DNA from: an uncultured Burkholderiales bacterium
GTDB taxonomy: Bacteria; Pseudomonadota; Gammaproteobacteria; Burkholderiales; Burkholderiaceae_C
DNA: 64,000 bases
Assembly: GCA_903887325.1 (NCBI GenBank)
Contig: CAISPG010000125.1
Coordinates: 47,152-111,151, forward strand
Direction of reading: 5' to 3'
In this document: positions 1-64,000 of the stretch, one piece after another
How the letters are laid out: every line of letters starts with the position of its first letter
How positions within the stretch are numbered: the stretch's first letter is position 1
Notes under the pieces: model-generated
Told to the model about the DNA's origin: nothing
Seen by the model: only the letters and a program-made list of their open reading frames with translations
Database searches by the model: none
Made by a program: the position numbers and the translations under genes

Positions 1-939
1 GTCGGCCGGTAGTTTGGGTAAAGCCGCGACTTCCTGCTTTAACGCGGTTTGCAACTGGCGCGCAAAGCCGGCCATAACTTCGTAACGGTTGGTGATCAGC
101 GCTTCCAAGGTTTGTTCATTTGCCACGGCTTGCACTTCAGCGTAATGCAACTTGGGCGGCGTCTTTTTGACCGTCGCCAATCCCAGTGTTTCCAAGATGC
201 GTATGTACAACCAGCCGATGTCAAATTCGTAAGGCTTGACCGACAACTTGGCCGACGTGGGGTAAGTGTGGTGGTTGTTGTGCAGCTCTTCGCCGCCGAT
301 GATGATGCCCCAGGGCGAGATGTTGGTGCTGGCGTCCGGCGCTTCGAAATTGCGGTAACCCCAGTAATGTCCAAACCCGTTGATCACCCCTGCGGCGGTG
401 ACCGGAATCCACAGCATTTGCACTGCCCATACGGTGAGGCCAATGGCACCGAACAAAGCCAAGTCGATAACCAGCATCACGCCCACACCTTGCCACGGGA
501 AATACGCATACACATGGTTTTCCAGCCAGTCATTCGGGGTGCCGTGTCCGTATTTACGCAAGGTTTCGGCGTTGGCGGCCTCGCGCCTATACAACTCTGC
601 CCCTTGCCAAAACACGGTTTTGATCCCCATGACCTGCGGGCTGTGCGGGTCATCTTCAGATTCGCATTTGGCGTGGTGCTTGCGGTGAATCGCCGCCCAG
701 GATTTGGTGGTCATGCCGGTAGTCAGCCACAGCCAGAGCCGGAAAAAATGTGCAGGCAGCCAGTGCAAATCCAGCGAACGGTGGGCTTGGTGGCGGTGCA
801 GGTAAATCGTTACAGAGGCGATGGTGATGTGCGTCATCAACAAAGTAAACGCCACCAATTGCCAAGCGCTCAAATGCCAAGTGCCGTAGGCCAGCCAATT
901 GAGCAAGGTATCGAGCCAGGGCCATGCAGGTAACACCAT
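1..939 (-). CDS. Fatty acid desaturase, 3' end cut by window edge
   Basis: Membrane di-iron desaturase that would introduce a double bond into acyl chains of lipids or acyl-CoA. The ORF track misses it because it runs off the edge; I read it from the complementary strand. 313 codons are visible without a stop. The three histidine boxes of the family are present: HRHQAH at about residues 48-53, HRKHH at 85-89 and HNNHH at 220-224, with hydrophobic stretches around 28-45, 60-75 and 150-190. The ATG at 939 is preceded by AAGGA at good spacing. The long hydrophilic tail after residue 230 is typical of Delta9-type acyl-CoA/lipid desaturases of proteobacteria. The ORF-track entries here are shadows. 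Family call is firm; regiospecificity is inference. Confidence 0.9.
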   Translation of the reverse strand, partial: MVLPAWPWLDTLLNWLAYGTWHLSAWQLVAFTLLMTHITIASVTIYLHRHQAHRSLDLHWLPAHFFRLWLWLTTGMTTKSWAAIHRKHHAKCESEDDPHSPQVMGIKTVFWQGAELYRREAANAETLRKYGHGTPNDWLENHVYAYFPWQGVGVMLVIDLALFGAIGLTVWAVQMLWIPVTAAGVINGFGHYWGYRNFEAPDASTNISPWGIIIGGEELHNNHHTYPTSAKLSVKPYEFDIGWLYIRILETLGLATVKKTPPKLHYAEVQAVANEQTLEALITNRYEVMAGFARQLQTALKQEVAALPKLPAD

Positions 940-983
940 ATGTATCCTTAGAAATTCAGAATGCGATGAATTTTAAAACCGGC

Positions 984-2303
984 TCATGACAAAGTCCAAG
1001 CCGCTGCAAAGAACCCATCGGTGGCGTGCAGATGCGGCCACAGACGCAAATACAAACCGTCTGGTGTGCACAAACTGTCAGCCTGCGCTACGCCGTCGGC
1101 GGCCAGCAGTTCGTTGACCGGCAGCGGCTTGAACTGCGGATGCGCTGCGCTGAACGCCTCGGCAATCATTTCGTTTTCTTCGCGCAGCAAACTGCAAGTG
1201 GCATAGACCAGCCGACCGCCGGGTTTGAGTAAGCGCGCTGCCGCGGCCAGGATGGCCGTTTGTTTGACCGATAACTCGGCCACAGCTTCAGGTGTTTGTC
1301 GCCATTTCAAATCCGGGTTGCGCCGCAAGGTGCCAAGCCCCGTGCAAGGTGCATCGACCAGCACCCGATCCATCTTGCCGCGCAAGCGCTTGATGCGGTC
1401 GTCGCGCTCGTGCGCAATCGCCACCGGGTGGATATTGGACAAACCACTGCGCGCCAGGCGCGGCTTGAGCGCGTCTAAGCGATGCGCCGAGGTGTCAAAC
1501 GCGTACAAGCGACCGGTGTTGCGCATGCTCGCGCCCAGCGCCAGGGTTTTGCCACCGGCTCCGGCACAAAAATCGGCAACCATTTCGCCGCGCTTGGCAT
1601 CCACCAACAGCGCCAGCAATTGCGAGCCCTCGTCCTGCACTTCGATATGGCCTTGCTCGAATAAAGCCAGTTTGCTGAGGTTGGGCTTGGCTGGCATGCG
1701 CAAGCCCCAGGGCGAAAACGGTGTGTCGTAGGCCTGAATGCCGCTGGCTTTGAGTAGCGCCAGCACGTCGGGGCGCTTGGCCAGCAAGGTGTTGACCCGC
1801 ACATCGAGTCCGGCGGTCTGCTGCAAACTTTCCACCAGCGGCCAGAAGTTGTCGCCGAGTTGCGCTTCGAGCGCTTCTGCCAGCCAAGGCGGCAGATTGT
1901 GTTTATGCGGGGCGAGAAAATCGTCTTCGGTGGCAGCGTCGCAGTCGCTTAGCCACTTGAACTCCATCTCGCTCATGGCGGCTTTCATGAAGCCCCGGTC
2001 GCCGTGTTTAAGTTGTGGTTGCTGTTGCCGGGCTTGCGCATCCAAGTGCGCGGCCCAGCCCAGAATGGCCAAGCGGCGCTCGCGCACGCCGGTGCCGGAT
2101 TTGGCCAAGTGTTCGAAGCGCAGCTTTTGCCGCAGCACGTTGTAAACAGTTTCGGCCAGCACGCTGCGCTCGCGCGGGCCCAGGTCCATGGTCTTGCGTT
2201 GGTCTCGAAAATACTTGGACACCACGCTGTCGGCGGGGTGTTCAAAACGTAACAAGAGGCGGGTGAGTTCGGTACAGGCGTCGAGCAGGGCTTTTGGGTG
2301 CAT
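984..2303 (-). CDS. RsmB/NOP-family RNA cytosine-C5 methyltransferase
   Basis: SAM-dependent methyltransferase that would make 5-methylcytosine in RNA, probably rRNA. The C-terminal Rossmann domain has the SAM-binding motif DFCAGAGGKT at about 244-253. Both catalytic cysteines of the family are visible: the PCT of DAPCTGLGTLRR (about 320) and the TCS of YATCSL (about 370). The N-terminal 130 residues are a helical RsmB-like region. At 439 aa the length fits the family. The gene lies alone on the minus strand, 44 bases downstream of the desaturase start and about 100 bases from the acyl-CoA dehydrogenase genes. I leave the symbol blank because Burkholderiales often carry more than one RsmB/NOP paralog and the target site cannot be read from sequence. 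Confidence 0.9.
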   Translation of the reverse strand: MHPKALLDACTELTRLLLRFEHPADSVVSKYFRDQRKTMDLGPRERSVLAETVYNVLRQKLRFEHLAKSGTGVRERRLAILGWAAHLDAQARQQQPQLKHGDRGFMKAAMSEMEFKWLSDCDAATEDDFLAPHKHNLPPWLAEALEAQLGDNFWPLVESLQQTAGLDVRVNTLLAKRPDVLALLKASGIQAYDTPFSPWGLRMPAKPNLSKLALFEQGHIEVQDEGSQLLALLVDAKRGEMVADFCAGAGGKTLALGASMRNTGRLYAFDTSAHRLDALKPRLARSGLSNIHPVAIAHERDDRIKRLRGKMDRVLVDAPCTGLGTLRRNPDLKWRQTPEAVAELSVKQTAILAAAARLLKPGGRLVYATCSLLREENEMIAEAFSAAHPQFKPLPVNELLAADGVAQADSLCTPDGLYLRLWPHLHATDGFFAAAWTLS

Positions 2304-2402
2304 ACGGCTATTGTCCCACCTTGACCCACTGAAAACCTAAAAGCCCCAACAGATTGCCAAACAGCAAGTCCGTCAAAACAATCAAGCAAACACCCCCGCC
2401 GT

Positions 2403-3497
2403 CTACTGCATCTGCGCCGACACCTGGCCCAAATGGTGCAAGCTGTCGCCGAATGTCATTTCCATTTGCGTCAAACGCTTAAAGTAATGGCTGACGATGT
2501 ATTCATCGGTCACGCCAATGCCGCCGTGCAATTGCACCGCTTCCTGACCGACATGGCGGGTGGACCTGCCCATTTGCAATTTGGCACGTGACAGCGCGAG
2601 GCTGCGCTCGTCGGCAGGCGCATTGAGTTTGAGCGTGGCGTAATAGCTCATGGAGCGGCCCAACTCGAGTTGCATTTTCATGTCGGCAGCACGGTGTTGC
2701 AGTGCCTGAAACGCGGCGATGGGAACACCAAATTGCTTGCGGGTGTTCATGTATTCGGCGGTGATGGCCAATGTTTTTTCCATCAAGCCCACAGATTCGG
2801 CGCACAGCGCGGCAATGCCCACATCCACACCCAGTTGCAAGGCTGCCAAGCCTTGCAAAGACAGCAACTCAGCCGGGGCGTTTTTCAGCACCAACTCGCT
2901 CATGCGGCTGCCGTCCTGTGCGTGGTAACTGCGGCTGGTGTCACTGGTATCGCTGCGTTCCACCAACAACATGGCGAGTTGCCCTTGGTACATGGCCGGC
3001 ACCAAAAACGCATGCGCATGGTCACCGGCGGCAACCAAACTTTTGTGGCCGCTGACATGCCAGACACCGTTGTTTTCAGTGGCGGTGGTGTGGCAGTGTT
3101 CCAAGTGGTAGCGCAGGCCGCGTTCCTGCTGCGCCAGCACCATCGGGGCTTCACCACTGGCAATGCGCGGCAGCCAAGCCTGCTTCAATGCTTCCGGCGC
3201 AAAACCTTGCAGCACTGCGCTGCTGATCCAGGCGTGTGCCAGCGGTTCCAGCAACATGCCGCGACCCAACTCTTCCATGACCACCATGCCTTCGACCGGG
3301 CCCATGGCCATGCCGCCGTAAGCGTCTTGCACATACAAACCGGTGAGGCCCAGTTCTGCCAAAGCTTGGTACACAGAAGCAGAAAACCCGCCCTCAGCCA
3401 CGATGCGGCAGTGTTCATCAAAGCTGTAAGCCTTGTCCACCCATTTACGTACCGCGTCGCGCAATTGCTCTTGTTCGTCAGAAAAATCGAAGTCCAT
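2403..3497 (-). CDS. Acyl-CoA dehydrogenase, PimD-like (small subunit)
   Basis: FAD-dependent acyl-CoA dehydrogenase of 364 aa, forming a trans-2-enoyl-CoA from an acyl-CoA. N-terminal helical domain (FSDEQEQLRDAV near the start), middle beta domain, and C-terminal helical domain with TRKQFGVPIAAFQALQHR at about 252-269 and the family stretch QLHGGIGVTDEY near 334. It starts 18 bases after the stop of a second acyl-CoA dehydrogenase on the same strand, so the two are almost certainly co-transcribed. Small/large pairs of this type are annotated as pimeloyl-CoA dehydrogenase PimD/PimC in Rhodopseudomonas; substrate here (dicarboxylic, branched or aromatic-derived acyl-CoA) is unknown. The middle domain is less conserved than in the partner. 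Confidence 0.88.
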   Translation of the reverse strand: MDFDFSDEQEQLRDAVRKWVDKAYSFDEHCRIVAEGGFSASVYQALAELGLTGLYVQDAYGGMAMGPVEGMVVMEELGRGMLLEPLAHAWISSAVLQGFAPEALKQAWLPRIASGEAPMVLAQQERGLRYHLEHCHTTATENNGVWHVSGHKSLVAAGDHAHAFLVPAMYQGQLAMLLVERSDTSDTSRSYHAQDGSRMSELVLKNAPAELLSLQGLAALQLGVDVGIAALCAESVGLMEKTLAITAEYMNTRKQFGVPIAAFQALQHRAADMKMQLELGRSMSYYATLKLNAPADERSLALSRAKLQMGRSTRHVGQEAVQLHGGIGVTDEYIVSHYFKRLTQMEMTFGDSLHHLGQVSAQMQ

Positions 3498-3515
3498 GGT
3501 GTTCCTTGTGTGTGT

Positions 3516-4694
3516 TCAGCCGAGCACGGTTTTGGCGACGATGTTGCGTTGCACTTCGTTGGAGCCGCCGTAAATCGTGGTTTTGCGCATATTGAAATAG
3601 GTGGAGGCCAGCGGCGCACAATGCGCTGCGCCCACATGGTCGCCTTGCCAACCCGCGTCCATGGCTTCGAAAATAAACGGCAGGCTGAAAGGCCCGGCGG
3701 CCAGCATCATGAGTTCGCTGTAACGCTGTTGAATTTCCGAGCCGCGTATCTTCAGCAAGCCTGCAATGTCCAGCGATTGCTTGCCGGATTTCTCGGCACT
3801 CAGCACGCGCAACACCATCATTTCTAAAGCGATGATGTCCACTTCCAGCTTAGCGATTTCATCGCGGAAACGCATGTCGTCGTACACGCCTTCTGCTTTG
3901 GCGATGCGCTTTAAGCGCTCGAGTTCGCGCTTGGCGCGGTTCACATCGGCGATGTTGGTGCGCTCGTGCGCCAGCAGGTATTTGGCGTAATCCCAGCCTT
4001 TGTTTTCCTGGCCGATCAGGTTCTCGGCGGGCACTTCCACGTTGTCAAACCAGACTTCATTGACCTCGCATTCGCCGTCCAGCAACTTGATGGGGCGCAC
4101 GCTGACGCCCGGCGACTTCATGTCGATCAACAAAAACGAAATGCCGGTTTGCGGCTTGCCTTCGGTGCTGGTGCGCACCAGACAAAAAATCCATTCGCCG
4201 AACTGGCCTAAAGTGGTCCAGGTTTTTTGGCCGTTGACGATGAATTTGTCGCCAACGCGTTCAGCGCGTGTTTTCAATGAAGCGAGGTCTGAGCCCGAAC
4301 CGGGTTCGCTGTAACCCTGGCTCCACCAGACTTTGCCGCTGGCGATGCCGGGTAAAAAACGTTGCTGCTGCTCGGCGTTGCCAAACGCCATGATGACGGG
4401 TGCCACCATGACCGGGCCGAAAGGTATGACGCGCGGCGCACCGGCCAAAGCGCATTCTTCTTCGAACAAATGCTTTTGCACCGCATTCCAGCCCGGACCG
4501 CCGAATTCTTTGGGCCAGCCGTAACCCAGCCAGCCTTTGACGCCCAAAATCAGCGCCCACGCTTGCATATCGTCGCGTGTCAGGCGCTGGGCGTTATGTA
4601 CTTTGTGTGAAATCGCTTCGGGCAAATGGGCTTTCACCCAGGCGCGCACTTCTTCGCGAAATACCTGTTCTTCAGGCGTGAATGCCAAATCCAT
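3516..4694 (-). CDS. Acyl-CoA dehydrogenase, PimC-like (large subunit)
   Basis: Second FAD-dependent acyl-CoA dehydrogenase, 392 aa from the ATG at 4694. The 539-aa ORF in the track is extended upstream past the true start; GGAG lies 7 bases before this ATG and the protein then begins MDLAFTPEEQVFREEV, as the family does. Visible motifs: the FAD/substrate loop YSEPGSGSDLASL (about 128-140), WTTLGQFGEWIFCLVRT, and the C-terminal YGGSNEVQRNI containing the active-site region. It is the first gene of a two-gene operon with the PimD-like subunit and is divergent from purN. Acts in beta-oxidation or a related acyl-CoA breakdown route; the substrate cannot be read from sequence. Confidence 0.9.
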   Translation of the reverse strand: MDLAFTPEEQVFREEVRAWVKAHLPEAISHKVHNAQRLTRDDMQAWALILGVKGWLGYGWPKEFGGPGWNAVQKHLFEEECALAGAPRVIPFGPVMVAPVIMAFGNAEQQQRFLPGIASGKVWWSQGYSEPGSGSDLASLKTRAERVGDKFIVNGQKTWTTLGQFGEWIFCLVRTSTEGKPQTGISFLLIDMKSPGVSVRPIKLLDGECEVNEVWFDNVEVPAENLIGQENKGWDYAKYLLAHERTNIADVNRAKRELERLKRIAKAEGVYDDMRFRDEIAKLEVDIIALEMMVLRVLSAEKSGKQSLDIAGLLKIRGSEIQQRYSELMMLAAGPFSLPFIFEAMDAGWQGDHVGAAHCAPLASTYFNMRKTTIYGGSNEVQRNIVAKTVLG

Positions 4695-4811
4695 ATGAAT
4701 TCTCCGTGGGCCCTGTGGCAACTGTGATTGAGCAAATACGTGTTTTAGCACGACCGTGCGATTTTGCCCGAAAGCCGGGAACAAGCTGCCGCAGTCGTCA
4801 TAATGGCCCGA

Positions 4812-5408
4812 ATGAAAAACATCGTGATTCTGATTTCCGGCGGCGGCTCGAATATGTTGGCTATTGCCCGCGCCGCCAAGCTGGGCCACTGGGAAACAAA
4901 GTTGAATACACGGGTAGCCGCCATCATCAGCAACCGCCCCGATGCACGTGGTTTGACACTGGCCGCAGACATGGGTTTGACCACACAAGTGGTAGACCAC
5001 ACCGCGTTTGCCGACCGCCCTGACCCACGCACCGCTTTTGACGATGTGTTGCGTCAAACCATAGACAGCTATGAACCATCGCTGGTGGTGCTGGCCGGAT
5101 TCATGCGCATACTGACACCGGGTTTTGTGGTGCACTATGAGGGCCGCTTACTCAATATTCACCCGTCCTTGTTGCCCGCATTTCCGGGGCTTCATACACA
5201 CCAACGCGCCATAGACGCAGGCTGCCGTTTTGCCGGTGCCACCGTCCACCAAGTGACTGCCGAGTTGGACCACGGCCCGATATTGGCGCAAGCGGTGGTG
5301 CCGGTGTTGCCGGATGACAGCGCCGACAGCTTGGCCGCGCGCGTGCTCACGCAAGAGCATGTGATGTATCCGCTGGCGATTGAAGCGTTTTTAAAAGCCT
5401 TAGCTTGA
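4812..5408 (+). CDS. purN: Phosphoribosylglycinamide formyltransferase (GAR transformylase)
   Basis: Transfers the formyl group of 10-formyl-THF to GAR, step three of purine synthesis. 198 aa from the ATG at 4812 (MKNIVILISGGGSNM, the usual N-terminus). An in-frame ATG nine bases upstream is an alternative; the track start at 4764 is too long. The phosphate loop SGGGSN has Gly where many homologs have Arg (SGRGSN). The catalytic Asn-His lies in NIHPSLLPAFPG and the catalytic Asp in ELDHGPIL. The gene stands alone on the plus strand, divergent from the acyl-CoA dehydrogenase pair, so the 117-base gap must hold two promoters. No purM neighbour is present. Confidence 0.95.
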   Translation: MKNIVILISGGGSNMLAIARAAKLGHWETKLNTRVAAIISNRPDARGLTLAADMGLTTQVVDHTAFADRPDPRTAFDDVLRQTIDSYEPSLVVLAGFMRILTPGFVVHYEGRLLNIHPSLLPAFPGLHTHQRAIDAGCRFAGATVHQVTAELDHGPILAQAVVPVLPDDSADSLAARVLTQEHVMYPLAIEAFLKALA

Positions 5409-5430
5409 ACTGTTGAGCGAAGCAGAAAAA

Positions 5431-5452
5431 CGGTAAATCCGGCAATTTGCCG
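5431..5452. promoter_or_regulatory. Palindromic operator candidate upstream of the TacA-type antitoxin
   Basis: A perfect inverted repeat CGGCAA-T-TTGCCG lies at 5440-5452, with a third related half-site CGGTAA at 5431-5436. A possible -10 box TACACT follows directly at 5453. The antitoxin ATG is 32 bases further on. Ribbon-helix-helix antitoxins of toxin-antitoxin pairs bind such repeats to autorepress, so this is a likely operator. There is no T-run, so it is not a good purN terminator. Confidence 0.5.
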
Positions 5453-5484
5453 TACACTAAATCTTCTCTCATCGCAAATTCCCC

Positions 5485-5775
5485 ATGGCTACTTTGAACA
5501 CCCCTACAGCGACAGCACGACTTGAAGCCCGCATCAGCGTTGACTTGCACGCCAGCCTCAAACGCGCGGCCGAGTTGCAAGGCCGGACCATGAGCGACTT
5601 TGTCATCTCGGCGGTTCAGGAAGCGGCGCGGCTCGCCATAGAACAAGCTGATTCGGTGAAGCTGTCTGCGCAAGACCAGCAAGCATTCGCCAACGCATTG
5701 ATCAAACCGGCCAAACCCAGTGCCGCCATGAAGCGCGCCTTTGACCGCCGCAGCCGGTTGCTGGTGAATGAATGA
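5485..5775 (+). CDS. DUF1778 / TacA-type ribbon-helix-helix antitoxin
   Basis: 96-aa antitoxin candidate. Residues about 12-55 (TARLEARISVDLHASLKRAAELQGRTMSDF is the core region) match the DUF1778 ribbon-helix-helix DNA-binding fold; the C-terminal 35 residues, ending in basic SRRS-like sequence, would wrap and neutralise the toxin. The downstream GNAT gene starts inside its stop codon (ATGA overlap, 4 bases), the classical arrangement of TacAT/AtaRT pairs. A palindrome 32 bases upstream fits autoregulation. The pair lies between housekeeping genes purN and ribF, so it was probably acquired. Family call is strong by motif and context. Confidence 0.88.
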   Translation: MATLNTPTATARLEARISVDLHASLKRAAELQGRTMSDFVISAVQEAARLAIEQADSVKLSAQDQQAFANALIKPAKPSAAMKRAFDRRSRLLVNE

Positions 5776-6275
5776 GCGCTGCGTTTCGCGTCAGCAGGCT
5801 GACACCGCAAACCAACAGGGATAACTTCCATAGCGGCTCATCTGCACTTGACAGGTATTTCCACAGCCAAGTCACGCAAGACATTAAACGCAACATCACC
5901 GCCTGCTTTATTGCCAGCACAGATGAAGGCCGGGTGGCTGCGTTTTACACACTGGCGTCGGCCAGCATACTTTTGAACGATTTACCGCCGGACATCACGC
6001 GCAAACTGCCGCGCTACCCCAGTGTGCCCGCTGTGCGCATGGGCAGGTTGGCGGTAGACCAGTCTTTTCAAGGACAAGGTTTGGGCGGGGCCATGCTGGC
6101 AGACGCACTGCAACGCTGTGTTGCAGCTGAGATTGCGGCCTATGCCTTGCTGGTGGATGCCAAGGACACACAGGCCGCTGAGTTTTACGCACACCATGGT
6201 TTTATCGCACTGCCTCAACAAGCATTGACCTTGTTTCTGCCCTTAGCCTCTGTGCAAACACTGACCCGTTCCTAA
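5772..6275 (+). CDS. GNAT-family acetyltransferase toxin, TacT/AtaT type
   Basis: 167-aa GCN5-type acetyltransferase. Toxins of this family use acetyl-CoA to acetylate the amino group of charged tRNAs and stop translation. The acetyl-CoA pyrophosphate loop is QGQGLGGAM at about 97-105, following beta strand VRMGRLAVD. The Tyr of AEFYAHHGF near 137 matches the catalytic Tyr of TacT. The early FHSGSSALDRYF segment is characteristic of toxin GNATs rather than housekeeping ones. It overlaps the antitoxin by 4 bases and ends 13 bases before the DUF1653 gene. Which tRNA it would target cannot be told from sequence. Confidence 0.88.
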   Translation: MSAAFRVSRLTPQTNRDNFHSGSSALDRYFHSQVTQDIKRNITACFIASTDEGRVAAFYTLASASILLNDLPPDITRKLPRYPSVPAVRMGRLAVDQSFQGQGLGGAMLADALQRCVAAEIAAYALLVDAKDTQAAEFYAHHGFIALPQQALTLFLPLASVQTLTRS

Positions 6276-6288
6276 ATGAAAGTACACC

Positions 6289-6528
6289 ATGTCTGACAGC
6301 GACCTGCCGCCCTTGCCAACACTGTCCGCCGGGCGCTACAGGCATTACAAAAAACTGGACTACGAGGTCTTAGGCGTGGTGCGCCACAGCGAAACGCTGG
6401 AGCCGCTGGTGCTTTACAAAGCGCTGTATGGTGAACAAGGGCTGTGGGTCAGGCCGTTTGCCATGTTCACCGAAGAGGTGGTGGTGGATGGGGTGCGCAG
6501 GCCCAGATTTGAAAAGCTCAACAACTGA
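6289..6528 (+). CDS. DUF1653 domain protein
   Basis: Small 79-aa protein that is essentially one DUF1653 domain: GRYRHYKKLDYEVLGVVRHSETLEPLVLY followed by LWVRPFAMFTEEV. The family is widespread, small and soluble, of unknown function. The start ATG is 13 bases after the stop of the GNAT toxin gene, so the gene may be read from the toxin-antitoxin promoter. It is convergent with the HNH gene, only 9 bases away. Family call is confident; no biochemical role can be given. Confidence 0.85.
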   Translation: MSDSDLPPLPTLSAGRYRHYKKLDYEVLGVVRHSETLEPLVLYKALYGEQGLWVRPFAMFTEEVVVDGVRRPRFEKLNN

Positions 6529-6539
6529 GTTATTTTTTT
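6517..6539. terminator. Weak candidate terminator between DUF1653 and HNH genes
   Basis: A short hairpin CTCA-ACAAC-TGAG overlaps the DUF1653 stop and is followed by a T-run (TATTTTTTTA) on the plus strand. The stem is only 4-6 pairs, so it is weak. It would serve the toxin-antitoxin/DUF1653 transcript. The convergent HNH gene ends at 6538. Confidence 0.35.
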
Positions 6540-7098
6540 AAGCAGCCAACCTGGAATTGCGCGGCAAATGCGCCATCAAAAATTCCATCTGGTCGGCCAG
6601 AATGCGGCGGTTGCGCAAAATAAAGTCTTCCCACAGCGTTGGCACATAAGGCGTGTAGAGCAGCGGCATGCGCGCCTGCTCGGGCGTGCGGTTGGCTTTG
6701 CGGTGGTTGCAGGTCTGACAAGCGGTGACCACGTTCATCCAAGTGTCCTGGCCGTGCTGGCCGAAGGGGATGATGTGTTCGCGGGTCAAATCGGTTTCGT
6801 GGAAATCGTCGCCGCAGTAAGCGCACAGGTTGCGATCGCGGGCGAAGAGTTTGCTGTTGGTCAATCCCGGTTTCAAATCGAAGGGGTTGATGCGCGGCAC
6901 GCCTTTGGTGCCAATGATGCTGTTGATGACGATTTTGGACTGAACGCCGGTGACAGCGTTGTAGCCGCCTCGGTAAACCGCGACTTCGGCTCCGGCTTCC
7001 CAGCGCACCTCGCCCGCCGCGTAATGCGTGACGGCTTGTTCGAGCGATATCCAGGATTGCGGTAACCCTTGGGCAGACAGCTTCAAGACCTTCAACAT
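6538..7098 (-). CDS. HNH endonuclease domain protein
   Basis: 186-aa protein with a C-terminal HNH nuclease domain: zinc-binding CAYC (about 93-96) and CQTC (about 127-130) pairs enclose the HNH core REHIIPFGQHGQDTWMNVV and the final CNHRKANRTPEQA. The N-terminal 70 residues are conserved in this family but match nothing I can name. The start ATG follows GGAGGTGA directly, a strong if closely spaced ribosome site. The family is common as a stand-alone gene in betaproteobacteria, with no restriction methylase beside it. Role (repair, defence or mobile-element remnant) is unknown. Confidence 0.85.
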   Translation of the reverse strand: MLKVLKLSAQGLPQSWISLEQAVTHYAAGEVRWEAGAEVAVYRGGYNAVTGVQSKIVINSIIGTKGVPRINPFDLKPGLTNSKLFARDRNLCAYCGDDFHETDLTREHIIPFGQHGQDTWMNVVTACQTCNHRKANRTPEQARMPLLYTPYVPTLWEDFILRNRRILADQMEFLMAHLPRNSRLAA

Positions 7099-7188
7099 TC
7101 ACCTCCAATGAGATAAGCGAGCACTGACGTCAATCCATGACAATATACCTTGTTTCCAAGACGGTACTTTGACGACACCTCGCCACAC

Positions 7189-8196
7189 ATGCAAATTTTC
7201 AGAGGCATTCACCACCCCGGGCTGGCCCCGTCCTGCGCACTGACCATCGGCAATTTCGATGGCGTGCATCGCGGCCACCAAGCCATGCTGGCTTTGTTGC
7301 AAAACGAAGCGCGTCAGCGCGGTGTACCGTCTTGCGTCATGACCTTCGAGCCGCACCCGCGCGATTTTTTTGCCTCGCAGGCGAATAAGCCCGACATGGC
7401 CCCGGCCCGCATCGCCGGTTTGCGCGACAAACTCGCCGAGCTGCAAGCCTGCGGCATCGCCCAATGCGTGGTGCTGCCGTTCAACCAAACTCTGGCGACG
7501 CTCAGTCCGGACGATTTTGTGAAACAGATGCTGGTGCAAGGCCTGGGCGTGCGCTATGTCTTGGTGGGCGATGATTTTTGTTACGGTGCCAAACGCGCCG
7601 GTGACTACGCCTCGCTGTCGCGCAGCGGTCAGGCACTGGGCTTTGAAGTGGCCCGCATGAACAGTTATGAAATCTCCGAACCGCCGACGGCAGACAAACC
7701 CGGCGTTACCGGTGTGCGTGTCTCCAGCTCGGCAGTGCGGGAAGCATTGGCTAAAGGTGATATGCGACAAGCGGCGTTGCTGCTGGGCCGCCCCTATGCG
7801 CTCTCTGGCCATGTGGTGCACGGGCGCAAACTCGGGCGCGAGCTCGACTGCCCCACCCTGAACCTGCGTTTCAACCATGTCAAACCGGCTGCCAGCGGTA
7901 TTTTTGTGGCTCAGGTGTACGGGCTGAGTGATAAACCGCTGCCGGGCGTAGCGAATTTCGGCGTGCGTCCGTCGCTGGATGCAAACGATGTGAACCGGGG
8001 TCGCGTGCTGCTGGAAACGCATTGTTTGGACTGGCCCGCGTCATTGGGCGCTGAGGGGGGCTACGGTAAACTCATCAAGGTGGAACTGCTGCATAAATTA
8101 CACGACGAATTGAGATACGACAGCCTGGATGCCTTGAACCGGGGCATACAACGCGACTGCGACGATGCACGCGCCTGGCTGAGCAGCCGAATTTGA
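7189..8196 (+). CDS. ribF: Bifunctional riboflavin kinase / FAD synthetase
   Basis: Makes FMN and then FAD from riboflavin. 335 aa from the ATG at 7189 (MQIFRGIHHPG); the track start at 7150 is a TTG further upstream. The N-terminal FAD synthetase domain has the nucleotidyltransferase motif IGNFDGVHRGHQ near 20-31 and the later SSSAVREAL. The C-terminal kinase domain has GHVVHGRKLGRELDCPTLNL near 205-224. It is the first of three genes ribF-ileS-lspA, a very common proteobacterial order. Gap to ileS is 111 bases. Confidence 0.96.
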   Translation: MQIFRGIHHPGLAPSCALTIGNFDGVHRGHQAMLALLQNEARQRGVPSCVMTFEPHPRDFFASQANKPDMAPARIAGLRDKLAELQACGIAQCVVLPFNQTLATLSPDDFVKQMLVQGLGVRYVLVGDDFCYGAKRAGDYASLSRSGQALGFEVARMNSYEISEPPTADKPGVTGVRVSSSAVREALAKGDMRQAALLLGRPYALSGHVVHGRKLGRELDCPTLNLRFNHVKPAASGIFVAQVYGLSDKPLPGVANFGVRPSLDANDVNRGRVLLETHCLDWPASLGAEGGYGKLIKVELLHKLHDELRYDSLDALNRGIQRDCDDARAWLSSRI

Positions 8197-8307
8197 CAGG
8201 GCCTGCATGACGCACCTTGCCCCGCGTCTCCTATATCCACTGACAGCTGCACCGGATGCCGCAGCCTCAATCCCGAATCCATTCGAATACTTTGATACTG
8301 AATTGAC

Positions 8308-11220
8308 ATGACCGACGCAAACACCACCGATTACCGCGCCACCTTGAACCTGCCGGACACGCCATTTCCCATGCGCGGCGACCTGCCCAAGCGTGAACCG
8401 GCATGGGCCAAAAGCTGGACAGACCAAGGCCTTTACAAACAATTGCGCGTGGCGCGCCACGGCCAGCCACTGTTTGTGTTGCACGACGGCCCGCCCTACG
8501 CCAACGGCAAATTGCATATCGGCCATGCGCTGAACAAAGTGTTGAAAGACATGATCGTCAAAAGCCGCCAACTGGCTGGCTTTGATGCGCAATACATTCC
8601 CGGCTGGGACTGTCACGGCTTGCCGATTGAAAACGCCATCGAAAAACTGCATGGCCGCAAACTGTCGCGTGACGATATGCAAGCCAAGAGCCGCGCGTTT
8701 GCCACCGAGCAAATCGACCAACAGCGCGAAGACTTCAAACGCTTAGGCGTTTTAGGCGACTGGGAACGACCTTACCGCACCATGGACTTTGCCAACGAAG
8801 CCGGAGAAATCCGCGCCTTCAAACGCGTGATCGAACGCGGTTTTGTGTACCGTGGTTTGAAGCCTGTTTACTGGTGCTTCGATTGCGGCTCGTCATTGGC
8901 CGAGTTTGAGATTGAATACGCAGACAAGAAAAGTGACACCTTGGATGTGGCATTTTTATGCGCACAACCAGACAAACTGGCCAAAGCTTTCGGTTTGTCA
9001 TCACTGAACAAAGAAGCCTTCGCCGTCACCTGGACTACTACCGCGTGGACCATCCCCGCCAACCAAGCGCTGAACCTGAACCCTGAATTGACCTATGCCT
9101 TGGTTGATACCGAGCGCGGTTATTTTGTATGTGCCGAATCGCTGGTCGAGAAATGTTTAGAACGCTGGCAACTCAGCGGCAAAGCAGTAGCGACCTGCCA
9201 AGGCCAGGCACTGGATTTGATTGAGTTCCATCACCCGCTGTCGCACGTGGATGCCGCGTACCAGCGCACCGCGCCGGTCTACTTGGCCGATTACGCCACC
9301 GACGCCGACGGCACCGGCATTGTTCACAGCGCACCTGCTTATGGTGTGGATGACTTCAACTCTTGCGTCGCTCATGGATTGAAGTACGACGACATCTTGA
9401 ACCCGGTGCAAGGCAACGGCGCGTATGCCGCCGACTTTGCCTTGTTCGGCGGCCAGCACATTTGGAAAGCCGTCCCTGTCATTTTGGAAGCGCTGAAAAA
9501 CGCAGGCCGTTTGATGGCAACACACGGCATCACGCACAGTTACCCGCATTGCTGGCGACACAAAACCCCGGTCATCTACCGCGCTGCGGCGCAATGGTTT
9601 GTGCGCATGGACGAAGGCGCGGGCGTGTTCACCAAAGACAAAGCGCCCAAGACGCTGCGTCAACTGGCGCTGGATGCGATTGAGCAAACCAAGTTTTATC
9701 CCGAGAACGGCAAAACCCGTTTGCGCGACATGATCGCCAACCGGCCCGATTGGTGCATTTCGCGCCAGCGCAGTTGGGGCGTGCCGGTGCCGTTTTTGCT
9801 GCACAAAGACAGCGGCGAATTGCACCCGGACACCATGGACATTTTGGACATTGCCGCCAGCATGGTGGAACACGGCGGCATAGAAGCCTGGAGCCGCGCC
9901 GGGGTGAACGACATTCAAGCTTTGTTGACAGCGCTAGGCAAAGGCCAGACGGCCCAAGCCGACGACTACAGCAAGAGCACCGATATTTTGGAAGTTTGGT
10001 TCGACTCGGGCTCTACCTTCGAGCACGTGCTGCGCGGCAGCCACAAAGACGCTTACGACCGACCACCCTTCCACGAAACCGGCCCCGAAGCCGACCTGTA
10101 TTTAGAAGGCCATGACCAACACCGGGGCTGGTTCCACAGCTCGCTGTTGCTTGGCTGTGCCTTGTATGGCCGTGCGCCCTACAAAGGCCTGTTGACCCAT
10201 GGCTTTGCCACCGACGGCCAAGGCCGCAAGATGAGCAAGAGCTTGGGCAACACCGTCGTGCCGCAGGAAGTGACAGACAAACTCGGCGCGGAAATCGTGC
10301 GCCTGTGGGTGGCCTCTACCGACTACTCGGGCGACTTGAACATTGACGACAAAATCCTGGCGCGTGTGGTTGACACCTACCGCCGCGTGCGCAACACGCT
10401 GAAATTTTTATTGGCTAACACCAGCGACTTTGATATTCACAAAGACGCAGTTGCACTGTCTGATATGTTGGAAGTCGACCGCTACGCCATCAGCCGCGCG
10501 GCGCAACTGCAAGCCGACATCGTCGGCCACTACAACCCGCAAACCCAAGTGTTTGAGGGCGGGCATTTCGGGCGTTACGAATTTCACCCGGTAGTGTCCA
10601 AACTGCAAATTTATTGTTCGGAAGACTTGGGTGCGTTTTATTTGGATGTATTGAAAGACCGGCTCTACACCACCGCCACCGGTTCACACGCCAGACGCAG
10701 TGCGCAAACCGCGCTGTGGCAAATCACCCAGGCCATGCTGCGTTGGATGGCGCCGTTTTTAAGTTTCACTGCCGAAGAGGCGTGGGGCGTGCTGGGACTG
10801 GGCAACACCATCTTCAAAGACAGGTATGTGCAATTGCCCGAACCGGACACTGCGCTGTTGGACAAATGGTCACACATTCGCGAGATCCGCGAACAAGTGA
10901 ACAAGGACATCGAAGTGGTGCGCGCGCAAGGGCTGGTCGGCTCGCCGTTGCAAGCCGAGGTCACGCTGACTGTGAATGCTGCTGACATGGCGCTGCTGCA
11001 AAGCCTGGGTGGTGACTTGAAATTTGTGTTCATCGTCTCCGGCATGCAACTCCAAGCCGGTAACGAGTTGTCCGTGTCTGTGTCACCTTCGTCCCACACC
11101 AAATGCGAACGCTGCTGGCATTACAGCGCGGATGTCGGCAGCATCGCCGCGCACCCTACCCTTTGCGGGCGTTGCGACAGCAACCTGCACGGCAGCGGTG
11201 AACAGCGGGCGTTTGCTTGA
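8308..11220 (+). CDS. ileS: Isoleucyl-tRNA synthetase
   Basis: Charges tRNA-Ile and edits mischarged valine. 970 aa, a normal bacterial length. The class I HIGH motif is in [10 protein letters not shown] near 70-79. The editing domain occupies roughly 200-400 ([14 protein letters not shown] near 245). The KMSKS loop is at about 640. The C-terminal zinc-binding CERCWH and CGRCDSN pairs near 936-960 identify the usual bacterial form. Lies between ribF and lspA; lspA follows after 46 bases, so co-transcription is likely. Confidence 0.98.
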
Positions 11221-11266
11221 TGGCTTATCTGCTTTTGACACCTGTTCACTCATTGAAACACTGACC

Positions 11267-11779
11267 ATGACTAAACACTCACCTCGCACACTGTGGTTAT
11301 GGCTGGGCATGGCCTTGGTGCTGCTGCTGGCTGACCAATTCACCAAGGTATTGATCATCGGCAGTTTTCAGTTGGGTGACAGCCAAACCATCACTTCCTT
11401 TTTCAACCTTGTGCGGGTGCACAACAGCGGCGCGGCGTTTTCGTTTTTGTCGTCTGCTTCGGGTTGGCAACGCTGGTTTTTCACGGCCATTGGTGTGGGC
11501 GCAGCAGGCTTCATCGTCTGGCTGTTGCGCAGTCACTCGTCTGAAAAATTGTTTTGTTTTGCGCTGGCACTGGTGCTGGGCGGCGCTGTTGGTAATGTGA
11601 TTGACCGTGTGCTGTGGGGCTATGTCATCGACTTTTTAGACTTCCACTGGGCCTGGCTGGCCCCGCTGTTTTACCAAGGGCATTTCCCGGCGTTTAACCT
11701 GGCCGACAGCGCCATCAGCGTGGGCACGGTGTGTTTGATATTGGATGAGTTGCTGCGGGTTCGTCAAAGCAAAGCCTGA
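11267..11779 (+). CDS. lspA: Lipoprotein signal peptidase (signal peptidase II)
   Basis: Inner-membrane aspartic protease that removes the signal peptide of prolipoproteins. 170 aa from the ATG at 11267 ([14 protein letters not shown]); the 251-aa track ORF is extended back into ileS. Four membrane helices are evident. The catalytic aspartates lie in [15 protein letters not shown] and [11 protein letters not shown], and NSGAAFSFL is the conserved early motif. Follows ileS. It would process the lipoproteins encoded elsewhere in the window (CsgG-like, DUF4810, DUF799, MlaA). Confidence 0.97.
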
Positions 11780-11785
11780 TTTACG

Positions 11786-13477
11786 TCATCTCGGCACCAC
11801 TTTATACACAGTGAAATTCTCTAACGGCGCACGACCAGCAGCCAACTCGATTTGACGAGGCAAGGTACCGGTCTTGTGGTCCACCCAATCACCTGACACA
11901 ACGGCTGTCATGACACCGGTTCGTGCGGCCAATGCATCAGCGGCTGATGTGCGGGTCAGCAAGAAATAGCTGGCACCGGGCGGTGGCAAATCTTCAGGCT
12001 TGTCTATGCGCAGCACCGGAGCGGTTTGGCGGTACAGGCCCAGCTCGTAGCTCACCGGCGGATCGAGTTGGTACACCACCACCGGCACAGCGGCTTCGTT
12101 GGCCATCGAAGACAACACGTTATAGGGAATGCTGTAGCGCGTGCGCGCAATCAAGGTCATGCCTTCCAGCACCAAATACAACAGGTTGACCGCCATCACC
12201 GGATACACCATCACGCTCAAACCATGCCATTGCTTTTTTTGCAACCAAGCGTAAATGAACCAAGCCAACAAACCAACACCGCACAGCCACAGCAATGCGT
12301 AATGCCCAATCTTCACGCTCAACCACACAGCCAATATCAGTGTGAGCAAACCCATGCCCAGTTGCGCCCTGCGCATGCCTGTTGCACCGCTGTCAGCAAG
12401 GGCAGTCAACAGCAAGGGCGCAATCAGCACGGCTGCAAACGGATAGACGATGACGGTGTAGTAGTCCAGTTGAAAACTGGTCAGGCTGAACATGATGAAG
12501 CTCACAAAAAAGCTAGCCAGCAAATACACCTGTTGGTTGCGGTTGCTTGGTTCAGTAACAGGCCTCAGCTTGCGCCAGCAGGCCATCACAAACGCCGCCA
12601 CCCAAGGCAGGAAGGCCCACACAAACACCAATACAAAAAACAGTTTGTTGCCATCTTTGTTGGTGATCGGGCCGACGTTGAAAAACCGCCCGAACTGGCT
12701 GTCCCATAAAAAGAAGCGTATGCCTGAGACACCGGTCTGATCGAACACGGTTTTTTCCGGGTGCATGTCGAACTGCCGGTACAAGGCCAACACCTCGGGC
12801 ATCAGGCACAACAGCGTCACAATAAAAGCAGCCAGCCATTTCCAGCGCCACAGTTCGCGCCAGCGGCCTTGGTAAGCCCACATGCACAGCAAGCCGCTGC
12901 TGATGGTGATCAAGGTGAACACACCTTTGGTCATCACCGAGATGCCACTGAACAAGCCGCCGAGCAGCACGTATTTCCATCGGAATTGCGCATCCAAGCG
13001 CAGCCAGTAATAACACGCGCCCATGATGCTGGCGGTCAAAAACGCTTCGGCTTTCAAGGCCGTGGTGGTGTACATCAAATGGTAGGCGGACACGTAGACC
13101 AGCAAGGCGATCAAGCCGGTATCGCGACCGTGAAACAGACGTGCGATTCGATAGGTGTAATAGCCGCCGAGCAGGTGACACAGGTAGCCCGGCAACATGT
13201 ATGCGAACACGCTGACACCCAGTAACTTGAACGACAGCGCGCCCAGCCAGAAAGGGAAATGCGGTTTGTCCAGCCAATCGCGGCCATCCAAGATCAAGTC
13301 ATTCCAATTGCCGGTGTTGACCATGTGCTGCGACAAAGCGGCGTACAACACCGAGTCGCCTTCGTTCAGTATGGGCGTGAACAAAGGCAGTGCATTGATC
13401 AACAGCGTCAGCACCACCCAAGCCAATACATGCGGGCGCAATGATGCATCCAGGAATTTCGCGGTACTGTTTTTCAC
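11786..13477 (-). CDS. GT39/ArnT-like membrane glycosyltransferase
   Basis: 563-aa integral membrane protein with about 12 hydrophobic segments and a periplasmic C-terminal domain of about 120 residues. The first periplasmic loop has NEGDSVLYAAL (about 36-46, the acidic catalytic position of GT-C enzymes) and the KPHFPFW motif near 71 shared with ArnT and related PMT_2 enzymes. Such proteins transfer a sugar from undecaprenyl phosphate to lipid A or another envelope acceptor. No arn biosynthesis genes are adjacent, so the sugar and acceptor are unknown. It converges with lspA (6-base gap) and follows the quinone oxidoreductase after a terminator. Confidence 0.82.
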   Translation of the reverse strand: MKNSTAKFLDASLRPHVLAWVVLTLLINALPLFTPILNEGDSVLYAALSQHMVNTGNWNDLILDGRDWLDKPHFPFWLGALSFKLLGVSVFAYMLPGYLCHLLGGYYTYRIARLFHGRDTGLIALLVYVSAYHLMYTTTALKAEAFLTASIMGACYYWLRLDAQFRWKYVLLGGLFSGISVMTKGVFTLITISSGLLCMWAYQGRWRELWRWKWLAAFIVTLLCLMPEVLALYRQFDMHPEKTVFDQTGVSGIRFFLWDSQFGRFFNVGPITNKDGNKLFFVLVFVWAFLPWVAAFVMACWRKLRPVTEPSNRNQQVYLLASFFVSFIMFSLTSFQLDYYTVIVYPFAAVLIAPLLLTALADSGATGMRRAQLGMGLLTLILAVWLSVKIGHYALLWLCGVGLLAWFIYAWLQKKQWHGLSVMVYPVMAVNLLYLVLEGMTLIARTRYSIPYNVLSSMANEAAVPVVVYQLDPPVSYELGLYRQTAPVLRIDKPEDLPPPGASYFLLTRTSAADALAARTGVMTAVVSGDWVDHKTGTLPRQIELAAGRAPLENFTVYKVVPR

Positions 13478-13500
13478 ATGTGAACCTGTTGAACGGATAC

Positions 13501-13529
13501 GAAAAAGCCGCCAGCTTGCACCGGCGGCT
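13501..13529 (-). terminator. Rho-independent terminator after the quinone oxidoreductase gene
   Basis: On the minus strand a stem AGCCGCC / GGCGGCT with a 10-base loop is followed by TTTTTC. It lies 27 bases past the stop of the quinone oxidoreductase gene and just before the glycosyltransferase start, so it separates these two same-strand genes. Confidence 0.75.
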
Positions 13530-13555
13530 ATTGAATGAACTAGCGAGCTGACAAC

Positions 13556-14539
13556 TTACACGGTCAGCAAAGTGCTGCCGGTGGTTTTGCGTGCTTCCAA
13601 ATCGCGGTGCGCTTGTGCGGCTTCGGCCAAAGGGTAACGCTGTTCAATATGAATCTTCACCTTGCCGCTGCCGACCACTTCAAACAAATCTTCAGCCATT
13701 TGCTGGTTGGTTTCGCGCGTGGCGATGTGCGTGAACAAGGTTTGGCGCGTGACGTAAATCGAACCTTTCGCGCCCAATGAACCCGGGGCAAACGGCTCGA
13801 CCGGGCCGGAGGCATTGCCGAAACTGGCCATCAAACCAAACGGCGACAAACAGTTCAGCGATTTGTCCCAGGTGTCTTTGCCGACCGAGTCATAGACCAC
13901 TTTGACACCTTTGCCGTTGGTGATGTCTTTGACACGCGCTTCAAAATCTTCTTTGTTGTAGTTGATCACATGTGCTGCGCCATTGGCTTTGGCGAGCTCG
14001 CATTTCTCATCGCTACCAGCCGTGCCAATGAGTTGCAAACCCAAAGCCTTGGCCCACTGACAAGCGATCAAACCGACACCGCCGGCAGCGGCGTGAAACA
14101 AAATCAAATCCCCGGATTGCAAACCGGCTTGCGGCAAGGTGCGCTTGAGCAAGTACTGCACCGTCATGCCTTTGAGCATCATGCCAGCCGCTGTTTCAAA
14201 CGAAATGTTGTCGGGCAATTTGCACACGTTTTTGGCCGGCATGACCCGTGCTTCGCAATAGCTTCCGGGCGGCGCGCTGGCATAAGCGGCGCGGTCGCCT
14301 GCTTTCAAATGGGTGACGCCCTCTCCCACGGCTTCGATGATGCCTGCGCCTTCCATGCCCAGGCCGTGTGGCATCGGCAGCGGGTACAAGCCGGTGCGGT
14401 GGTAGACATCGATGTAATTCAAACCGACGGCTTTGTGCGCAATACGCACTTCGCCGGGGCCGGGGTTGCCGACCGTGACATCGACGAGTTGCAATACCTC
14501 GGATCCGCCGGGTTGTTTGAATTGAATGGCTTTGCTCAT
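13556..14539 (-). CDS. NADPH:quinone oxidoreductase, zinc-independent MDR type
   Basis: 327-aa medium-chain reductase/dehydrogenase resembling QorA. N-terminal GroES-like domain with VGLNYIDVYHRTGLYP (about 38-53) and no zinc cysteines. C-terminal Rossmann domain with the nucleotide motif AAAGGVGLIACQWAKALG at about 150-167. Reduces quinones or enals with NADPH in the cytoplasm. The gene is monocistronic: a terminator follows it, and the upstream EamA transporter is divergent. Physiological substrate is unknown. Confidence 0.92.
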   Translation of the reverse strand: MSKAIQFKQPGGSEVLQLVDVTVGNPGPGEVRIAHKAVGLNYIDVYHRTGLYPLPMPHGLGMEGAGIIEAVGEGVTHLKAGDRAAYASAPPGSYCEARVMPAKNVCKLPDNISFETAAGMMLKGMTVQYLLKRTLPQAGLQSGDLILFHAAAGGVGLIACQWAKALGLQLIGTAGSDEKCELAKANGAAHVINYNKEDFEARVKDITNGKGVKVVYDSVGKDTWDKSLNCLSPFGLMASFGNASGPVEPFAPGSLGAKGSIYVTRQTLFTHIATRETNQQMAEDLFEVVGSGKVKIHIEQRYPLAEAAQAHRDLEARKTTGSTLLTV

Positions 14540-14631
14540 GCCTTGCTCCTAATGTGATGGTGTGAAATAAGCCGGTCTTGTGCCGGACAGCCAAGCCTGA
14601 TTGTCTACGCAACTGGGTTAGAGTCCATGTC

Positions 14632-15561
14632 ATGTCTGATACTGCCACTTCCCCTGCCAAACCTTCGCTTGACCTGGCCACCGCCGGTTTGCTGTTGCTG
14701 CCACCGCTGGTCTGGGCGGGTAACACCGTGCTCGGTCATGTGGTCGCGGACATGGTGCCGCCGATCACCTTGAATTTTTTCCGTTGGCTGCTGGCTTTCG
14801 CGCTGTTACTGCCTTGGGCCTACCCGGTGCTCAAACCCTCCAGCGCTATGTGGCAACACTGGCGGCGCTACGGTTTGATGGGCCTGTTGGGCGTGGGTTG
14901 TTACAACAGTTTTCAATACCTGGCGCTGCACACCTCTACCCCTATCAATGTGACGCTGGTAGGTGCCAGTGTGCCGGTGTTCATGCTGGTCATGGGCGCG
15001 GTGTTTTACAAGCAACGCGTTTCGCTGCGACAGATACTGGGTGCGACCCTGTCCATCGCCGGTGTGCTGTGTGTGCTGGGTCGCGGCGATTGGCAGGCCT
15101 TACTGCGCTTGCAACCGGTGATAGGCGATATCTACATATTGATCGCCGTGGTTTGCTGGGCCTGGTACAGCTGGCTGGTGGCGCAACCGGTAGACCCACC
15201 CGAAATACGCAGCAACTGGATGTATTTTTTAACCGCGCAAATGGTGTTTGGTTTGCTGTGGAGCGGCGCATTCACGGCGGCTGAATGGCAATTCAGCGAC
15301 AACCCGCACATCACCTGGGGTTGGCCGCTGGCCGCGACTGTGTTGTATGTGGCGCTGGGCCCGGCCTTGCTGGCATACCGCAGTTGGGGATTAGGCATTC
15401 AACGCGTCGGCCCGACCGTCGCTGGTTTCTTCGCCAACCTCACCCCGCTGTTTGCCGCGCTGTTGTCTACCGTCACTTTAGGTGACGCGCCGCACGGCTA
15501 CCACGCAGCGGCGTTTGTGCTGATCGTCGGCGGCATCGTGGTGTCTTCGCGCAAGCCCTGA
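14632..15561 (+). CDS. EamA/DMT-family transporter
   Basis: 309-aa inner-membrane protein with about ten hydrophobic helices in two EamA repeats (first from LLLPPLVWAGNTVLGHVV, second from ILIAVVCWAWYSWLVAQP). Drug/metabolite transporters of this class export amino acids or other small metabolites. The ATG at 14632 is preferred over the track start at 14578 because the protein then begins with a short hydrophilic tail and the first helix. Divergent from the quinone oxidoreductase. Substrate unknown. Confidence 0.88.
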   Translation: MSDTATSPAKPSLDLATAGLLLLPPLVWAGNTVLGHVVADMVPPITLNFFRWLLAFALLLPWAYPVLKPSSAMWQHWRRYGLMGLLGVGCYNSFQYLALHTSTPINVTLVGASVPVFMLVMGAVFYKQRVSLRQILGATLSIAGVLCVLGRGDWQALLRLQPVIGDIYILIAVVCWAWYSWLVAQPVDPPEIRSNWMYFLTAQMVFGLLWSGAFTAAEWQFSDNPHITWGWPLAATVLYVALGPALLAYRSWGLGIQRVGPTVAGFFANLTPLFAALLSTVTLGDAPHGYHAAAFVLIVGGIVVSSRKP

Positions 15562-15691
15562 TCAGGCTGCTTACTTCACCCTGTCACGGGCAGCACTTGC
15601 TCGCGAAAGCCCATGGGCAGCGAACCGGGCAAATGCGTCACCGCCTAGCGCTTTGGCCCCATGGCTTGAGCTCTGTCCATGTCTCAGCTAC
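15562..15691. other. 130-base gap with possible degenerate sequence
   Basis: Between the convergent EamA and SDR genes. No terminator or RNA is evident. Two overlapping minus-strand reading frames stay open for 20-35 codons here without a start codon or ribosome site, for example the string LPGSLPMGFREQVLPVTG. That could be the remnant of a broken gene, an intergenic repeat, or chance in GC-rich DNA. Confidence 0.25.
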
Positions 15692-16486
15692 TCAAAATGC
15701 GCCCGGATACGCCCCGCCGTCGATCAATATGTTTTGACCGTTGATGAAGCCTGCATGCTGGCTGCACAAAAACGCACAGGTGTTGCCGAATTCCTCGGGC
15801 GTGCCAAAGCGGTTGGCAGGTGCACTGGCGCGGCGGGCTTGCGCCAGCTCGTCCACGCTCTTGCCGGTTTTTTCAGCCGTGCCTTTCAAAATGCTTTTCA
15901 AGCGGTCGGTGTCAAACGCGCCGGGCAGCAAGTTGTTGATGGTGACGTTGTGTTTGGCGATGGCCGGGTTGCGCGATAAACCGGCAACGAATCCGCTCAG
16001 GCCGCTGCGCGCGCCGTTGGACAAACCCAGAATATCGATTGGCGCTTTGACTGCGCTGGACGTGATGTTGACAATGCGACCGAAACCGCGCGCAGCCATG
16101 CCGTCGATGGTGGCTTTCATCAATTCAATCGGTGTCAGCATGTTGGCGTCGACTGCTTTGATCCAGGCATCGCGGTCCCATTCGCGAAAGTCGCCGCTGG
16201 GCGGGCCGCCCGCGTTGGTCACCACGATGTCAAAGTTTTTGCCCGGCCCACCGGCCACCAACCAGATCGCTGCGCGACCGGCTTCGGTGGTGATGTCTTG
16301 CGCCACCGTTAACACGGTCACGCCATGTTGGCGCAATCCGGCGGCAGATGCCTCCAGCGCCTCAGCACCGCGCGAGACCATGACCAAATTCACACCGGCC
16401 TGCGCCAATGCACTGGCACAACCCCAGCCCAAACCCTTGCTCGCGCCGCCGACCAGCGCCCATTTGCCCTTAATGCCTAAGTCCAT
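15692..16486 (-). CDS. SDR-family oxidoreductase lacking the canonical Tyr/Lys
   Basis: 264-aa short-chain dehydrogenase fold. ATG at 16486 follows GGAGAG at good spacing; the track start is 33 bases too early. Cofactor motif GGASKGLGWG near 12-21, NAGG near 90, catalytic-type Ser in NITSSAVKAP near 138. At the YxxxK position, where most SDRs have YSASK, this protein reads LSNGARSGL, so Tyr and Lys are replaced. I recall other proteobacterial SDRs with the same string, so this is a divergent subfamily rather than a mutation. The start overlaps the end of the upstream EamA gene by 17 bases. Reaction unknown; it may be non-reductase or use other residues. Confidence 0.85.
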   Translation of the reverse strand: MDLGIKGKWALVGGASKGLGWGCASALAQAGVNLVMVSRGAEALEASAAGLRQHGVTVLTVAQDITTEAGRAAIWLVAGGPGKNFDIVVTNAGGPPSGDFREWDRDAWIKAVDANMLTPIELMKATIDGMAARGFGRIVNITSSAVKAPIDILGLSNGARSGLSGFVAGLSRNPAIAKHNVTINNLLPGAFDTDRLKSILKGTAEKTGKSVDELAQARRASAPANRFGTPEEFGNTCAFLCSQHAGFINGQNILIDGGAYPGAF

Positions 16487-17411
16487 GTTTCTCTCCTGTT
16501 TGCGAAGCCATATACACACCGCTGAGCACCAGCACGGTTCCCAGCACGATCCACATATTCACCGGTTCACCCAACACCAGCACGCCCAGCGTGATGGTCG
16601 ACATGGGCCCGACCATGCCGACTTGCGCGGTCAATGAAGCGCCGATGCGCTCTATGCCCAGCATGATGAACACTACCGGCGCGACCGTACACACCGTGGC
16701 ATTCAGCAAGGCCAGCAAGAGCACCTGCGGCTGCACCAGCGCGTCTGACAAGGGCCTGAGTATGACAAATTGCAGCAAGCAGCAGACACAGGCCACGATG
16801 GAAGCCAGTCCGACCAACCGCAAGGCCCCGATTCGCTTAACCATCTGGCCGCTGAACATCAGGTAAAAAGCATAAGCCAGCGCACTGGCCAGCACATATG
16901 CCGAGCCCAGCACCACACCGGCACCGCTGAAGCTGACCTCGTGCGCGAACACCAACAACACGCCTGCATAGCTGATGGCCATGGCCAACGCACGCATAGG
17001 CTGTATGCGGTGTTTGTACATCAGAGCGCTGAGCAGCATGACCAGCGTCGGGTTCAAATAAATGATCAAACGCTCCAAGCTGGCCGTGATGGTTTGCAGC
17101 CCCAGAAAATCCAGAAAGCTGGCCAGGTAATAACCGAGTAGCCCCAAGCCGCCGATGGCCAGCAGATCGCGCCGACTCAGCGGGTTGGCTAAAGCATGCG
17201 GCTGGCGCGACGCCCACCAGGCCATGGCAATGAAAAACGGCAAGGCGAACAGCATGCGGTACATGATGACGGTGACCGCGTCGACGCCATGAAGATAGGA
17301 CAGCTTGACGATGATGGCCTTGCCGCTGAAAGCCATGGCACCGGTCAGCGCCAGTGCGATACCGACAGCATGAGGCGACAAACGGCTCAGCCGAGCAAAC
17401 AAACCAATCAC
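16470..17411 (-). CDS. EamA/DMT-family transporter
   Basis: 313-aa membrane protein with ten predicted helices in two EamA repeats; the first helix carries ALTGAMAFSGKAIIVKLSY and the last ends in WIVLGTVLVLSGVYMASQ. Start is a GTG at 17411, three bases after the stop of the gamma-glutamyltransferase-like gene, so translation is probably coupled. Its end overlaps the SDR start by 17 bases. The order GGT-like - transporter - SDR suggests one transcript, perhaps with export of a small metabolite; the substrate is unknown. Confidence 0.86.
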   Translation of the reverse strand: MIGLFARLSRLSPHAVGIALALTGAMAFSGKAIIVKLSYLHGVDAVTVIMYRMLFALPFFIAMAWWASRQPHALANPLSRRDLLAIGGLGLLGYYLASFLDFLGLQTITASLERLIIYLNPTLVMLLSALMYKHRIQPMRALAMAISYAGVLLVFAHEVSFSGAGVVLGSAYVLASALAYAFYLMFSGQMVKRIGALRLVGLASIVACVCCLLQFVILRPLSDALVQPQVLLLALLNATVCTVAPVVFIMLGIERIGASLTAQVGMVGPMSTITLGVLVLGEPVNMWIVLGTVLVLSGVYMASQTGEKHGLRH

Positions 17412-17414
17412 CGC

Positions 17415-19037
17415 TTAAAACCCGGCGACCAAGCCGTCGCGGCGCGAATCGCTGGCCGCCACATAACCATGCACCTTGGGGTCGCCCATGCGCCAAATGA
17501 ACTGGCCTGAGCCGAAATCCTGGTAACTGTCGTTGATGACTTCCATGGCGTGGCCGCGCGCCTGCAAACCTTGAACGGTGTGCGCATCCATACCGGCTTC
17601 CACGTTGATGACCAGGCCTTCGTTGTAGCGCCAGCGCGGCGCGTCACATGCGGCTTGCGGGTTTTGCGCGTAATCGAGCATGCGCACCAGGGTTTGCACA
17701 TGGCCTTGCGGCTGCATGTTCGCGCCCATCACGCCATAACTCATGACCGGCTGGCCGTCTTTGGTGAGGAACGCCGGGATGATGGTGTGAAAAGGTCGCT
17801 TGCCCGGTGCCACCAAATTGGCCGGGTTCAAGCCGCCCGGACGCACCGCAAACGCATGACCTCGGTTTTGCAAACTGATGCCGTAGGTCGGCTCCACACA
17901 GCCCGAGCCAAAGCCCATGTAATTGCTTTGTATGAAGCTGACCATCATGCCGTTTTCATCGGCGGCGGTGAGGTAAATCGTGCCGCCCTTGGCCGGGTTG
18001 CCCGCTTTGAAGTCTTGCGCGCGTTGCATGTTTATCAACTTGGCGCGTTCTTTCAAATACGACTTGTCCAACAATTGCGCCGCTGTCACTTCCATGCTGC
18101 TGGCTTCTGCCACATAGCGGTAGACATCGGCAAAGGCCAGTTTCATGGCTTCAATTTGCACATGTTGCGAATCCACGCCATCACGTTGCAGCGCGGCCAG
18201 ATCAAAGTTATCCAAGATGCCTAAGGCAATCAGCGCGGCTATGCCTTGGCCATTGGGCGGAATTTCATGCAGCGTGTAACCTCTGTAATCCATAGAGATA
18301 GGTGTGACCCACTCGGCCTGGTAAGCCGCAAAGTCTGAGGCCTTCAAAGATCCGCCATTCGCGTTCGAAAAACGCTCTAAGGCTTCAGCAATTTCGCCAC
18401 CGTAAAACGCCTGGCCTTTGGTTTTGCCAATGGCCTGCAAGCCTTTGGCCGCTGCCGCAAACTGAAACAGCTCGCCGACTTCGGGTGCACGTCCATGCGG
18501 TAAAAACGCTTGTGCAAAACCCGGTTGGTTTTTGAGTTCTTCGACAGGAGCTGCCCATTTTTCCTGCACCACCACACTGAGCAAAAAACCGCGCTCGGCA
18601 ATCTCAATCGCCGGTTGCATCAAATCTTCAAACGGCAGCTTACCGAAGCGCTCGCTCAAAGCCACCCAACTCGCAACCGCTCCCGGCACGGTGACCGAAT
18701 CGATGCCGCGCTTAGGCGGGTTCATAGGGTTGTCGCCGTATTTGCGCTGGAAGTATTCGGGTGTCCAGGCTTGCGGTGCGCGACCCGACGCATTCAAACC
18801 ATGCAGTTGTTGGCCGTCCCACAAAATGCAAAACGCATCCGAACCGAGCCCGCAACTGACTGGCTCAACGATGGTCAGCACCGCCGCCGCTGCGATGGCC
18901 GCATCCACCGCATTGCCGCCGCGCCACAACATGCGCAAACCAGCTTGCGCCGCCAAGGGGTGCGAGGTGGACACGATATTGCGGGCAAAAACCGGAAGAC
19001 GCGTACTGCTGTAGGGATTGTTGAAATTGAAAGACAT
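17415..19037 (-). CDS. Gamma-glutamyltransferase-family protein
   Basis: 540-aa Ntn-hydrolase of the gamma-glutamyltransferase family, normally made as a precursor that self-cleaves before a Thr to form large and small subunits. The processing Thr is in KGGTIYLTAADENG at about 350. N-terminal ASTSHPLAAQAG-type region (STSHPLAAQAGLRML near 24-38) and GGNAVDAAIAAA are typical. No clear N-terminal signal peptide is visible, so it may be cytoplasmic, as in the YwrD-like branch. It lies downstream of DUF3422 (55-base gap) and is followed by the EamA gene. Substrate could be glutathione or another gamma-glutamyl or acyl amide. Confidence 0.9.
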   Translation of the reverse strand: MSFNFNNPYSSTRLPVFARNIVSTSHPLAAQAGLRMLWRGGNAVDAAIAAAAVLTIVEPVSCGLGSDAFCILWDGQQLHGLNASGRAPQAWTPEYFQRKYGDNPMNPPKRGIDSVTVPGAVASWVALSERFGKLPFEDLMQPAIEIAERGFLLSVVVQEKWAAPVEELKNQPGFAQAFLPHGRAPEVGELFQFAAAAKGLQAIGKTKGQAFYGGEIAEALERFSNANGGSLKASDFAAYQAEWVTPISMDYRGYTLHEIPPNGQGIAALIALGILDNFDLAALQRDGVDSQHVQIEAMKLAFADVYRYVAEASSMEVTAAQLLDKSYLKERAKLINMQRAQDFKAGNPAKGGTIYLTAADENGMMVSFIQSNYMGFGSGCVEPTYGISLQNRGHAFAVRPGGLNPANLVAPGKRPFHTIIPAFLTKDGQPVMSYGVMGANMQPQGHVQTLVRMLDYAQNPQAACDAPRWRYNEGLVINVEAGMDAHTVQGLQARGHAMEVINDSYQDFGSGQFIWRMGDPKVHGYVAASDSRRDGLVAGF

Positions 19038-19092
19038 TGTGAACAGACGTAAAGAAAAAGGCCGCTGAGGCGGAGCGAAATATGCGGGAAAA

Positions 19093-20373
19093 TCAAGCGT
19101 CCGGCCGGAACACCTTGTAATGCATGCGCCGGGTGATCCACCAGACCAGCAAGGCGATCAAAGGCACGGCCATGGCCGTGAACATGGTGGGACTTTGAAT
19201 CCAGCCCTTGGCCTCCAGGCCTTCGGCCACGTAATGAATCAAGCCGGCGATGTAATAAGTGATGGCCGCCACCGACAAACCTTCGACCGTGGTTTGCAGT
19301 TTCAATTGCATGCCCTGGCGTTTGTTCATGGCGGCCAGCAGCGCCTGGCTGCTTTGCTGCTGCTGGAAATCGACCCGGGTGCGCAACAAATTGCTCATGC
19401 GCGAAACGCGTTCAGACAAAGCGGTTTGCCGTTTGGCCACCCAGTCGCAAGTACTGCGCGCAGGCGACAAGCGCCGCTCCATGAATTCGCCTATGGATTG
19501 AAAACCGGGCAAGCGGGTTTCGCGGATATCCAGAATACGCCGGTCAACCAATTCGAAATACGCCTTGCTGGCCGAAAACCGTGAATGCTGCGCGGCGTAC
19601 AAACCTTCCATTTGTCCGGCCAGTCGCGTCAACCGCTCAAGCAATTCGGCTTCCTCGTCCTGGTGTGCGCTGCGGATCGCCTGCGCCAAATCGGCGAGTT
19701 CCTGTTCAGCCACGGCCAGCGACGGGGCGGCGCTGCGCGCCATCGGCAAACCCAGCAAGGCCACCATGCGGTAGGTTTCAATCTCCAACAGCCTTTGCAC
19801 CAACCGACCCAAACGCCGCTGCGACAACTGCCCGACGCGCAACAGCATGCGCGAGCAACCATCCGGGCCGATTTGAAAATCGGTGTGTAAGGTGGCCGAG
19901 CCTTCAGCCAATTGGCAGGCCACCAGTGAGTCTTCGCGGAACTGCTGGTGCAGTTCGTCGCGGTCGGCCAAGTCATCGGTCTGCTTGGCGCGCAAGTTGA
20001 TGCGGGCCAGGCACTCCCCAGGCAGATCTTTCAGCCATTGCTGAGGCAATAAAGCCAAGGCCAGTCCGTAGTCATCGGCGCGCGGCAAACCGGCGGGCGC
20101 ATCGGCCATGAATGTCCAGGTGACAAACTCGGTATGCAGTTCCCAGCGCAGCCGCCAGCTGCCCAGATCCACGCGCAAATGGTTGGCATGGGCGTCAGGC
20201 ACCGGCAAATGATGGTCATTCAGCAAAGCCAGCAAATGGGCGCGACTGGCGTCACGGGCTTCGGCATCGGCCAGCATCACCACATGGCTGATGGCCAGCG
20301 GTGCGCGCATGGGTTCGGGCGGTCGCGCGTGTACCTCGTTGTGTAAAGCGCGTCTGAGGGCGTGTTCTTTCAT
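19093..20373 (-). CDS. DUF3422 family membrane protein
   Basis: 426-aa conserved protein. The N-terminus (RALHNEVHARPPEPMRAP near 8-25) is the family signature. The middle is helical and charged with predicted coiled-coil content (about 200-340). Two C-terminal transmembrane helices (about 355-375 and 395-415) would anchor it in the inner membrane with most of the protein cytoplasmic. This topology resembles CorA-like or bactofilin-free scaffolds only superficially; function is unknown. It starts 10 bases after tctA stop, so it is read with the tctBA genes. Confidence 0.87.
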   Translation of the reverse strand: MKEHALRRALHNEVHARPPEPMRAPLAISHVVMLADAEARDASRAHLLALLNDHHLPVPDAHANHLRVDLGSWRLRWELHTEFVTWTFMADAPAGLPRADDYGLALALLPQQWLKDLPGECLARINLRAKQTDDLADRDELHQQFREDSLVACQLAEGSATLHTDFQIGPDGCSRMLLRVGQLSQRRLGRLVQRLLEIETYRMVALLGLPMARSAAPSLAVAEQELADLAQAIRSAHQDEEAELLERLTRLAGQMEGLYAAQHSRFSASKAYFELVDRRILDIRETRLPGFQSIGEFMERRLSPARSTCDWVAKRQTALSERVSRMSNLLRTRVDFQQQQSSQALLAAMNKRQGMQLKLQTTVEGLSVAAITYYIAGLIHYVAEGLEAKGWIQSPTMFTAMAVPLIALLVWWITRRMHYKVFRPDA

Positions 20374-20383
20374 TCAGGCAATT

Positions 20384-21895
20384 TCAATCTTCAACAAAGG
20401 CTTCTTCCCGCTTGGACTTGATGGCAGGCAACAGCACCAGCAACAACAAAACAACGGCCAGTGCCAGCAAAGCGGCCGACAACGGCCGGGTGATGAACAC
20501 CGACCAGTCGGCGCGCGCCAGCTTCAAGGCACGTTTTAAATATTCTTCCATCATGGGCCCGAGTATGAACCCGAGCAACAGCGGCGCCGGTTCGCAGCCC
20601 AGCTTGGTGAACAAATAACCCGCGAAACCGAACAAGGCCACCAGCCAGATGTCGAAGGTGGAATTGTTGGTGGTGTAGACGCCGATGGCGCAAAACAGCA
20701 CGATAGCCGGAAACATGTAGTGGTAAGGCACGGTCAGCAGCTTGATCCAGATGCCAATCATGGGCAGGTTCAAAATGACAAGCATCAAATTGCCTATCCA
20801 CATGGACACAATCAAACCCCAGAACAACTCGGGGTTGACCGTCATCACCTGCGGGCCGGGTTGTATGTTGTGTATGGTCATGGCGCCGACCATCAAGGCC
20901 ATCACCGCATTCGGCGGGATGCCTAAAGTGAGCAAAGGAATAAACGAAGTTTGCGCGCCGGCGTTATTGGCTGACTCGGGTGCCGCCACGCCACGGATAT
21001 TGCCTTGGCCCAACGGCACTTCACCGGCCTTGAGCTTGATTTTTTTCTCCAAGGTGTACGAGGCAAACGAAGCCAGCACCGCGCCGCCGCCGGGCAAGAT
21101 ACCAAGCAACGAGCCCAGCGCTGTGCCGCGCAGCACGGCGGGCATCATTTGTTTGAAATCTTCTCGGGTTGGAAACAAACCCTGTACCCTGGCAGTGAAC
21201 ACTTCCCGCTCCAGCTCACTTTTAGCCAGGTTGCTGATGATTTCGCCATAACCAAACACACCCATGGCGACGGCCACAAAGCCTATGCCATCGGTCAGTT
21301 CGGGAATATCAAAAGTGAACCGCGCCATGCCCGAATTCACATCGGTGCCGACCAGACCGAGTAGCAAACCCAAAATGATCATGGCGATGGCTTTGAGCAA
21401 GGAGCCCGAAGCCAGCACCACGGCACCGACCAGACCGACCACCATCAAGGCGCAGTATTCCGCCGGGCCGAAAGCGAAAGCCACTTCGGTCAAGGGCGCG
21501 GCAAACGCGGCCAACAGCAAAGTGCCAACGCAGCCTGCAAAAAACGAACCCAGACCGGCGGCGGCCAGCGCCGGGCCTGCACGGCCTTGGCGCGCCATCT
21601 GGTAGCCATCGAGCGTGGTGACCACAGAGGAGGATTCACCCGGCAGGTTAACCAAAATAGCGGTGGTCGAACCGCCGTATTGGGCACCGTAATAAATACC
21701 TGCCAGCATGATCAGCGCAGACACCGGCGGCAAGGCATAGGTGGCCGGTAACAACATGGCAATCGTGGCCACCGGGCCGATACCCGGCAGCACGCCTATG
21801 AGCGTGCCTAATAAGCAACCGATCAGGGCATACAACAAATTGACGGGCGTACCGGCGACAGCGAATCCTGTGGCGAGGTTGGCGAGCAAGTCCAT
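20384..21895 (-). CDS. tctA: Tripartite tricarboxylate transporter, large membrane subunit TctA
   Basis: 503-aa inner-membrane protein with about 12 helices. Family motifs: GVLPGIGPVATIAMLLP near 40-56, the LPGESSSVVTTLDGYQMARQG loop near 87-107, and GILPGGGAVLASF near 265. Moves citrate or other carboxylates with a periplasmic binding protein (TctC) and the small subunit TctB. tctB lies 10 bases upstream. No tctC gene is present in the cluster or window. These transporters often use unlinked binding proteins in Burkholderiales, so the substrate cannot be inferred. Confidence 0.94.
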   Translation of the reverse strand: MDLLANLATGFAVAGTPVNLLYALIGCLLGTLIGVLPGIGPVATIAMLLPATYALPPVSALIMLAGIYYGAQYGGSTTAILVNLPGESSSVVTTLDGYQMARQGRAGPALAAAGLGSFFAGCVGTLLLAAFAAPLTEVAFAFGPAEYCALMVVGLVGAVVLASGSLLKAIAMIILGLLLGLVGTDVNSGMARFTFDIPELTDGIGFVAVAMGVFGYGEIISNLAKSELEREVFTARVQGLFPTREDFKQMMPAVLRGTALGSLLGILPGGGAVLASFASYTLEKKIKLKAGEVPLGQGNIRGVAAPESANNAGAQTSFIPLLTLGIPPNAVMALMVGAMTIHNIQPGPQVMTVNPELFWGLIVSMWIGNLMLVILNLPMIGIWIKLLTVPYHYMFPAIVLFCAIGVYTTNNSTFDIWLVALFGFAGYLFTKLGCEPAPLLLGFILGPMMEEYLKRALKLARADWSVFITRPLSAALLALAVVLLLLVLLPAIKSKREEAFVED

Positions 21896-21905
21896 GTGTA
21901 TCCGA

Positions 21906-22403
21906 TCAGTAGAGGTTGACGAATGCAGGCCATACCGGCACTTGCAACTTCAGCAGTTGAATAAACACCAGATAACTGCCGGCTGCCAGCACGCTGCCCA
22001 AAACCAACCAGCGGCGAACCGTGAAACTCGCCGCGTCGGCCAGTAGCGACAAACCGCACAAGGCATAAATGGCAAGCATCAAACCCATGGGCGGCAAGCC
22101 GATGAAGGACAAACCGCCGAGCAGCAGGCCGAACAAGACGTTCGCGCCCAGAATACAAAACAAGGGACGCCAGGCCAATTCACCGATGACACCGCCATCA
22201 GGCGTCTCCACCACCAGAGAAAAAAACATGATGAAACCGCCAAGCATGACCAGTACCAGCCCCAGAACCAACGGAAAATAGCCGGGGCCCATCTGCGCCG
22301 CAGAGCCCACGGAATAGCCGGTGGCAGAGTTCCAGGCAAATGCCGCACCGGTGACGGTGAACATCAGTCCGGAAGCAAAATCTTTTTGACTCTTGATGGA
22401 CAA
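21906..22403 (-). CDS. tctB: Tripartite tricarboxylate transporter, small membrane subunit TctB
   Basis: 165-aa small membrane subunit with four hydrophobic helices. I choose a TTG start at 22403: AGGAG sits 7 bases upstream and the protein then begins LSIKSQKDFASGLMF (Met first in vivo), as TctB proteins do; the track start at 22475 adds 24 unlikely residues. The motif AQMGPGYFPLVLGLVLVMLG near 34-53 is diagnostic. Followed 10 bases later by tctA; preceded 38 bases by the spermidine-synthase-like gene. Confidence 0.9.
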   Translation of the reverse strand: MSIKSQKDFASGLMFTVTGAAFAWNSATGYSVGSAAQMGPGYFPLVLGLVLVMLGGFIMFFSLVVETPDGGVIGELAWRPLFCILGANVLFGLLLGGLSFIGLPPMGLMLAIYALCGLSLLADAASFTVRRWLVLGSVLAAGSYLVFIQLLKLQVPVWPAFVNLY

Positions 22404-22416
22404 GGCGGAACTCCTG
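22404..22416 (-). promoter_or_regulatory. Ribosome binding site that sets the TTG start of tctB
   Basis: On the minus strand CAGGAG lies 7 bases before TTG. No ATG or GTG in the same frame has comparable spacing to a Shine-Dalgarno sequence, and the next in-frame ATG would remove 13 conserved residues. Confidence 0.7.
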
Positions 22417-22441
22417 AAAAGAGCAGAAGCGCGATTGTCAC

Positions 22442-23197
22442 CTAAGCGGCCACCGGCCTGAACATGCGCAACCACTGAGGCGCGGGTAAACGCCAGCGTT
22501 TGTGTATTTCTGCCGCACGCGCCTGCAACACCTCTTCTGCCTGATACAGCGGTGTGCGCTGTGCCAGCACCACGGTATTGCCTTCGCGCGTGGGCTTGAA
22601 AACCCAGACCGCGTCAGCGCCAAAGGCCTGGCTGATATGACCCAAGCTGCGCTCATAACTGGAAGAGCGGCCAAACAAATTGACCAGCATGCAACCGCGC
22701 GCCGTCAGCAAACGGCGGCAACCGGCATAAAAATCGAGGTCATCCAAGACCGGCGCGGCCGCTTCATCGTCGTACAAATCGACATGTAAAACATCGACCT
22801 GACCCTGCCAGTGCTCGTGCGCCGCGACCTCGGCGGCGTCGCCGAGCACCACATTCAGCAGTTCATCGTCCGCGCCCAATTCGAACCAGGTGCGGCAGGC
22901 AGCGATCACCTGCGGGTTGAGTTCAATGGCGGTGGTGCGCATCTTCAACACCTTGTGGCAGTTTTTGGTGAGCGCTGCCGCGCCCAAACCAAATTGCATG
23001 GCGTGCATGCCTTCCACCTCATCAGCCTCGTGGAACAACAACCAGGCCTGCATGCGCTGCACATAGTCCAACTCAATGTCATTGGGTTTGTTCAACAGCA
23101 TGGAACCCTGAATCCACACGGTGCCCAGGTGCAAGTAACGCACCTTGCCGTGCTCGGACACATTGACTTGCGGGAGTTGGGGTGGGGTAGAGGCCAT
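22442..23197 (-). CDS. Spermidine-synthase-like methyltransferase-fold protein
   Basis: 251-aa protein of the polyamine aminopropyltransferase fold. Visible elements: MHAMQFGLGAAALTKNCHK near 64-82 (nucleotide-binding loop), AIELNPQVIAAC (acidic residue binding the ribose), DVLHVDLYDDEAAAPVLDDLDFYAGC near 134-159. True spermidine synthases carry a conserved D-T/S-DP..G motif at this point; here it reads VDLYDDE, so aminopropyl transfer is uncertain. First gene of the run that continues with tctBA and DUF3422. Proteins like this are often annotated as spermidine synthase without proof. Confidence 0.75.
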   Translation of the reverse strand: MASTPPQLPQVNVSEHGKVRYLHLGTVWIQGSMLLNKPNDIELDYVQRMQAWLLFHEADEVEGMHAMQFGLGAAALTKNCHKVLKMRTTAIELNPQVIAACRTWFELGADDELLNVVLGDAAEVAAHEHWQGQVDVLHVDLYDDEAAAPVLDDLDFYAGCRRLLTARGCMLVNLFGRSSSYERSLGHISQAFGADAVWVFKPTREGNTVVLAQRTPLYQAEEVLQARAAEIHKRWRLPAPQWLRMFRPVAA

Positions 23198-23353
23198 GGG
23201 GGATTGTCGCTAGTTCGGCGGATGATTTGGAAATGAATAGATAAACAGCGAAGAAAACATGTTTACTAAAGCCGATCAACCCGGCTACATTGCAAGCCAC
23301 AGCTGACACATAATCGAAAGTGACCGCTGCAATAAGTGCAGCTACGCCAACGC

Positions 23354-24700
23354 CTAATCCAACAACCGACGCAAGGCAGGTGTAGAAACATCGTCCAAAT
23401 GCCGAAACGCCGGTGCAATCTTGTCGATGTCTTCTGGCGCGACACCAAACTTTTCAAAGTAAACCTTCCACTCGCGCAGCTTCAACCAAACTTCGCTCAT
23501 CGTGTTGGCGGCATCGGCCTTAGATACGGTGAACTGGGCATGTGCGGCCAGTGCGTTGTCCAAAGTCGCTAGCCTGCCTTGCGGGCCCACGCCCAAATGC
23601 AAAAAACGCTCAGTGGCATGGCTTGCGCGAGGCAACACGTCGTACAAAGGGCTTAAGCGCCAACCGGGCAACCGGGGGTCCCACAAAAAACCATGGTTGC
23701 GCAGGTGGTCATCGTCGTTGCTCACAAAGATATTGAAGACCATGCGTTTAAAAAGTTCCGCGTTGTCCTGGCGAATGACGCTGGGATGGCAGTGCTCTCG
23801 CACGGCCTGGGCAAGGTCGCTGTAAGCCTTGGTGCGAGATTCGGTTTCATCGCAAGCCAACATGGTCAGGCCGCTCACAAAGCCCAAGCGATGCTCCACG
23901 CGACCTTTGCCTGGCTGTGTGGCAAACAGATTGTCAATATTGGCGAGGACATCATCAGCTGCAAGCCAGTAGCGGTCAAAGCGACGAATGCGCATGAGCT
24001 TGCGCTCGCCAATCGTTTGCATTTCAATCTCGGGTACTTGCAAGCCAACTTCAGCAGCCAATCGCAGTGTGGCGGTTTCCACGCCTGTCACGTCGAAGCG
24101 GTCTTGTTGACTTGAAAATTTGGCCAGCCACAAAACCCCTTGCGCATCTCGCACCGAGGCTTTCGGCCGCGCCCCACCTAATGCAGTGCCCTCCACAAAT
24201 ATGCCTTCCAAGTGCGCGGGCACAGGCAGCCCCTCCCCGATCCGATCCGCAGCCTCCATCAGGTGCGCCAGGTCGTGTGAGACATGGAGGCCATGACTAG
24301 GCCATTGCTTGATATCAGTGCGTATGTCGAGTGCCCCGACACGCTCACTGCCGGCGTGCAGCAAGTACTGAGACTCAGGCAGGCTATTGGCCGGCACCTT
24401 GAGTTTGGCTTCAATGACGCGCCGCCCCCATGCGTCCGGCGCTGCGTCGCGAATGCCACCGAAAAACGACAACTGCTTGGCCGGAAACAGACGCTTGCCC
24501 AAAACGCCCTGCGGATGGCGCAGGCTCAGACTCACCTGATCGACTTCCAAGGCATCCAGCCTGCGCGCGTAGTTCAAGCCATAGGTGAAGCTGGCGGTCT
24601 TTACCTCGTTGCCTTCTTCTGTCATGAGCAACTGTCCGCATGGCTTCCAATCCTGCCCGATGTGGGCAAACACCATTAACTTCAATTCTTTGTCTGGCAT
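23354..24700 (-). CDS. hipA: HipA-family serine/threonine kinase toxin
   Basis: 448-aa kinase. E. coli HipA phosphorylates glutamyl-tRNA synthetase and causes persistence. The N-terminal subdomain (about 1-110) contains FGGIRDAAPDAWGRR. The ATP loop TALGGARPKA is at about 172-181, with the Lys of LAKF near 194. The catalytic loop NDDDHLRNHGF lies at 328-338 and the metal-binding SPLYDVLP at 350-357, so the kinase looks intact. The antitoxin gene ends 12 bases upstream on the same strand. A short hairpin (GCTGCA/TGCAGC, 23326-23342) lies 12 bases past the stop but lacks a T-run. Target unknown. Confidence 0.92.
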   Translation of the reverse strand: MPDKELKLMVFAHIGQDWKPCGQLLMTEEGNEVKTASFTYGLNYARRLDALEVDQVSLSLRHPQGVLGKRLFPAKQLSFFGGIRDAAPDAWGRRVIEAKLKVPANSLPESQYLLHAGSERVGALDIRTDIKQWPSHGLHVSHDLAHLMEAADRIGEGLPVPAHLEGIFVEGTALGGARPKASVRDAQGVLWLAKFSSQQDRFDVTGVETATLRLAAEVGLQVPEIEMQTIGERKLMRIRRFDRYWLAADDVLANIDNLFATQPGKGRVEHRLGFVSGLTMLACDETESRTKAYSDLAQAVREHCHPSVIRQDNAELFKRMVFNIFVSNDDDHLRNHGFLWDPRLPGWRLSPLYDVLPRASHATERFLHLGVGPQGRLATLDNALAAHAQFTVSKADAANTMSEVWLKLREWKVYFEKFGVAPEDIDKIAPAFRHLDDVSTPALRRLLD

Positions 24701-24712
24701 GTGTTTAGCGCC

Positions 24713-25054
24713 TCAAAAATCAAGTTCTTCGAGCTCAGCCGCTGTCAGATCGCGCACGCGGCGGGTCTTTTCACGCGCACTGAGCGCCAGCAGAGCCGGG
24801 TCTTTTTCAGCTAACAAGTCCAATAGTGAGCTGCCAGGCGAAATGGCTGCAAGGTAGCGCAACACTTGCCCCAGTGCTATGCCGGGGTCACCCTTTTCCA
24901 GCCGGTAAGCCGTGTTGCGCGACAGGCCCGCCCGCAACGCAGCCTCAGCTTGCTTGACTTGTCGGGCCAAACGCAGTCGCGCCAAAAGCATTCCCACACG
25001 AATGCATTCCTGTTGCTGTTCAGTGGAAACCATGACGGATTGATCTACTCTCAT
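24713..25054 (-). CDS. hipB: HipB-like XRE-family antitoxin / repressor
   Basis: 113-aa protein with a helix-turn-helix of the XRE/Cro type: GMLLARLRLARQVKQAEAAL then LSRNTAYRLEKGDPGIALGQVLRYLAAI at about 40-68. The tail (about 75-113, rich in Leu, Arg and Glu, ending AAELEELDF) would contact the HipA kinase. Precedes hipA by 12 bases, giving the usual antitoxin-first order. Upstream is an unusually AT-rich 190-base region with a perfect long-spaced inverted repeat, the likely operator and promoter. A second in-frame ATG 21 bases downstream is an alternative start. Confidence 0.88.
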   Translation of the reverse strand: MRVDQSVMVSTEQQQECIRVGMLLARLRLARQVKQAEAALRAGLSRNTAYRLEKGDPGIALGQVLRYLAAISPGSSLLDLLAEKDPALLALSAREKTRRVRDLTAAELEELDF

Positions 25055-25144
25055 GATGGATCTTTATGTTTGATAAATAGCGGATTATTTTGTTATGGAT
25101 TGCCGCGCATTGTAGCCAAATAACAAGGCTGGCGCTTATTTTGC

Positions 25145-25186
25145 TCGTTAAATCTTACTTTATATATTCAATGAGTGATTTAACGA
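25145..25186. promoter_or_regulatory. Long-spaced perfect inverted repeat upstream of hipBA
   Basis: TCGTTAAATC at 25145-25154 and its exact reverse complement GATTTAACGA at 25177-25186 are separated by 22 AT-rich bases, centres 32 bases apart (about three helical turns). It lies 91-132 bases upstream of the hipB start in a region far more AT-rich than its surroundings. Best read as two operator half-sites for the HipB-like repressor; a candidate -10 TACAAT for hipB lies between it and the gene on the minus strand. Confidence 0.45.
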
Positions 25187-25243
25187 TCAAAATTTAAATG
25201 CCGGACGAAAATCGACCGGGGCATTGAACATGCCGGGTTCCAA

Positions 25244-26047
25244 TCACAAACCCAACACCTGCCTCACATTCCGCGTCGTCGTCTCTTGCACTTCCCCCAC
25301 CGACACACCTCTTAATTCAGCCAGCACCTGCGCGATGCGCGGTACCTGCTCCGGCGTATTGCGGCCTTGCGCCTCACCGGCTTGGCGCTGCTCGGCGGTC
25401 ACATACAACCAATGCGGCGGTATGTCGGGCGAATCGGTTTCCAGCACCAGCGCGTCCAGCGGCAACTCGGTCGCCAAGCGGCGCAACTGCAAAGCCCGCT
25501 CATAGGTCAACGCACCGCCAAAACCCAGTTTGAAACCAAGGTCAATAAACATACGTGCCTGCTGCAAGCTGCCGTTGAACGCATGCGCGATGCCGCCCTT
25601 GACCGGCGTTTGCCGCAAACCTTGCAGCAACAAATCGGCGCTGCGCCGCACATGCAGGATGACGGGCAAGTCGTGTTGTTGCGCCAGTTTGAGTTGCGCT
25701 TTGTAAAACATTTGCTGGCGCGCCATGTCCAAGCCCGGCACAAATCCATCGAGGCCGATTTCACCGACCGCCACCAAACGCGGGTCGCTGCGGTGCTGAT
25801 GCAGTTGCGCGTCAAGCGTTTGCAAGTCGGCCGCTGCGGCTTGCGGCGTGTACATAGGGTGTATGCCCAGCGCATACACATCGCCGTGTTGATGCGCGAG
25901 CAGTCGCACGGTGTCAAAGTTACTCGCCTCGACCGCCGGTATCACACAGGTAGCCACACCGGCTTTGCGCGCCGCAGCGCGCACCGCGTCGCGGTCGGCG
26001 GCAAACTCCGGCGCGTCCAAATGGCAATGGCTGTCTATCCAGTTCAT
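25244..26047 (-). CDS. TatD-family metal-dependent hydrolase
   Basis: 267-aa TIM-barrel hydrolase. TatD proteins are 3'-5' nucleases acting on DNA and RNA, or D-aminoacyl-type hydrolases in some branches. Metal ligands: DSHCHLD at 5-11, AVGEIGLDGFV near 94-104 (Glu), VILHVRRS near 128-135 (His), GGIAHAFNG near 152-160 (His), and LETDSPDI near 204-211 (Asp). All are present, so it should be active. Single gene, divergent from the lipoprotein trio, with the hipBA regulatory region at its end. Confidence 0.92.
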   Translation of the reverse strand: MNWIDSHCHLDAPEFAADRDAVRAAARKAGVATCVIPAVEASNFDTVRLLAHQHGDVYALGIHPMYTPQAAAADLQTLDAQLHQHRSDPRLVAVGEIGLDGFVPGLDMARQQMFYKAQLKLAQQHDLPVILHVRRSADLLLQGLRQTPVKGGIAHAFNGSLQQARMFIDLGFKLGFGGALTYERALQLRRLATELPLDALVLETDSPDIPPHWLYVTAEQRQAGEAQGRNTPEQVPRIAQVLAELRGVSVGEVQETTTRNVRQVLGL

Positions 26048-26101
26048 AAGGGGATTGTGGCGAATACAAAGCCAACGGCAATCAGCTTCCGGATTTTTAC
26101 C

Positions 26102-26130
26102 TTCACACTGACCTGAGAGCAGACTAAGAT
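26102..26130 (+). promoter_or_regulatory. Sigma-70 type promoter candidate for the CsgG/DUF4810/DUF799 operon
   Basis: TTCACA (five of six matches to the -35 consensus) at 26102-26107, a 17-base spacer, then TAAGAT (four of six) at 26125-26130. This would start transcription near 26137, leaving a leader of about 26 bases before the CsgG-like ATG. Read by eye only. Confidence 0.5.
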
Positions 26131-26162
26131 GGTTGAAGCGTCAATACCCAAGGACTTCTTTC

Positions 26163-26837
26163 ATGAAATTTGCTTTTGTAGGCTTAAGTCTCGCCATCAC
26201 AGTCACCGCTTTGCTCAGCGGCTGCGCCACCGAAACCTCGCAAGCGCTGGCCACGCCCAAAGTGGAATCCGCCAACAGTGTTTACAACGGTCCGCGCTAT
26301 GCGCTGGCGGTCGGCAAGTTTGAAAACCGCTCAGCTTTTTTGCGTGGCCTGTTTTCTGACGGCATAGACCGCTTAGGCAACCAGGCCAAAACCATACTCA
26401 TCGGCCACTTGCAACAGGCCAACCGTTTTTCTGTGATGGAGCGCGACAACCTCGGCGAAGCCCAATTCGAGAAAAATATAGACGGTAAAAACCAGGCTCT
26501 CAAGAGCGCCGAGTTTTTGATCATCGGTGACGTCACCGAGTTCGGCCGCAAAGAGGTCGGCGATGAGCAGTTGTTCGGCTTGCTGGGGCGCGGCAAAACC
26601 CAGGTTGCCTACGCCAAGGTCACCTTGAATGTGGTTAACACCACCACCTCCGAAGTCATGTACTCGGTGCAAGGCGCGGGTGAATATGCTTTGTCTAACC
26701 GCGAGGTCATAGGCTTTGGCGGCACCGCCAGTTATGACGCCACACTGAACGGCAAAGTGCTGGACCTGGCCATACGCGAAAGCGTGCAAAAGCTAGTCAA
26801 AGGGGTTGACCAAGGCCAATGGAAACCCGGTTCATGA
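26163..26837 (+). CDS. CsgG/HfaB-family outer-membrane lipoprotein
   Basis: 224-aa lipoprotein. ATG at 26163 follows AAGGA; the signal peptide ends in the lipobox LLSGC with Cys21 and Ala at +2, which allows Lol sorting to the outer membrane. The mature domain matches CsgG: YALAVGKFENRSAF, LGNQAKTILIGHLQQANRFSVMERDNL, AEFLIIGDVTEFGRKEVG, and a C-terminal stretch LDLAIRESVQKLV. CsgG of curli systems forms a secretion channel; no curlin genes are nearby. Overlaps the DUF4810 gene by 4 bases. I recall the same trio in Neisseria and many betaproteobacteria, with function unestablished. Confidence 0.88.
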   Translation: MKFAFVGLSLAITVTALLSGCATETSQALATPKVESANSVYNGPRYALAVGKFENRSAFLRGLFSDGIDRLGNQAKTILIGHLQQANRFSVMERDNLGEAQFEKNIDGKNQALKSAEFLIIGDVTEFGRKEVGDEQLFGLLGRGKTQVAYAKVTLNVVNTTTSEVMYSVQGAGEYALSNREVIGFGGTASYDATLNGKVLDLAIRESVQKLVKGVDQGQWKPGS

Positions 26838-27187
26838 CACGATTTTCAGCCCTGGCTGTGGTCTATCTGCTACTGACAGCGTGCGCCAGCCAAGAACATT
26901 CGCTCTACCACTGGGGCGGCTACCAGGAACAGATTTACGAAGGCTTTCAAATCGAGTCGGGCAATACATCGCCGGAGAAGCAGTTGCAAAAACTGCAAGA
27001 AGAGCAGCAAAAAGCCGCTTCCAAAAACAAACCCTTGCCACCGGGTTACCAGGCCCACATGGGTTATTTGTATTTCCAGACCGGCCAGGCGGACAAGGCG
27101 GTCATGGCGTTTGAAGCAGAAAAAAAACAATTCCCTGAATCCACTGTCTACATGGACTTGGTGCTGGGCAAACTCAGGCAGAAATAA
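26834..27187 (+). CDS. DUF4810 lipoprotein
   Basis: 117-aa lipoprotein from the ATG at 26834, which overlaps the CsgG-like stop (ATGA). Signal peptide with lipobox LLTAC, Cys17. The mature part begins with SLYHWGGYQEQIYEGF, a DUF4810 signature, then a Lys/Gln-rich helical linker (about 45-72) and a single tetratricopeptide-like hairpin (AHMGYLYFQTGQADKAVMAFEAEK, about 79-102). The TPR-like part suggests it docks a partner, most simply the CsgG-like or DUF799 protein. The track start 15 bases upstream is inside the previous gene and is not used. Confidence 0.85.
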   Translation: MTRFSALAVVYLLLTACASQEHSLYHWGGYQEQIYEGFQIESGNTSPEKQLQKLQEEQQKAASKNKPLPPGYQAHMGYLYFQTGQADKAVMAFEAEKKQFPESTVYMDLVLGKLRQK

Positions 27188-27190
27188 AAC

Positions 27191-27844
27191 ATGACTCTGC
27201 GTATCACCTTAGCTTTAAGCGCTGTGTGCCTGCTGTGGCTAAGCGCTTGCAGCACGCCTTCAGCCAAGCCCGACCAAAGCGATTTCAGAAACAGCAAGCC
27301 CAAGTCCATTCTTGTATTGCCGCCGGTCAATCTGTCGCCCGATATTCGCGGCAGCCTGACTTTTTTATCCACCGTCACGCGCCCGCTGTCTGAAGCCGGT
27401 TATTACGTGTTTCCGGTGGCCATGGTGGATGCGACCTTCAAAGAAAACGGCCTGCAAATGGCCGATGACATCCATGATGCGCCACTCTCAAAACTGCAAA
27501 GCATCTTTGGGACAGATGCGGTGCTCTACATCACGGTGGAGAAATTCGGCAGCAGTTATGTGGTGATAGACAGCCAGACCGTGGTCAGCGCCAAGGCTAG
27601 GCTGGTAGACGCCCGCACCGGCACCCTGTTGTGGAAAGGGCAGGCCAGCGCATCGGATGCCGAAGGCCGCGACAACAACAACGGACTGGCCGGTGTGTTG
27701 ATCAACTCGGTCATTCACCAGTTGGCCAGCAACATAGGTAACCCGGGTCACAACGTAGCCAAAGTGGCCAGCGCACGCTTGTTGTCACCGCATACCGGAG
27801 GTATTTTGTACGGGCCGCGCTCACCCAATTACGGCAAAGACTGA
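27191..27844 (+). CDS. DUF799 / GNA1162-family lipoprotein
   Basis: 217-aa lipoprotein; lipobox WLSAC with Cys20. Family stretches: ILVLPPVNLSPDIRGS near 43-58, LSEAGYYVFPVAMVD near 72-86, FGTDAVLYITVEKFGSSY near 109-126, and ARLVDARTGTLLWKGQA near 138-154. GNA1162 of Neisseria belongs here and has a TolB-N-like fold, also related to the CsgG periplasmic domain. Third gene of the operon, 3 bases after DUF4810. Convergent with lolD, one base apart. Role unknown; probably part of an outer-membrane complex with its two neighbours. Confidence 0.87.
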   Translation: MTLRITLALSAVCLLWLSACSTPSAKPDQSDFRNSKPKSILVLPPVNLSPDIRGSLTFLSTVTRPLSEAGYYVFPVAMVDATFKENGLQMADDIHDAPLSKLQSIFGTDAVLYITVEKFGSSYVVIDSQTVVSAKARLVDARTGTLLWKGQASASDAEGRDNNNGLAGVLINSVIHQLASNIGNPGHNVAKVASARLLSPHTGGILYGPRSPNYGKD

Positions 27845-27845
27845 A

Positions 27846-28523
27846 TCAGGTCTGCAACTGACCGTTGACCAGGCGCATTTGCCGGTCGCATTGCGAGGCC
27901 AGGGTTTCATCATGCGTGACCACCACAAAGGCCGTACCCTGCTGGCGGGCGAGTTGCAGCATCAAAGCAAACACACTGTCGGCGGTGCTGCGGTCCAGGT
28001 TGCCAGTGGGTTCATCGGCTAACACGCACTCGGGTTGTGTGACCAGCGCTCGCGCAATCGCCACCCGCTGGCGTTCGCCGCCGGATAACTCGGACGGCGT
28101 GTGCTTGATCCGCTCACCCAGGCCCACGGCTTGCAGCATGGCCTGCGCCTGCGCAGTCGCCTCGGCATGCGGCATACGGCGTATCCACAAAGGCATGGCG
28201 ACGTTGTCCAGCGCATTGAACTCGGGCAGCAAATGGTGAAACTGGTAAATAAAACCCAGGTGTTGATTGCGTAAGCGCCCAAGGGCGGTCGGGTCTAACC
28301 CGGCCAATGCCCGGCCCAGCAAATGCACGCTGCCGGTGGTCGGCGTGTCCAGGCCGCCTAGCAAATGCAGCAAAGTGCTTTTGCCTGAACCGGAGGCACC
28401 GACCACGGCCAGGGTTTCACCGGCATCTATGTGTAAATCCACATCCTTCAACACAGTGACATCTATGTCGCCTTCATGGAAACGCCGCCCCAGTCCCTGC
28501 GCCTGCAACACAGCTTTACTCAT
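27846..28523 (-). CDS. lolD: Lipoprotein-releasing ABC transporter, ATPase LolD
   Basis: 225-aa ABC ATPase that powers release of outer-membrane lipoproteins from the inner membrane to LolA. Walker [10 protein letters not shown] near 42-50, the LolD-typical [22 protein letters not shown] near 89-110, signature [15 protein letters not shown] near 143-157, Walker [10 protein letters not shown] near 163-171. Its start overlaps the permease gene end by 8 bases, giving order lolC-lolD. It ends one base from the DUF799 gene on the other strand. Confidence 0.95.
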
Positions 28524-29781
28524 GGCGCAATGCCTCCGCCGGGTCTATGCGGCTGGCGCGCCAACTCGGGTAAAGCGTGGCGGCCAGCGCCAGCACCAGC
28601 GCGATGATGACCACCGGACCGATATCGGCCCATTGCGGATCGCTGGGCATGCGGCTGATCAGGTAGACATCGCGCGGCAAAAAGCTGGCACCCAATGCGC
28701 GTTCAATGGCAGGCACGATGCTGCCTATGTTGAACGCCACCAGCAAGCCGAGCAGCAATCCCGACAAGGTGCCTATGACCCCGACCAACGCGCCTTGCAC
28801 CACAAATATGCCCATGATGCTGGCCGGACTGGCGCCTAGCGTTCGCAAGATAGCAATGTCAGCGCGCTTGTCGGTGACGGTCATCACCAGCGTGCTGACC
28901 AGGTTGAACGCCGCCACAGCGACGATCAAGGTGAGGATGATGAACATCATGCGTTTTTCAATTTGCACGGCGGTGAACCAGGTGCGGTTGGCGCGGGTCC
29001 AATCGCGCACCAGCACATCGCCACTGAGCAATGGCGTGAGTTCGGCGGCGACTTCGCGGGCGCGCTGCGCATCTTTCAATTTCACACGTATGCCATTGGG
29101 ACCTTCGAGCCGGAAAATGCGTTCGGCATCACTGATGTGCAGCATGGCCAGACTGGCGTCGTATTCGAAATGGCCGGTGTCGAGCAGGCCGACCACATGC
29201 AATTGTTTCAAACGCGGCACCACGCCCGCCGGGGTGACCTGCCCGCCGGGCGCAACCAGCGTGACGCGGTCGCCGGCCTTGACGCCGAGGTTGCGCGCCA
29301 ATTCCGAGCCCAGCACCACGCCGAAACCGCCCGGCGTGAGTTGCGCCAGCACTACAGGGTCCATCGCAGCCACCACGTCAGTGACAGCGGCTTCCTGCGC
29401 CGGGTCTATGCCGCGCACCAAGGCGCCGCGCATGTCCTCGCCCTGGGCCATCAATACCTGCGACAGCACAAACGGTGCACTGGCTATGACTTGCGGGTGC
29501 TGCTGCAACTGCTGCTGCAAACCGGCGGCTTTGTCCAACGAAGCGCTGGTATAGGCCAACACTTCAATGTGCGACAACACGCCGAGCATGCGGTCGCGCA
29601 CTTCCTTTTGAAAACCGTTCATCACGCTCAGCACAATGATGAGCGCCGCCACACCCAGCGCAATACCCAGCATGGAGACAGAGGAAATAAAAGAGATGAA
29701 GCGGTTGCGACGGGCGGCCCGGCCGGCACGGGTATAGCGCCAGCCGATCAGAATTTCATAAGGCCATTTGGAATCAGTCAT
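28516..29781 (-). CDS. lolC: Lipoprotein-releasing ABC transporter, permease LolC/LolE
   Basis: 421 aa from the ATG at 29781 ([20 protein letters not shown]); the 532-aa track ORF is wrongly extended by 111 codons over the divergent gene. Four helices: one at about 25-48 ([25 protein letters not shown]) and three in the C-terminal FtsX domain (about 275-400). The periplasmic MacB-like domain lies between. Only one permease gene is present, as in species with a LolCD-only or LolF-type complex, so the C/E label is a convention. Divergent from and abutting the RpfE-like gene. Confidence 0.93.
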
Positions 29782-29816
29782 TGGGGGCGATTGTGGCACC
29801 ACGGCACAATCGCTTG

Positions 29817-30776
29817 ATGACATTCCCCCGTTCAGCACCCGTCGATGTGATTGCTTACGCGCTGTGGCCGACTGCGCCGCAGCTGCCAGCCAAGGATGTG
29901 AATCCGTGGCAAGCGGCTTTGCACGCGGTGGAACAGCAGCCCGCCATGCAACAGCTTGCCCGCTTACAGGCCGTGAAGCTTGCATACCCGACAGACGACA
30001 GCAGTTGCAGCAGCCACGAATGGGCCTGCGCCCAAGCGCTTGGCTGGCAACTGCCCAACGACTTGCTGCCGTTTGCGGCTTTGGCGGCGCATGAACACCA
30101 ACTGACTTGCCCACCAGACCATGGCTGGGCGTTTGTCGATTTGGTGCATGCCGAATTCAACCAGGGGCAGATGTTTTATTCGCTGCCAGCGTCGCTCACC
30201 GCCAGCGAATCAGATGGTTTTTTGCAAGCCATGCAGACTTACTTTGAAGAAGATCGCATCCACTTGCAGACGCTCGCTGCGGGGCGTTATCTGGCGCATG
30301 GCATGGGTTTGAAAAACCTGCCCAGCGTGTCGCTGGCGCAGGTGCTGCAAGACGGCACACATGCGCTGGCAGAGTCGCAACCGCTGGCCGCGCAAAGCCC
30401 GGCGCAACGATTGTTACGTCGATTGCAAAATGAAATGCAAATGCTGCTCTACACACACCCATTGAATGAACAACGACAGCAGACAGTGAACTCGTTTTGG
30501 CTCAGCGGCACCGGCGACTTGCCTGCGGGCAGCAATTCGCATGTGAAGTTGCACACCGGTTTGCAAACCAGTTTTCTGGCGCAAGACACGCAAGCTTGGG
30601 CAGCGCAGTGGGCAAGATTGGCTGAAGAAATCATCTGGCCAGCCTTGCAACAAAACCGCAGCGTGCTGTTGTGCGGGCCGCAGCGTGTGGTGCAGTTGCA
30701 AGCGGGGAAAAGCAACTGGATGCAAGCCCTCAAACACCGGTTCTTCACACCGTCGCTGAGCGGGATGCTGCCATGA
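29817..30776 (+). CDS. RpfE-like conserved protein upstream of recJ
   Basis: 319-aa soluble protein without a signal peptide or membrane segment. ATG at 29817 (MTFPRSAPVDVIAYALWP); the track start 36 bases earlier lies in the lolC promoter region. Recognisable stretches: AALAAHEHQLTCPPDHGWAFVDLVH (about 86-110) and FWLSGTGDLPAG near 228-239. I recall this family as RpfE, named from the Xanthomonas rpf cluster where it also neighbours recJ, and sometimes mis-annotated as phosphoglycerate mutase. Biochemical function is unknown. Its stop overlaps the recJ start by 4 bases, so the two are translationally coupled. Confidence 0.7.
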   Translation: MTFPRSAPVDVIAYALWPTAPQLPAKDVNPWQAALHAVEQQPAMQQLARLQAVKLAYPTDDSSCSSHEWACAQALGWQLPNDLLPFAALAAHEHQLTCPPDHGWAFVDLVHAEFNQGQMFYSLPASLTASESDGFLQAMQTYFEEDRIHLQTLAAGRYLAHGMGLKNLPSVSLAQVLQDGTHALAESQPLAAQSPAQRLLRRLQNEMQMLLYTHPLNEQRQQTVNSFWLSGTGDLPAGSNSHVKLHTGLQTSFLAQDTQAWAAQWARLAEEIIWPALQQNRSVLLCGPQRVVQLQAGKSNWMQALKHRFFTPSLSGMLP

Positions 30777-32482
30777 AATTCATCACCCGCGATGTGCCGC
30801 CGCGCGCCGCTTGGGCGCTGACGCAAGCCGGGGTGCACCCGCTGTTGGCGCGTTTGTACGCAGGGCGCGGTGTTGGCGATGCCAAAGAGTTGGACTCCTC
30901 GTTGTCGCAATTGCTGCCGCCTGCTGGCATGAATGGCATGGCTGACGCAGCACGTTTGCTGGCTGATGCGATAGCACAGCAACTCAAGATGTGTATCGTC
31001 GCTGATTACGACTGTGACGGCGCTACCGCGTGCGCGGTGGGCTTACGTGGCTTGGCGCTCTTAGGTGCGCAGCATGTGGACTTCATCGTGCCCGACCGCG
31101 TGGTCGACGGCTACGGCCTCACGCCGTCTATTTCGAAGCGCGTGCATGCGACCGGCGCGCAAGTCTTGATCACGGTGGACAACGGCATTGCCAGCGTAGA
31201 AGGCGTGGCCGAGGCGCAGCGCCTGGGTTTACAAGTGCTGGTGACCGACCACCATTTGCCCGGACCTGAGATTCCCGCCGCCGACGCGCTGGTCAACCCG
31301 AACCAACCGGGTTGTTCTTTCGAAAGCAAATGCATGGCCGGTGTCGGTGTCATGTTTTACGTGTTGCTGGCCTTGCGTGCTGAATTGCGACAGCGTGGTG
31401 TGTTCAGCAAAGACACCGAGCCGCGTTTAGACGGCCTGCTGCCACTGGTGGCGCTGGGCACGGTGGCCGATGTGGTGAGACTGGACGCGAACAACCGCCG
31501 ACTGGTGGCGCAAGGCTTGTTGCGCATGCGGCGCGGCCAGTTGCCTGCGGGCATGTCGGCGCTGTTTCAAGTGGCTGGGCGCGACGCCTCGCAAGCCATC
31601 AGCCAGGACATGGGTTTTGCGCTGGGCCCGCGCATCAACGCCGCCGGGCGTTTGTCTGACATGCGCCTGGGCATCGAATGCCTGCGCACCGACGACACCA
31701 CACTGGCGTTGCAACTGGCGCAACAACTTGATGCCATCAACCGCGAACGCCGCACGCTGGAAACCGGCATGCGCGAGCAGGCATTGCTGATCGCCGAATC
31801 GCTGATGGACAGCGAAGACGAGCCGCCGCCCGCTTTGTGTGTGTATGACGAAGAGTTTCATGAAGGCGTGGTCGGCATCGTCGCAGGGCGCTTGAAAGAT
31901 TTGCATTACCGCCCTTGCTTCGTGTTTGCCGCCAGCGAGTCCGAAGGCCAAGCGGTGTTGAAGGGCTCGGGCCGCTCGATTCCTGGTTTTCATTTGCGCG
32001 ACGCGCTGGATGCGGTGGTCAAACTGCACCCGGGTTTGTTGTTGCGATTTGGTGGTCACGCCATGGCCGCCGGTTGCACCTTGCTGGAAGACGATCTGGC
32101 CACGTTTGAAGCCGCGTTGCAACACATTGCCGCGCAATGGCTGGACGCGGCCACGTTGGCGCAATCGCTGGAAACAGACGGGCCGCTGGCCGCCGCAGAC
32201 TTGCGCCCGGATGTGGCGATTGAATTGCAAAACCAGGTCTGGGGCCAGGGCTTTGCCGCACCGTTGTTTCACGACAGGGTGGAAGTGATCAGCCAACGCA
32301 TCGTCGGTGAAAAACATTTGTCGCTGAAACTGAAATTGCACGGACAGTCGATTGACGGCATCTGGTTCGGTCACACAGAAGCTTTGCCCGCTTATGCAGA
32401 CGTGGCATACCGCTTGGTGCTGGACAGTTGGCAAGGCCAGCGCAAACTCAAACTGCATATTGAAAACATGCGCACCGCCTAG
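30773..32482 (+). CDS. recJ: Single-stranded-DNA-specific exonuclease RecJ
   Basis: 5'-3' exonuclease on single-stranded DNA in RecF-pathway and mismatch repair. 569 aa from the ATG at 30773, which overlaps the upstream stop (ATGA); the track start at 30671 lies inside the previous gene. DHH domain motifs: IVADYDCDGATAC near 71-83, TVDNGIASVEG near 126-136, VTDHHLPGPEI near 151-161. DHHA1 motif LRFGGHAMAAGCTL near 424-437. C-terminal OB fold (about 455-560). Length is normal. Confidence 0.96.
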   Translation: MKFITRDVPPRAAWALTQAGVHPLLARLYAGRGVGDAKELDSSLSQLLPPAGMNGMADAARLLADAIAQQLKMCIVADYDCDGATACAVGLRGLALLGAQHVDFIVPDRVVDGYGLTPSISKRVHATGAQVLITVDNGIASVEGVAEAQRLGLQVLVTDHHLPGPEIPAADALVNPNQPGCSFESKCMAGVGVMFYVLLALRAELRQRGVFSKDTEPRLDGLLPLVALGTVADVVRLDANNRRLVAQGLLRMRRGQLPAGMSALFQVAGRDASQAISQDMGFALGPRINAAGRLSDMRLGIECLRTDDTTLALQLAQQLDAINRERRTLETGMREQALLIAESLMDSEDEPPPALCVYDEEFHEGVVGIVAGRLKDLHYRPCFVFAASESEGQAVLKGSGRSIPGFHLRDALDAVVKLHPGLLLRFGGHAMAAGCTLLEDDLATFEAALQHIAAQWLDAATLAQSLETDGPLAAADLRPDVAIELQNQVWGQGFAAPLFHDRVEVISQRIVGEKHLSLKLKLHGQSIDGIWFGHTEALPAYADVAYRLVLDSWQGQRKLKLHIENMRTA

Positions 32483-32491
32483 AATCGAACC

Positions 32492-33343
32492 GTGAACATA
32501 CTCAACGCCGATTTGCATTGCCACTCCGTCATCTCAGACGGCACGCTCACGCCCGAGGCGCTGGCGGCACGTGCGCATGCCAATGGTGTCGAACTCTGGT
32601 CATTGACCGACCATGACGAAATCGGCGGCCAACACCGCGCCGCCGCCGCCGCCAAAGCCCTAGGCATGGGCTACTTGAGCGGCACCGAAATTTCAGTCTC
32701 CTTCGCTGGCCACACGGTGCATATCGTCGGCTTAGGTTTTGATGTGAACGATCCGCGCATGTTGGCCGGTTTGCAAACCACGCGCGGCGGTCGGCACGAA
32801 CGTGCCAAAGACATGGCTGCCGGTCTGGCCAAAGTCGGCATACACGGCAGTTTTGAAGGCGCACTCACGTATGCCGGTAACCCGGATTTGATTTCCCGCA
32901 CCCACTTCGCCCGCTTTCTGGTGGAGACCGGTGTCTGCAAAGACACGCACGAAGTGTTCAGGCGTTTTCTCACCGAAGGCAAACCCGGTTTTGTGCCGCA
33001 CCGCTGGGCCTCGCTAGGCGACGCGGTCCGCTGGATACGCGACTGCCAAGGCATAGCCGTCATCGCCCACCCGGCACGCTACGGCTTCACACCGACCGAA
33101 GAGTTTGCCTTGTTCACCGAATTCAAAAACCACGGCGGCCAGGCGGTCGAGGTGGTCACCGGCAGCCATTCAGCGCAAGAAGCGATTGAATACGCAGACA
33201 TGGCGCGCGAATTTGACTTGGCCGCTTCACGTGGCAGCGATTTCCACAGCCCGGATGAAAGCCACACCGACCTGGGCACCCTGCCCTGGCTGCCGGGTGA
33301 CCTTACACCGGTGTGGGAACTGCTGGCCGACCGCATTCAATAA
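32492..33343 (+). CDS. PHP-domain phosphoesterase, YciV/TrpH type
   Basis: 283-aa metal-dependent phosphatase of the PHP family; the E. coli homolog RnaseAM (YciV) removes 3'-phosphate from nucleoside 3',5'-bisphosphates and degrades short RNA. GTG start at 32492. Metal-binding motifs: DLHCHSVISDG at 7-17, SLTDHDEIGG at 37-46, GTEISVSFAGHTVHIVGLGFD at 64-84, VIAHPARYG near 190-198, and RGSDFHSPDESH near 248-259. Lies 9 bases after recJ and 24 before yciO, so one operon is likely. Confidence 0.92.
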   Translation: MNILNADLHCHSVISDGTLTPEALAARAHANGVELWSLTDHDEIGGQHRAAAAAKALGMGYLSGTEISVSFAGHTVHIVGLGFDVNDPRMLAGLQTTRGGRHERAKDMAAGLAKVGIHGSFEGALTYAGNPDLISRTHFARFLVETGVCKDTHEVFRRFLTEGKPGFVPHRWASLGDAVRWIRDCQGIAVIAHPARYGFTPTEEFALFTEFKNHGGQAVEVVTGSHSAQEAIEYADMAREFDLAASRGSDFHSPDESHTDLGTLPWLPGDLTPVWELLADRIQ

Positions 33344-33367
33344 ACCCGCCACTGCGCGCTTTGCTTT

Positions 33368-34003
33368 ATGGCCCAATGGCTGCAAGTTCACCCTGACAAC
33401 CCGCAACCGCGTTTGCTGAAACAAGCCGTCGCCTTGCTCAGCCAAGGCCGGGTGCTGGCGGTGCCCACGGATTCCAGTTACGCCCTGGTCTGTCACCTGG
33501 ACGACAAAACCGCCATCGACCAACTGAGGCGGATTCGCGGTGTGGACGACAAGCACCACCTGACACTGTTGTGCCGCGACCTGAGCGAATTGGCTTTGTA
33601 TGCCAAGGTGGACAACCGCCAGTTCCGCCTGCTCAAAGCCGCTACTCCCGGCGCATACACATTTATATTAGAGGCGACCAAAGAAGTGCCGCGCCGGGTG
33701 GCGCATCCGCAGCGAAAAACCATAGGTTTGCGGGTGCCGCAGCACGTCTGTCTGCTGCAATTGCTTGAACTGCACGGCTCGCCGCTGCTGGCCACCACCT
33801 TGATACCACCCGGCGAAACCGAACCCTTGAATGATGCCCAGGACATACGCGAGCGCTTCGAACATCAACTCGCCGCCGTCATCGATGCAGGAGCCTGCTC
33901 CATGCAAGCCACCACCGTGGTTGACTTAACACCTATGGCTACAGGCGATAAACCCTTGATGATTCGGCCTGGCGGCGGCGATATAAGCCTTTTAGGGCTC
34001 TAA
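33368..34003 (+). CDS. yciO: YciO-type Sua5/YrdC-family protein
   Basis: 211-aa protein of the YrdC fold, which binds double-stranded RNA or tRNA-related substrates. TsaC members make threonylcarbamoyl-AMP; this one is of the YciO branch: VPTDSSYALVCHLDDK near 32-47, LTLLCRDLSELALYAKVDN near 65-83, YTFILEATKEVPRR near 97-110, TIGLRVPQH near 118-126. The TsaC KxR motif region reads DDKHHLTLL, so the canonical t6A synthase role is doubtful and another Sua5/TsaC gene should exist elsewhere. Follows the PHP gene by 24 bases. Confidence 0.88.
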   Translation: MAQWLQVHPDNPQPRLLKQAVALLSQGRVLAVPTDSSYALVCHLDDKTAIDQLRRIRGVDDKHHLTLLCRDLSELALYAKVDNRQFRLLKAATPGAYTFILEATKEVPRRVAHPQRKTIGLRVPQHVCLLQLLELHGSPLLATTLIPPGETEPLNDAQDIRERFEHQLAAVIDAGACSMQATTVVDLTPMATGDKPLMIRPGGGDISLLGL

Positions 34004-34119
34004 AAATACGGGGCAGATTGCCTTTTGCACCCACACTTATGCCGGGTATAGGGGAAAAATATTACTGATAAATCTTATTTTAATCTTATTATTAGCAAGT
34101 TTAGTGCGACAATAGAAAT
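34004..34119 (+). promoter_or_regulatory. AT-rich leader with possible promoter upstream of the M50 protease
   Basis: The 116-base gap shifts abruptly to AT-rich sequence from about 34060. A weak promoter TTGCAC - 16 - TATAGG is visible at 34025-34052. No hairpin terminator for yciO is seen. The GTG start at 34120 lacks a clear Shine-Dalgarno sequence, so a short-leader or leaderless transcript is possible. Confidence 0.3.
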
Positions 34120-34800
34120 GTGAGTATCAATGAAATAGTTCAAACAATCACCACCCATGCTTTGCCGGTATTGCTGGCAATCACTTTGCATGAGGCGGCG
34201 CACGGTCTTGTTGCCAAGCTTTTGGGCGACAACACGGCCTGGGCCATGGGCCGGGTCACCATCAACCCGTTTGTGCATATTGATCCGGTCGGTACGATTG
34301 CCATGCCCTTGATTTTGTACATCGCAACCGCAAGACATTTTTTATTCGGCTACGCCAAGCCGGTACCTGTCGATTTTTCGCGACTGCGCAACCCCAAGCG
34401 CGACATGATTTGGGTGGCGTTGGCCGGGCCTGTCGCCAACCTGTTGCAGGCGGTGGTTTGGGCCGTGGTCATTTATGTATTGACTGCAAACAGCGCCGAA
34501 GAACGGTTTTTCTTTGAAATGGCGCAAGCCGGTCTGCTGACCAACCTGGTGATGTTTGCCTTCAATTTGTTTCCGGTGCCCCCCATGGACGGCGGGCGCA
34601 TTCTGGTCGGTCTGCTGCCTTTGCGCTTAGCCATCGGCTACTCGCGGGTCGAGCGCTACGGTTTTTTCATCGTCATGGGCCTGGTCATGCTCGGCATCGT
34701 CAACGCCTTGTGGATGCTGCCCATCATGACCGCCACCATGTTTTCCATCCAATGGCTGTTGCAGCCTCTGGCCAATTATTTGCAATTGCCCTCTCCATGA
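34120..34800 (+). CDS. Site-2-protease family zinc metalloprotease (M50)
   Basis: 226-aa inner-membrane protein with about five helices. The zinc motif HEAAH is at 24-28 in the first helix and the second ligand motif NLFPVPPMDGGRIL near 149-162, both complete, so it should be an active intramembrane protease of the short M50 type. Substrate unknown; homologs cleave anti-sigma factors or signal-peptide remnants. GTG start at 34120. Its stop overlaps the trpS start by 4 bases, a conserved pairing in Burkholderiales. Confidence 0.92.
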   Translation: MSINEIVQTITTHALPVLLAITLHEAAHGLVAKLLGDNTAWAMGRVTINPFVHIDPVGTIAMPLILYIATARHFLFGYAKPVPVDFSRLRNPKRDMIWVALAGPVANLLQAVVWAVVIYVLTANSAEERFFFEMAQAGLLTNLVMFAFNLFPVPPMDGGRILVGLLPLRLAIGYSRVERYGFFIVMGLVMLGIVNALWMLPIMTATMFSIQWLLQPLANYLQLPSP

Positions 34801-35993
34801 CCAATCGCGTTCTCTCCGGCATGCGCCCCACCGGTGCACTCCACCTGGGCCATTACCACGGGGCACTGAAAAACTGGGTGCGCCTGCAATCCGAGATGGA
34901 ATGCTTTTACTTCGTCGCCGACTGGCATGCGCTGACCACGCATTACCAAAGCCGTGAGGTGATCGAAAAAAATGTGTATGAAATGGTGATCGACTGGCTG
35001 GCCGCCGGTTTGGACCCGAACAAATGCACCTTGTTTCTGCAAAGCCGCATTCCCGAACACGCAGAGTTGTTCACGCTCTTGGCCATGGGCACGCCTATCA
35101 GTTGGCTGGAACGCGTGCCCACCTACAAAGACCAGCAGGAAAAGCTCAAGGACAAGGACCTGACCACTTACGGTTTCCTGGGCTACCCCTTGCTGCAAGC
35201 AGCGGATATTCTGATTTACAAGGCCAAGCATGTGCCAGTTGGCGAAGACCAGGCCAGCCATGTCGAACTCACCCGCGAGGCCGCGCGCCGCTTCAACCAT
35301 TTGTACGGCCGTGAACCCGATTTCGACGCGCTGGTGCAAGTCTGTCTGGCCAAACTGCCCAAGGACAGCGTGAAGCGGTTTGAGAAATCGCGCAAGCAGT
35401 TTCAGGAAACCGGCGACATCAAAGCGATGGAAGGTGCACTGGGCTATTTGCAAACCGCGCCTGAGTTGACAGACAAAGACCGCGAACGGCTGGAAGGCTA
35501 TTTCAAGGGCACCGGCAAAGCCGTGCTGACCGAACCCCATGCCTTGTTGACCGAAGCGAGCAAATTGCCTGGCTTGGACGGCGCGAAAATGAGCAAAAGC
35601 TATAACAACACGATTGCCATGCGCGAAGACAAGGCCAGCATAGAGGCCAAGGTCAAGCGCATGCCCACCGACCCGGCGCGCGTCAAAAGAACCGATGCGG
35701 GTAACCCCGATCTGTGCCCGGTCTGGCAATTTCACCTGGTGTATTCACCTGAAAACACCCGCCAATGGGTGAAAACCGAATGCACCCGAGCCGGTATTGG
35801 CTGCCTAGAGTGCAAACAACCCATCATTGACGCCATCATTGCTGAGCAACAACCGATGCTTGCACGTGCCGAGCCTTTTGTTTCCAATCCACGCCTTGTT
35901 CGTGATATCGTTGATGCTGGAACACAGCGTGCACGTGCCACGGCGCAAGACACCATGCGCGATGTGCGCGAGGCCATGGGCCTGAACTATTGA
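34797..35993 (+). CDS. trpS: Tryptophanyl-tRNA synthetase
   Basis: Charges tRNA-Trp. 398 aa from the ATG at 34797 (MTNRVLSGMRPTGALHLGHYHG), which overlaps the M50 stop (ATGA); the track start at 34710 is too long. Class I HIGH motif as HLGH near 16-19, KMSKS near 264-268 (GAKMSKSYNNTI). It belongs to the longer ~400-aa proteobacterial type with an insertion before the KMSKS loop. Followed 16 bases later by the response regulator gene. Confidence 0.96.
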   Translation: MTNRVLSGMRPTGALHLGHYHGALKNWVRLQSEMECFYFVADWHALTTHYQSREVIEKNVYEMVIDWLAAGLDPNKCTLFLQSRIPEHAELFTLLAMGTPISWLERVPTYKDQQEKLKDKDLTTYGFLGYPLLQAADILIYKAKHVPVGEDQASHVELTREAARRFNHLYGREPDFDALVQVCLAKLPKDSVKRFEKSRKQFQETGDIKAMEGALGYLQTAPELTDKDRERLEGYFKGTGKAVLTEPHALLTEASKLPGLDGAKMSKSYNNTIAMREDKASIEAKVKRMPTDPARVKRTDAGNPDLCPVWQFHLVYSPENTRQWVKTECTRAGIGCLECKQPIIDAIIAEQQPMLARAEPFVSNPRLVRDIVDAGTQRARATAQDTMRDVREAMGLNY

Positions 35994-36009
35994 CACCCGG
36001 AGAATAACT

Positions 36010-36612
36010 ATGAGCTTGTATGTGATTGATGACCATCCGATGGTTCGCCAGATGATTGGCATGCTGCTGCGTCGCCTGCGTCCCGCTTCCAAGGTTGTGG
36101 AACTGGAAAAATACAGCGAGTTGCAAGCAGCACTGATCAAAAACGGTGAACCCGAATTGTTCGTTTTGGATTTGCTTCTGCCAGGCGTCAAAGGCGCCAC
36201 AGCCATCTCTGATGTCAAAAAAATGTACCCTGAAATTCCGCTGGTGGTGTTGTCCGCCATGCCTTCCGGCGAAGCGCGCGACGCTTGCCTGGAAGCAGGT
36301 GCAGATTTGTACATCGAAAAATCCACCGACACGGCAGAAATATCTGCAGCCATCCAGGATATTTTGAAATCCGACGACGACGAAGTCGACGCGGATGCAG
36401 TTGTGGTCGGTGACATCAAACTGTCTAAGCGCCAAAAGCAACTGATTCTCATGCTGGATCGTGGCTTGTCCAACCGCGACATCGCCGCCGAACTCAGCAT
36501 CAGCGAACACACGGTCAAGGTTCACTTGTGGCGTTTGTTCCGCCGCCTGGGCGTGAAAAGTCGCACCCAGACCTTGCACTTTGCGCGCACCCATGGTTTG
36601 TTGATGGGTTGA
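36010..36612 (+). CDS. LuxR/NarL-family response regulator (orphan)
   Basis: 200-aa two-domain regulator. REC domain about 1-125: acidic pair D7-D8, phosphoacceptor D54 in VLDLLLPG, and K104 in YIEKSTD, all intact. Acidic linker DDDEVDADAV near 125-134. C-terminal GerE helix-turn-helix: LSNRDIAAELSISEHTVKVHLWRLFRRLGV near 156-185. No sensor kinase is adjacent, so its partner is elsewhere. A clear terminator follows. Read either from its own promoter or by read-through from trpS (16-base gap). Regulon unknown. Confidence 0.93.
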   Translation: MSLYVIDDHPMVRQMIGMLLRRLRPASKVVELEKYSELQAALIKNGEPELFVLDLLLPGVKGATAISDVKKMYPEIPLVVLSAMPSGEARDACLEAGADLYIEKSTDTAEISAAIQDILKSDDDEVDADAVVVGDIKLSKRQKQLILMLDRGLSNRDIAAELSISEHTVKVHLWRLFRRLGVKSRTQTLHFARTHGLLMG

Positions 36613-36634
36613 GGTTTTCACCTCTCAATAAAAA

Positions 36635-36656
36635 ACCGGCAGATGCCGGTTTTTTT
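36635..36656 (+). terminator. Rho-independent terminator after the response regulator
   Basis: Stem ACCGGC / GCCGGT with loop AGAT at 36635-36650, followed by six T. The A-run on the other side makes it potentially bidirectional, also serving the LysR gene that ends at 36736 on the minus strand. Confidence 0.85.
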
Positions 36657-36735
36657 ATGTGCATTTGTCGCTGCCAAAGATGTGAAAAGTCACGAACAGC
36701 GGTTGGTATGCCACCTCATTGCGTCGCAGCCGTTC

Positions 36736-37635
36736 TTATTCAAAAAAATGGCTCTTCTTCATTTCCAACAAAAAATCTATGAACACACGGACTTTTTTAG
36801 CCTGTTGGTTTCTGCTGGCAAAGTAAATTTTCACGGGCAAGGGTGCGCGCTTGTATTTTTTCAACAGTTGCACCAGCTCGCCTTTTTGGAGGGCATCTTT
36901 CACCAGCCACCTTCCCACACTGCCGATGCCCAAGCCGTTTTGCACACACATCACCACAGCTTCAATATTGGACACAGTTAAATGGCCATCGGGCGAAACA
37001 GTGACAGTATCCTGACCGTTTTTGTACCTCCAGTTGACAATGCGCCCTGTTGACAATTGTCTGTAACCCACCAATCTGTGATGGGACAAATCGGCGGGCG
37101 TTTTCGGTGCTGAATGTGTGTCTAAATAAGCAGGCGAGGCGATGGTGACCAATTCGAGCTGGCATAACTCTCTTGAAACCAACCCGCTGTCTGTGTCGTC
37201 CAGGTTGCCAATACTGATGTCATAGGCTTCGCTGACAGGGTCGATTTTTTTGTCTTGCAAATGGATATCCAATTCAATCAACGGGTACATGCGTAAAAAC
37301 TCAGGCAACAACGGCAGAATGAATTTTTTACCAAAGCTTTCCGGGATATTGATTTTCAATTTACCGGTTGGCTCCATCTCAACACTTTTGGATTGACTCA
37401 AGGCCTGCTCCAAGGTGTTGAGAGCGGGTGAAATGGCCAGCAGCAAATTGTGACCGTCCTCGGTCAAAGACAGGTTTCTGGTGTTGCGATGAAACAGCCG
37501 GATGCCCAGCGTTTGCTCCAACTCGCCAATCGATTTGCTGACAGCAGCAGGTGTCAAACCCAACACACGTGATGCAGCTGAAAAGCTTTTCAGCTCTGCT
37601 GTCATAAGAAAGGCGTTAAGTGATTTCAGGTGCAT
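36736..37635 (-). CDS. LysR-family transcriptional regulator
   Basis: 299 aa from the ATG at 37635 (MHLKSLNAFLMTAELKSFSAASRVLG); the track start at 37659 is a TTG. N-terminal winged helix-turn-helix: SFSAASRVLGLTPAAVSKSIGELEQTLGIRLFHRNTR near 18-54. C-terminal effector domain from about 90 on. Divergent from an SDR gene with 99 bases between them holding two inverted repeats, so it probably controls that gene and itself. The gene and its flank look visibly more AT-rich than the neighbours, hinting at later acquisition. Confidence 0.92.
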   Translation of the reverse strand: MHLKSLNAFLMTAELKSFSAASRVLGLTPAAVSKSIGELEQTLGIRLFHRNTRNLSLTEDGHNLLLAISPALNTLEQALSQSKSVEMEPTGKLKINIPESFGKKFILPLLPEFLRMYPLIELDIHLQDKKIDPVSEAYDISIGNLDDTDSGLVSRELCQLELVTIASPAYLDTHSAPKTPADLSHHRLVGYRQLSTGRIVNWRYKNGQDTVTVSPDGHLTVSNIEAVVMCVQNGLGIGSVGRWLVKDALQKGELVQLLKKYKRAPLPVKIYFASRNQQAKKVRVFIDFLLEMKKSHFFE

Positions 37636-37638
37636 ATT

Positions 37639-37655
37639 TTCAACTTTGGGTTGAA
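37639..37655. promoter_or_regulatory. Inverted repeat at the LysR gene start (candidate autoregulatory site)
   Basis: Perfect repeat TTCAAC-TTTGG-GTTGAA four bases upstream of the LysR ATG. The 6-5-6 layout fits a LysR-type T-N11-A site. Binding here would block translation initiation or early transcription of the regulator, as in negative autoregulation. Confidence 0.45.
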
Positions 37656-37667
37656 TCAAATTCTACG

Positions 37668-37685
37668 GGTGAGCTACTTGTCACC
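37668..37685. promoter_or_regulatory. Second inverted repeat in the LysR-SDR divergent region
   Basis: GGTGA-8-TCACC, midway between the two divergent starts. Could be the activation site for the SDR promoter or part of a longer LysR footprint together with the repeat at 37639-37655. Confidence 0.3.
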
Positions 37686-37734
37686 AACCAGCTAAGGCAG
37701 AAAAATACCCCTTGTGAAACAACAGGAGCATCAC

Positions 37735-38337
37735 ATGAAACGAGCATTGATCATTGGTTCCAGCGGATTGCTGGGGTCGGCCATCGCCCAACTTTTAAAA
37801 ACAAACTATGAAGTCATCGAGGCTTCGCGATCCAGCCAGTCTCACCCGGTAGACATAGCTGATGTGGCTTCGCTGCAAAGCTTGATGCAGCGTGTGGGGA
37901 AAGTGGATGCCATCGTATGCACCGCAGGCGTGGCGCAATTTCGCGGCTTCAGTGATGCGACAAACGCAGACTGGGATTTTGGATTGGCGAACAAATTGAT
38001 GGGACAAGTCAATACAGTTCGGCTCGGCGCTGAACATATCCATCCTATGGGCAGCATCACGTTGACCACGGGCGTGCTGTCCATGTACCCCATGCCTGGC
38101 AGCTCAATTGTGACGACGGTGAACGCAGCCGTTGAAGGCTTTGTGAAATCAGCCGCCTTGGAGCTGAAAGACAAAGTCAGAGTGAATGCCGTGTCCCCGG
38201 GCTGGATCACAGAGACCTTGGAAAAAATGAAGATGGACACATCGCCCGGCTTACCTGCCGCTGAAGTGGCCCAAGCCTATCTGGAGTTGATGGAGTCAGA
38301 CATAACAGGGCAGGTTCAAATTGCCATGAAGAGTTAA
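37735..38337 (+). CDS. Short-chain dehydrogenase-like protein lacking YxxxK
   Basis: 200-aa compact SDR. ATG at 37735 follows AGGAG with ideal spacing. Cofactor loop IIGSSGLLGSAIA near 6-18, CTAGVAQF near 60-67, SITLTTGVLS near 107-116, and NAVSPGWITET near 146-156. The catalytic YxxxK position reads VNAAVEGF, so Tyr and Lys are absent; I recall this as a feature of this short SDR family. Divergent from the LysR regulator, which probably controls it. It may bind NADP without classical reductase chemistry; function unknown. Confidence 0.87.
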   Translation: MKRALIIGSSGLLGSAIAQLLKTNYEVIEASRSSQSHPVDIADVASLQSLMQRVGKVDAIVCTAGVAQFRGFSDATNADWDFGLANKLMGQVNTVRLGAEHIHPMGSITLTTGVLSMYPMPGSSIVTTVNAAVEGFVKSAALELKDKVRVNAVSPGWITETLEKMKMDTSPGLPAAEVAQAYLELMESDITGQVQIAMKS

Positions 38338-38393
38338 AGCCTAGGCATTGCGTAGCTGATGTGTTGCAGAACTTGAATCACAAGGCGCTGGCT

Positions 38394-39683
38394 TCATGGC
38401 GTCAAAGCCTTGGCAATCGTCAACTGCAATTTCTCGGAACTGCCGGGTGTCACCGGGCCGACGCTGGCACCAAAGTCACCCGCTTGCGGCATGGCGTTAC
38501 CGGTTTTGGAAATGCGTGCGCGCACCATCACCGACTTGACTTGCGAGAGTTTCATCTGCGGGTTCATGGCCAGGCTGTCATCCAGCACAAAGTCATAAGG
38601 CAGTTTGTCGACCGTGGTGCGAATGATGGCCAGCGGCATGCGCGGCCCCTCGGCGGCGTTGGCATAAATGAACACCGTGTCCTTGGGTGAAACTTGCGCC
38701 TCTAATTCGGGGCCCAAAACGACCCGCCCACTCAGACGCTCGGTACCGTCAGACTCGGGCTTGGCCATGGCACCGGCACTGGCCGGGGGATTGCCTGCCA
38801 CGGCGGGCGACAACGGCGGCAGACCCAAGCGCTCACGCGCTTTATCTATCGCTTCGGCCAGCGCCGGGCCGTCGGGCGATGTCGCAGGCAATAAGCCGCG
38901 CACTTTCTCCCAGTACACCAGCGCTTCCTTGAAGCGTCCTTCAGAATAAGCCGCGCTGCCCGCCAGCAACAAGGCGTTGCCGTTTTGCGGATCGGCCTTG
39001 AGCACGCTGTTGATGATGGCCCAGGCTTCGCCTTTGAAGCTGCCATTGTTCTTTTGCGCCAGCACCTCGGCGCGTTCAATCATCACATCGTCATTGCGTT
39101 CCAATGCCAGCGCTTTTTGCAAAGCCGCATCGGCTTGTTCATAACGCGCCAGCGCACGCTGTATGCGCCCGAGCATGACCCAGGCCTCGGCGTTTTTCGG
39201 TTCTTTTTCCAAGCGCTGGCTGAGTTGCTCGGCCATGGTTTCCAGTTTTTGCGGCGTGATTTGTTCTTCACCGTTGGCCTGAGCCAGTAAGGCAGGGTCC
39301 AGGGCAATCGGTGTGCCGACGTAAAAATAAATGACAAAGGCCAGCACCGGTATGGTCAGCGTCAACAAGCTGATCAAGAGTTTGATACGCACAGGTGCAG
39401 CCGGCGCCTGTGCTGTGGCTGCACCCGGCGCGTCTTCCATCAGGCGCTGCGTCAACTCTTGTTGCGACAGGTCAAAGCCTTGCTGGTCCAGGCTGCCTTG
39501 CGCCAGTTCACGCTCGAGTTCGGCGAGTTGCTCGCGGTAAACACTGACGTGCGACATCACGTGTTCGCGTTCACCCCCTTTTGTCGCTGCCCGCGCAGCA
39601 CGCAGCACAGACCAGGCAAGCACCAGCACCACCAGCAAAGACAAGGCCAGCGACAGCAGCAAAAAAAGTTGAGCGTTATTCAT
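38394..39683 (-). CDS. ccmI: Cytochrome c maturation protein CcmI
   Basis: 429-aa membrane protein that presents apocytochrome c to the heme ligation complex. Two helices at about 5-28 and 105-125 flank a cytoplasmic loop (VYREQLAELERELAQGSLDQQGF, leucine-zipper-like). The periplasmic part has TPR repeats (about 140-270: AEAWVMLGRIQRALARYEQADAAL and others) and a C-terminal beta-rich domain with LSGRVVLGPELEAQVSPKDTVFIYA. Last gene of ccmABCDEFGHI; its ATG abuts the ccmH stop. Convergent with the SDR gene. Confidence 0.93.
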   Translation of the reverse strand: MNNAQLFLLLSLALSLLVVLVLAWSVLRAARAATKGGEREHVMSHVSVYREQLAELERELAQGSLDQQGFDLSQQELTQRLMEDAPGAATAQAPAAPVRIKLLISLLTLTIPVLAFVIYFYVGTPIALDPALLAQANGEEQITPQKLETMAEQLSQRLEKEPKNAEAWVMLGRIQRALARYEQADAALQKALALERNDDVMIERAEVLAQKNNGSFKGEAWAIINSVLKADPQNGNALLLAGSAAYSEGRFKEALVYWEKVRGLLPATSPDGPALAEAIDKARERLGLPPLSPAVAGNPPASAGAMAKPESDGTERLSGRVVLGPELEAQVSPKDTVFIYANAAEGPRMPLAIIRTTVDKLPYDFVLDDSLAMNPQMKLSQVKSVMVRARISKTGNAMPQAGDFGASVGPVTPGSSEKLQLTIAKALTP

Positions 39684-40133
39684 TCAATCCTTGTGCGTTG
39701 CCGCTTCGTTCGATGCAGGGCGAGGGGAAGCATGTGCCTGACCCAAGGCGTTTTTGCGCAAGCGCATATAGCGCCACAAGCCCCAGACGGCTGCCAGCAG
39801 CATGAAAAACGGACCGAACCACAAGGGCCAGGTCAGCGGTTTGACCTGGGGCCGGTACAACACAAAGTCGCCATAACGCTCGACCAGATAGGTTTTGATC
39901 TGCGCATCGGATTTGTCTTCACGGATCAACTTGCGTACTTCGCGTCGCAGGTCTTCCGCCAACTCGGCATGCGACGATGCCAGCGATTCGTTTTGACACA
40001 CCAGGCAACGCAACTCCTCGGCAATGCTGACCAAACGCGCTTCCACTTTCGGGTCTTCTGCCATAGGCACGGCCTCGCCAGCCCACATTGCCGGTGCCCA
40101 CAGCAGCCAGCACAACAATAACTTCCACTTCAT
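39684..40133 (-). CDS. ccmH: Cytochrome c maturation thiol oxidoreductase CcmH
   Basis: 149 aa. Signal or anchor sequence at the N-terminus, then the redox motif LRCLVCQNES with Cys43 and Cys46, which reduces apocytochrome heme-binding cysteines. C-terminal helix near 103-122. This is the short CcmH lacking the CcmI part, which is a separate gene immediately downstream. Its start overlaps the ccmG stop by 4 bases. Confidence 0.95.
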   Translation of the reverse strand: MKWKLLLCWLLWAPAMWAGEAVPMAEDPKVEARLVSIAEELRCLVCQNESLASSHAELAEDLRREVRKLIREDKSDAQIKTYLVERYGDFVLYRPQVKPLTWPLWFGPFFMLLAAVWGLWRYMRLRKNALGQAHASPRPASNEAATHKD

Positions 40134-40714
40134 GAGGCTTCCAATGTCTGAATCAAGGGCAGCACGGTGTCGATCAGTATTTGCGGCGTCAACGGGCCGA
40201 CGCGCTTGTAACGGATGACGCCTTGCTTGTCTATGAGATAGGTTTCCGGCACGCCGTAGACACCGTAGTCAATGCCGACGCGGCCGTCCAGGTCCAGCAC
40301 CGACAAACTGTAAGGATCGCCCTGGCGCTGCAAAAAACGCAGGCTGCGTTCGCGCGCCATTTGCAATTTCTCGGCGTCTTTGAGCGGGCCGTTGGCCATG
40401 TCCTGCGGCTGTATTTCCTTGTAGCTCAAACCCACCACCGGAATGCGGCTGCTTTTGGCAAAGTCGACCAGCAAAGGATGTTCTTCGCGGCAGGCCACGC
40501 ACCAGGTGGCCCAGACATTGAACATCCAGACCTTGCCCTTCATGTCGGACGGGCTGAAGGGCTTGTCACCTACCAGCACCGGCAAACTGAAATCCGGCGC
40601 AGGCTTGCCCACCAGCGGCGACGGGATTTCGCGCGGGTCGCGCGTGAGGCCGACCGCCAGAAACACCACCAGCGCGGCAAACAAAGCCAGAGGAATAAGA
40701 AATTTTTTATTCAT
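40130..40714 (-). CDS. ccmG: Thiol:disulfide interchange protein CcmG (DsbE)
   Basis: 194 aa from the ATG at 40714; an in-frame TTG at 40723 that overlaps the ccmF stop is possible. N-terminal membrane anchor (about 4-23), thioredoxin fold with WCVAC (Cys72, Cys75) and the cis-Pro loop YGVPETYLID near 145. The GVPE acidic active-site features are those of CcmG. Reduces CcmH or apocytochrome cysteines in the periplasm. Confidence 0.95.
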   Translation of the reverse strand: MNKKFLIPLALFAALVVFLAVGLTRDPREIPSPLVGKPAPDFSLPVLVGDKPFSPSDMKGKVWMFNVWATWCVACREEHPLLVDFAKSSRIPVVGLSYKEIQPQDMANGPLKDAEKLQMARERSLRFLQRQGDPYSLSVLDLDGRVGIDYGVYGVPETYLIDKQGVIRYKRVGPLTPQILIDTVLPLIQTLEAS

Positions 40715-40719
40715 GGCGC

Positions 40720-42678
40720 TCAAGTCGTGGAAGACAAGGCTTCACCCGCGGTTTGCAATGGCGACACGGCCGCACGGCGATAACGACGGTCCAATGCAGC
40801 AAGCACACCACCGAACACCATCATCAACACACCGGCCCACAACCAAGGCACAAAAGGTTTGTAATAAACACGCATGCTCCAGCTGGGGGTGTCGCCCGGC
40901 ACCGGGTCGCCCAGAGAGACATACAAGTCGCGCAGAAAACCCGAGTCGATAGCGGCCTCGGTCATAGGCATGGCGCTGGAGAAGTAACGGCGTTTTTCCG
41001 GGTACAGCACTTCAATCACTTTGTCGTTTTTCAATACCTCGACATGGGCTTGCATGGCTTTGTAATTCGGGCCGTTCACGTCCACCATGTCGACCAGACG
41101 GAAGGTGTAGGGCGCAATGCTGACGGTGTCGCCCAAGCCCATGCGCACGTCGCGCTCAACCTCAAAAGATTTAACCCCTGTGATACCCAGCACCACCACC
41201 GCCATGCCGAAATGCGCGAGATGCATGCCCCAGAACGAGCCGCCGATGCGCCCGGGTTTGCGGATGCGCTCGACCACATGCTGCAAGCTGCCCAGCGCCA
41301 CCCACATGCCCAGAAACACACCCAGCGCCGTACCGGCAGACCATTCACCAAAAAGAAAAGGCAGGCCAATAGCCAGCAACAGAGCAGCCAAACCAATCCA
41401 GCGCAAACGCAACACCATGTCATTCAAGCGGGCTTTACGCCAATGCGACACTGTTCCCGGCACCAGCACAAACAACAAGGGCACCATGAGTGGTGCGAAC
41501 ACCAGATTGAAGTAAGGCGGGCCTACCGACAGCTTGCCCAGGTTCAGCGCGTCAATGATGAGAGGGTAAAGCGTACCCAAAAGAACCGCGCCGGTAGCCA
41601 CCACCAGCAACACGCTGTTGAGCAGCAAAAACGATTCGCGTGACACCAAGCCCATGCTGCCGCCCAAAGTGACCGCCGGTGCACGCCAGGCAAACAAGGT
41701 GAGCGAGGCACCGATGACCACGGCCAGAAAACACAGCACAAAAATACCGCGCGCCGGGTCAGTGGCGAAGGCATGCACCGAGGTGAGTACACCCGAGCGC
41801 ACCAGAAATGTTCCCAGCAACGACAGTGAAAAAGCAGCGATAGCCAGCAACACGGTCCAGGCTTTGAAGCTGCCGCGTTTTTCTGTGACCATGAGTGAAT
41901 GAATCAGCGCCGTGCCGACCAGCCAAGGCATGAGCGACGCGTTTTCCACCGGGTCCCAGAACCACCAACCGCCCCAACCCAGTTCGTAATAAGCCCACCA
42001 GGAACCCAAGCCGATACCAAAGGTGAGGAAGGACCAGGCGATCACCGTCCAGGGGCGCGACCAACGCGCCCATGCCGCATCCAAGCGACCAGAGATCAGC
42101 GCGGCAATGGCAAACGCAAAAGCCACGGACATGCCGACATAGCCCATGTACAACATGGGCGGGTGAATCACCAGACCCGGGTCTTGCAACAAGGGGTTGA
42201 GGTCGCGGCCATCGGCGGGTATAGGAAACAGGCGGTCAAACGGGTTGGAAGTGATCAAGATGAAAGCCATGAAACCCACAGCCACCAAACCCAGCACACC
42301 CAGCACACGCGCCACCATATTGAGCGGCAGGCTTTGCGAAAACAAGGCCACCGCCGCCGTCCAACCGGTGAGCATCAGCACCCACAGCAGCAACGAACCT
42401 TCATGCCCGCCCCACACGGCGGCAAACTGGTACGCCCGGGGCAACAAACGGTTGGAATGCTCGGCCACGTATTTGACTGAGAAATCATTGCTTAGAAAAG
42501 AAGCCGCCAGACAAGCAAACGACGACACCACCAACGCAAACTGCAACAAAGCCACCGGGCGCGCCAGCGACTGCCACACGGTGTTGCGCGTGGCCGCGCC
42601 CCACAAGGGCAAGACACCGAGCAACAATGCCATCACAGTGGCCAGCACCAACGCAAATTGTCCGAGTTCAGGAATCAT
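40720..42678 (-). CDS. ccmF: Heme lyase subunit CcmF
   Basis: 652-aa integral membrane protein with about 15 helices. The tryptophan-rich WWD motif WGGWWFWDPVENASLMPWL is near 234-252. Conserved heme-ligand histidines are in GGHEGSLLLW and in HLAHFGMAVVVLGI. The large periplasmic loop near 510-610 is typical. Joins heme from CcmE to apocytochrome c with CcmH and CcmI. Starts 14 bases after ccmE. Confidence 0.97.
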   Translation of the reverse strand: MIPELGQFALVLATVMALLLGVLPLWGAATRNTVWQSLARPVALLQFALVVSSFACLAASFLSNDFSVKYVAEHSNRLLPRAYQFAAVWGGHEGSLLLWVLMLTGWTAAVALFSQSLPLNMVARVLGVLGLVAVGFMAFILITSNPFDRLFPIPADGRDLNPLLQDPGLVIHPPMLYMGYVGMSVAFAFAIAALISGRLDAAWARWSRPWTVIAWSFLTFGIGLGSWWAYYELGWGGWWFWDPVENASLMPWLVGTALIHSLMVTEKRGSFKAWTVLLAIAAFSLSLLGTFLVRSGVLTSVHAFATDPARGIFVLCFLAVVIGASLTLFAWRAPAVTLGGSMGLVSRESFLLLNSVLLVVATGAVLLGTLYPLIIDALNLGKLSVGPPYFNLVFAPLMVPLLFVLVPGTVSHWRKARLNDMVLRLRWIGLAALLLAIGLPFLFGEWSAGTALGVFLGMWVALGSLQHVVERIRKPGRIGGSFWGMHLAHFGMAVVVLGITGVKSFEVERDVRMGLGDTVSIAPYTFRLVDMVDVNGPNYKAMQAHVEVLKNDKVIEVLYPEKRRYFSSAMPMTEAAIDSGFLRDLYVSLGDPVPGDTPSWSMRVYYKPFVPWLWAGVLMMVFGGVLAALDRRYRRAAVSPLQTAGEALSSTT

Positions 42679-42692
42679 TCAGAGGTTTGCTT

Positions 42693-43145
42693 TCAAGGTT
42701 TGACGGATTGGGCGGCGCGCGCCTGGGCCGCCTTGTCCAGCGCGTGCTGGGCTTCGGGCGGCATGTAATTTTCGTCGTGTTTGGCCAGCACCTCGCTGGC
42801 GGTCAACACGCCTTGTTCATCGAGTTTGCCTTGGGCGACCACGCCCTTGCCTTCTTTGAACAAATCGGGAAGCAAGCCACTGTAATGCACGGTCATGTCG
42901 TTCATGGTGTCGGTGACCACAAAGGACACATTGGTGCCATCGCGTTGCAAGCTGCCGGTCTTGACCATGCCGCCGATGCGAAAGGTTTTGTTACGCGGTG
43001 CTTCACCGTTGAGCACTTGGGTTGGTGTGAAGAAAAACACCAGGTTGCTGTTGAATGCGTTCAACACAAACGCTGCTGCCACACACAACACCAGCACGCC
43101 ACCAGCGATCAATGCAAAGCGTTTTTGACGCGGACTCCAACTCAT
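42693..43145 (-). CDS. ccmE: Heme chaperone CcmE
   Basis: 150-aa periplasmic heme carrier. N-terminal anchor near 10-30; OB-fold domain; the heme-binding motif is HDENY with His123 (covalent heme attachment) and Tyr127. Starts at 43145, overlapping the end of ccmD by 4 bases. Confidence 0.96.
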
Positions 43146-43312
43146 GCCGACTCCTGTGATTCGCTGCGTGCCAGCGCCAAGGCGTTGCGGTGCGCTTGTC
43201 TGGCCTGCCAGATTTCAAGCAGGATGAACAAGGCTGTCATGCCCATGCTGCCCCAGACATAGAGGCCATAGCCGCCCATCTCCCAAAACTGTGACCAGCT
43301 GTCCCATCTCAT
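43142..43312 (-). CDS. ccmD: Small heme-exporter subunit CcmD (missed by ORF track)
   Basis: 56-aa protein too short for the ORF track, read directly: starts [16 protein letters not shown], one helix (about 17-36, [19 protein letters not shown]) and a basic tail [13 protein letters not shown]. This is the usual CcmD layout (Gly-Tyr near the helix start, then a charged cytoplasmic tail). It overlaps ccmC (43309-43312) and ccmE (43142-43145) by 4 bases each. Releases holo-CcmE from the CcmABC complex. Confidence 0.92.
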
Positions 43313-44058
43313 GCTTTGGCTCCCGACACTTCAGGCAAGGCCTGTACCCATTCGGTATGGCGTTCGCGCTCAACGATGAGGCTGCGTACCCGATAACACA
43401 CGATGGCCAGGGTGTAGGCCCAAAACGACAAGGCCATGAGCAACATGCCCCACAGCATCAACTGCGCCATGCTCGGTGAACGTGTGAGCGACACAGACGC
43501 GCCCTGGTGCAAGGTGTTCCACCATTTGACCGAGAAATAAATAATAGGCACGTTGATGGCGCCGACGATGGCGATCAATGCTCCGGCGCGGTCGGCGCGG
43601 CGCACATCGTCAATCGCTGAGGTCAAGGCCATGTAACCGAGGTAGAGAAAAAACAAAATCAATTCAGAGGTGAGCCGTGCGTCCCAGACCCACCAGGCAC
43701 CCCACATGGGCTTGCCCCATAAGGCACCAGTCCACAAAGACAGAAAAGCAAACATGGCACCGGTGGGCGCGAGTGCGCGGGTCATCATGCCGGACAAGCG
43801 GGTGTTAAAAGTCAAACCCAGCACGCTCCAAAACGCCATGGCCAGATAAATCACCATCGACATCCAGGAGGCAGGTACGTGGACAAAAATAATGCGGTAG
43901 CCCTCGCCTTGTTGTGCATCGGTAGGTGCCAGCGCAAAACCTATCCATAAACCGGCCACACCCAAAACCGCAGCCAGCGCCGCCAGCCATGGCCACAGCC
44001 GCGCCGCCAAGGCATAAAAGGTTTGCGGTGCAGCGTAATAAAACCAGCGAATAGCCAT
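43309..44058 (-). CDS. ccmC: Heme exporter subunit CcmC
   Basis: 249 aa from the ATG at 44058 (MAIRWFYYAAPQTFY); the 303-aa track ORF extends back into ccmB. Six helices with the WWD motif WGKPMWGAWWVWDARLTSELIL near 114-135 and a heme-ligand His in IIFVHVPASWM near 56-66. Attaches heme to CcmE. Four bases separate it from ccmB. Confidence 0.96.
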   Translation of the reverse strand: MAIRWFYYAAPQTFYALAARLWPWLAALAAVLGVAGLWIGFALAPTDAQQGEGYRIIFVHVPASWMSMVIYLAMAFWSVLGLTFNTRLSGMMTRALAPTGAMFAFLSLWTGALWGKPMWGAWWVWDARLTSELILFFLYLGYMALTSAIDDVRRADRAGALIAIVGAINVPIIYFSVKWWNTLHQGASVSLTRSPSMAQLMLWGMLLMALSFWAYTLAIVCYRVRSLIVERERHTEWVQALPEVSGAKA

Positions 44059-44062
44059 TGAT

Positions 44063-44728
44063 TCATTCCAAGGCGATGCGCAAACCTGCACTGCAAGCCC
44101 AAGGGCTGAAAAACAGTGCAGGCAGCAACATGGCCAGCAAAATCGACACATGGGCTTGCGCACCCACACCAGATTCAAGCGCTTGCACCGCTCCAGCACC
44201 AAACACCAGCACCGGCACAAACAAGGGCAACACCAGCAGGGAGATCAACATCCCGCCACCGCGCACACCCAGCGTGAGTGCCGCGCCAATGGCACCGACA
44301 CAAGACAACACGGGCGTACCTAGTAACAAGGAGAGTGAAAGCATGAACAGCGCGTCAGCGCTTAAATCGAACTGCAAACCCAAAACAGGTGCCAATATTA
44401 CCAAGGGCACCCCGCACAACAGCCAATGCGCGGTGATTTTCCCGAGCACCATAAGGCCTAAGGAATTCGGGGACAACAGCATGTGTTCCAAACTGCCATC
44501 ACGGTAATCGGCTTCAAACAGGCGCGGCAAGCCCAGCATGGTGGCCAACAAAGCACCCACCCACAACACGCCGGGACCGATTTGGCGCAACATGGCAGGC
44601 TCAGGCCCGATGGCCAGCGGAAACAAAGTGGCCACCACCGCAAAGAAAAACACGCTGTTCAATACCTCGGCTTTGCGGCGCATGGCCAGGCGCAGGTCGC
44701 GCTTCACCACGGTGAAAAAAATATTCAT
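44063..44728 (-). CDS. ccmB: Heme exporter permease CcmB
   Basis: 221-aa permease with six helices; conserved FFAVVATLFPLAIGPEP near 28-44 and the LPRLFEADYRDGSLEHMLLSP region near 67-87. Partner of the CcmA ATPase; the complex drives release of holo-CcmE. Start overlaps the ccmA stop by 4 bases. Confidence 0.95.
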   Translation of the reverse strand: MNIFFTVVKRDLRLAMRRKAEVLNSVFFFAVVATLFPLAIGPEPAMLRQIGPGVLWVGALLATMLGLPRLFEADYRDGSLEHMLLSPNSLGLMVLGKITAHWLLCGVPLVILAPVLGLQFDLSADALFMLSLSLLLGTPVLSCVGAIGAALTLGVRGGGMLISLLVLPLFVPVLVFGAGAVQALESGVGAQAHVSILLAMLLPALFFSPWACSAGLRIALE

Positions 44729-45351
44729 GGCTGCAAACTCAATATCTGCACCCGGCCATCCAAGTCCAGCGGCTGGTGACTGGTGAACAACAGCATGCCG
44801 CCTAGGGTCAGGTGAGTTTGCAGCAATTCGGTCAAGGCCTGTTGTGCGCCGGTGTCCAATGCCACCAAAGGCTCATCCAACAGCCATAAACGCGCGGTGG
44901 ACACCTGCAAACGCGCCAGCGCGACGCGGCGTTTTTGCCCTTGCGACAAGACGCGCAATGGCAAATGCATGCGTGAAGATAAACCTTGTGCTGTCAATGC
45001 CTTGACCGCTGTGGTGGTGTCCAAGGGCTGACCCGCAATCGCCGCAGCGGTTTGTAAATTTTCCAAGGCGCTGAGTTCATCTTTCAAACCCAGCGCATGG
45101 CCCAAATAAAACACCTGCTGCATAAAAGCATGCCGGGCTTGTGGCAGCGGCTGACCGCCCCAACTGAGTTGACCTTGCGACAACGGCGACAAGCCGCACA
45201 GTGCCCGCAACAAACTGGTTTTGCCAGCCCCGTTGTCACCTTGCAAATGCATGGCCTGGCCCGGCTGTACAGCAAAACTCACAGGCGCAAACAACTGACG
45301 GCCACCGCGCTCGCAGCTGGCGTTCACCACTTGCAAGCCGCTGGTATTCAT
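44725..45351 (-). CDS. ccmA: Heme exporter ATPase CcmA
   Basis: 208 aa from the ATG at 45351 (MNTSGLQVVNASCERGGRQLF); the 272-aa track ORF is over-extended. Walker A GDNGAGKTS near 38-46, signature LSQGQKRRVALARL near 131-144, Walker B LWLLDEPLVAL near 151-161. First ccm gene. Its start overlaps the stop of the FemAB-like gene by 4 bases, an unusual leader gene for ccm. Confidence 0.95.
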   Translation of the reverse strand: MNTSGLQVVNASCERGGRQLFAPVSFAVQPGQAMHLQGDNGAGKTSLLRALCGLSPLSQGQLSWGGQPLPQARHAFMQQVFYLGHALGLKDELSALENLQTAAAIAGQPLDTTTAVKALTAQGLSSRMHLPLRVLSQGQKRRVALARLQVSTARLWLLDEPLVALDTGAQQALTELLQTHLTLGGMLLFTSHQPLDLDGRVQILSLQP

Positions 45352-46271
45352 AACAGGTAACTGCCCGCCAACTGTTTGACCACGCCGCCGGTGGCCATTT
45401 TGAAACGCGCAATGCCAGCGCTGCGCTGGGTGTTGACGCCACCCAGGTCCAAGCTGCGCACGCCGCGTTCGCGCAATTCTTCGATGGCACGCCACAACAT
45501 CAGGTTGTGCGCATGCAAATCTCGTCCAGCATCTGAGGTCCAACCCACTTGGTAGGTGGCAGCTTCACCATGAATCAAAAACATCATGCCGGCCACGCGG
45601 TCACGGCCAACATCGGCACGCAAAGACAAGAGATTGCGCGACGGCTGTTTGCGCGATTCGGCATAACGCTCGAACCAGACCAAGGGCAAACCTTCCAAGC
45701 CGCGATCCACACGTTGCTGCATTTCCGCATCCAACAACCAGCGGTATTGGCCGGGGTTGGTGCCCATGCGTTGCACATTCAACTCAGACTTTTCCGCGCC
45801 GCCCAAGCGGTGCCGCCAGCGCTTGTCGAGTTGTGCGCGCAATGCATCCATGGGTTTGTCAATGTCCAGCATCACCGTGCTGTAACCGGACATCACGCGC
45901 CTGACATAAGGCAGACCGATATGGGCATCCAGCGGTTCATTCGGTGTCACCATCATGAAGCGCAAACCACGCAAGGGCAATGTCTGACGCATGAGTGCGT
46001 ATGCAGCGGCTTTGTCGGTTGCACTCAGGTCTTGCAGCCACAAAGGGCCGCGTGTGCAAATGGCCAATGACAGGTATTTGGCAAATTGACGCACGATGAA
46101 TTGGGCTTGCGCGACTTGCACGCCATCGGCCTCTACCCTGGCACGCAACACCCGCGCACCCAGTGACACCAAGGTCGAACCATAAGCCCAGTCCTGCTGC
46201 AAGGGCGCGGCGGCAGCGGCATGCGCCTGGTCCCAGGCGACCATGTCTTGCGTGCCCCAGTTGACCTTCAT
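45348..46271 (-). CDS. FemAB-like acyltransferase (GNAT_6 type)
   Basis: 307 aa from the ATG at 46271 (MKVNWGTQDMVAWDQAHAAAA); the 357-aa track form includes an upstream extension. It has the double GNAT fold of FemAB/peptidoglycan-bridge or PEP-CTERM-associated acyltransferases: WAYGSTLVSLGARVLRA, RGPLWLQDLSATDK, KRWRHRLGGAEKSEL near 150-164, and a second half with GMMFLIHGEAATYQVGWTSDAGRDLHAHNLMLWRAIE near 230-266. Such proteins transfer an aminoacyl or acyl group; target unknown. It overlaps ccmA by 4 bases and appears to head the ccm operon. Confidence 0.8.
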   Translation of the reverse strand: MKVNWGTQDMVAWDQAHAAAAAPLQQDWAYGSTLVSLGARVLRARVEADGVQVAQAQFIVRQFAKYLSLAICTRGPLWLQDLSATDKAAAYALMRQTLPLRGLRFMMVTPNEPLDAHIGLPYVRRVMSGYSTVMLDIDKPMDALRAQLDKRWRHRLGGAEKSELNVQRMGTNPGQYRWLLDAEMQQRVDRGLEGLPLVWFERYAESRKQPSRNLLSLRADVGRDRVAGMMFLIHGEAATYQVGWTSDAGRDLHAHNLMLWRAIEELRERGVRSLDLGGVNTQRSAGIARFKMATGGVVKQLAGSYLL

Positions 46272-46303
46272 GCGGCCAGCCTTGTTTTGGTTACCATGCA
46301 GCC

Positions 46304-46501
46304 ATGTGGAAAAAAATATTGACGCGCCACCCGGTGCAAACCGTGATGGGCCACCGGATTCCCGAACCGCGACTGACATGGATGGCGGTGCTGTGGGCGC
46401 TGGTGTATTTGGGTTTGCCACTGCTGGCCATAGGCATGCTGATTGACGGCTTGATACAACTGGCCACCGGTGTGTGTACCGGTCTGTGGTGTTACTTCTG
46501 A
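46304..46501 (+). CDS. Small hypothetical membrane protein
   Basis: 65-aa ORF, divergent from the FemAB-like gene. Basic N-terminus (MWKKILTRHPVQTVMGHRIPE) and one strong helix (about 27-49, MAVLWALVYLGLPLLAIGMLI). The coding strand is plausible and no longer gene competes, but there is no obvious Shine-Dalgarno sequence. Function unknown; may be a chance ORF. Confidence 0.5.
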   Translation: MWKKILTRHPVQTVMGHRIPEPRLTWMAVLWALVYLGLPLLAIGMLIDGLIQLATGVCTGLWCYF

Positions 46502-46640
46502 AACAGTGACATTCATGGTTTGGGCATCTTAGCGATTGGCGGTGACACCATGTCGATCAAAGGTGAAGTCGGATAAACAGTGACAGCGCCTGGGCTCAAG
46601 CAACATTCAGGCAAACGCAGACCAAGCAGCCAACTTGCTT
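46502..46640. other. Gap at the hisD / ccm-operon junction
   Basis: 139 bases with no gene. It holds an 11-base direct repeat AAACAGTGACA at 46501-46511 and 46575-46585. No terminator or RNA seen. The usual next his gene, hisC, is absent here. Confidence 0.4.
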
Positions 46641-48011
46641 TCAGGCGCGACGCAAGCGCATTTCTGCGGCTCTGGCATGGGCTTGCAATCCTTCGCCGTG
46701 CGCCAAGACCGAAGCCGTCTGACCCAGCGTCTGCGCCCCGGCCTCGGACACTTCAATCAAGCTGCTGCGTTTTTGAAAATCGTACACACCCAGTGGTGAA
46801 GAAAAACGCGCCGTACCCGAGGTGGGCAACACATGGTTGGGCCCGGCGCAATAGTCGCCCAGGCTTTCGCTGGTGAACGCGCCCAGAAAAATCGCGCCTG
46901 CGTGGATGAGCAAAGGTTCCCAGGTATGCGGCTCGCTGCTGCTCACCTCTAAATGTTCAGGCGCGATGCGGTTGCTGATGTCGCAAGCCTCTTGCATGCT
47001 GCGCGTGTGTATCAGAGCGCCGCGTCCGTTCAAAGATGCTGCAATGATGTCGCGCCGTGGCATCTCGGGCAGCAGTTTGTCGATGGACGCTTGCACCGCG
47101 TCTATGTAAGCCGCGTCCGGGCACAACAAAATGCTTTGTGCCAGCTCGTCATGCTCGGCCTGGCTGAACAAGTCCATGGCCACCCAATCGGGCGGCGTGC
47201 TGCCGTCGGCCAGCACCAAAATTTCTGAGGGCCCGGCGATCATGTCAATGCCGACCGTGCCGAACACGCGCCGCTTGGCCGCTGCCACATAGGCATTGCC
47301 CGGGCCGGTGATTTTGTCGACGCGCGGCACGGTGGCGGTGCCGTAGGCCATGGCGGCCACTGCTTGTGCGCCGCCGATGGTGAAGGCGCGGCTGACACCA
47401 GCCACATAAGCTGCGGCCAAGACCAATTCGTTGCGCTCGCCACGCGTGGCGGTCGTGCCGCTGCCCGCAGCGCCGCCGGTGGCGACGCTGCCGCGCACCG
47501 GAGTCGGCACCACCATGATGATCTCGCCCACGCCGGCCACATGCGCGGGAATCGCGTTCATGAGCAAGCTGGACGGATACGCCGCTTTGCCGCCGGGCAC
47601 GTAAATACCGGCGCGGTCTAAAGGCGTGACTTTTTGGCCGAGCAATGTGCCGTCTGCATCGCGGTATTGCCAGCTTTCGCCGCAGGCTTTTTTCTGCGCT
47701 TCGTGGTAGCTGCGAATGCGAGCCGCCGCGTCTTGCAAGGCGCGTTTTTGCGCTTCGGGCAAGCCATCGAAGGCGGCTTTGAAATCGGCTTGCTGCAATT
47801 CCAAATCCGCCATGCTCGCGGCTTGCAAACCGTCAAAGCGTGCGGTGTAGTCCAACACCGCTGCATCGCCGCGTTGTTTCACATCAGCCAATATGTCAGC
47901 GACACGTTGTTCAATGGCCGCATCTGTGTCAGCCGACCAATGCAGACGCTGTTGAAACAAGCTCTCGAAATCGGCTTGTGCGGTGCTCAGGCGTAAAGGA
48001 CGTGCGTTCAT
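46641..48011 (-). CDS. hisD: Histidinol dehydrogenase
   Basis: Oxidises L-histidinol to histidine in two NAD steps. 456 aa, slightly long. Motifs: [19 protein letters not shown] near 135-153, [16 protein letters not shown] near 232-247, [15 protein letters not shown], and the catalytic Glu-His region [15 protein letters not shown]. An unusual Gly/Ala/Thr-rich segment (about 172-191, [20 protein letters not shown]) lies between the VVPTP strand and the NELVLAAAY helix, where most homologs have a short turn. Follows hisG by 5 bases. No hisC or hisB follows. Confidence 0.95.
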
Positions 48012-48016
48012 CAGCT

Positions 48017-48670
48017 TTAGGCCTTGGCGCGTGCCGCGGTGGCGCGGTCAAAGGTGTCTATCAATTGGCGGATGGCGGTGGTTTTGAGTTTCAGCGAGGC
48101 TTGGTTCACCACCAAACGCGAGCTGATGTCCATGATGCGCTCAACTTCAATCAAGTGGTTGGCCTTGAGCGTGCTGCCGGTAGACACCAGATCGACGATG
48201 GCATCTGCCATGCCGGTGAGTGGTGCCAATTCCATACTGCCGTACAGCTTTACCAAATCCACATGCACGCCTTTGGTGGCGAAAAAGTCGCGGGCAATCG
48301 CCACGTACTTGGTGGCCACGCGCAAACGTGCGCCTTGTTTGACAGCAGCGGCGTAATCGAAGCCTTGCGGCACGGCCACGCTCATGCGGCAACGCGCAAT
48401 TTGCAAATCCAAAGGTTGGTACAAACCGGCGCTGCCGTGTTCTATCAAGGTGTCTAAACCGGCGACACCCATGTCAGCGCCGCCGTATTCCACGTAAGTG
48501 GGCACGTCAGATGCACGCACCAGCACCACGCGCAATTGTTCGTTGTTGGTCGGCAATATCAGCTTGCGCGATTTTTCCGGGTCTTCCAACACGGTGATGC
48601 CTGCGGCCTGCAACAAGGGCAGGGTTTCGTCGAATATGCGTCCTTTGGACAGCGCCAGCGTGATGCTCAT
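48017..48670 (-). CDS. hisG: ATP phosphoribosyltransferase, short form
   Basis: First enzyme of histidine synthesis. 217 aa: this is the short form lacking the C-terminal regulatory domain, which needs the HisZ subunit for activity and feedback control; hisZ is not in this window. Motifs: [15 protein letters not shown] near 6-20, [21 protein letters not shown] near 54-74, [19 protein letters not shown] near 152-170. Start overlaps murA stop by 4 bases. Confidence 0.96.
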
Positions 48671-49944
48671 CGGGTTCTTTCGATGTCAGCGCCGAGGGCG
48701 CGGAGTTTGTCTTCCATGCGGTCATAGCCGCGGTCCAAATGGTAAATCCTGTCGACCAGAGTCTCACCCGAGGCGACCAAACCGGCAATCACCAAACTGG
48801 CTGAAGCGCGTAAATCGGTGGCCATGACCGTGGCGCCCGACAACTTCGGCACGCCTTCGACCATCGCCACTTTGCCGTCTATGCTGATATGTGCACCCAG
48901 ACGCAGCAACTCGTTCACATGCATGAAGCGGTTTTCAAAAATGGTTTCTGTGACTTTGGCATTGCCCTGCGCCACGGCGTTCAGCACCATGAACTGCGCT
49001 TGCATGTCGGTGGGGAAACCGGGGTATTCGGTGGTGCGAAAACTTTGCGCTTTCAAATGCTGGTGCGCCGGTGCACTTGAGCGCACACGCAAGCCACCCT
49101 GCACCGCATCGATGTGCACACCTGCGTCGCGCAGTTTGTCGATGACGGCTTCCAAATGGTCACCGCGCGCATGGCGCAACACCGCGTCGCCACCGGTGGC
49201 TGCGACCGCGCACAAAAACGTACCGGCTTCAATCCGGTCCGCCACCACTTGATGCCGCGCACCATGCAAAGCCTCCACGCCTTGAATGTGTATGCGGCTG
49301 CTGCCGTGCCCGCTGATGCGTGCGCCCATGGCGATCAGCAATTCGGCCAAGTCGGGAATTTCAGGTTCTTGCGCGGCGTTTTCCAGCACGGTTTCGCCGT
49401 CGGCCAGACAAGCTGCCATCAGCAAATTTTCAGTGCCGGTGACGGTCACCATGTCGGTGGCGATGCGCGCGCCTTTGAGACGGGAAAGCCCAGGCTTGAG
49501 ACGCGCCACCATGTAACCGTGCTCCACATCAATCACCGCGCCCATGGCTTGCAAGCCTTTGATGTGCTGGTCCACAGGGCGTGTACCGATGGCGCAACCA
49601 CCGGGCAAAGAGACTTTGGCGCGACCAAAGCGAGCCAGCAAAGGCCCGAGTGCCAGCACCGAGGCGCGCATGGTTTTCACCAACTCATAAGGCGCTTCAG
49701 GCGTATGCAAACCACCTGCGTTCAACACCATATCGCCCGCGTCGTTGCGCTCGGCGCTCACGCCCATGTGGCGGATCAGTTTGAGCATGGTGCTGACGTC
49801 TTGCAACTGCGGTACGTTGCTTAAAGTGACCGTGTCAGCGCTGAGCAGCGCAGCGCACAACTCAGGCAATGCAGCGTTCTTTGCACCGGCAATCGATACT
49901 TCGCCATGCAATTGGCGACCACCGCGAATCAGTAATTTGTCCAT
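48667..49944 (-). CDS. murA: UDP-N-acetylglucosamine 1-carboxyvinyltransferase
   Basis: First committed step of peptidoglycan synthesis, using PEP; the fosfomycin target. 425 aa, standard length. Lys22-Asn23 in AGAKNAALP, and the catalytic Cys117 in [17 protein letters not shown], so it should be fosfomycin sensitive. Lies between ibaG (19-base gap) and hisG (4-base overlap), the usual betaproteobacterial order. Confidence 0.97.
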
Positions 49945-49963
49945 GCGTAAGCGACAGCGGCCC

Positions 49964-50203
49964 TCAGGCCTGCGCCTTCCACTCAGCGGGGGTGAAGGTT
50001 TTCATAGAGAGCGCATGCACTTCGTCATTCGCCATCTTGTCGCCCAGGGTGCCATACACCAGTTGGTGGCGTTGAATCAAACGCAAGCCTTCAAATTTCG
50101 CCGACACAATGGTGCCAAACCAGTGGCGGCCATCGCCTTCGATATGCAGATGTTCACACGGCAGACCGGCAGCAATCATGTGTTCAATTTGTTCGGCGTT
50201 CAT
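49964..50203 (-). CDS. ibaG: BolA-family protein IbaG
   Basis: 79-aa BolA-like protein. Core motif [26 protein letters not shown] near 29-54 followed by [14 protein letters not shown] with the conserved His62 region. IbaG-type BolA proteins bind [2Fe-2S] clusters with monothiol glutaredoxin and sit next to murA in many proteobacteria, as here. Three bases after the ABC permease stop. Confidence 0.92.
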
Positions 50204-50206
50204 GCA

Positions 50207-50962
50207 TTACCCCCGGATTTTGTAACCTGTGCGCAGCAAATGTAGCGCGATGCCGGCCACGATCAGATTGGCACCACCGACCAGACCCAAGCTGGTCCAC
50301 GGCGACACATCGCTGACACCGAAAAAGCCATAGCGGAAACCGTCGATCATGTAGAAGAACGGATTGAAATGGCTGACCTGCTGCCAGAACGGCGGCAGCG
50401 AATGGATGGAATAAAACACGCCGCTTAAAAACGTCATGGGCGTGATCAAAAAGTTTTGGAATGAAGACATCTGGTCGAATTTGTCAGCCCATAAACCGGC
50501 GATCAAACCCAGGGTGCCCAGCATGGAAGCGCCCAGCAACGCAAACACCAGAATCCACAACGGGGCTACCGCCGTCAAAGGCGCGAACCACATGGTGACC
50601 AGCAACACGCCCAAGCCCACGGCAAAACCACGCACTACTGCGGCCAGCACATAAGCCGCAAACCAGCTCCAATGGCCCAGGGGGGTGAGCAAAATAAAAA
50701 CCAGGTTGCCCATCATCTTGCTTTGCACCATAGACGATGAACTGTTGGCAAAAGCGTTTTGCAACACGCTCATCATGACCAGACCCGGCACCAGAAACGA
50801 GGTGTAGCCCACGCTGTCGTACACCGTGACTTTGCCTTCTAGCAAATGGCCGAAGATCAACATGTAAAGCAGCGCGGTCAACACAGGTGCTGCAATGGTT
50901 TGTGCGCTGACTTTCCAAAAGCGCAGCACTTCTTTGTAAAACAGGGCGCGCCAGCCGGTCAT
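50207..50962 (-). CDS. ABC-2 type transporter permease (YadH-like)
   Basis: 251-aa inner-membrane permease with six helices. ABC-2 features: LLYMLIFGHLLEG near 31-43, SFLVPGLVMMSVLQNAFANSSSSMVQ near 53-78, and PMTFLSGVFYSIHSLPPFWQ near 175-194. Start overlaps the ATPase gene end by 4 bases. Homologs are E. coli YadH and NodJ-type exporters; substrate not established. Located between mlaB and ibaG, a conserved position. Confidence 0.92.
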   Translation of the reverse strand: MTGWRALFYKEVLRFWKVSAQTIAAPVLTALLYMLIFGHLLEGKVTVYDSVGYTSFLVPGLVMMSVLQNAFANSSSSMVQSKMMGNLVFILLTPLGHWSWFAAYVLAAVVRGFAVGLGVLLVTMWFAPLTAVAPLWILVFALLGASMLGTLGLIAGLWADKFDQMSSFQNFLITPMTFLSGVFYSIHSLPPFWQQVSHFNPFFYMIDGFRYGFFGVSDVSPWTSLGLVGGANLIVAGIALHLLRTGYKIRG

Positions 50963-51864
50963 GCGTGGGCTCCCATGACATCTAAAAACACGTCTTCCAA
51001 ATCGGCTTTGCGGATTTCAACATCCTCAGCCACCAAACCGGCGCTGCGCACCGCTGCCAAGTAATGTTCGATTTGCGCCGCGTCGTTGGCGGGGAACTGC
51101 ACGATGCGCCCGGTGACACGCGCTTGCGCCGCGAGCTCGGGCGGCAGTTGCGCGTCGAGTTTGAAACGCAACACGTTGCTGGAAGCATTTTTGAGCAAGG
51201 TGCTGGTGTCGTCCAAAGCCACCACTTTGCCCAGCTTCAACATGGCAATGCGCGAGCACAGGGCTTCGGCCTCTTCCAAATAATGCGTGGTCAGCAAGAC
51301 GGTGTGTCCTTCTCGGTTCAATCGCGCGATGAATTGCCACAGGGTTTGGCGCAATTCCACATCCACGCCCGCCGTGGGTTCGTCGAGCACGATGACTGGC
51401 GGTTTGTGCACCAAGGCTTGTGCCACCAGCACACGCCGCTTCATGCCGCCGGAGAGTTGGCGCATATTGTGGTTGGCCTTGTCGGCGAGGCCCAGGTTCT
51501 CCAACAACTCATCTATCCAAGCATCGTTGCCAGTCACACCAAAGTAGCCAGACTGAAACGTCAAAGCTTCGCGCACGGTGAAAAAAGGATCAAAGACCAA
51601 TTCTTGCGGCACCACGCCCAATAACTTGCGCACTTGCTGTGACTGTGTTTGCACATCCAGGTCGTGCACTTTGATGCTGCCGCTGCTGGACTTTAAGAGC
51701 CCAGCCAATATGCTGATGAGGGTGGTTTTACCGGCGCCATTGGGGCCGAGCAGACCGAAAAATTCACCGGCCTGGATATCGAAAGACACCTGATCCAATG
51801 CGGTGAACGTGCCACGGGCATTGGTAAATTTTTTGGAGACAGATTGGAAGGAGATGGCAGCCAT
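50959..51864 (-). CDS. ABC transporter ATP-binding protein (YadG-like)
   Basis: 301-aa ATPase. Walker A GPNGAGKTT near 39-47, signature LSGGMKRRVLVAQAL near 138-152, Walker B VIVLDEPTAG near 158-167, H-loop TTHYLEEAEALC. C-terminal 80 residues form the small domain typical of YadG/DrrA-type exporters. Pairs with the permease next to it. 52 bases separate it from mlaB. Confidence 0.93.
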   Translation of the reverse strand: MAAISFQSVSKKFTNARGTFTALDQVSFDIQAGEFFGLLGPNGAGKTTLISILAGLLKSSSGSIKVHDLDVQTQSQQVRKLLGVVPQELVFDPFFTVREALTFQSGYFGVTGNDAWIDELLENLGLADKANHNMRQLSGGMKRRVLVAQALVHKPPVIVLDEPTAGVDVELRQTLWQFIARLNREGHTVLLTTHYLEEAEALCSRIAMLKLGKVVALDDTSTLLKNASSNVLRFKLDAQLPPELAAQARVTGRIVQFPANDAAQIEHYLAAVRSAGLVAEDVEIRKADLEDVFLDVMGAHA

Positions 51865-51916
51865 GGCAAGCTGGCTATTCTAAGCCTTGCGTTTTGCACC
51901 CGCCCCGGCAGGGCCA

Positions 51917-52219
51917 TCAAGTGGCGGCGGCGGGGTCCGCAGGTGATTCAAACAACTCTGCCAGACCGTAGACCTGCGCCAATTGCCGGGCGCGGTCGGG
52001 CAAGCCGTGTATATGTAGCTGTATGCCTTTGGCAGCAGCCGCACGCAAACCGGTGAGCAAAACGGACAACGCTGATGAATCAAATTGCTGCAAAGCGCTG
52101 GCGTCAAGCACAAAGCTGCGGGTTTGTCCGGCTATGGCGCGCTGCAGTTGTGCTGCTACCGCCGTGGCCTGCGCCTGGGTCAGCACTGCGGGCAGTGCCA
52201 TGTCTACAGACCTGGTCAT
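51917..52219 (-). CDS. mlaB: STAS-domain protein MlaB
   Basis: 100-aa STAS-domain subunit that stabilises the MlaF ATPase. STAS features: LDASALQQFDSSALSVLLTG near 39-58, with the Thr/Ser-containing loop. Overlaps mlaC stop by 4 bases. Weak identity is normal for MlaB, so the call rests on fold and position. Confidence 0.88.
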   Translation of the reverse strand: MTRSVDMALPAVLTQAQATAVAAQLQRAIAGQTRSFVLDASALQQFDSSALSVLLTGLRAAAAKGIQLHIHGLPDRARQLAQVYGLAELFESPADPAAAT

Positions 52220-52863
52220 TTGCGGTTATTGGATTTGTTGCGTTCGCTCAGGGTGGCGATCAAACCGTCAATGCCTTTGGCTTTGATTTCCTCAGAAAAC
52301 TGGGTGCGGTAGTTGTCCACCATCCAAATGCCCAGGATATTGAAGTTGTAAATGCGCCAACCGGCATCGGAGTCATTGCTTTTTTCGAGACGGTAATCCA
52401 GCGGCACCGGCTCGGAGCCGCCACGGATTTCGGTACGCACCACCACTTCGTTTTCTGTCACCGTGCCGCGCAAAGGCTTGACGGCAATGCTGTAGTTGTC
52501 TTTGACTTGCGATAAAGCGCCTGAATAGCTGCGCATCAACAGCATTTTGAATTCGTCTTGTAAACGCTTTTGCTGCTCAGGGCTGGCCTGACGCCAAGCC
52601 GGACCGACAGCAGCGGCGGTCATGCGCTGAAAATTCACATGCGTCAACAACTTGGTATCTACCAATACGCCGATTTTTTGCAAATCCCCTGCTTTGAGCG
52701 CCGGGTCTTTGCGCACCGTATCCAGGATTTCATTGGACATGCTTTGTATGAACTGATCCGGTGCCTGTTCGGCACGGACAGCGGGCAGCATGCCAGCCGA
52801 TAGAAGCAAGCCGGTCAGCAAAGAGCTTATTAATACTCGGGAAGGAATCAGGCGTGAAGTCAT
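52216..52863 (-). CDS. mlaC: Periplasmic phospholipid-binding protein MlaC
   Basis: 215 aa from the ATG at 52863 (MTSRLIPSRVLISSLL); the track start is 30 bases too early. Sec signal peptide to about residue 30 (AGMLPAVRA cleavage). Motifs VDTKLLTHVNFQRMTAAAVGPAWRQASPEQQKRL near 73-106 are MlaC-typical. Shuttles phospholipid between MlaA at the outer membrane and MlaFEDB. Confidence 0.95.
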   Translation of the reverse strand: MTSRLIPSRVLISSLLTGLLLSAGMLPAVRAEQAPDQFIQSMSNEILDTVRKDPALKAGDLQKIGVLVDTKLLTHVNFQRMTAAAVGPAWRQASPEQQKRLQDEFKMLLMRSYSGALSQVKDNYSIAVKPLRGTVTENEVVVRTEIRGGSEPVPLDYRLEKSNDSDAGWRIYNFNILGIWMVDNYRTQFSEEIKAKGIDGLIATLSERNKSNNRK

Positions 52864-52901
52864 GGGGTGGCCACCAGGATGAAATAAATACATTGGGCCT
52901 A

Positions 52902-53810
52902 TTATTGGTCATTTCCCGGTTTGTCTGCAGGACTGTTTTCCTGCGGGTCTGAACGCTCATAAGTCACGGGCGGACCTTCAATGACCACCGGCACTTCAGC
53001 CTCAGCAGCGGCTGCTAACGGTTCGACCGGCGGGCTACTGCCTGAAGAGGTCTCATCGTCAAACCGATCCGAACCGTCAGAACCATCGTTCTCCTGCATA
53101 TCGGTCGGCAGATTGCGCTTCCAGCCCTTGGGGTTGCGCCGCTGTAAATAGGCGTCGCGCACAAAGCTGTATTTGTCCAGCGCGACTTCATTCAAACTGG
53201 TGTCTAAGCCCAGGTAACCGGCGCGTGTATGCACTACCCGCACGGCTGTGCCGCTATTACGTAAGCCTGTAGGCTCTACCCCGTTCCACAAGTTGTAGTA
53301 GTTATCAAATGTCCAGCCTACCGTGTCACGCGCAGTCGACGGACCCAGCAAAGGCAATACCAGGTAAGGGCCGGAAGGTACGCCCCACACGCCCAGGGTC
53401 TGGCCGAAATCGGCGCTGCGTCGCTGCAAACCGGCCCAAGTGGCGACATCAAATAAACCGAAAACGCCGAAAACCGTGTTGACCGCGACCCGCAGACCGG
53501 TTTCGGCCGTGTCTATGGGTCTGGCCTGCAAAGCATTGTTCACGGTCGACCAGACGTCCTTTAAATTACCAAAAAAATTACCCACGCCGTTTTGTACAGG
53601 CTCAGGGACATTTTTTTGGTAACCCACTGCCACCGGCCTGAGCAGTTTGGTATCCACCTTTTCATTGAACTCGCTGATGCGGCGGTTACTGGATTCGAAA
53701 GGGTCTTGCGGATTGGTGGCAGGGTCAGTAGCGCAAGCTGCCAGCATGGCGGCAGCCAGCAGCGCCACACAGCAGCCACTGACGCGTTTTGATTTGCATG
53801 CAGAGATCAC
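52902..53810 (-). CDS. mlaA: Outer-membrane lipoprotein MlaA (VacJ)
   Basis: 302-aa lipoprotein; GTG start at 53810 overlaps the mlaD stop by 4 bases. Lipobox MLAAC near 22-26. MlaA motifs: DPFESSNRRISEFNEKVDTKLLRPVAVGY near 36-64, FGQTLGVWGVPSGPYLVLPLLGPSTARD near 134-161. The C-terminal 70 residues are acidic and Pro/Ser-rich (from about 230), longer than in E. coli. Removes misplaced phospholipids from the outer leaflet. Confidence 0.95.
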   Translation of the reverse strand: MISACKSKRVSGCCVALLAAAMLAACATDPATNPQDPFESSNRRISEFNEKVDTKLLRPVAVGYQKNVPEPVQNGVGNFFGNLKDVWSTVNNALQARPIDTAETGLRVAVNTVFGVFGLFDVATWAGLQRRSADFGQTLGVWGVPSGPYLVLPLLGPSTARDTVGWTFDNYYNLWNGVEPTGLRNSGTAVRVVHTRAGYLGLDTSLNEVALDKYSFVRDAYLQRRNPKGWKRNLPTDMQENDGSDGSDRFDDETSSGSSPPVEPLAAAAEAEVPVVIEGPPVTYERSDPQENSPADKPGNDQ

Positions 53811-54292
53811 TGGCTGCCTGAGGGGGCCGGGCCGTCGGCCGCTTTGTTATAGAGAAAGCGGCTGATCAGGTTTTCCAATACCACCGCTGACTGTGTCGAC
53901 TGCACCTTGTCGCCCTGAGCCAGATTGGCGACGTCCGAGCCGGCTTCTATGCCAATGTATTGTTCGCCCAGCAAACCGCTGGTGAGAATTTTCAAGGAGC
54001 TGTCCTTGGGAAACTGGTACTGCACATCAAGAGCGAGTTCGACCTTGGCCTGGTAGTTTTTGTCGTCAAAGCGAATGTCTTGCACCCGCCCGACCACCAC
54101 ACCGGCGCTTTTGATGGCAGCCTGCTTTTTCAAGCCGCCGATATTGTCAAAGTAAGCGTACACAGAATAGGTTTTCTGCCAGCTGACAGACAGCAGATTG
54201 GCGGATTGCATGGCCAGAAACAGCAGTGCGGCAGCACCCAGCAAAACCAGCATTCCCACCCAGACATCGGTATTCGAGCGTTGCATTTTCAT
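53807..54292 (-). CDS. mlaD: MCE-domain protein MlaD
   Basis: 161-aa membrane-anchored MCE protein. N-terminal helix near 12-32; MCE domain with GGLKKQAAIKSAGVVVGRVQDI near 49-70 and LTSGLLGEQYIGIEAGSD near 103-120. Forms the hexameric ring on MlaE. Ten bases after mlaE. Confidence 0.95.
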   Translation of the reverse strand: MKMQRSNTDVWVGMLVLLGAAALLFLAMQSANLLSVSWQKTYSVYAYFDNIGGLKKQAAIKSAGVVVGRVQDIRFDDKNYQAKVELALDVQYQFPKDSSLKILTSGLLGEQYIGIEAGSDVANLAQGDKVQSTQSAVVLENLISRFLYNKAADGPAPSGSQ

Positions 54293-54302
54293 GAATCCTT
54301 AT

Positions 54303-55082
54303 TCAAAGCCTGAACATCAAAGCAGTCAGCACAAAATCGAGCGCCAACACCGACAGCGATGCCATCACCACGGTGCGGGTGGTGGCGCGCGCCACCCCTT
54401 CAGGCGTGGCCTGTGCCTCAAAACCTTGGCGCAATGCGATAAAACTGACGGTAAAGCCGAACACCACGGTTTTGATGAAACCATTGCCGACATCCGACCA
54501 GACATTCACGCCGTCCTGCATTTGACCCCAAAACGAGCCGGCATCCACACCGATCAACACCACACCAACCAGCCAGCCGCCCAAAATACCGACTGCGCTG
54601 AAAATCGCGCCCAGTATCGGCATGACCAGCACCCCGGCCCAAAAGCGTGGCGCCAATATACGGCGAACCGGGTCTATGGCCATCATTTCCATGGCACTGA
54701 GTTGCTCACCGGCTTTCATCAGGCCGATTTCTGCGGTCAACGAGGTACCGGCGCGCCCGGTGAACAACAAGGCAGACACTACTGGGCCGAGTTCCCGCAC
54801 CAGGCTGAGCGCGACCAACAAGCCCAGCGCAGAGGCCGAACCGAAACGCTGCAAAGTGTTGTATCCCTGCAATGCCAGCACAAAACCGACAAACAAGCCG
54901 GAGATAGAAATAATGGCCAGCGAATAATTTCCCAGGAAATGCATGTGGTCGCGCACCAGCCCGAAGCGGCGCAGACAGGCGGGAGCCAACAGCACCAGAC
55001 GCACAAACAAGACCGTGGCCTGGCCGATATCGGCGATGCGCTCGCGTGTCCAAGCGCCTATGCTGCCTACAAAATGCCTCAT
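54303..55082 (-). CDS. mlaE: Phospholipid ABC transporter permease MlaE
   Basis: 259-aa permease with five to six helices. Family motifs: GLFVGFVLALQGYNTLQRFGSA near 60-81, LVRELGPVVSALLFTGRAGTSLTAEIGLMKAGEQLSAMEMM near 94-134. Start overlaps the mlaF stop by 4 bases. Confidence 0.95.
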   Translation of the reverse strand: MRHFVGSIGAWTRERIADIGQATVLFVRLVLLAPACLRRFGLVRDHMHFLGNYSLAIISISGLFVGFVLALQGYNTLQRFGSASALGLLVALSLVRELGPVVSALLFTGRAGTSLTAEIGLMKAGEQLSAMEMMAIDPVRRILAPRFWAGVLVMPILGAIFSAVGILGGWLVGVVLIGVDAGSFWGQMQDGVNVWSDVGNGFIKTVVFGFTVSFIALRQGFEAQATPEGVARATTRTVVMASLSVLALDFVLTALMFRL

Positions 55083-55897
55083 GGCCGCGCCCCCCGGATG
55101 CCGAAATCGGTGGCTGCGTCGCTCGCCGGGTAATGGAACCTGACCGGGCCGTCGGGCGCGGCGCTGACAAACTGGTGCACCAGCGGGTCGGTGCTGTGTC
55201 GCACTTCGTCCGGCGTGCCCTGGGCCACGATGCGACCGTTGGCCAGAACAATGACCTGATCGGCGATGCGAAAGGTTTCCTCCAAATCGTGCGACACCAC
55301 GATCGTGGTCAGCGCCAGCGTGTCGTTCAACTGACGGATCAAACGCGCGGCCGTGCCCAGCGAAATCGGGTCCAAACCGGCAAACGGCTCGTCGTACATC
55401 ATCAATTCGGGGTCCAGCGCCATGGCGCGCGCCAGCGCCACCCGCCTGGCCATGCCGCCGGAAATCTCAGAAGGAAACAAATCGCGTGCGCCGCGCAAAC
55501 CGACGGCTTGCAATTTCATCAACACAATGTCGCGCACCATGGCTGACGGCATTGTGGTGTGTTCGCGCAAGGGGAAAGCCACGTTGTCAAACACGCTCAT
55601 GTCGGTGAACAAGGCGCCGAACTGAAACAACATACCCATGCGACGACGCGCCTGATACAAACCCTTGCGATCCAGGGCGGATACATTTTGGCCGTCAAAC
55701 AATAATTGCCCGGATTGCGCTGTGTACTGACCACCTATCAAACGCAGCACCGTGGTTTTGCCGCCGCCGGAAGCGCCCATCAAAGCAGTAACCTTGCCGC
55801 GCGGCACTTGCAGGCTGACGCCTTCGAGCACAGGCCGCTCGCCGTAGCCGAAATGGATATCTTTCAAAACGACAAGAGGTACTTCAACTGAAGTCAT
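55079..55897 (-). CDS. mlaF: Phospholipid ABC transporter ATPase MlaF
   Basis: 272 aa from the ATG at 55897 (MTSVEVPLVVLKDIHFGYG). Walker A GASGGGKTT near 41-49, signature ISGGMARRVALARAM near 145-159, Walker B ELMMYDEPFAG near 164-174. First gene of mlaFEDACB. The 105-base upstream region contains a possible -10 TAGAAT on the minus strand (rc of 55936-55941) with a poor -35. C-terminal extension reaching FRIRGARP-like end stabilises the dimer in E. coli MlaF. Confidence 0.95.
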   Translation of the reverse strand: MTSVEVPLVVLKDIHFGYGERPVLEGVSLQVPRGKVTALMGASGGGKTTVLRLIGGQYTAQSGQLLFDGQNVSALDRKGLYQARRRMGMLFQFGALFTDMSVFDNVAFPLREHTTMPSAMVRDIVLMKLQAVGLRGARDLFPSEISGGMARRVALARAMALDPELMMYDEPFAGLDPISLGTAARLIRQLNDTLALTTIVVSHDLEETFRIADQVIVLANGRIVAQGTPDEVRHSTDPLVHQFVSAAPDGPVRFHYPASDAATDFGIRGARP

Positions 55898-56002
55898 TAA
55901 AAAATCACCTTGAAGTGAACTCACACACTGAATCTTATTCTATGAGCCACGGAATCTTCAGTCGCACCGCCTCACTTCACTGTTGGTAAAAAAGCTCAAG
56001 AA

Positions 56003-57469
56003 TTAACGCGGCAGTTCGCTCTCACCCATTAAGAACTGGTCGATGGTGCGTGCCGCTTGTCTGCCTTCGCGGATCGCCCACACCACCAGCGATTGACCAC
56101 GGCGCATGTCACCTGCGGCAAACACCTTGGGTACGTTGGTGATGTAACCGCTGCCTTCTTCGGTGTGTGCTTTGGCGTTGCCGCGTGCGTCTTTGTCGAT
56201 ACCAAACGCATCCAGCACAGTGGCGACCGGGTTCACAAAGCCCATGGCCAATAACACCAGATCGGCTTTGTGAATCTGCTCGGTGCCCGGCACTTCAGTG
56301 AGATTGCCGTCCTTCATTTCCACGTGAACCGTTTTCAAACCGGTGAGCTTGCCTTTGTCTCCGATGAATTCCTTGGTGGAAATAGCGAACTCGCGCTCGC
56401 AGCCTTCTTCGTGGCTGGAACTGGTGCGCATTTTGAGCGGCCAGTACGGCCAGACCAGCGGTTTGTCTTCGTGCTCGGGGGGTTGCGGCATGACTTCGAA
56501 CTGGGTGACGTGCGTCGCGCCATGGCGGTTGGATGTGCCCACGCAGTCCGAACCTGTGTCGCCGCCGCCGATGACGATGACGTGTTTGCCATCAGCTCGT
56601 AACTGGCCTTTGTAGCTGTCGCCCGCATTCACTTTGTTTTGCTGAGGCAAAAACTCCATGGCGAAATGCACGCCGTCGAGGTCACGTCCGGGCACCGGCA
56701 AGTCGCGCGATTGTTCGGAGCCGCCGGTCAACAACACCGCGTCAAATTCTTTTTTGAGCTGTTCGGCGGTCACTGTTTCTTTGGCCCAGTTGATGACCTT
56801 GCTGTCTTTGGGCCAGGCACCGACCATCACACCGGTTTTGAACACCACGCCCTCGGCTTGCATTTGTTCGACACGGCGATCGATGTGCGTTTTTTCCATT
56901 TTGAAATCGGGGATGCCATAACGCAGCAAACCACCCACCCGGTCGTTCTTTTCATACACAGTGACCGCATGACCGGCGCGAGCCAGTTGCTGTGCTGCTG
57001 CCATGCCCGCCGGGCCGGAGCCAACGACGGCCACTTTTTTACCTGTCTTCTTCGAAGCCGATAGGGGCTTGACCCAGCCCTCGGCCCAGCCACGGTCGAT
57101 GATGGCGTGTTCAATCGATTTGATACCGACTGCGTCGTCATTCACATTCAAAGTACACGCGGCTTCACAGGGTGCCGGACAAATGCGGCCGGTGAACTCG
57201 GGGAAGTTGTTGGTACTGTGCAAAACCGTCAAAGCGTTTTGCCAGTCGTTGTTGAACACCAGGTCGTTGAAATCCGGAATGATGTTGTTGACCGGGCAAC
57301 CACTGTTGCAAAACGGCGTGCCGCAATCCATGCAACGCGCGCTTTGCGTTTTGGCTTGCTCAGGACTCAAGCCGATGACAAATTCTTTGTAATGTTTGAG
57401 CCGCTCCGGCACAGGCTTGTAGCCCTCTTCGACGCGTTCAAACTCCATGAAGCCGGTGATTTTTCCCAT
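56003..57469 (-). CDS. gltD: Glutamate synthase small subunit
   Basis: 488-aa NADPH-dependent flavoprotein subunit of glutamate synthase; passes electrons to GltB. N-terminal iron-sulfur cysteines in [14 protein letters not shown] near 47-60 and CPAPCEAAC near 97-105. FAD motif [18 protein letters not shown] near 149-166; NADPH motif [12 protein letters not shown] near 299-310. A good Shine-Dalgarno AGGATCAGG precedes the ATG. Unusually, gltB is not directly upstream: a two-gene DUF4258/YgiT module lies between them. Confidence 0.97.
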
Positions 57470-57495
57470 GACCTGATCCTGTTCTTAAACTCAAT

Positions 57496-57723
57496 TTAAA
57501 CGGGTGCGTATTTACGCACACCAATCTCAACGCCATCACGTACAGATTGCTCTGCCATAGCCAGCAATTTCGTACTGATCTCTTCAGCCACATACGCCTC
57601 GCCACAGTTGGTACAGACTTGTGCTGGGACTTCTTTGAAAGCCACCACAGTCCCGGCACGCTCCAGCGTCAGTGTTGTGGTGGAAGACTCGGTATCTCCA
57701 TGCTTGCAAATCACACACTTCAT
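57496..57723 (-). CDS. YgiT/MqsA-type zinc-finger protein (antitoxin candidate)
   Basis: 75 aa from the ATG at 57723 (MKCVICKHGDTESSTTT). Two CxxC pairs (Cys3/Cys6 and Cys37/Cys40 in CTNCGEAYV) form the YgiT/MqsA zinc domain. The C-terminal helix-turn-helix of full MqsA is absent, so it cannot bind DNA like MqsA. Overlaps the DUF4258 gene by 4 bases, toxin-first order as in mqsRA. Sits between gltB and gltD. A hairpin near its 3' end precedes gltD by about 35 bases. Confidence 0.85.
   Translation of the reverse strand: MKCVICKHGDTESSTTTLTLERAGTVVAFKEVPAQVCTNCGEAYVAEEISTKLLAMAEQSVRDGVEIGVRKYAPV
57504..57519 (-). other. Hairpin at the end of the YgiT gene, just before gltD
   Basis: GTGCGT-4-ACGCAC, a perfect six-pair stem on the minus-strand transcript, followed by CCGTTTAAATT. 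It overlaps the last codons of the YgiT gene and lies about 35 bases before gltD. Might act as a weak attenuator or mRNA-stability element separating gltD from the upstream genes. Confidence 0.3.
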
Positions 57724-57992
57724 GGTTTTTTCCTCAAAAAATCCGGTGACCACAATGCAGGGTCAGGCTGGTAAACCGTGATGACGATCGTCTCACCAGT
57801 GTCTGATTCCGCCGCCAATACGTGCAAAGCCTGTTGTCCCACCCACGCGAAATACAAGGTGCTTGCATAAGGCTTGTCATCCGCATACTTAGCAACAATC
57901 TGCGCATTTTCCAGCACAGCACGTACGGAATCCGTGCTGACGCCTCGCTGAAACATGCGCTTTAACGCATGCGATGAAAAAACCAGTTTCAT
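57720..57992 (-). CDS. DUF4258 domain protein (toxin candidate)
   Basis: 90-aa protein: FSSHALKRMFQRGVSTDSVRAVLENAQIVAKY near 4-35 and LHVLAAESDTGETIVITVYQPD near 55-76 are DUF4258. Such proteins commonly pair with a YgiT-type zinc protein in the same order and are presumed toxins with a RelE/MqsR-like small fold. Starts 3 bases after gltB stop and overlaps YgiT by 4 bases, so all four genes appear to be one translation-coupled transcript. Toxicity is not proven. Confidence 0.82.
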   Translation of the reverse strand: MKLVFSSHALKRMFQRGVSTDSVRAVLENAQIVAKYADDKPYASTLYFAWVGQQALHVLAAESDTGETIVITVYQPDPALWSPDFLRKKP

Positions 57993-57995
57993 GCA

Positions 57996-60900
57996 TCAAG
58001 ACTTGACAGCTGCTTTTTTGGCTTTGGCAGCGCCGGCCGGTTTGGCCTGTGCTGCCGCCGCCATGTCGCCGAGTGCGCGCTTGTATTCGTTAGGGAACAC
58101 CTTGACGAACTTAGCGCGGGCCTCGTTCCAGTTGTCCAACAATGCCCGGGCGCGTTTGGAACCGGTCCAGCGGTGGTGGTCTTCCAGCAGTTTCTTTAAC
58201 TGCGCTTCATCGGTCAGTCCGCGGTGCCACAAAGCTAGCGGCAGGGTGTCGGTTTGTTCTTTGTCACCGAGCACTTTGTCCATGCTGACCATGGCGGTGT
58301 TGCAGCGTTGCGCGAACAGGCCGTCTTCGTCGTAAACATAAGCGATACCGCCGCTCATGCCTGCAGCGAAATTGCGGCCGGTATTTCCCAGCACGGCCAC
58401 CGTGCCGCCGGTCATATATTCGCAACCGTGGTCGCCCGTGCCTTCAACCACCGCCGTGGCACCGGACAAACGCACCGCAAAACGCTCACCGGCCACGCCG
58501 CAGAAAAACGCTTCGCCGCTGGTCGCGCCATACAACACGGTGTTACCGACGATGGTGTTGCTGGTGGCCTCACCCCGGAAATCGATGCTGGGGCGCACCA
58601 CCACACGGCCACCGGACAAACCTTTGCCGGTGTAGTCGTTAGCGTCACCGATCAAATACAGCGTGATGCCTTTGGCCAAAAACGCGCCGAAGGATTGACC
58701 GCCTGTGCCTTCCAATTGGATGCGCAATGTGTCGTCAGGCAAACCTTCGGGTCGCACCTTGGTGAGTGCGCCGGACAACATGGCACCGACCGAGCGGTTG
58801 ACGTTGCGAGCGACTTCCATGAACTGCACTTTTTCACCCTTGTCGATGGCGGCGCGGCTTTTCTCGATCAGCACTTTGTCCAGCGCCTTGTCCAAGCCAT
58901 GTTCTTGTGTCGCCACGTGGAACAAAGGCGTGCCCTCGGGCACCACGGGACGGGCCAGCAAACGGACAAAGTCCAAACCTTTGGCTTTCCAGTGTTCAAC
59001 ACCTTTTTTCATGTCCAGCAAATCGCTGCGGCCAATCAAATCGTCGAACTTGGCAATGCCCAGTTGCGCCATGATGTGGCGCACTTCCTCGGCGATGAAG
59101 AAGAAGTAATTCACCACGTGCTCGGGTTTACCGGCGAATTTTTTACGCAGCTCAGGGTCTTGTGTGGCGACACCCACGGGGCAGGTGTTGAGGTGGCATT
59201 TGCGCATCATGATGCAGCCTTCCACCACCAATGGCGCTGTCGCAAAACCGAATTCATCCGCGCCCAACAATGCGCCTATGGCCACATCGCGACCGGTCTT
59301 CATTTGGCCGTCGGTTTGCACACGAATGCGTCCACGCAATCCGTTCATCACCAAGGTTTGCTGGGTTTCGGCCAAACCGATTTCCCAAGGGCTGCCTGCG
59401 TGTTTGATGGACGACCAAGAAGAGGCACCGGTGCCGCCATCGTGTCCGGCGATCACCACGTGGTCGGCCTTGCACTTGGCCACGCCTGCGGCAATCGTGC
59501 CCACGCCAACCTCAGACACCAGCTTGACGCTGATGTCCGCATGCGGCGCGACGTTTTTCAAATCGTGAATCAGCTGGGCCAAATCTTCGATGGAATAAAT
59601 ATCATGGTGCGGCGGCGGAGAAATCAAACCGACGCCGGGCACCGAGTAACGCAGAAAACCGATGTACTCGGACACCTTGCCGCCGGGCAGTTGACCGCCC
59701 TCGCCCGGCTTGGCGCCTTGCGCCATCTTGATTTGAATCTGGTCAGCGCTGCTCAGGTATTCCGCTGTCACACCAAAGCGGCCGGAAGCGACCTGCTTGA
59801 TTTTCGAACGCAGTGAATCTCCGGCCAGCAAAGGCATATCGACTTCGACTTGTTTGTCGCCGATCACGCTCTTCAAGGACTCGCCTTGTTTAATAGGTAT
59901 GCCTTTGAGTTCGTTGCGGTAACGCGCCGGGTCTTCGCCGCCTTCGCCGGTGTTGCTTTTGCCGCCGATGCGGTTCATGGCGACAGCCAAAGTGGCGTGC
60001 GCCTCGGTGCTGATTGAGCCCAAAGACATGGCACCGGTGGCAAAGCGTTTGACGATTTCCGCTGCCGGTTCGACTTGCTCAATGGGAATGGCTTTGGCCG
60101 TATCGATTTTGAATTCGAACAAACCGCGCAATGTCATGTGGCGGCGGCTTTGGTCGTTGATGATTTGCGCGTACTCTTTGTAAGTGGACCAGTTGTTGGC
60201 GCGTGCGCTGTGCTGCAATTTGGCAATCGCGTCCGGGGTCCACATGTGGTCTTCGCCGCGTGTGCGCCAGGCGTATTCACCGCCTGCGTCCAGCATGGTG
60301 GCCAATACCGGGTCTTCGCTAAAGGCACTGGCGTGCATGCGAATTGCTTCTTCGGCGATCTCAAAAATACCTATGCCTTGCACGCGGCTGGGCGTGCCGG
60401 TGAAATATTTGTCAATCGTTTCGCTGTTGACACCAATGGCTTCAAACAATTGCGCGCCGCAGTACGACATGTAAGTGGACACGCCCATCTTGGACATGAT
60501 TTTGGACAGTCCTTTGCCGATGGCTTTGACGTAGTTGTAAATGGCTTTGTCAGCAGACAAGTCACCCGGCAACTGCGCGTGCATGCTGGCCAAGGATTCC
60601 ATCGCCAAATAAGGATGCACCGCTTCGGCACCGTAACCGGCGAGCACCGCAAAGTGATGCACTTCGCGGGCGCTGCCGGTTTCCACCACCAAACCAGCGC
60701 TGGTGCGCATGCCCTCTTTCACCAAATGCTGGTGAATCGCCGACAAGGCCAGCAACGCGGGAATCGCCACTTGCGTGGCGTTCAAACCGCGGTCGCTGAT
60801 GATGAGGATGTTGTGACCGCCTTTGATCTGATCCACCGCTTGTGCGCACAAAGATGCCAACTTGGCTTCCACACCTTCGTGGCCCCAACTCAAGGGGTAA

Positions 60901-62696
60901 GTGATGTCCAAGGTGGCGCTTTTGAATTTGCCGTTGGTCATGCTCTCGATATGGCGCAGCTTGGCCATGTCTTGGAAGTCCAGCACCGGTTGGCCGACCT
61001 CAAGCCGCATCGGCGGATTGACCTGGTTGATGTCGAGCAAGTTCGGTTTCGGTCCGACAAACGAGACCAGCGACATGACGATGGCTTCGCGGATCGGGTC
61101 GATCGGCGGGTTGGTCACTTGCGCGAACAACTGTTTGAAATAGTTGTAGAGCGATTTGTTTTTGTTGGACAACACAGCCAGCGGGCTGTCGTTGCCCATA
61201 GAGCCCAGCGCTTCTTCGCCGTTGGCCGCCATGGGGGCCATTAAGAATTTGAAATCTTCTTGTGTGTAACCGAAGGCTTGTTGACGGTCCAGCAAGGACA
61301 AGCTGGCGGCTTCGGGTGTACCGACCGGATGTTCTTCCACATCATCTAAACGGATACGCAGGTTTTCAATCCATTGCTTGTAGGGCTTGCTGTTGGCCAA
61401 ACCAGATTTCAACTCTTCGTCGTTGATCATGCGGCCTTGTTCCAAGTCGATCAAGAACATCTTGCCGGGCTGCAAACGCCATTTGCGAATGATCTTGCTC
61501 TCGGGCACAGGCAGCACGCCGGACTCGGAACCCATGATCACCAAATCGTCGTCGGTGATGCAATAGCGTGAAGGACGCAAGCCGTTGCGGTCTAAGGTCG
61601 CGCCGATTTGGCGACCATCGGTGAACACGATAGAGGCCGGGCCGTCCCACGGCTCCATCATGGCGGCGTGGTATTCGTAAAACGCGCGGCGACGCGGGTC
61701 CATGTGGCTGTGGTTTTCCCATGGCTCGGGAATCATCATCATCATGGCTTGGCTGATCGGGTAACCGGCCATGGTCAGCAACTCTAAGCAGTTGTCAAAG
61801 GTCGCGGTGTCTGATTGATCCGCAAAACTGATGGGGTACAGCTTTTTCAAATCGGCACCGAGCACAGCGGAAGCCATCACGCCTTCGCGTGCTTTCATCC
61901 AGTTGTAATTGCCTTTGACCGTGTTGATCTCGCCGTTGTGCGCCACATAGCGGTAAGGATGGGCCAGCGGCCATTCGGGGAAAGTGTTGGTGGAGAAACG
62001 CTGGTGCACCAAACCCAGCGCGGACACGCAACGCGTGTCTTGCAAATCTTTGAAATAGGTACCGACTTGGTCGGCCAGCAACAAGCCTTTGTAAATGACG
62101 GTGCGGCTGGACATGCTGGGCACGTAATACTCTTTGCCGTGCTTCAGGTTCAAATGAGAAATGGCGGCGCTGGCGGTTTTGCGAATGACGTATAGCTTGC
62201 GCTCGAGTGCGTCTTGCACGATGACATCGTTGCCGCGACCGATGAACACCTGACGGATCAAAGGCTCTTTGGCGCGTACCGTGGGCGACATGGGCATGTC
62301 TTTGTTCACCGGCACATCGCGCCAGCCCAGTAGCACTTGGCCTTCAGCGCGAATGGCACGCTCTAACTCTTGTTCACACGCCAAGCGTGACGCGCTTTCT
62401 TTAGGCAGAAACACCATGCCCACACCGTATTCACCGAAGGCCGGCAATTTCACGCCTTGCTTGGCCATGTCTTCGCGGTACAGCGCGTCGGGCAGCTGTA
62501 GCAATATGCCAGCACCGTCACCCATTAATTTGTCCGCCCCGACCGCGCCACGGTGGTCCAGGTTTTCCAGAATCTTCAAAGCTTGCGACACGATGTCGTG
62601 GCTTTTCTGGCCTTTGATATGCGCTACAAAACCCACACCGCAAGCGTCATGCTCTTGGTTAGACTGGTACAAACCCTCGGTAAACGCGTGTTGCAT
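57996..62696 (-). CDS. gltB: Glutamate synthase large subunit
   Basis: 1566 aa. Makes glutamate from glutamine and 2-oxoglutarate. I choose the ATG at 62696 rather than the GTG at 62744: a GAGG precedes it, and a promoter-like pair covers the GTG. The catalytic Cys of the glutaminase domain is in HDACGVGF after a propeptide of about 17 residues. The FMN/synthase domain spans roughly 850-1230 and ends with the 3Fe-4S cysteines in [11 protein letters not shown] near 1180. The C-terminal beta-helix domain has [17 protein letters not shown] near 1450. Ala/Lys-rich tail. Confidence 0.97.
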
Positions 62697-62732
62697 TTCG
62701 CCATCCTCTGTGTAAATCGTGCAAGGGGCGTA

Positions 62733-62761
62733 AGCATAGTCCACAGATTAGGGTTTACCAA
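62733..62761 (-). promoter_or_regulatory. Promoter candidate for gltB
   Basis: On the minus strand TTGGTA (62761-62756), a 17-base spacer and TATGCT (62738-62733), each matching four of six consensus bases. It ends 37 bases before the ATG at 62696. The palindromic repeat at 62765-62793 lies directly upstream of the -35. Read by eye. Confidence 0.4.
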
Positions 62762-62764
62762 GCA

Positions 62765-62793
62765 AATTAATTGGGGTCAGGTTCCAATTAATT
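62765..62793. repeat. RAYT-associated palindromic repeat, copy A
   Basis: AATTAATTGG-9-CCAATTAATT, a perfect 10-base inverted repeat; the loop reads GGTCAGGTT. The core AATTGGGGTCAGGTTCCAA recurs at 63977-63995 in the same orientation. Such hairpins flank REP-associated transposase genes. Confidence 0.8.
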
Positions 62794-62813
62794 GTTGATT
62801 AATTTATTCAGGT

Positions 62814-62833
62814 AATTAATTGGGGACAGATCA
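62814..62833. repeat. RAYT-associated repeat variant, copy B
   Basis: AATTAATTGGGGACAGATCA repeats the first 12 bases of copy A, then diverges (GACAGA instead of GTCAGG). It overlaps the stop codon of the transposase, so the element boundary and the coding end coincide. Confidence 0.65.
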
Positions 62834-63529
62834 ACTATCTTCGCTGGCCTTGAAAGGTCGGCCTGCTTTGCTCTTGCTGACTCGTCTTTTGGACAAGGGC
62901 TGCAGGCTTTGCGTGAAGTCATCCTCGCCCAGCGCCCAACCACCCAAAACAGACGATGTGAGCGCGTGCTTCTTGCTTTCTTCAATGCCAGCTTGAACCA
63001 ACTCGGCATAAGCTTTTTCTCTGGCGAACGGCGTGTTGCCCAGCGCCCAATAAACATCGTGCGCCACCAACCAGTTGTCCAAACGCGCCCCGACGTAATG
63101 CGCGTGGCTGGACCACGGGTGATCCAGCGGCTGCGCCACCATGCCTGCGCGTACCGGATTCAGATCGATGTAAACCATGCAGGCCAAAAAATAGCGCTCG
63201 GTTTGTATCAGCGAGCTGCGAAACCGGCCTTCCCACAAGGTGCCGGTGCGGGCGTAACGCTGGTTGAAATAACGCACATAGTCGCGGCCCAGGTCCTGCA
63301 TCATTTTTGACAGCGCCATGTCGGCTTGCGGGGTCACCAGCACATGCAAATGGTTATCCATCAACACAAAGGCATGCAAATCCACACCGTGCTTTTGGCA
63401 AAACCCGACCAACAGCTCAAGCAGTGTTTGCCGATCGCTGTTGTCTTTGAAAATCAATTGACGGTTGTTGCCACGCAATATCACGTGGTGCGGGTAACCG
63501 GGTAATGTGAGACGGGGCAGTCGGGCCAT
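62831..63529 (-). CDS. REP-associated tyrosine transposase (RAYT, Y1/HUH type)
   Basis: 232 aa from the ATG at 63529 (MARLPRLTLPGYPHHVILRG); the 348-aa track ORF extends over the thioredoxin gene. The HUH motif is FVLMDNHLHVLVTP (His60, His62); the candidate nucleophile Tyr lies in DYVRYFNQRY near 83-92; LWEGRFRSSLIQTERYFLACMVYIDLNPVRAGM is the family signature. RAYTs cut and paste REP hairpins but rarely move themselves. Flanked by hairpin repeats on both sides. All key residues are present, so it looks functional. Confidence 0.92.
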   Translation of the reverse strand: MARLPRLTLPGYPHHVILRGNNRQLIFKDNSDRQTLLELLVGFCQKHGVDLHAFVLMDNHLHVLVTPQADMALSKMMQDLGRDYVRYFNQRYARTGTLWEGRFRSSLIQTERYFLACMVYIDLNPVRAGMVAQPLDHPWSSHAHYVGARLDNWLVAHDVYWALGNTPFAREKAYAELVQAGIEESKKHALTSSVLGGWALGEDDFTQSLQPLSKRRVSKSKAGRPFKASEDS

Positions 63530-63593
63530 GCGGCGATGGTAATGCGAGCCGATGTCGTCAGTGCGTGAAGAGTGCGCCGTTATCATGCGACAC

Positions 63594-63965
63594 ATGAATA
63601 AGCCGCCGTTTTCCCCGCCCGCCGACGGGCACGCCATGCATGTGTTTTGCCTGTGCGCGCAATGGTGCGGAACCTGTCGCGAATACCAACCTATTTTTGA
63701 GCAATTGGCAGCGCAGTTGCCCGACGTGCGGTTTGTGTGGGTAGATATCGAGGCCCATGATGACTTGCTTGGCGATCTGGATATTGAGAATTTTCCAACG
63801 CTGTTGATCGCCGATGCCCAAGGCCAAGCCAGGTTTGCGGGCACCGTGCTGCCGCACGCAGAGACTTTGCAGCGCATGTGCCAAGCGGCATTGGCCGGGG
63901 ATTTTCAATTGGTAAATGACCCCGTCTGGCAAAGCATCACACCTGAGTTGATGCGGTTGGATTAG
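63594..63965 (+). CDS. Thioredoxin-family protein
   Basis: 123 aa from the ATG at 63594; an in-frame ATG at 63585 is also possible. Thioredoxin motif WCGTC (Cys25, Cys28) in CAQWCGTCREYQPIF, WVDIEAHDD, and the cis-Pro loop IENFPTLLI near 61-69. No signal peptide, so cytoplasmic. The WCGTC centre and the extra Cys at 19 and 21 differ from Trx1 (WCGPC). Divergent from the RAYT gene with 64 bases between, and followed 10 bases later by a copy of the RAYT repeat. Confidence 0.88.
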   Translation: MNKPPFSPPADGHAMHVFCLCAQWCGTCREYQPIFEQLAAQLPDVRFVWVDIEAHDDLLGDLDIENFPTLLIADAQGQARFAGTVLPHAETLQRMCQAALAGDFQLVNDPVWQSITPELMRLD

Positions 63966-63975
63966 CGGGCGTGGG

Positions 63976-63995
63976 AAATTGGGGTCAGGTTCCAA
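63976..63995. repeat. RAYT-associated repeat, copy C
   Basis: AAATTGGGGTCAGGTTCCAA shares 19 consecutive bases with copy A (62769-62787) in the same orientation. Together the copies bracket the transposase and thioredoxin genes. The window ends five bases later, so its full length is unknown. Confidence 0.75.
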
Positions 63996-64000
63996 GGAAA

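Follow-up and report, generated by a model that had tools for sequence, protein, structure and literature searches.

A DUF4258–YgiT toxin-antitoxin-like pair situated between gltB and gltD in a Burkholderiales bacterium

Introduction

The common picture of a toxin-antitoxin (TA) module is that of a self-contained unit that regulates its own expression. There are also instances, such as relA-mazEF and dinB-yafNOP, in which TA genes are cotranscribed with, or adjoin, housekeeping genes. The pair described here differs from these in that it splits the two subunit genes of one enzyme, glutamate synthase, from which it is separated by gaps of only 3 and 26 nt, and in that occupied and empty alleles of the site are found among sister species. 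In the literature searched, no earlier report of a TA module inside gltBD, and no relevant paper on TA modules in housekeeping operons, was found.

At the level of the proteins, the closest described systems are DUF4258 toxins and their fusions, MqsRA and BrnTA. DUF4258 is one of 13 BECR-fold toxin families, with its target listed as unknown, and 17 DUF4258–MqsA fusions have been recorded (PMC11980606). These have in common with the present pair the Pfam family, a predicted RelE-superfamily fold and a YgiT/MqsA-type partner; in contrast to the fusions, the two proteins are here encoded by separate genes, with the toxin first, the antitoxin devoid of the HTH half, and the whole contained within a core metabolic operon. 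MqsRA displays the same toxin–antitoxin order, its antitoxin has an N-terminal half like the YgiT zinc finger found here, and MqsR is among the fold matches of our toxin, although the latter is not MqsR by sequence and its partner has no C-terminal HTH. Finally, the DUF4258 model finds its closest structural counterpart in the ribonuclease BrnT (3u97), but no BrnA partner is present and the identity to BrnT within the fold match is 11 %.

Results and Discussion

Organization of the gltB–gltD junction

The window, a 64,000 nt stretch of an uncultured Burkholderiales genome, contains the following features at this locus.

57996..62744, minus strand: gltB, glutamate synthase large subunit, with GATase_2, Glu_syn_central, Glu_synthase and GXGXG domains (Pfam)
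57720..57992, minus strand: DUF4258 protein, presumed toxin, 90 aa, ATG start (PF14076, E = 3.5e-18)
57496..57723, minus strand: YgiT-type zinc-finger protein, presumed antitoxin, 75 aa, ATG at 57723 (TIGR03831, E = 1.1e-11)
57470..57495, minus strand: spacer of 26 nt from YgiT to gltD, with AGGA at 57480-57477
56003..57469, minus strand: gltD, glutamate synthase small subunit, ATG at 57469, with Fer4_20 and Pyr_redox_2 domains (Pfam)

The arrangement given in a preliminary description of this DNA, four minus-strand genes with gaps of 3, −4 and 26 nt, is borne out by the ORF coordinates. DUF4258 begins 3 nt after the stop codon of gltB (57998-57996), shares a 4 nt ATGA overlap with YgiT, and YgiT is in turn followed by the 26 nt spacer, which in carriers replaces an 18 nt, AAGGA-containing spacer of the empty allele. 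The ATG at 62696 previously taken as the start of gltB is plausible, with the upstream GTG at 62744 also possible. Directly upstream of gltB resides a Y1_Tnp gene (REP-associated tyrosine transposase-like; 62831-63877, minus strand) with GGAACCTGACCCC-type repeats around it; as homologues occupy the same place in relatives, this appears to be an old neighbour of gltB. The window GltD (56003-57469) is without five residues that are present in some close relatives ('SSHDEGTEKGVLKREF').

The two small proteins

The DUF4258 protein matches PF14076 with 66.1 bits (cut-off 25) across profile positions 1-70 of 71, and has no Pfam match to MqsR (PF15723), distinguishing it from the toxin of MqsRA. Its predicted structure (AlphaFold2, alignment of 31 homologues) has a mean pLDDT of 95.8, and the closest PDB fold is that of BrnT 3u97 (Foldseek probability 1.00, TM 0.58/0.65), followed by HigB2 (probability 0.95) and, lower, by a CDI toxin and MqsR (TM 0.53). 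The model thus displays the RelE/BrnT-like fold of the RelE/ParE (BECR-fold) superfamily; since the Foldseek E-values are weak (0.036 for BrnT, the best, and higher for the others), this placement leans on the probability and TM-score values, together with the classification given in PMC11980606. On the basis of the model, the protein is a presumed RNase toxin with a BrnT/RelE fold. Its residues H8, H57 and Y74 are invariant.

For the YgiT protein, the match to YgiT_finger TIGR03831 (NCBIfam) reaches 44.8 bits against a cut-off of 20.2, and the CxxC...CxxC zinc finger (C3, C6, C37 and C40) is nearly invariant. The MqsA_antitoxin profile (Pfam) covers it at profile positions 1-58 of 131 only, with 29 bits, just below the cut-off of 30, and TIGR03830 scores 28.4 against a cut-off of 61.8. 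Pfam identifies no C-terminal HTH DNA-binding domain, and the protein does not classify as an MqsA antitoxin. The DNA-binding half of MqsA is consequently missing, as had been observed before; the earlier deduction that the protein cannot autorepress is too strong, as the lack of a known HTH domain does not amount to a lack of regulation.

Both ORFs are also found at this junction in two further species, with low dN/dS (0.11-0.25 for DUF4258 and 0.05-0.09 for YgiT among the three), and are therefore more than a chance occurrence; judged by these comparisons, both are real genes under purifying selection. The faster evolution of DUF4258 could alternatively reflect relaxed constraint on a non-toxic protein. 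Across samples of the order and the phylum (399 genomes each), a YgiT-finger ORF lies directly downstream in all 27 DUF4258 matches with E<1e-10, so that the pair has the form of a type II module: its two genes are small, overlap, run in the same direction and are consistently found together. Given the confident BrnT-like fold and this invariable pairing, the reading of DUF4258–YgiT as a type II TA-like module, in which YgiT would neutralize a putatively toxic DUF4258, is well supported from sequence and model; family matches, predicted fold and pairing all uphold the initial view of a presumed TA module of a known kind.

Distribution of the pair within the family

The gltB–gltD spacing was measured in 72 genomes of the genus and for 85 junctions from other genera of the family (157 in all), with many of the relatives being incomplete metagenome assemblies. 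The usual spacing is 2-144 nt. Within the genus, 68/72 junctions are ≤144 nt (one has a value of −303, from either an overlap artefact or an extended gltB), three have the 526 nt DUF4258–YgiT form and one contains another gene. The two subunit genes are thus ordinarily adjacent, as had been supposed, and the junction comparison proposed in the preliminary description reveals presence/absence variation, with the pair in only 3/72 genus junctions. In each of the three carriers, G000 (the window genome), G045 (L036) and G476 (L037), the pair is at the same place, and a profile search of 84 genus genomes confines this DUF4258 subfamily to them. A search of 401 family genomes returned one further carrier, G080, from another genus, in which the order, read across two overlapping contigs, is gltB, DUF4258, YgiT, a 286 aa gene and gltD. 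All four family carriers, from two genera, therefore have the pair at the gltB–gltD junction. In an initial survey of good-quality genomes of the genus, 27/27 had gltD and almost none had the pair.

Other inserts are also found at this site. The 286 aa gene that follows the pair in G080 (L034:668-1528) occurs alone in the 883 nt junction of G439 (L089 / L225), the two being 73 % identical; it has a weak match to DUF5655 (E 0.0066) and is, by eye, possibly PD-(D/E)XK-like. A structure model of this gene product was too poor to use (pLDDT 41.6). A 52 % homologue exists in G464, away from gltB–gltD. Two of the 85 junctions from other genera, in G125 (L094) and G096 (L105), harbour a gene of ~115 aa, by eye of the antibiotic-biosynthesis-monooxygenase type. 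Inserts are accordingly present in 6/157 junctions, with the DUF4258–YgiT subfamily being the commonest.

History of the insertion

As rpoB is missing from the G045, G476 and G080 assemblies, the flanking gltB and gltD genes had to serve for the tree. In it, the carrier G476 has the empty G054 as its sister (support 100/99), and a single clade of the three genus carriers is rejected (AU p=0.0075). The four family pairs (G000, G045, G476 and G080) form one clade with support of 100/99. In the nearest relatives, G054 and G006, whose GltB and GltD are almost identical, the junction is unoccupied and has the 18 nt spacer. They have a TAA stop for gltB and an ATC|ATG ending, as found in most empty relatives and commonly in outgroups, whilst carriers have a TGA stop and a GGTC|ATG ending; by these sequence features the empty alleles look ancestral. 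A left-boundary string, TTGATGCAT, is common to G080, G000 and G045. Synonymous divergence of the pair (dS 0.39-0.98) is like, or somewhat above, that of gltD for the same species pairs (0.42-0.75), and the similarity to this flanking gene indicates an old resident rather than a recent arrival. Precise deletion would not readily restore TAA and ATC|ATG, and thus the simplest route would be homologous recombination that swaps the entire junction allele. The history is either that of an old junction resident with repeated loss, or of a pair transferred with its flanks. No flanking direct repeats of ≥6 nt, as a transposition scar, were detected at the insert. With regard to mobile sources, a phage origin was dismissed, searches of phage records and of viral contigs having given no match, as was a plasmid origin, for which only distant Bdellovibrio and cyanobacterial plasmid pairs were found.

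Expression signals

A scan of 57300-58400 against the sigma-70 consensus alone yielded no promoter-like site, and junctions of 3, −4 and 26 nt are too short to hold a promoter or terminator. As a candidate terminator between YgiT and gltD, the hairpin at 57522-57503 was considered (four hairpins found vs 1.2 expected) and rejected, its stem being broken in G476. A separate promoter and terminator isolating the small genes from gltBD were therefore sought in vain within this region, and the suggestion that the module borrows the promoter of its host operon fits with the lack of a promoter-like site, the lack of junction room and the lack of an HTH in YgiT. No clear Shine–Dalgarno sequence precedes the DUF4258 ATG, which, with its position 3 nt past the gltB stop, suggests translation by termination–reinitiation. 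For YgiT, GAGGA at 57735-57731, 7 nt ahead of the ATG, is a likely ribosome binding site.

From these features, one transcript from the gltB promoter would span gltB, the pair and gltD. Reinitiation at the gltB stop codon would account for translation of the toxin. The antitoxin would use the ATGA overlap together with its own ribosome binding site, making its translation stronger and independent; this could provide an excess of antitoxin without autorepression. With no DNA-binding antitoxin, no visible promoter and a position inside the genes of one enzyme, both expression and the toxin:antitoxin ratio would come from the host operon.

Related pairs at other loci

In a genus of another family (g165, family f25), a DUF4258–YgiT pair lies between genes for a PfkB-family kinase and an NAD-dependent epimerase, which, from size and adjacency, we infer to be HldA and HldD of heptose synthesis. 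The pair is carried by 2/30 species, G629 (L233) and G1257 (L235), with kinase–epimerase gaps of 644 and 584 nt, respectively; in the remaining 28 the gap is ≤167 nt. This insertion is an independent parallel of the gltB–gltD case in a second operon, and because a related pair is inserted likewise in a second core operon, such cassettes seem to settle inside functioning operons and to carry no obvious promoter. At other loci, the start of the pair overlaps the last 4 nt of a large upstream ORF (L041 and L060), lies 8 nt inside a partition-region ORF on a Bdellovibrio plasmid, or follows acyl-CoA dehydrogenase, exonuclease-family and phosphomannomutase genes at a distance of 24-44 nt. Amongst clear cases, about 14 pairs are codirectional with the upstream gene and 4 are opposite, a tally that is only suggestive, gene calling having relied on a crude coding score.

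Origin and retention of the cassette

Taken together, we consider it probable that DUF4258–YgiT is a TA-like cassette that was inserted into gltBD, is expressed by its host operon, persists through selection acting on the cassette itself and is exchanged as an allele. The ~510 bp insert would have entered precisely at the gltB–gltD boundary, as one clean unit, with the glt operon serving as a permissive, expressed landing place. Retention would be through self-maintenance by addiction and/or phage defence, and not through glutamate synthesis, whilst gain and loss between close species would probably occur by homologous recombination in gltB and gltD, swapping occupied and empty alleles.

The preliminary description had instead offered two roles tied to the host operon. 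In one, the pair is co-expressed with glutamate synthase and slows or re-tunes growth according to nitrogen-assimilation transcription. Tight in-operon spacing, the lack of an own promoter-like site and purifying selection would all suit such coupling, as would the presence of 4/4 family carriers, in two genera, at this junction; indeed, that the carriers are not scattered may speak for a site-specific benefit over a simple landing place. However, 68/72 genus junctions have no intervening gene, the nearest relatives lack the pair despite almost identical GltB and GltD, homologous pairs reside in an hld-type operon and on a plasmid, and unrelated genes occupy the gltB–gltD junction in other genomes. 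We therefore regard nitrogen tracking as improbable. In the other role, the operon is protected because cells that lose gltBD are penalized by the addiction pair, and it is true that any deletion across the junction would also remove the embedded pair. Yet gltD requires no such protection, as it is found in every good-quality genome, nearly all without the pair, and the variable part is the pair; the protected entity may be the cassette rather than gltBD, and this role is, if anything, the hardest to credit. Neither proposal is supported, since the pair is rare and patchy beside an otherwise constant operon and has relatives in unrelated operons.

A broader alternative treats the junction as a pocket open to accessory genes in general, with the pair as one cargo of no TA-specific reason, inserted anciently and lost repeatedly. 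In keeping with this are the 286 aa gene, which accompanies the pair in G080 and is the sole insert in G439, and the ~115 aa genes of G125 and G096. Such inserts are nevertheless rare and most often of the same TA subfamily, and the second tight operon with the same TA family hints at a property of the cassette and not of the site alone, which leaves the pocket unlikely, if less so than either role tied to the operon.

Extending the preferred reading of a host-expressed, self-maintained cassette, we tentatively suggest that DUF4258–YgiT represents a promoter-borrowing TA class adapted to nest between tightly spaced core-biosynthetic genes, in which upstream translational coupling would replace autoregulation and junction alleles would be exchanged. 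With the same reserve, the settings covered would be gltB–gltD, the hldA-like–hldD-like junction, and the other positions directly behind host genes. The interest of the system lies in the same insertion pattern in two operons, together with occupied and empty sister-species pairs, from a few Comamonadaceae species and another family. Such sister species, along with the independent second operon, constitute natural controls for what retains chromosomal TA genes and for effects on the host operon.

The window genome also contains a second DUF4258 copy (G000:C132:35496-35699; L220 about 5497-5942), which has an internal TAA. It is followed by a small ORF (MKIEYDPKADAMYIRM...) resembling DUF2283, and the two are probably a decayed module of another type.
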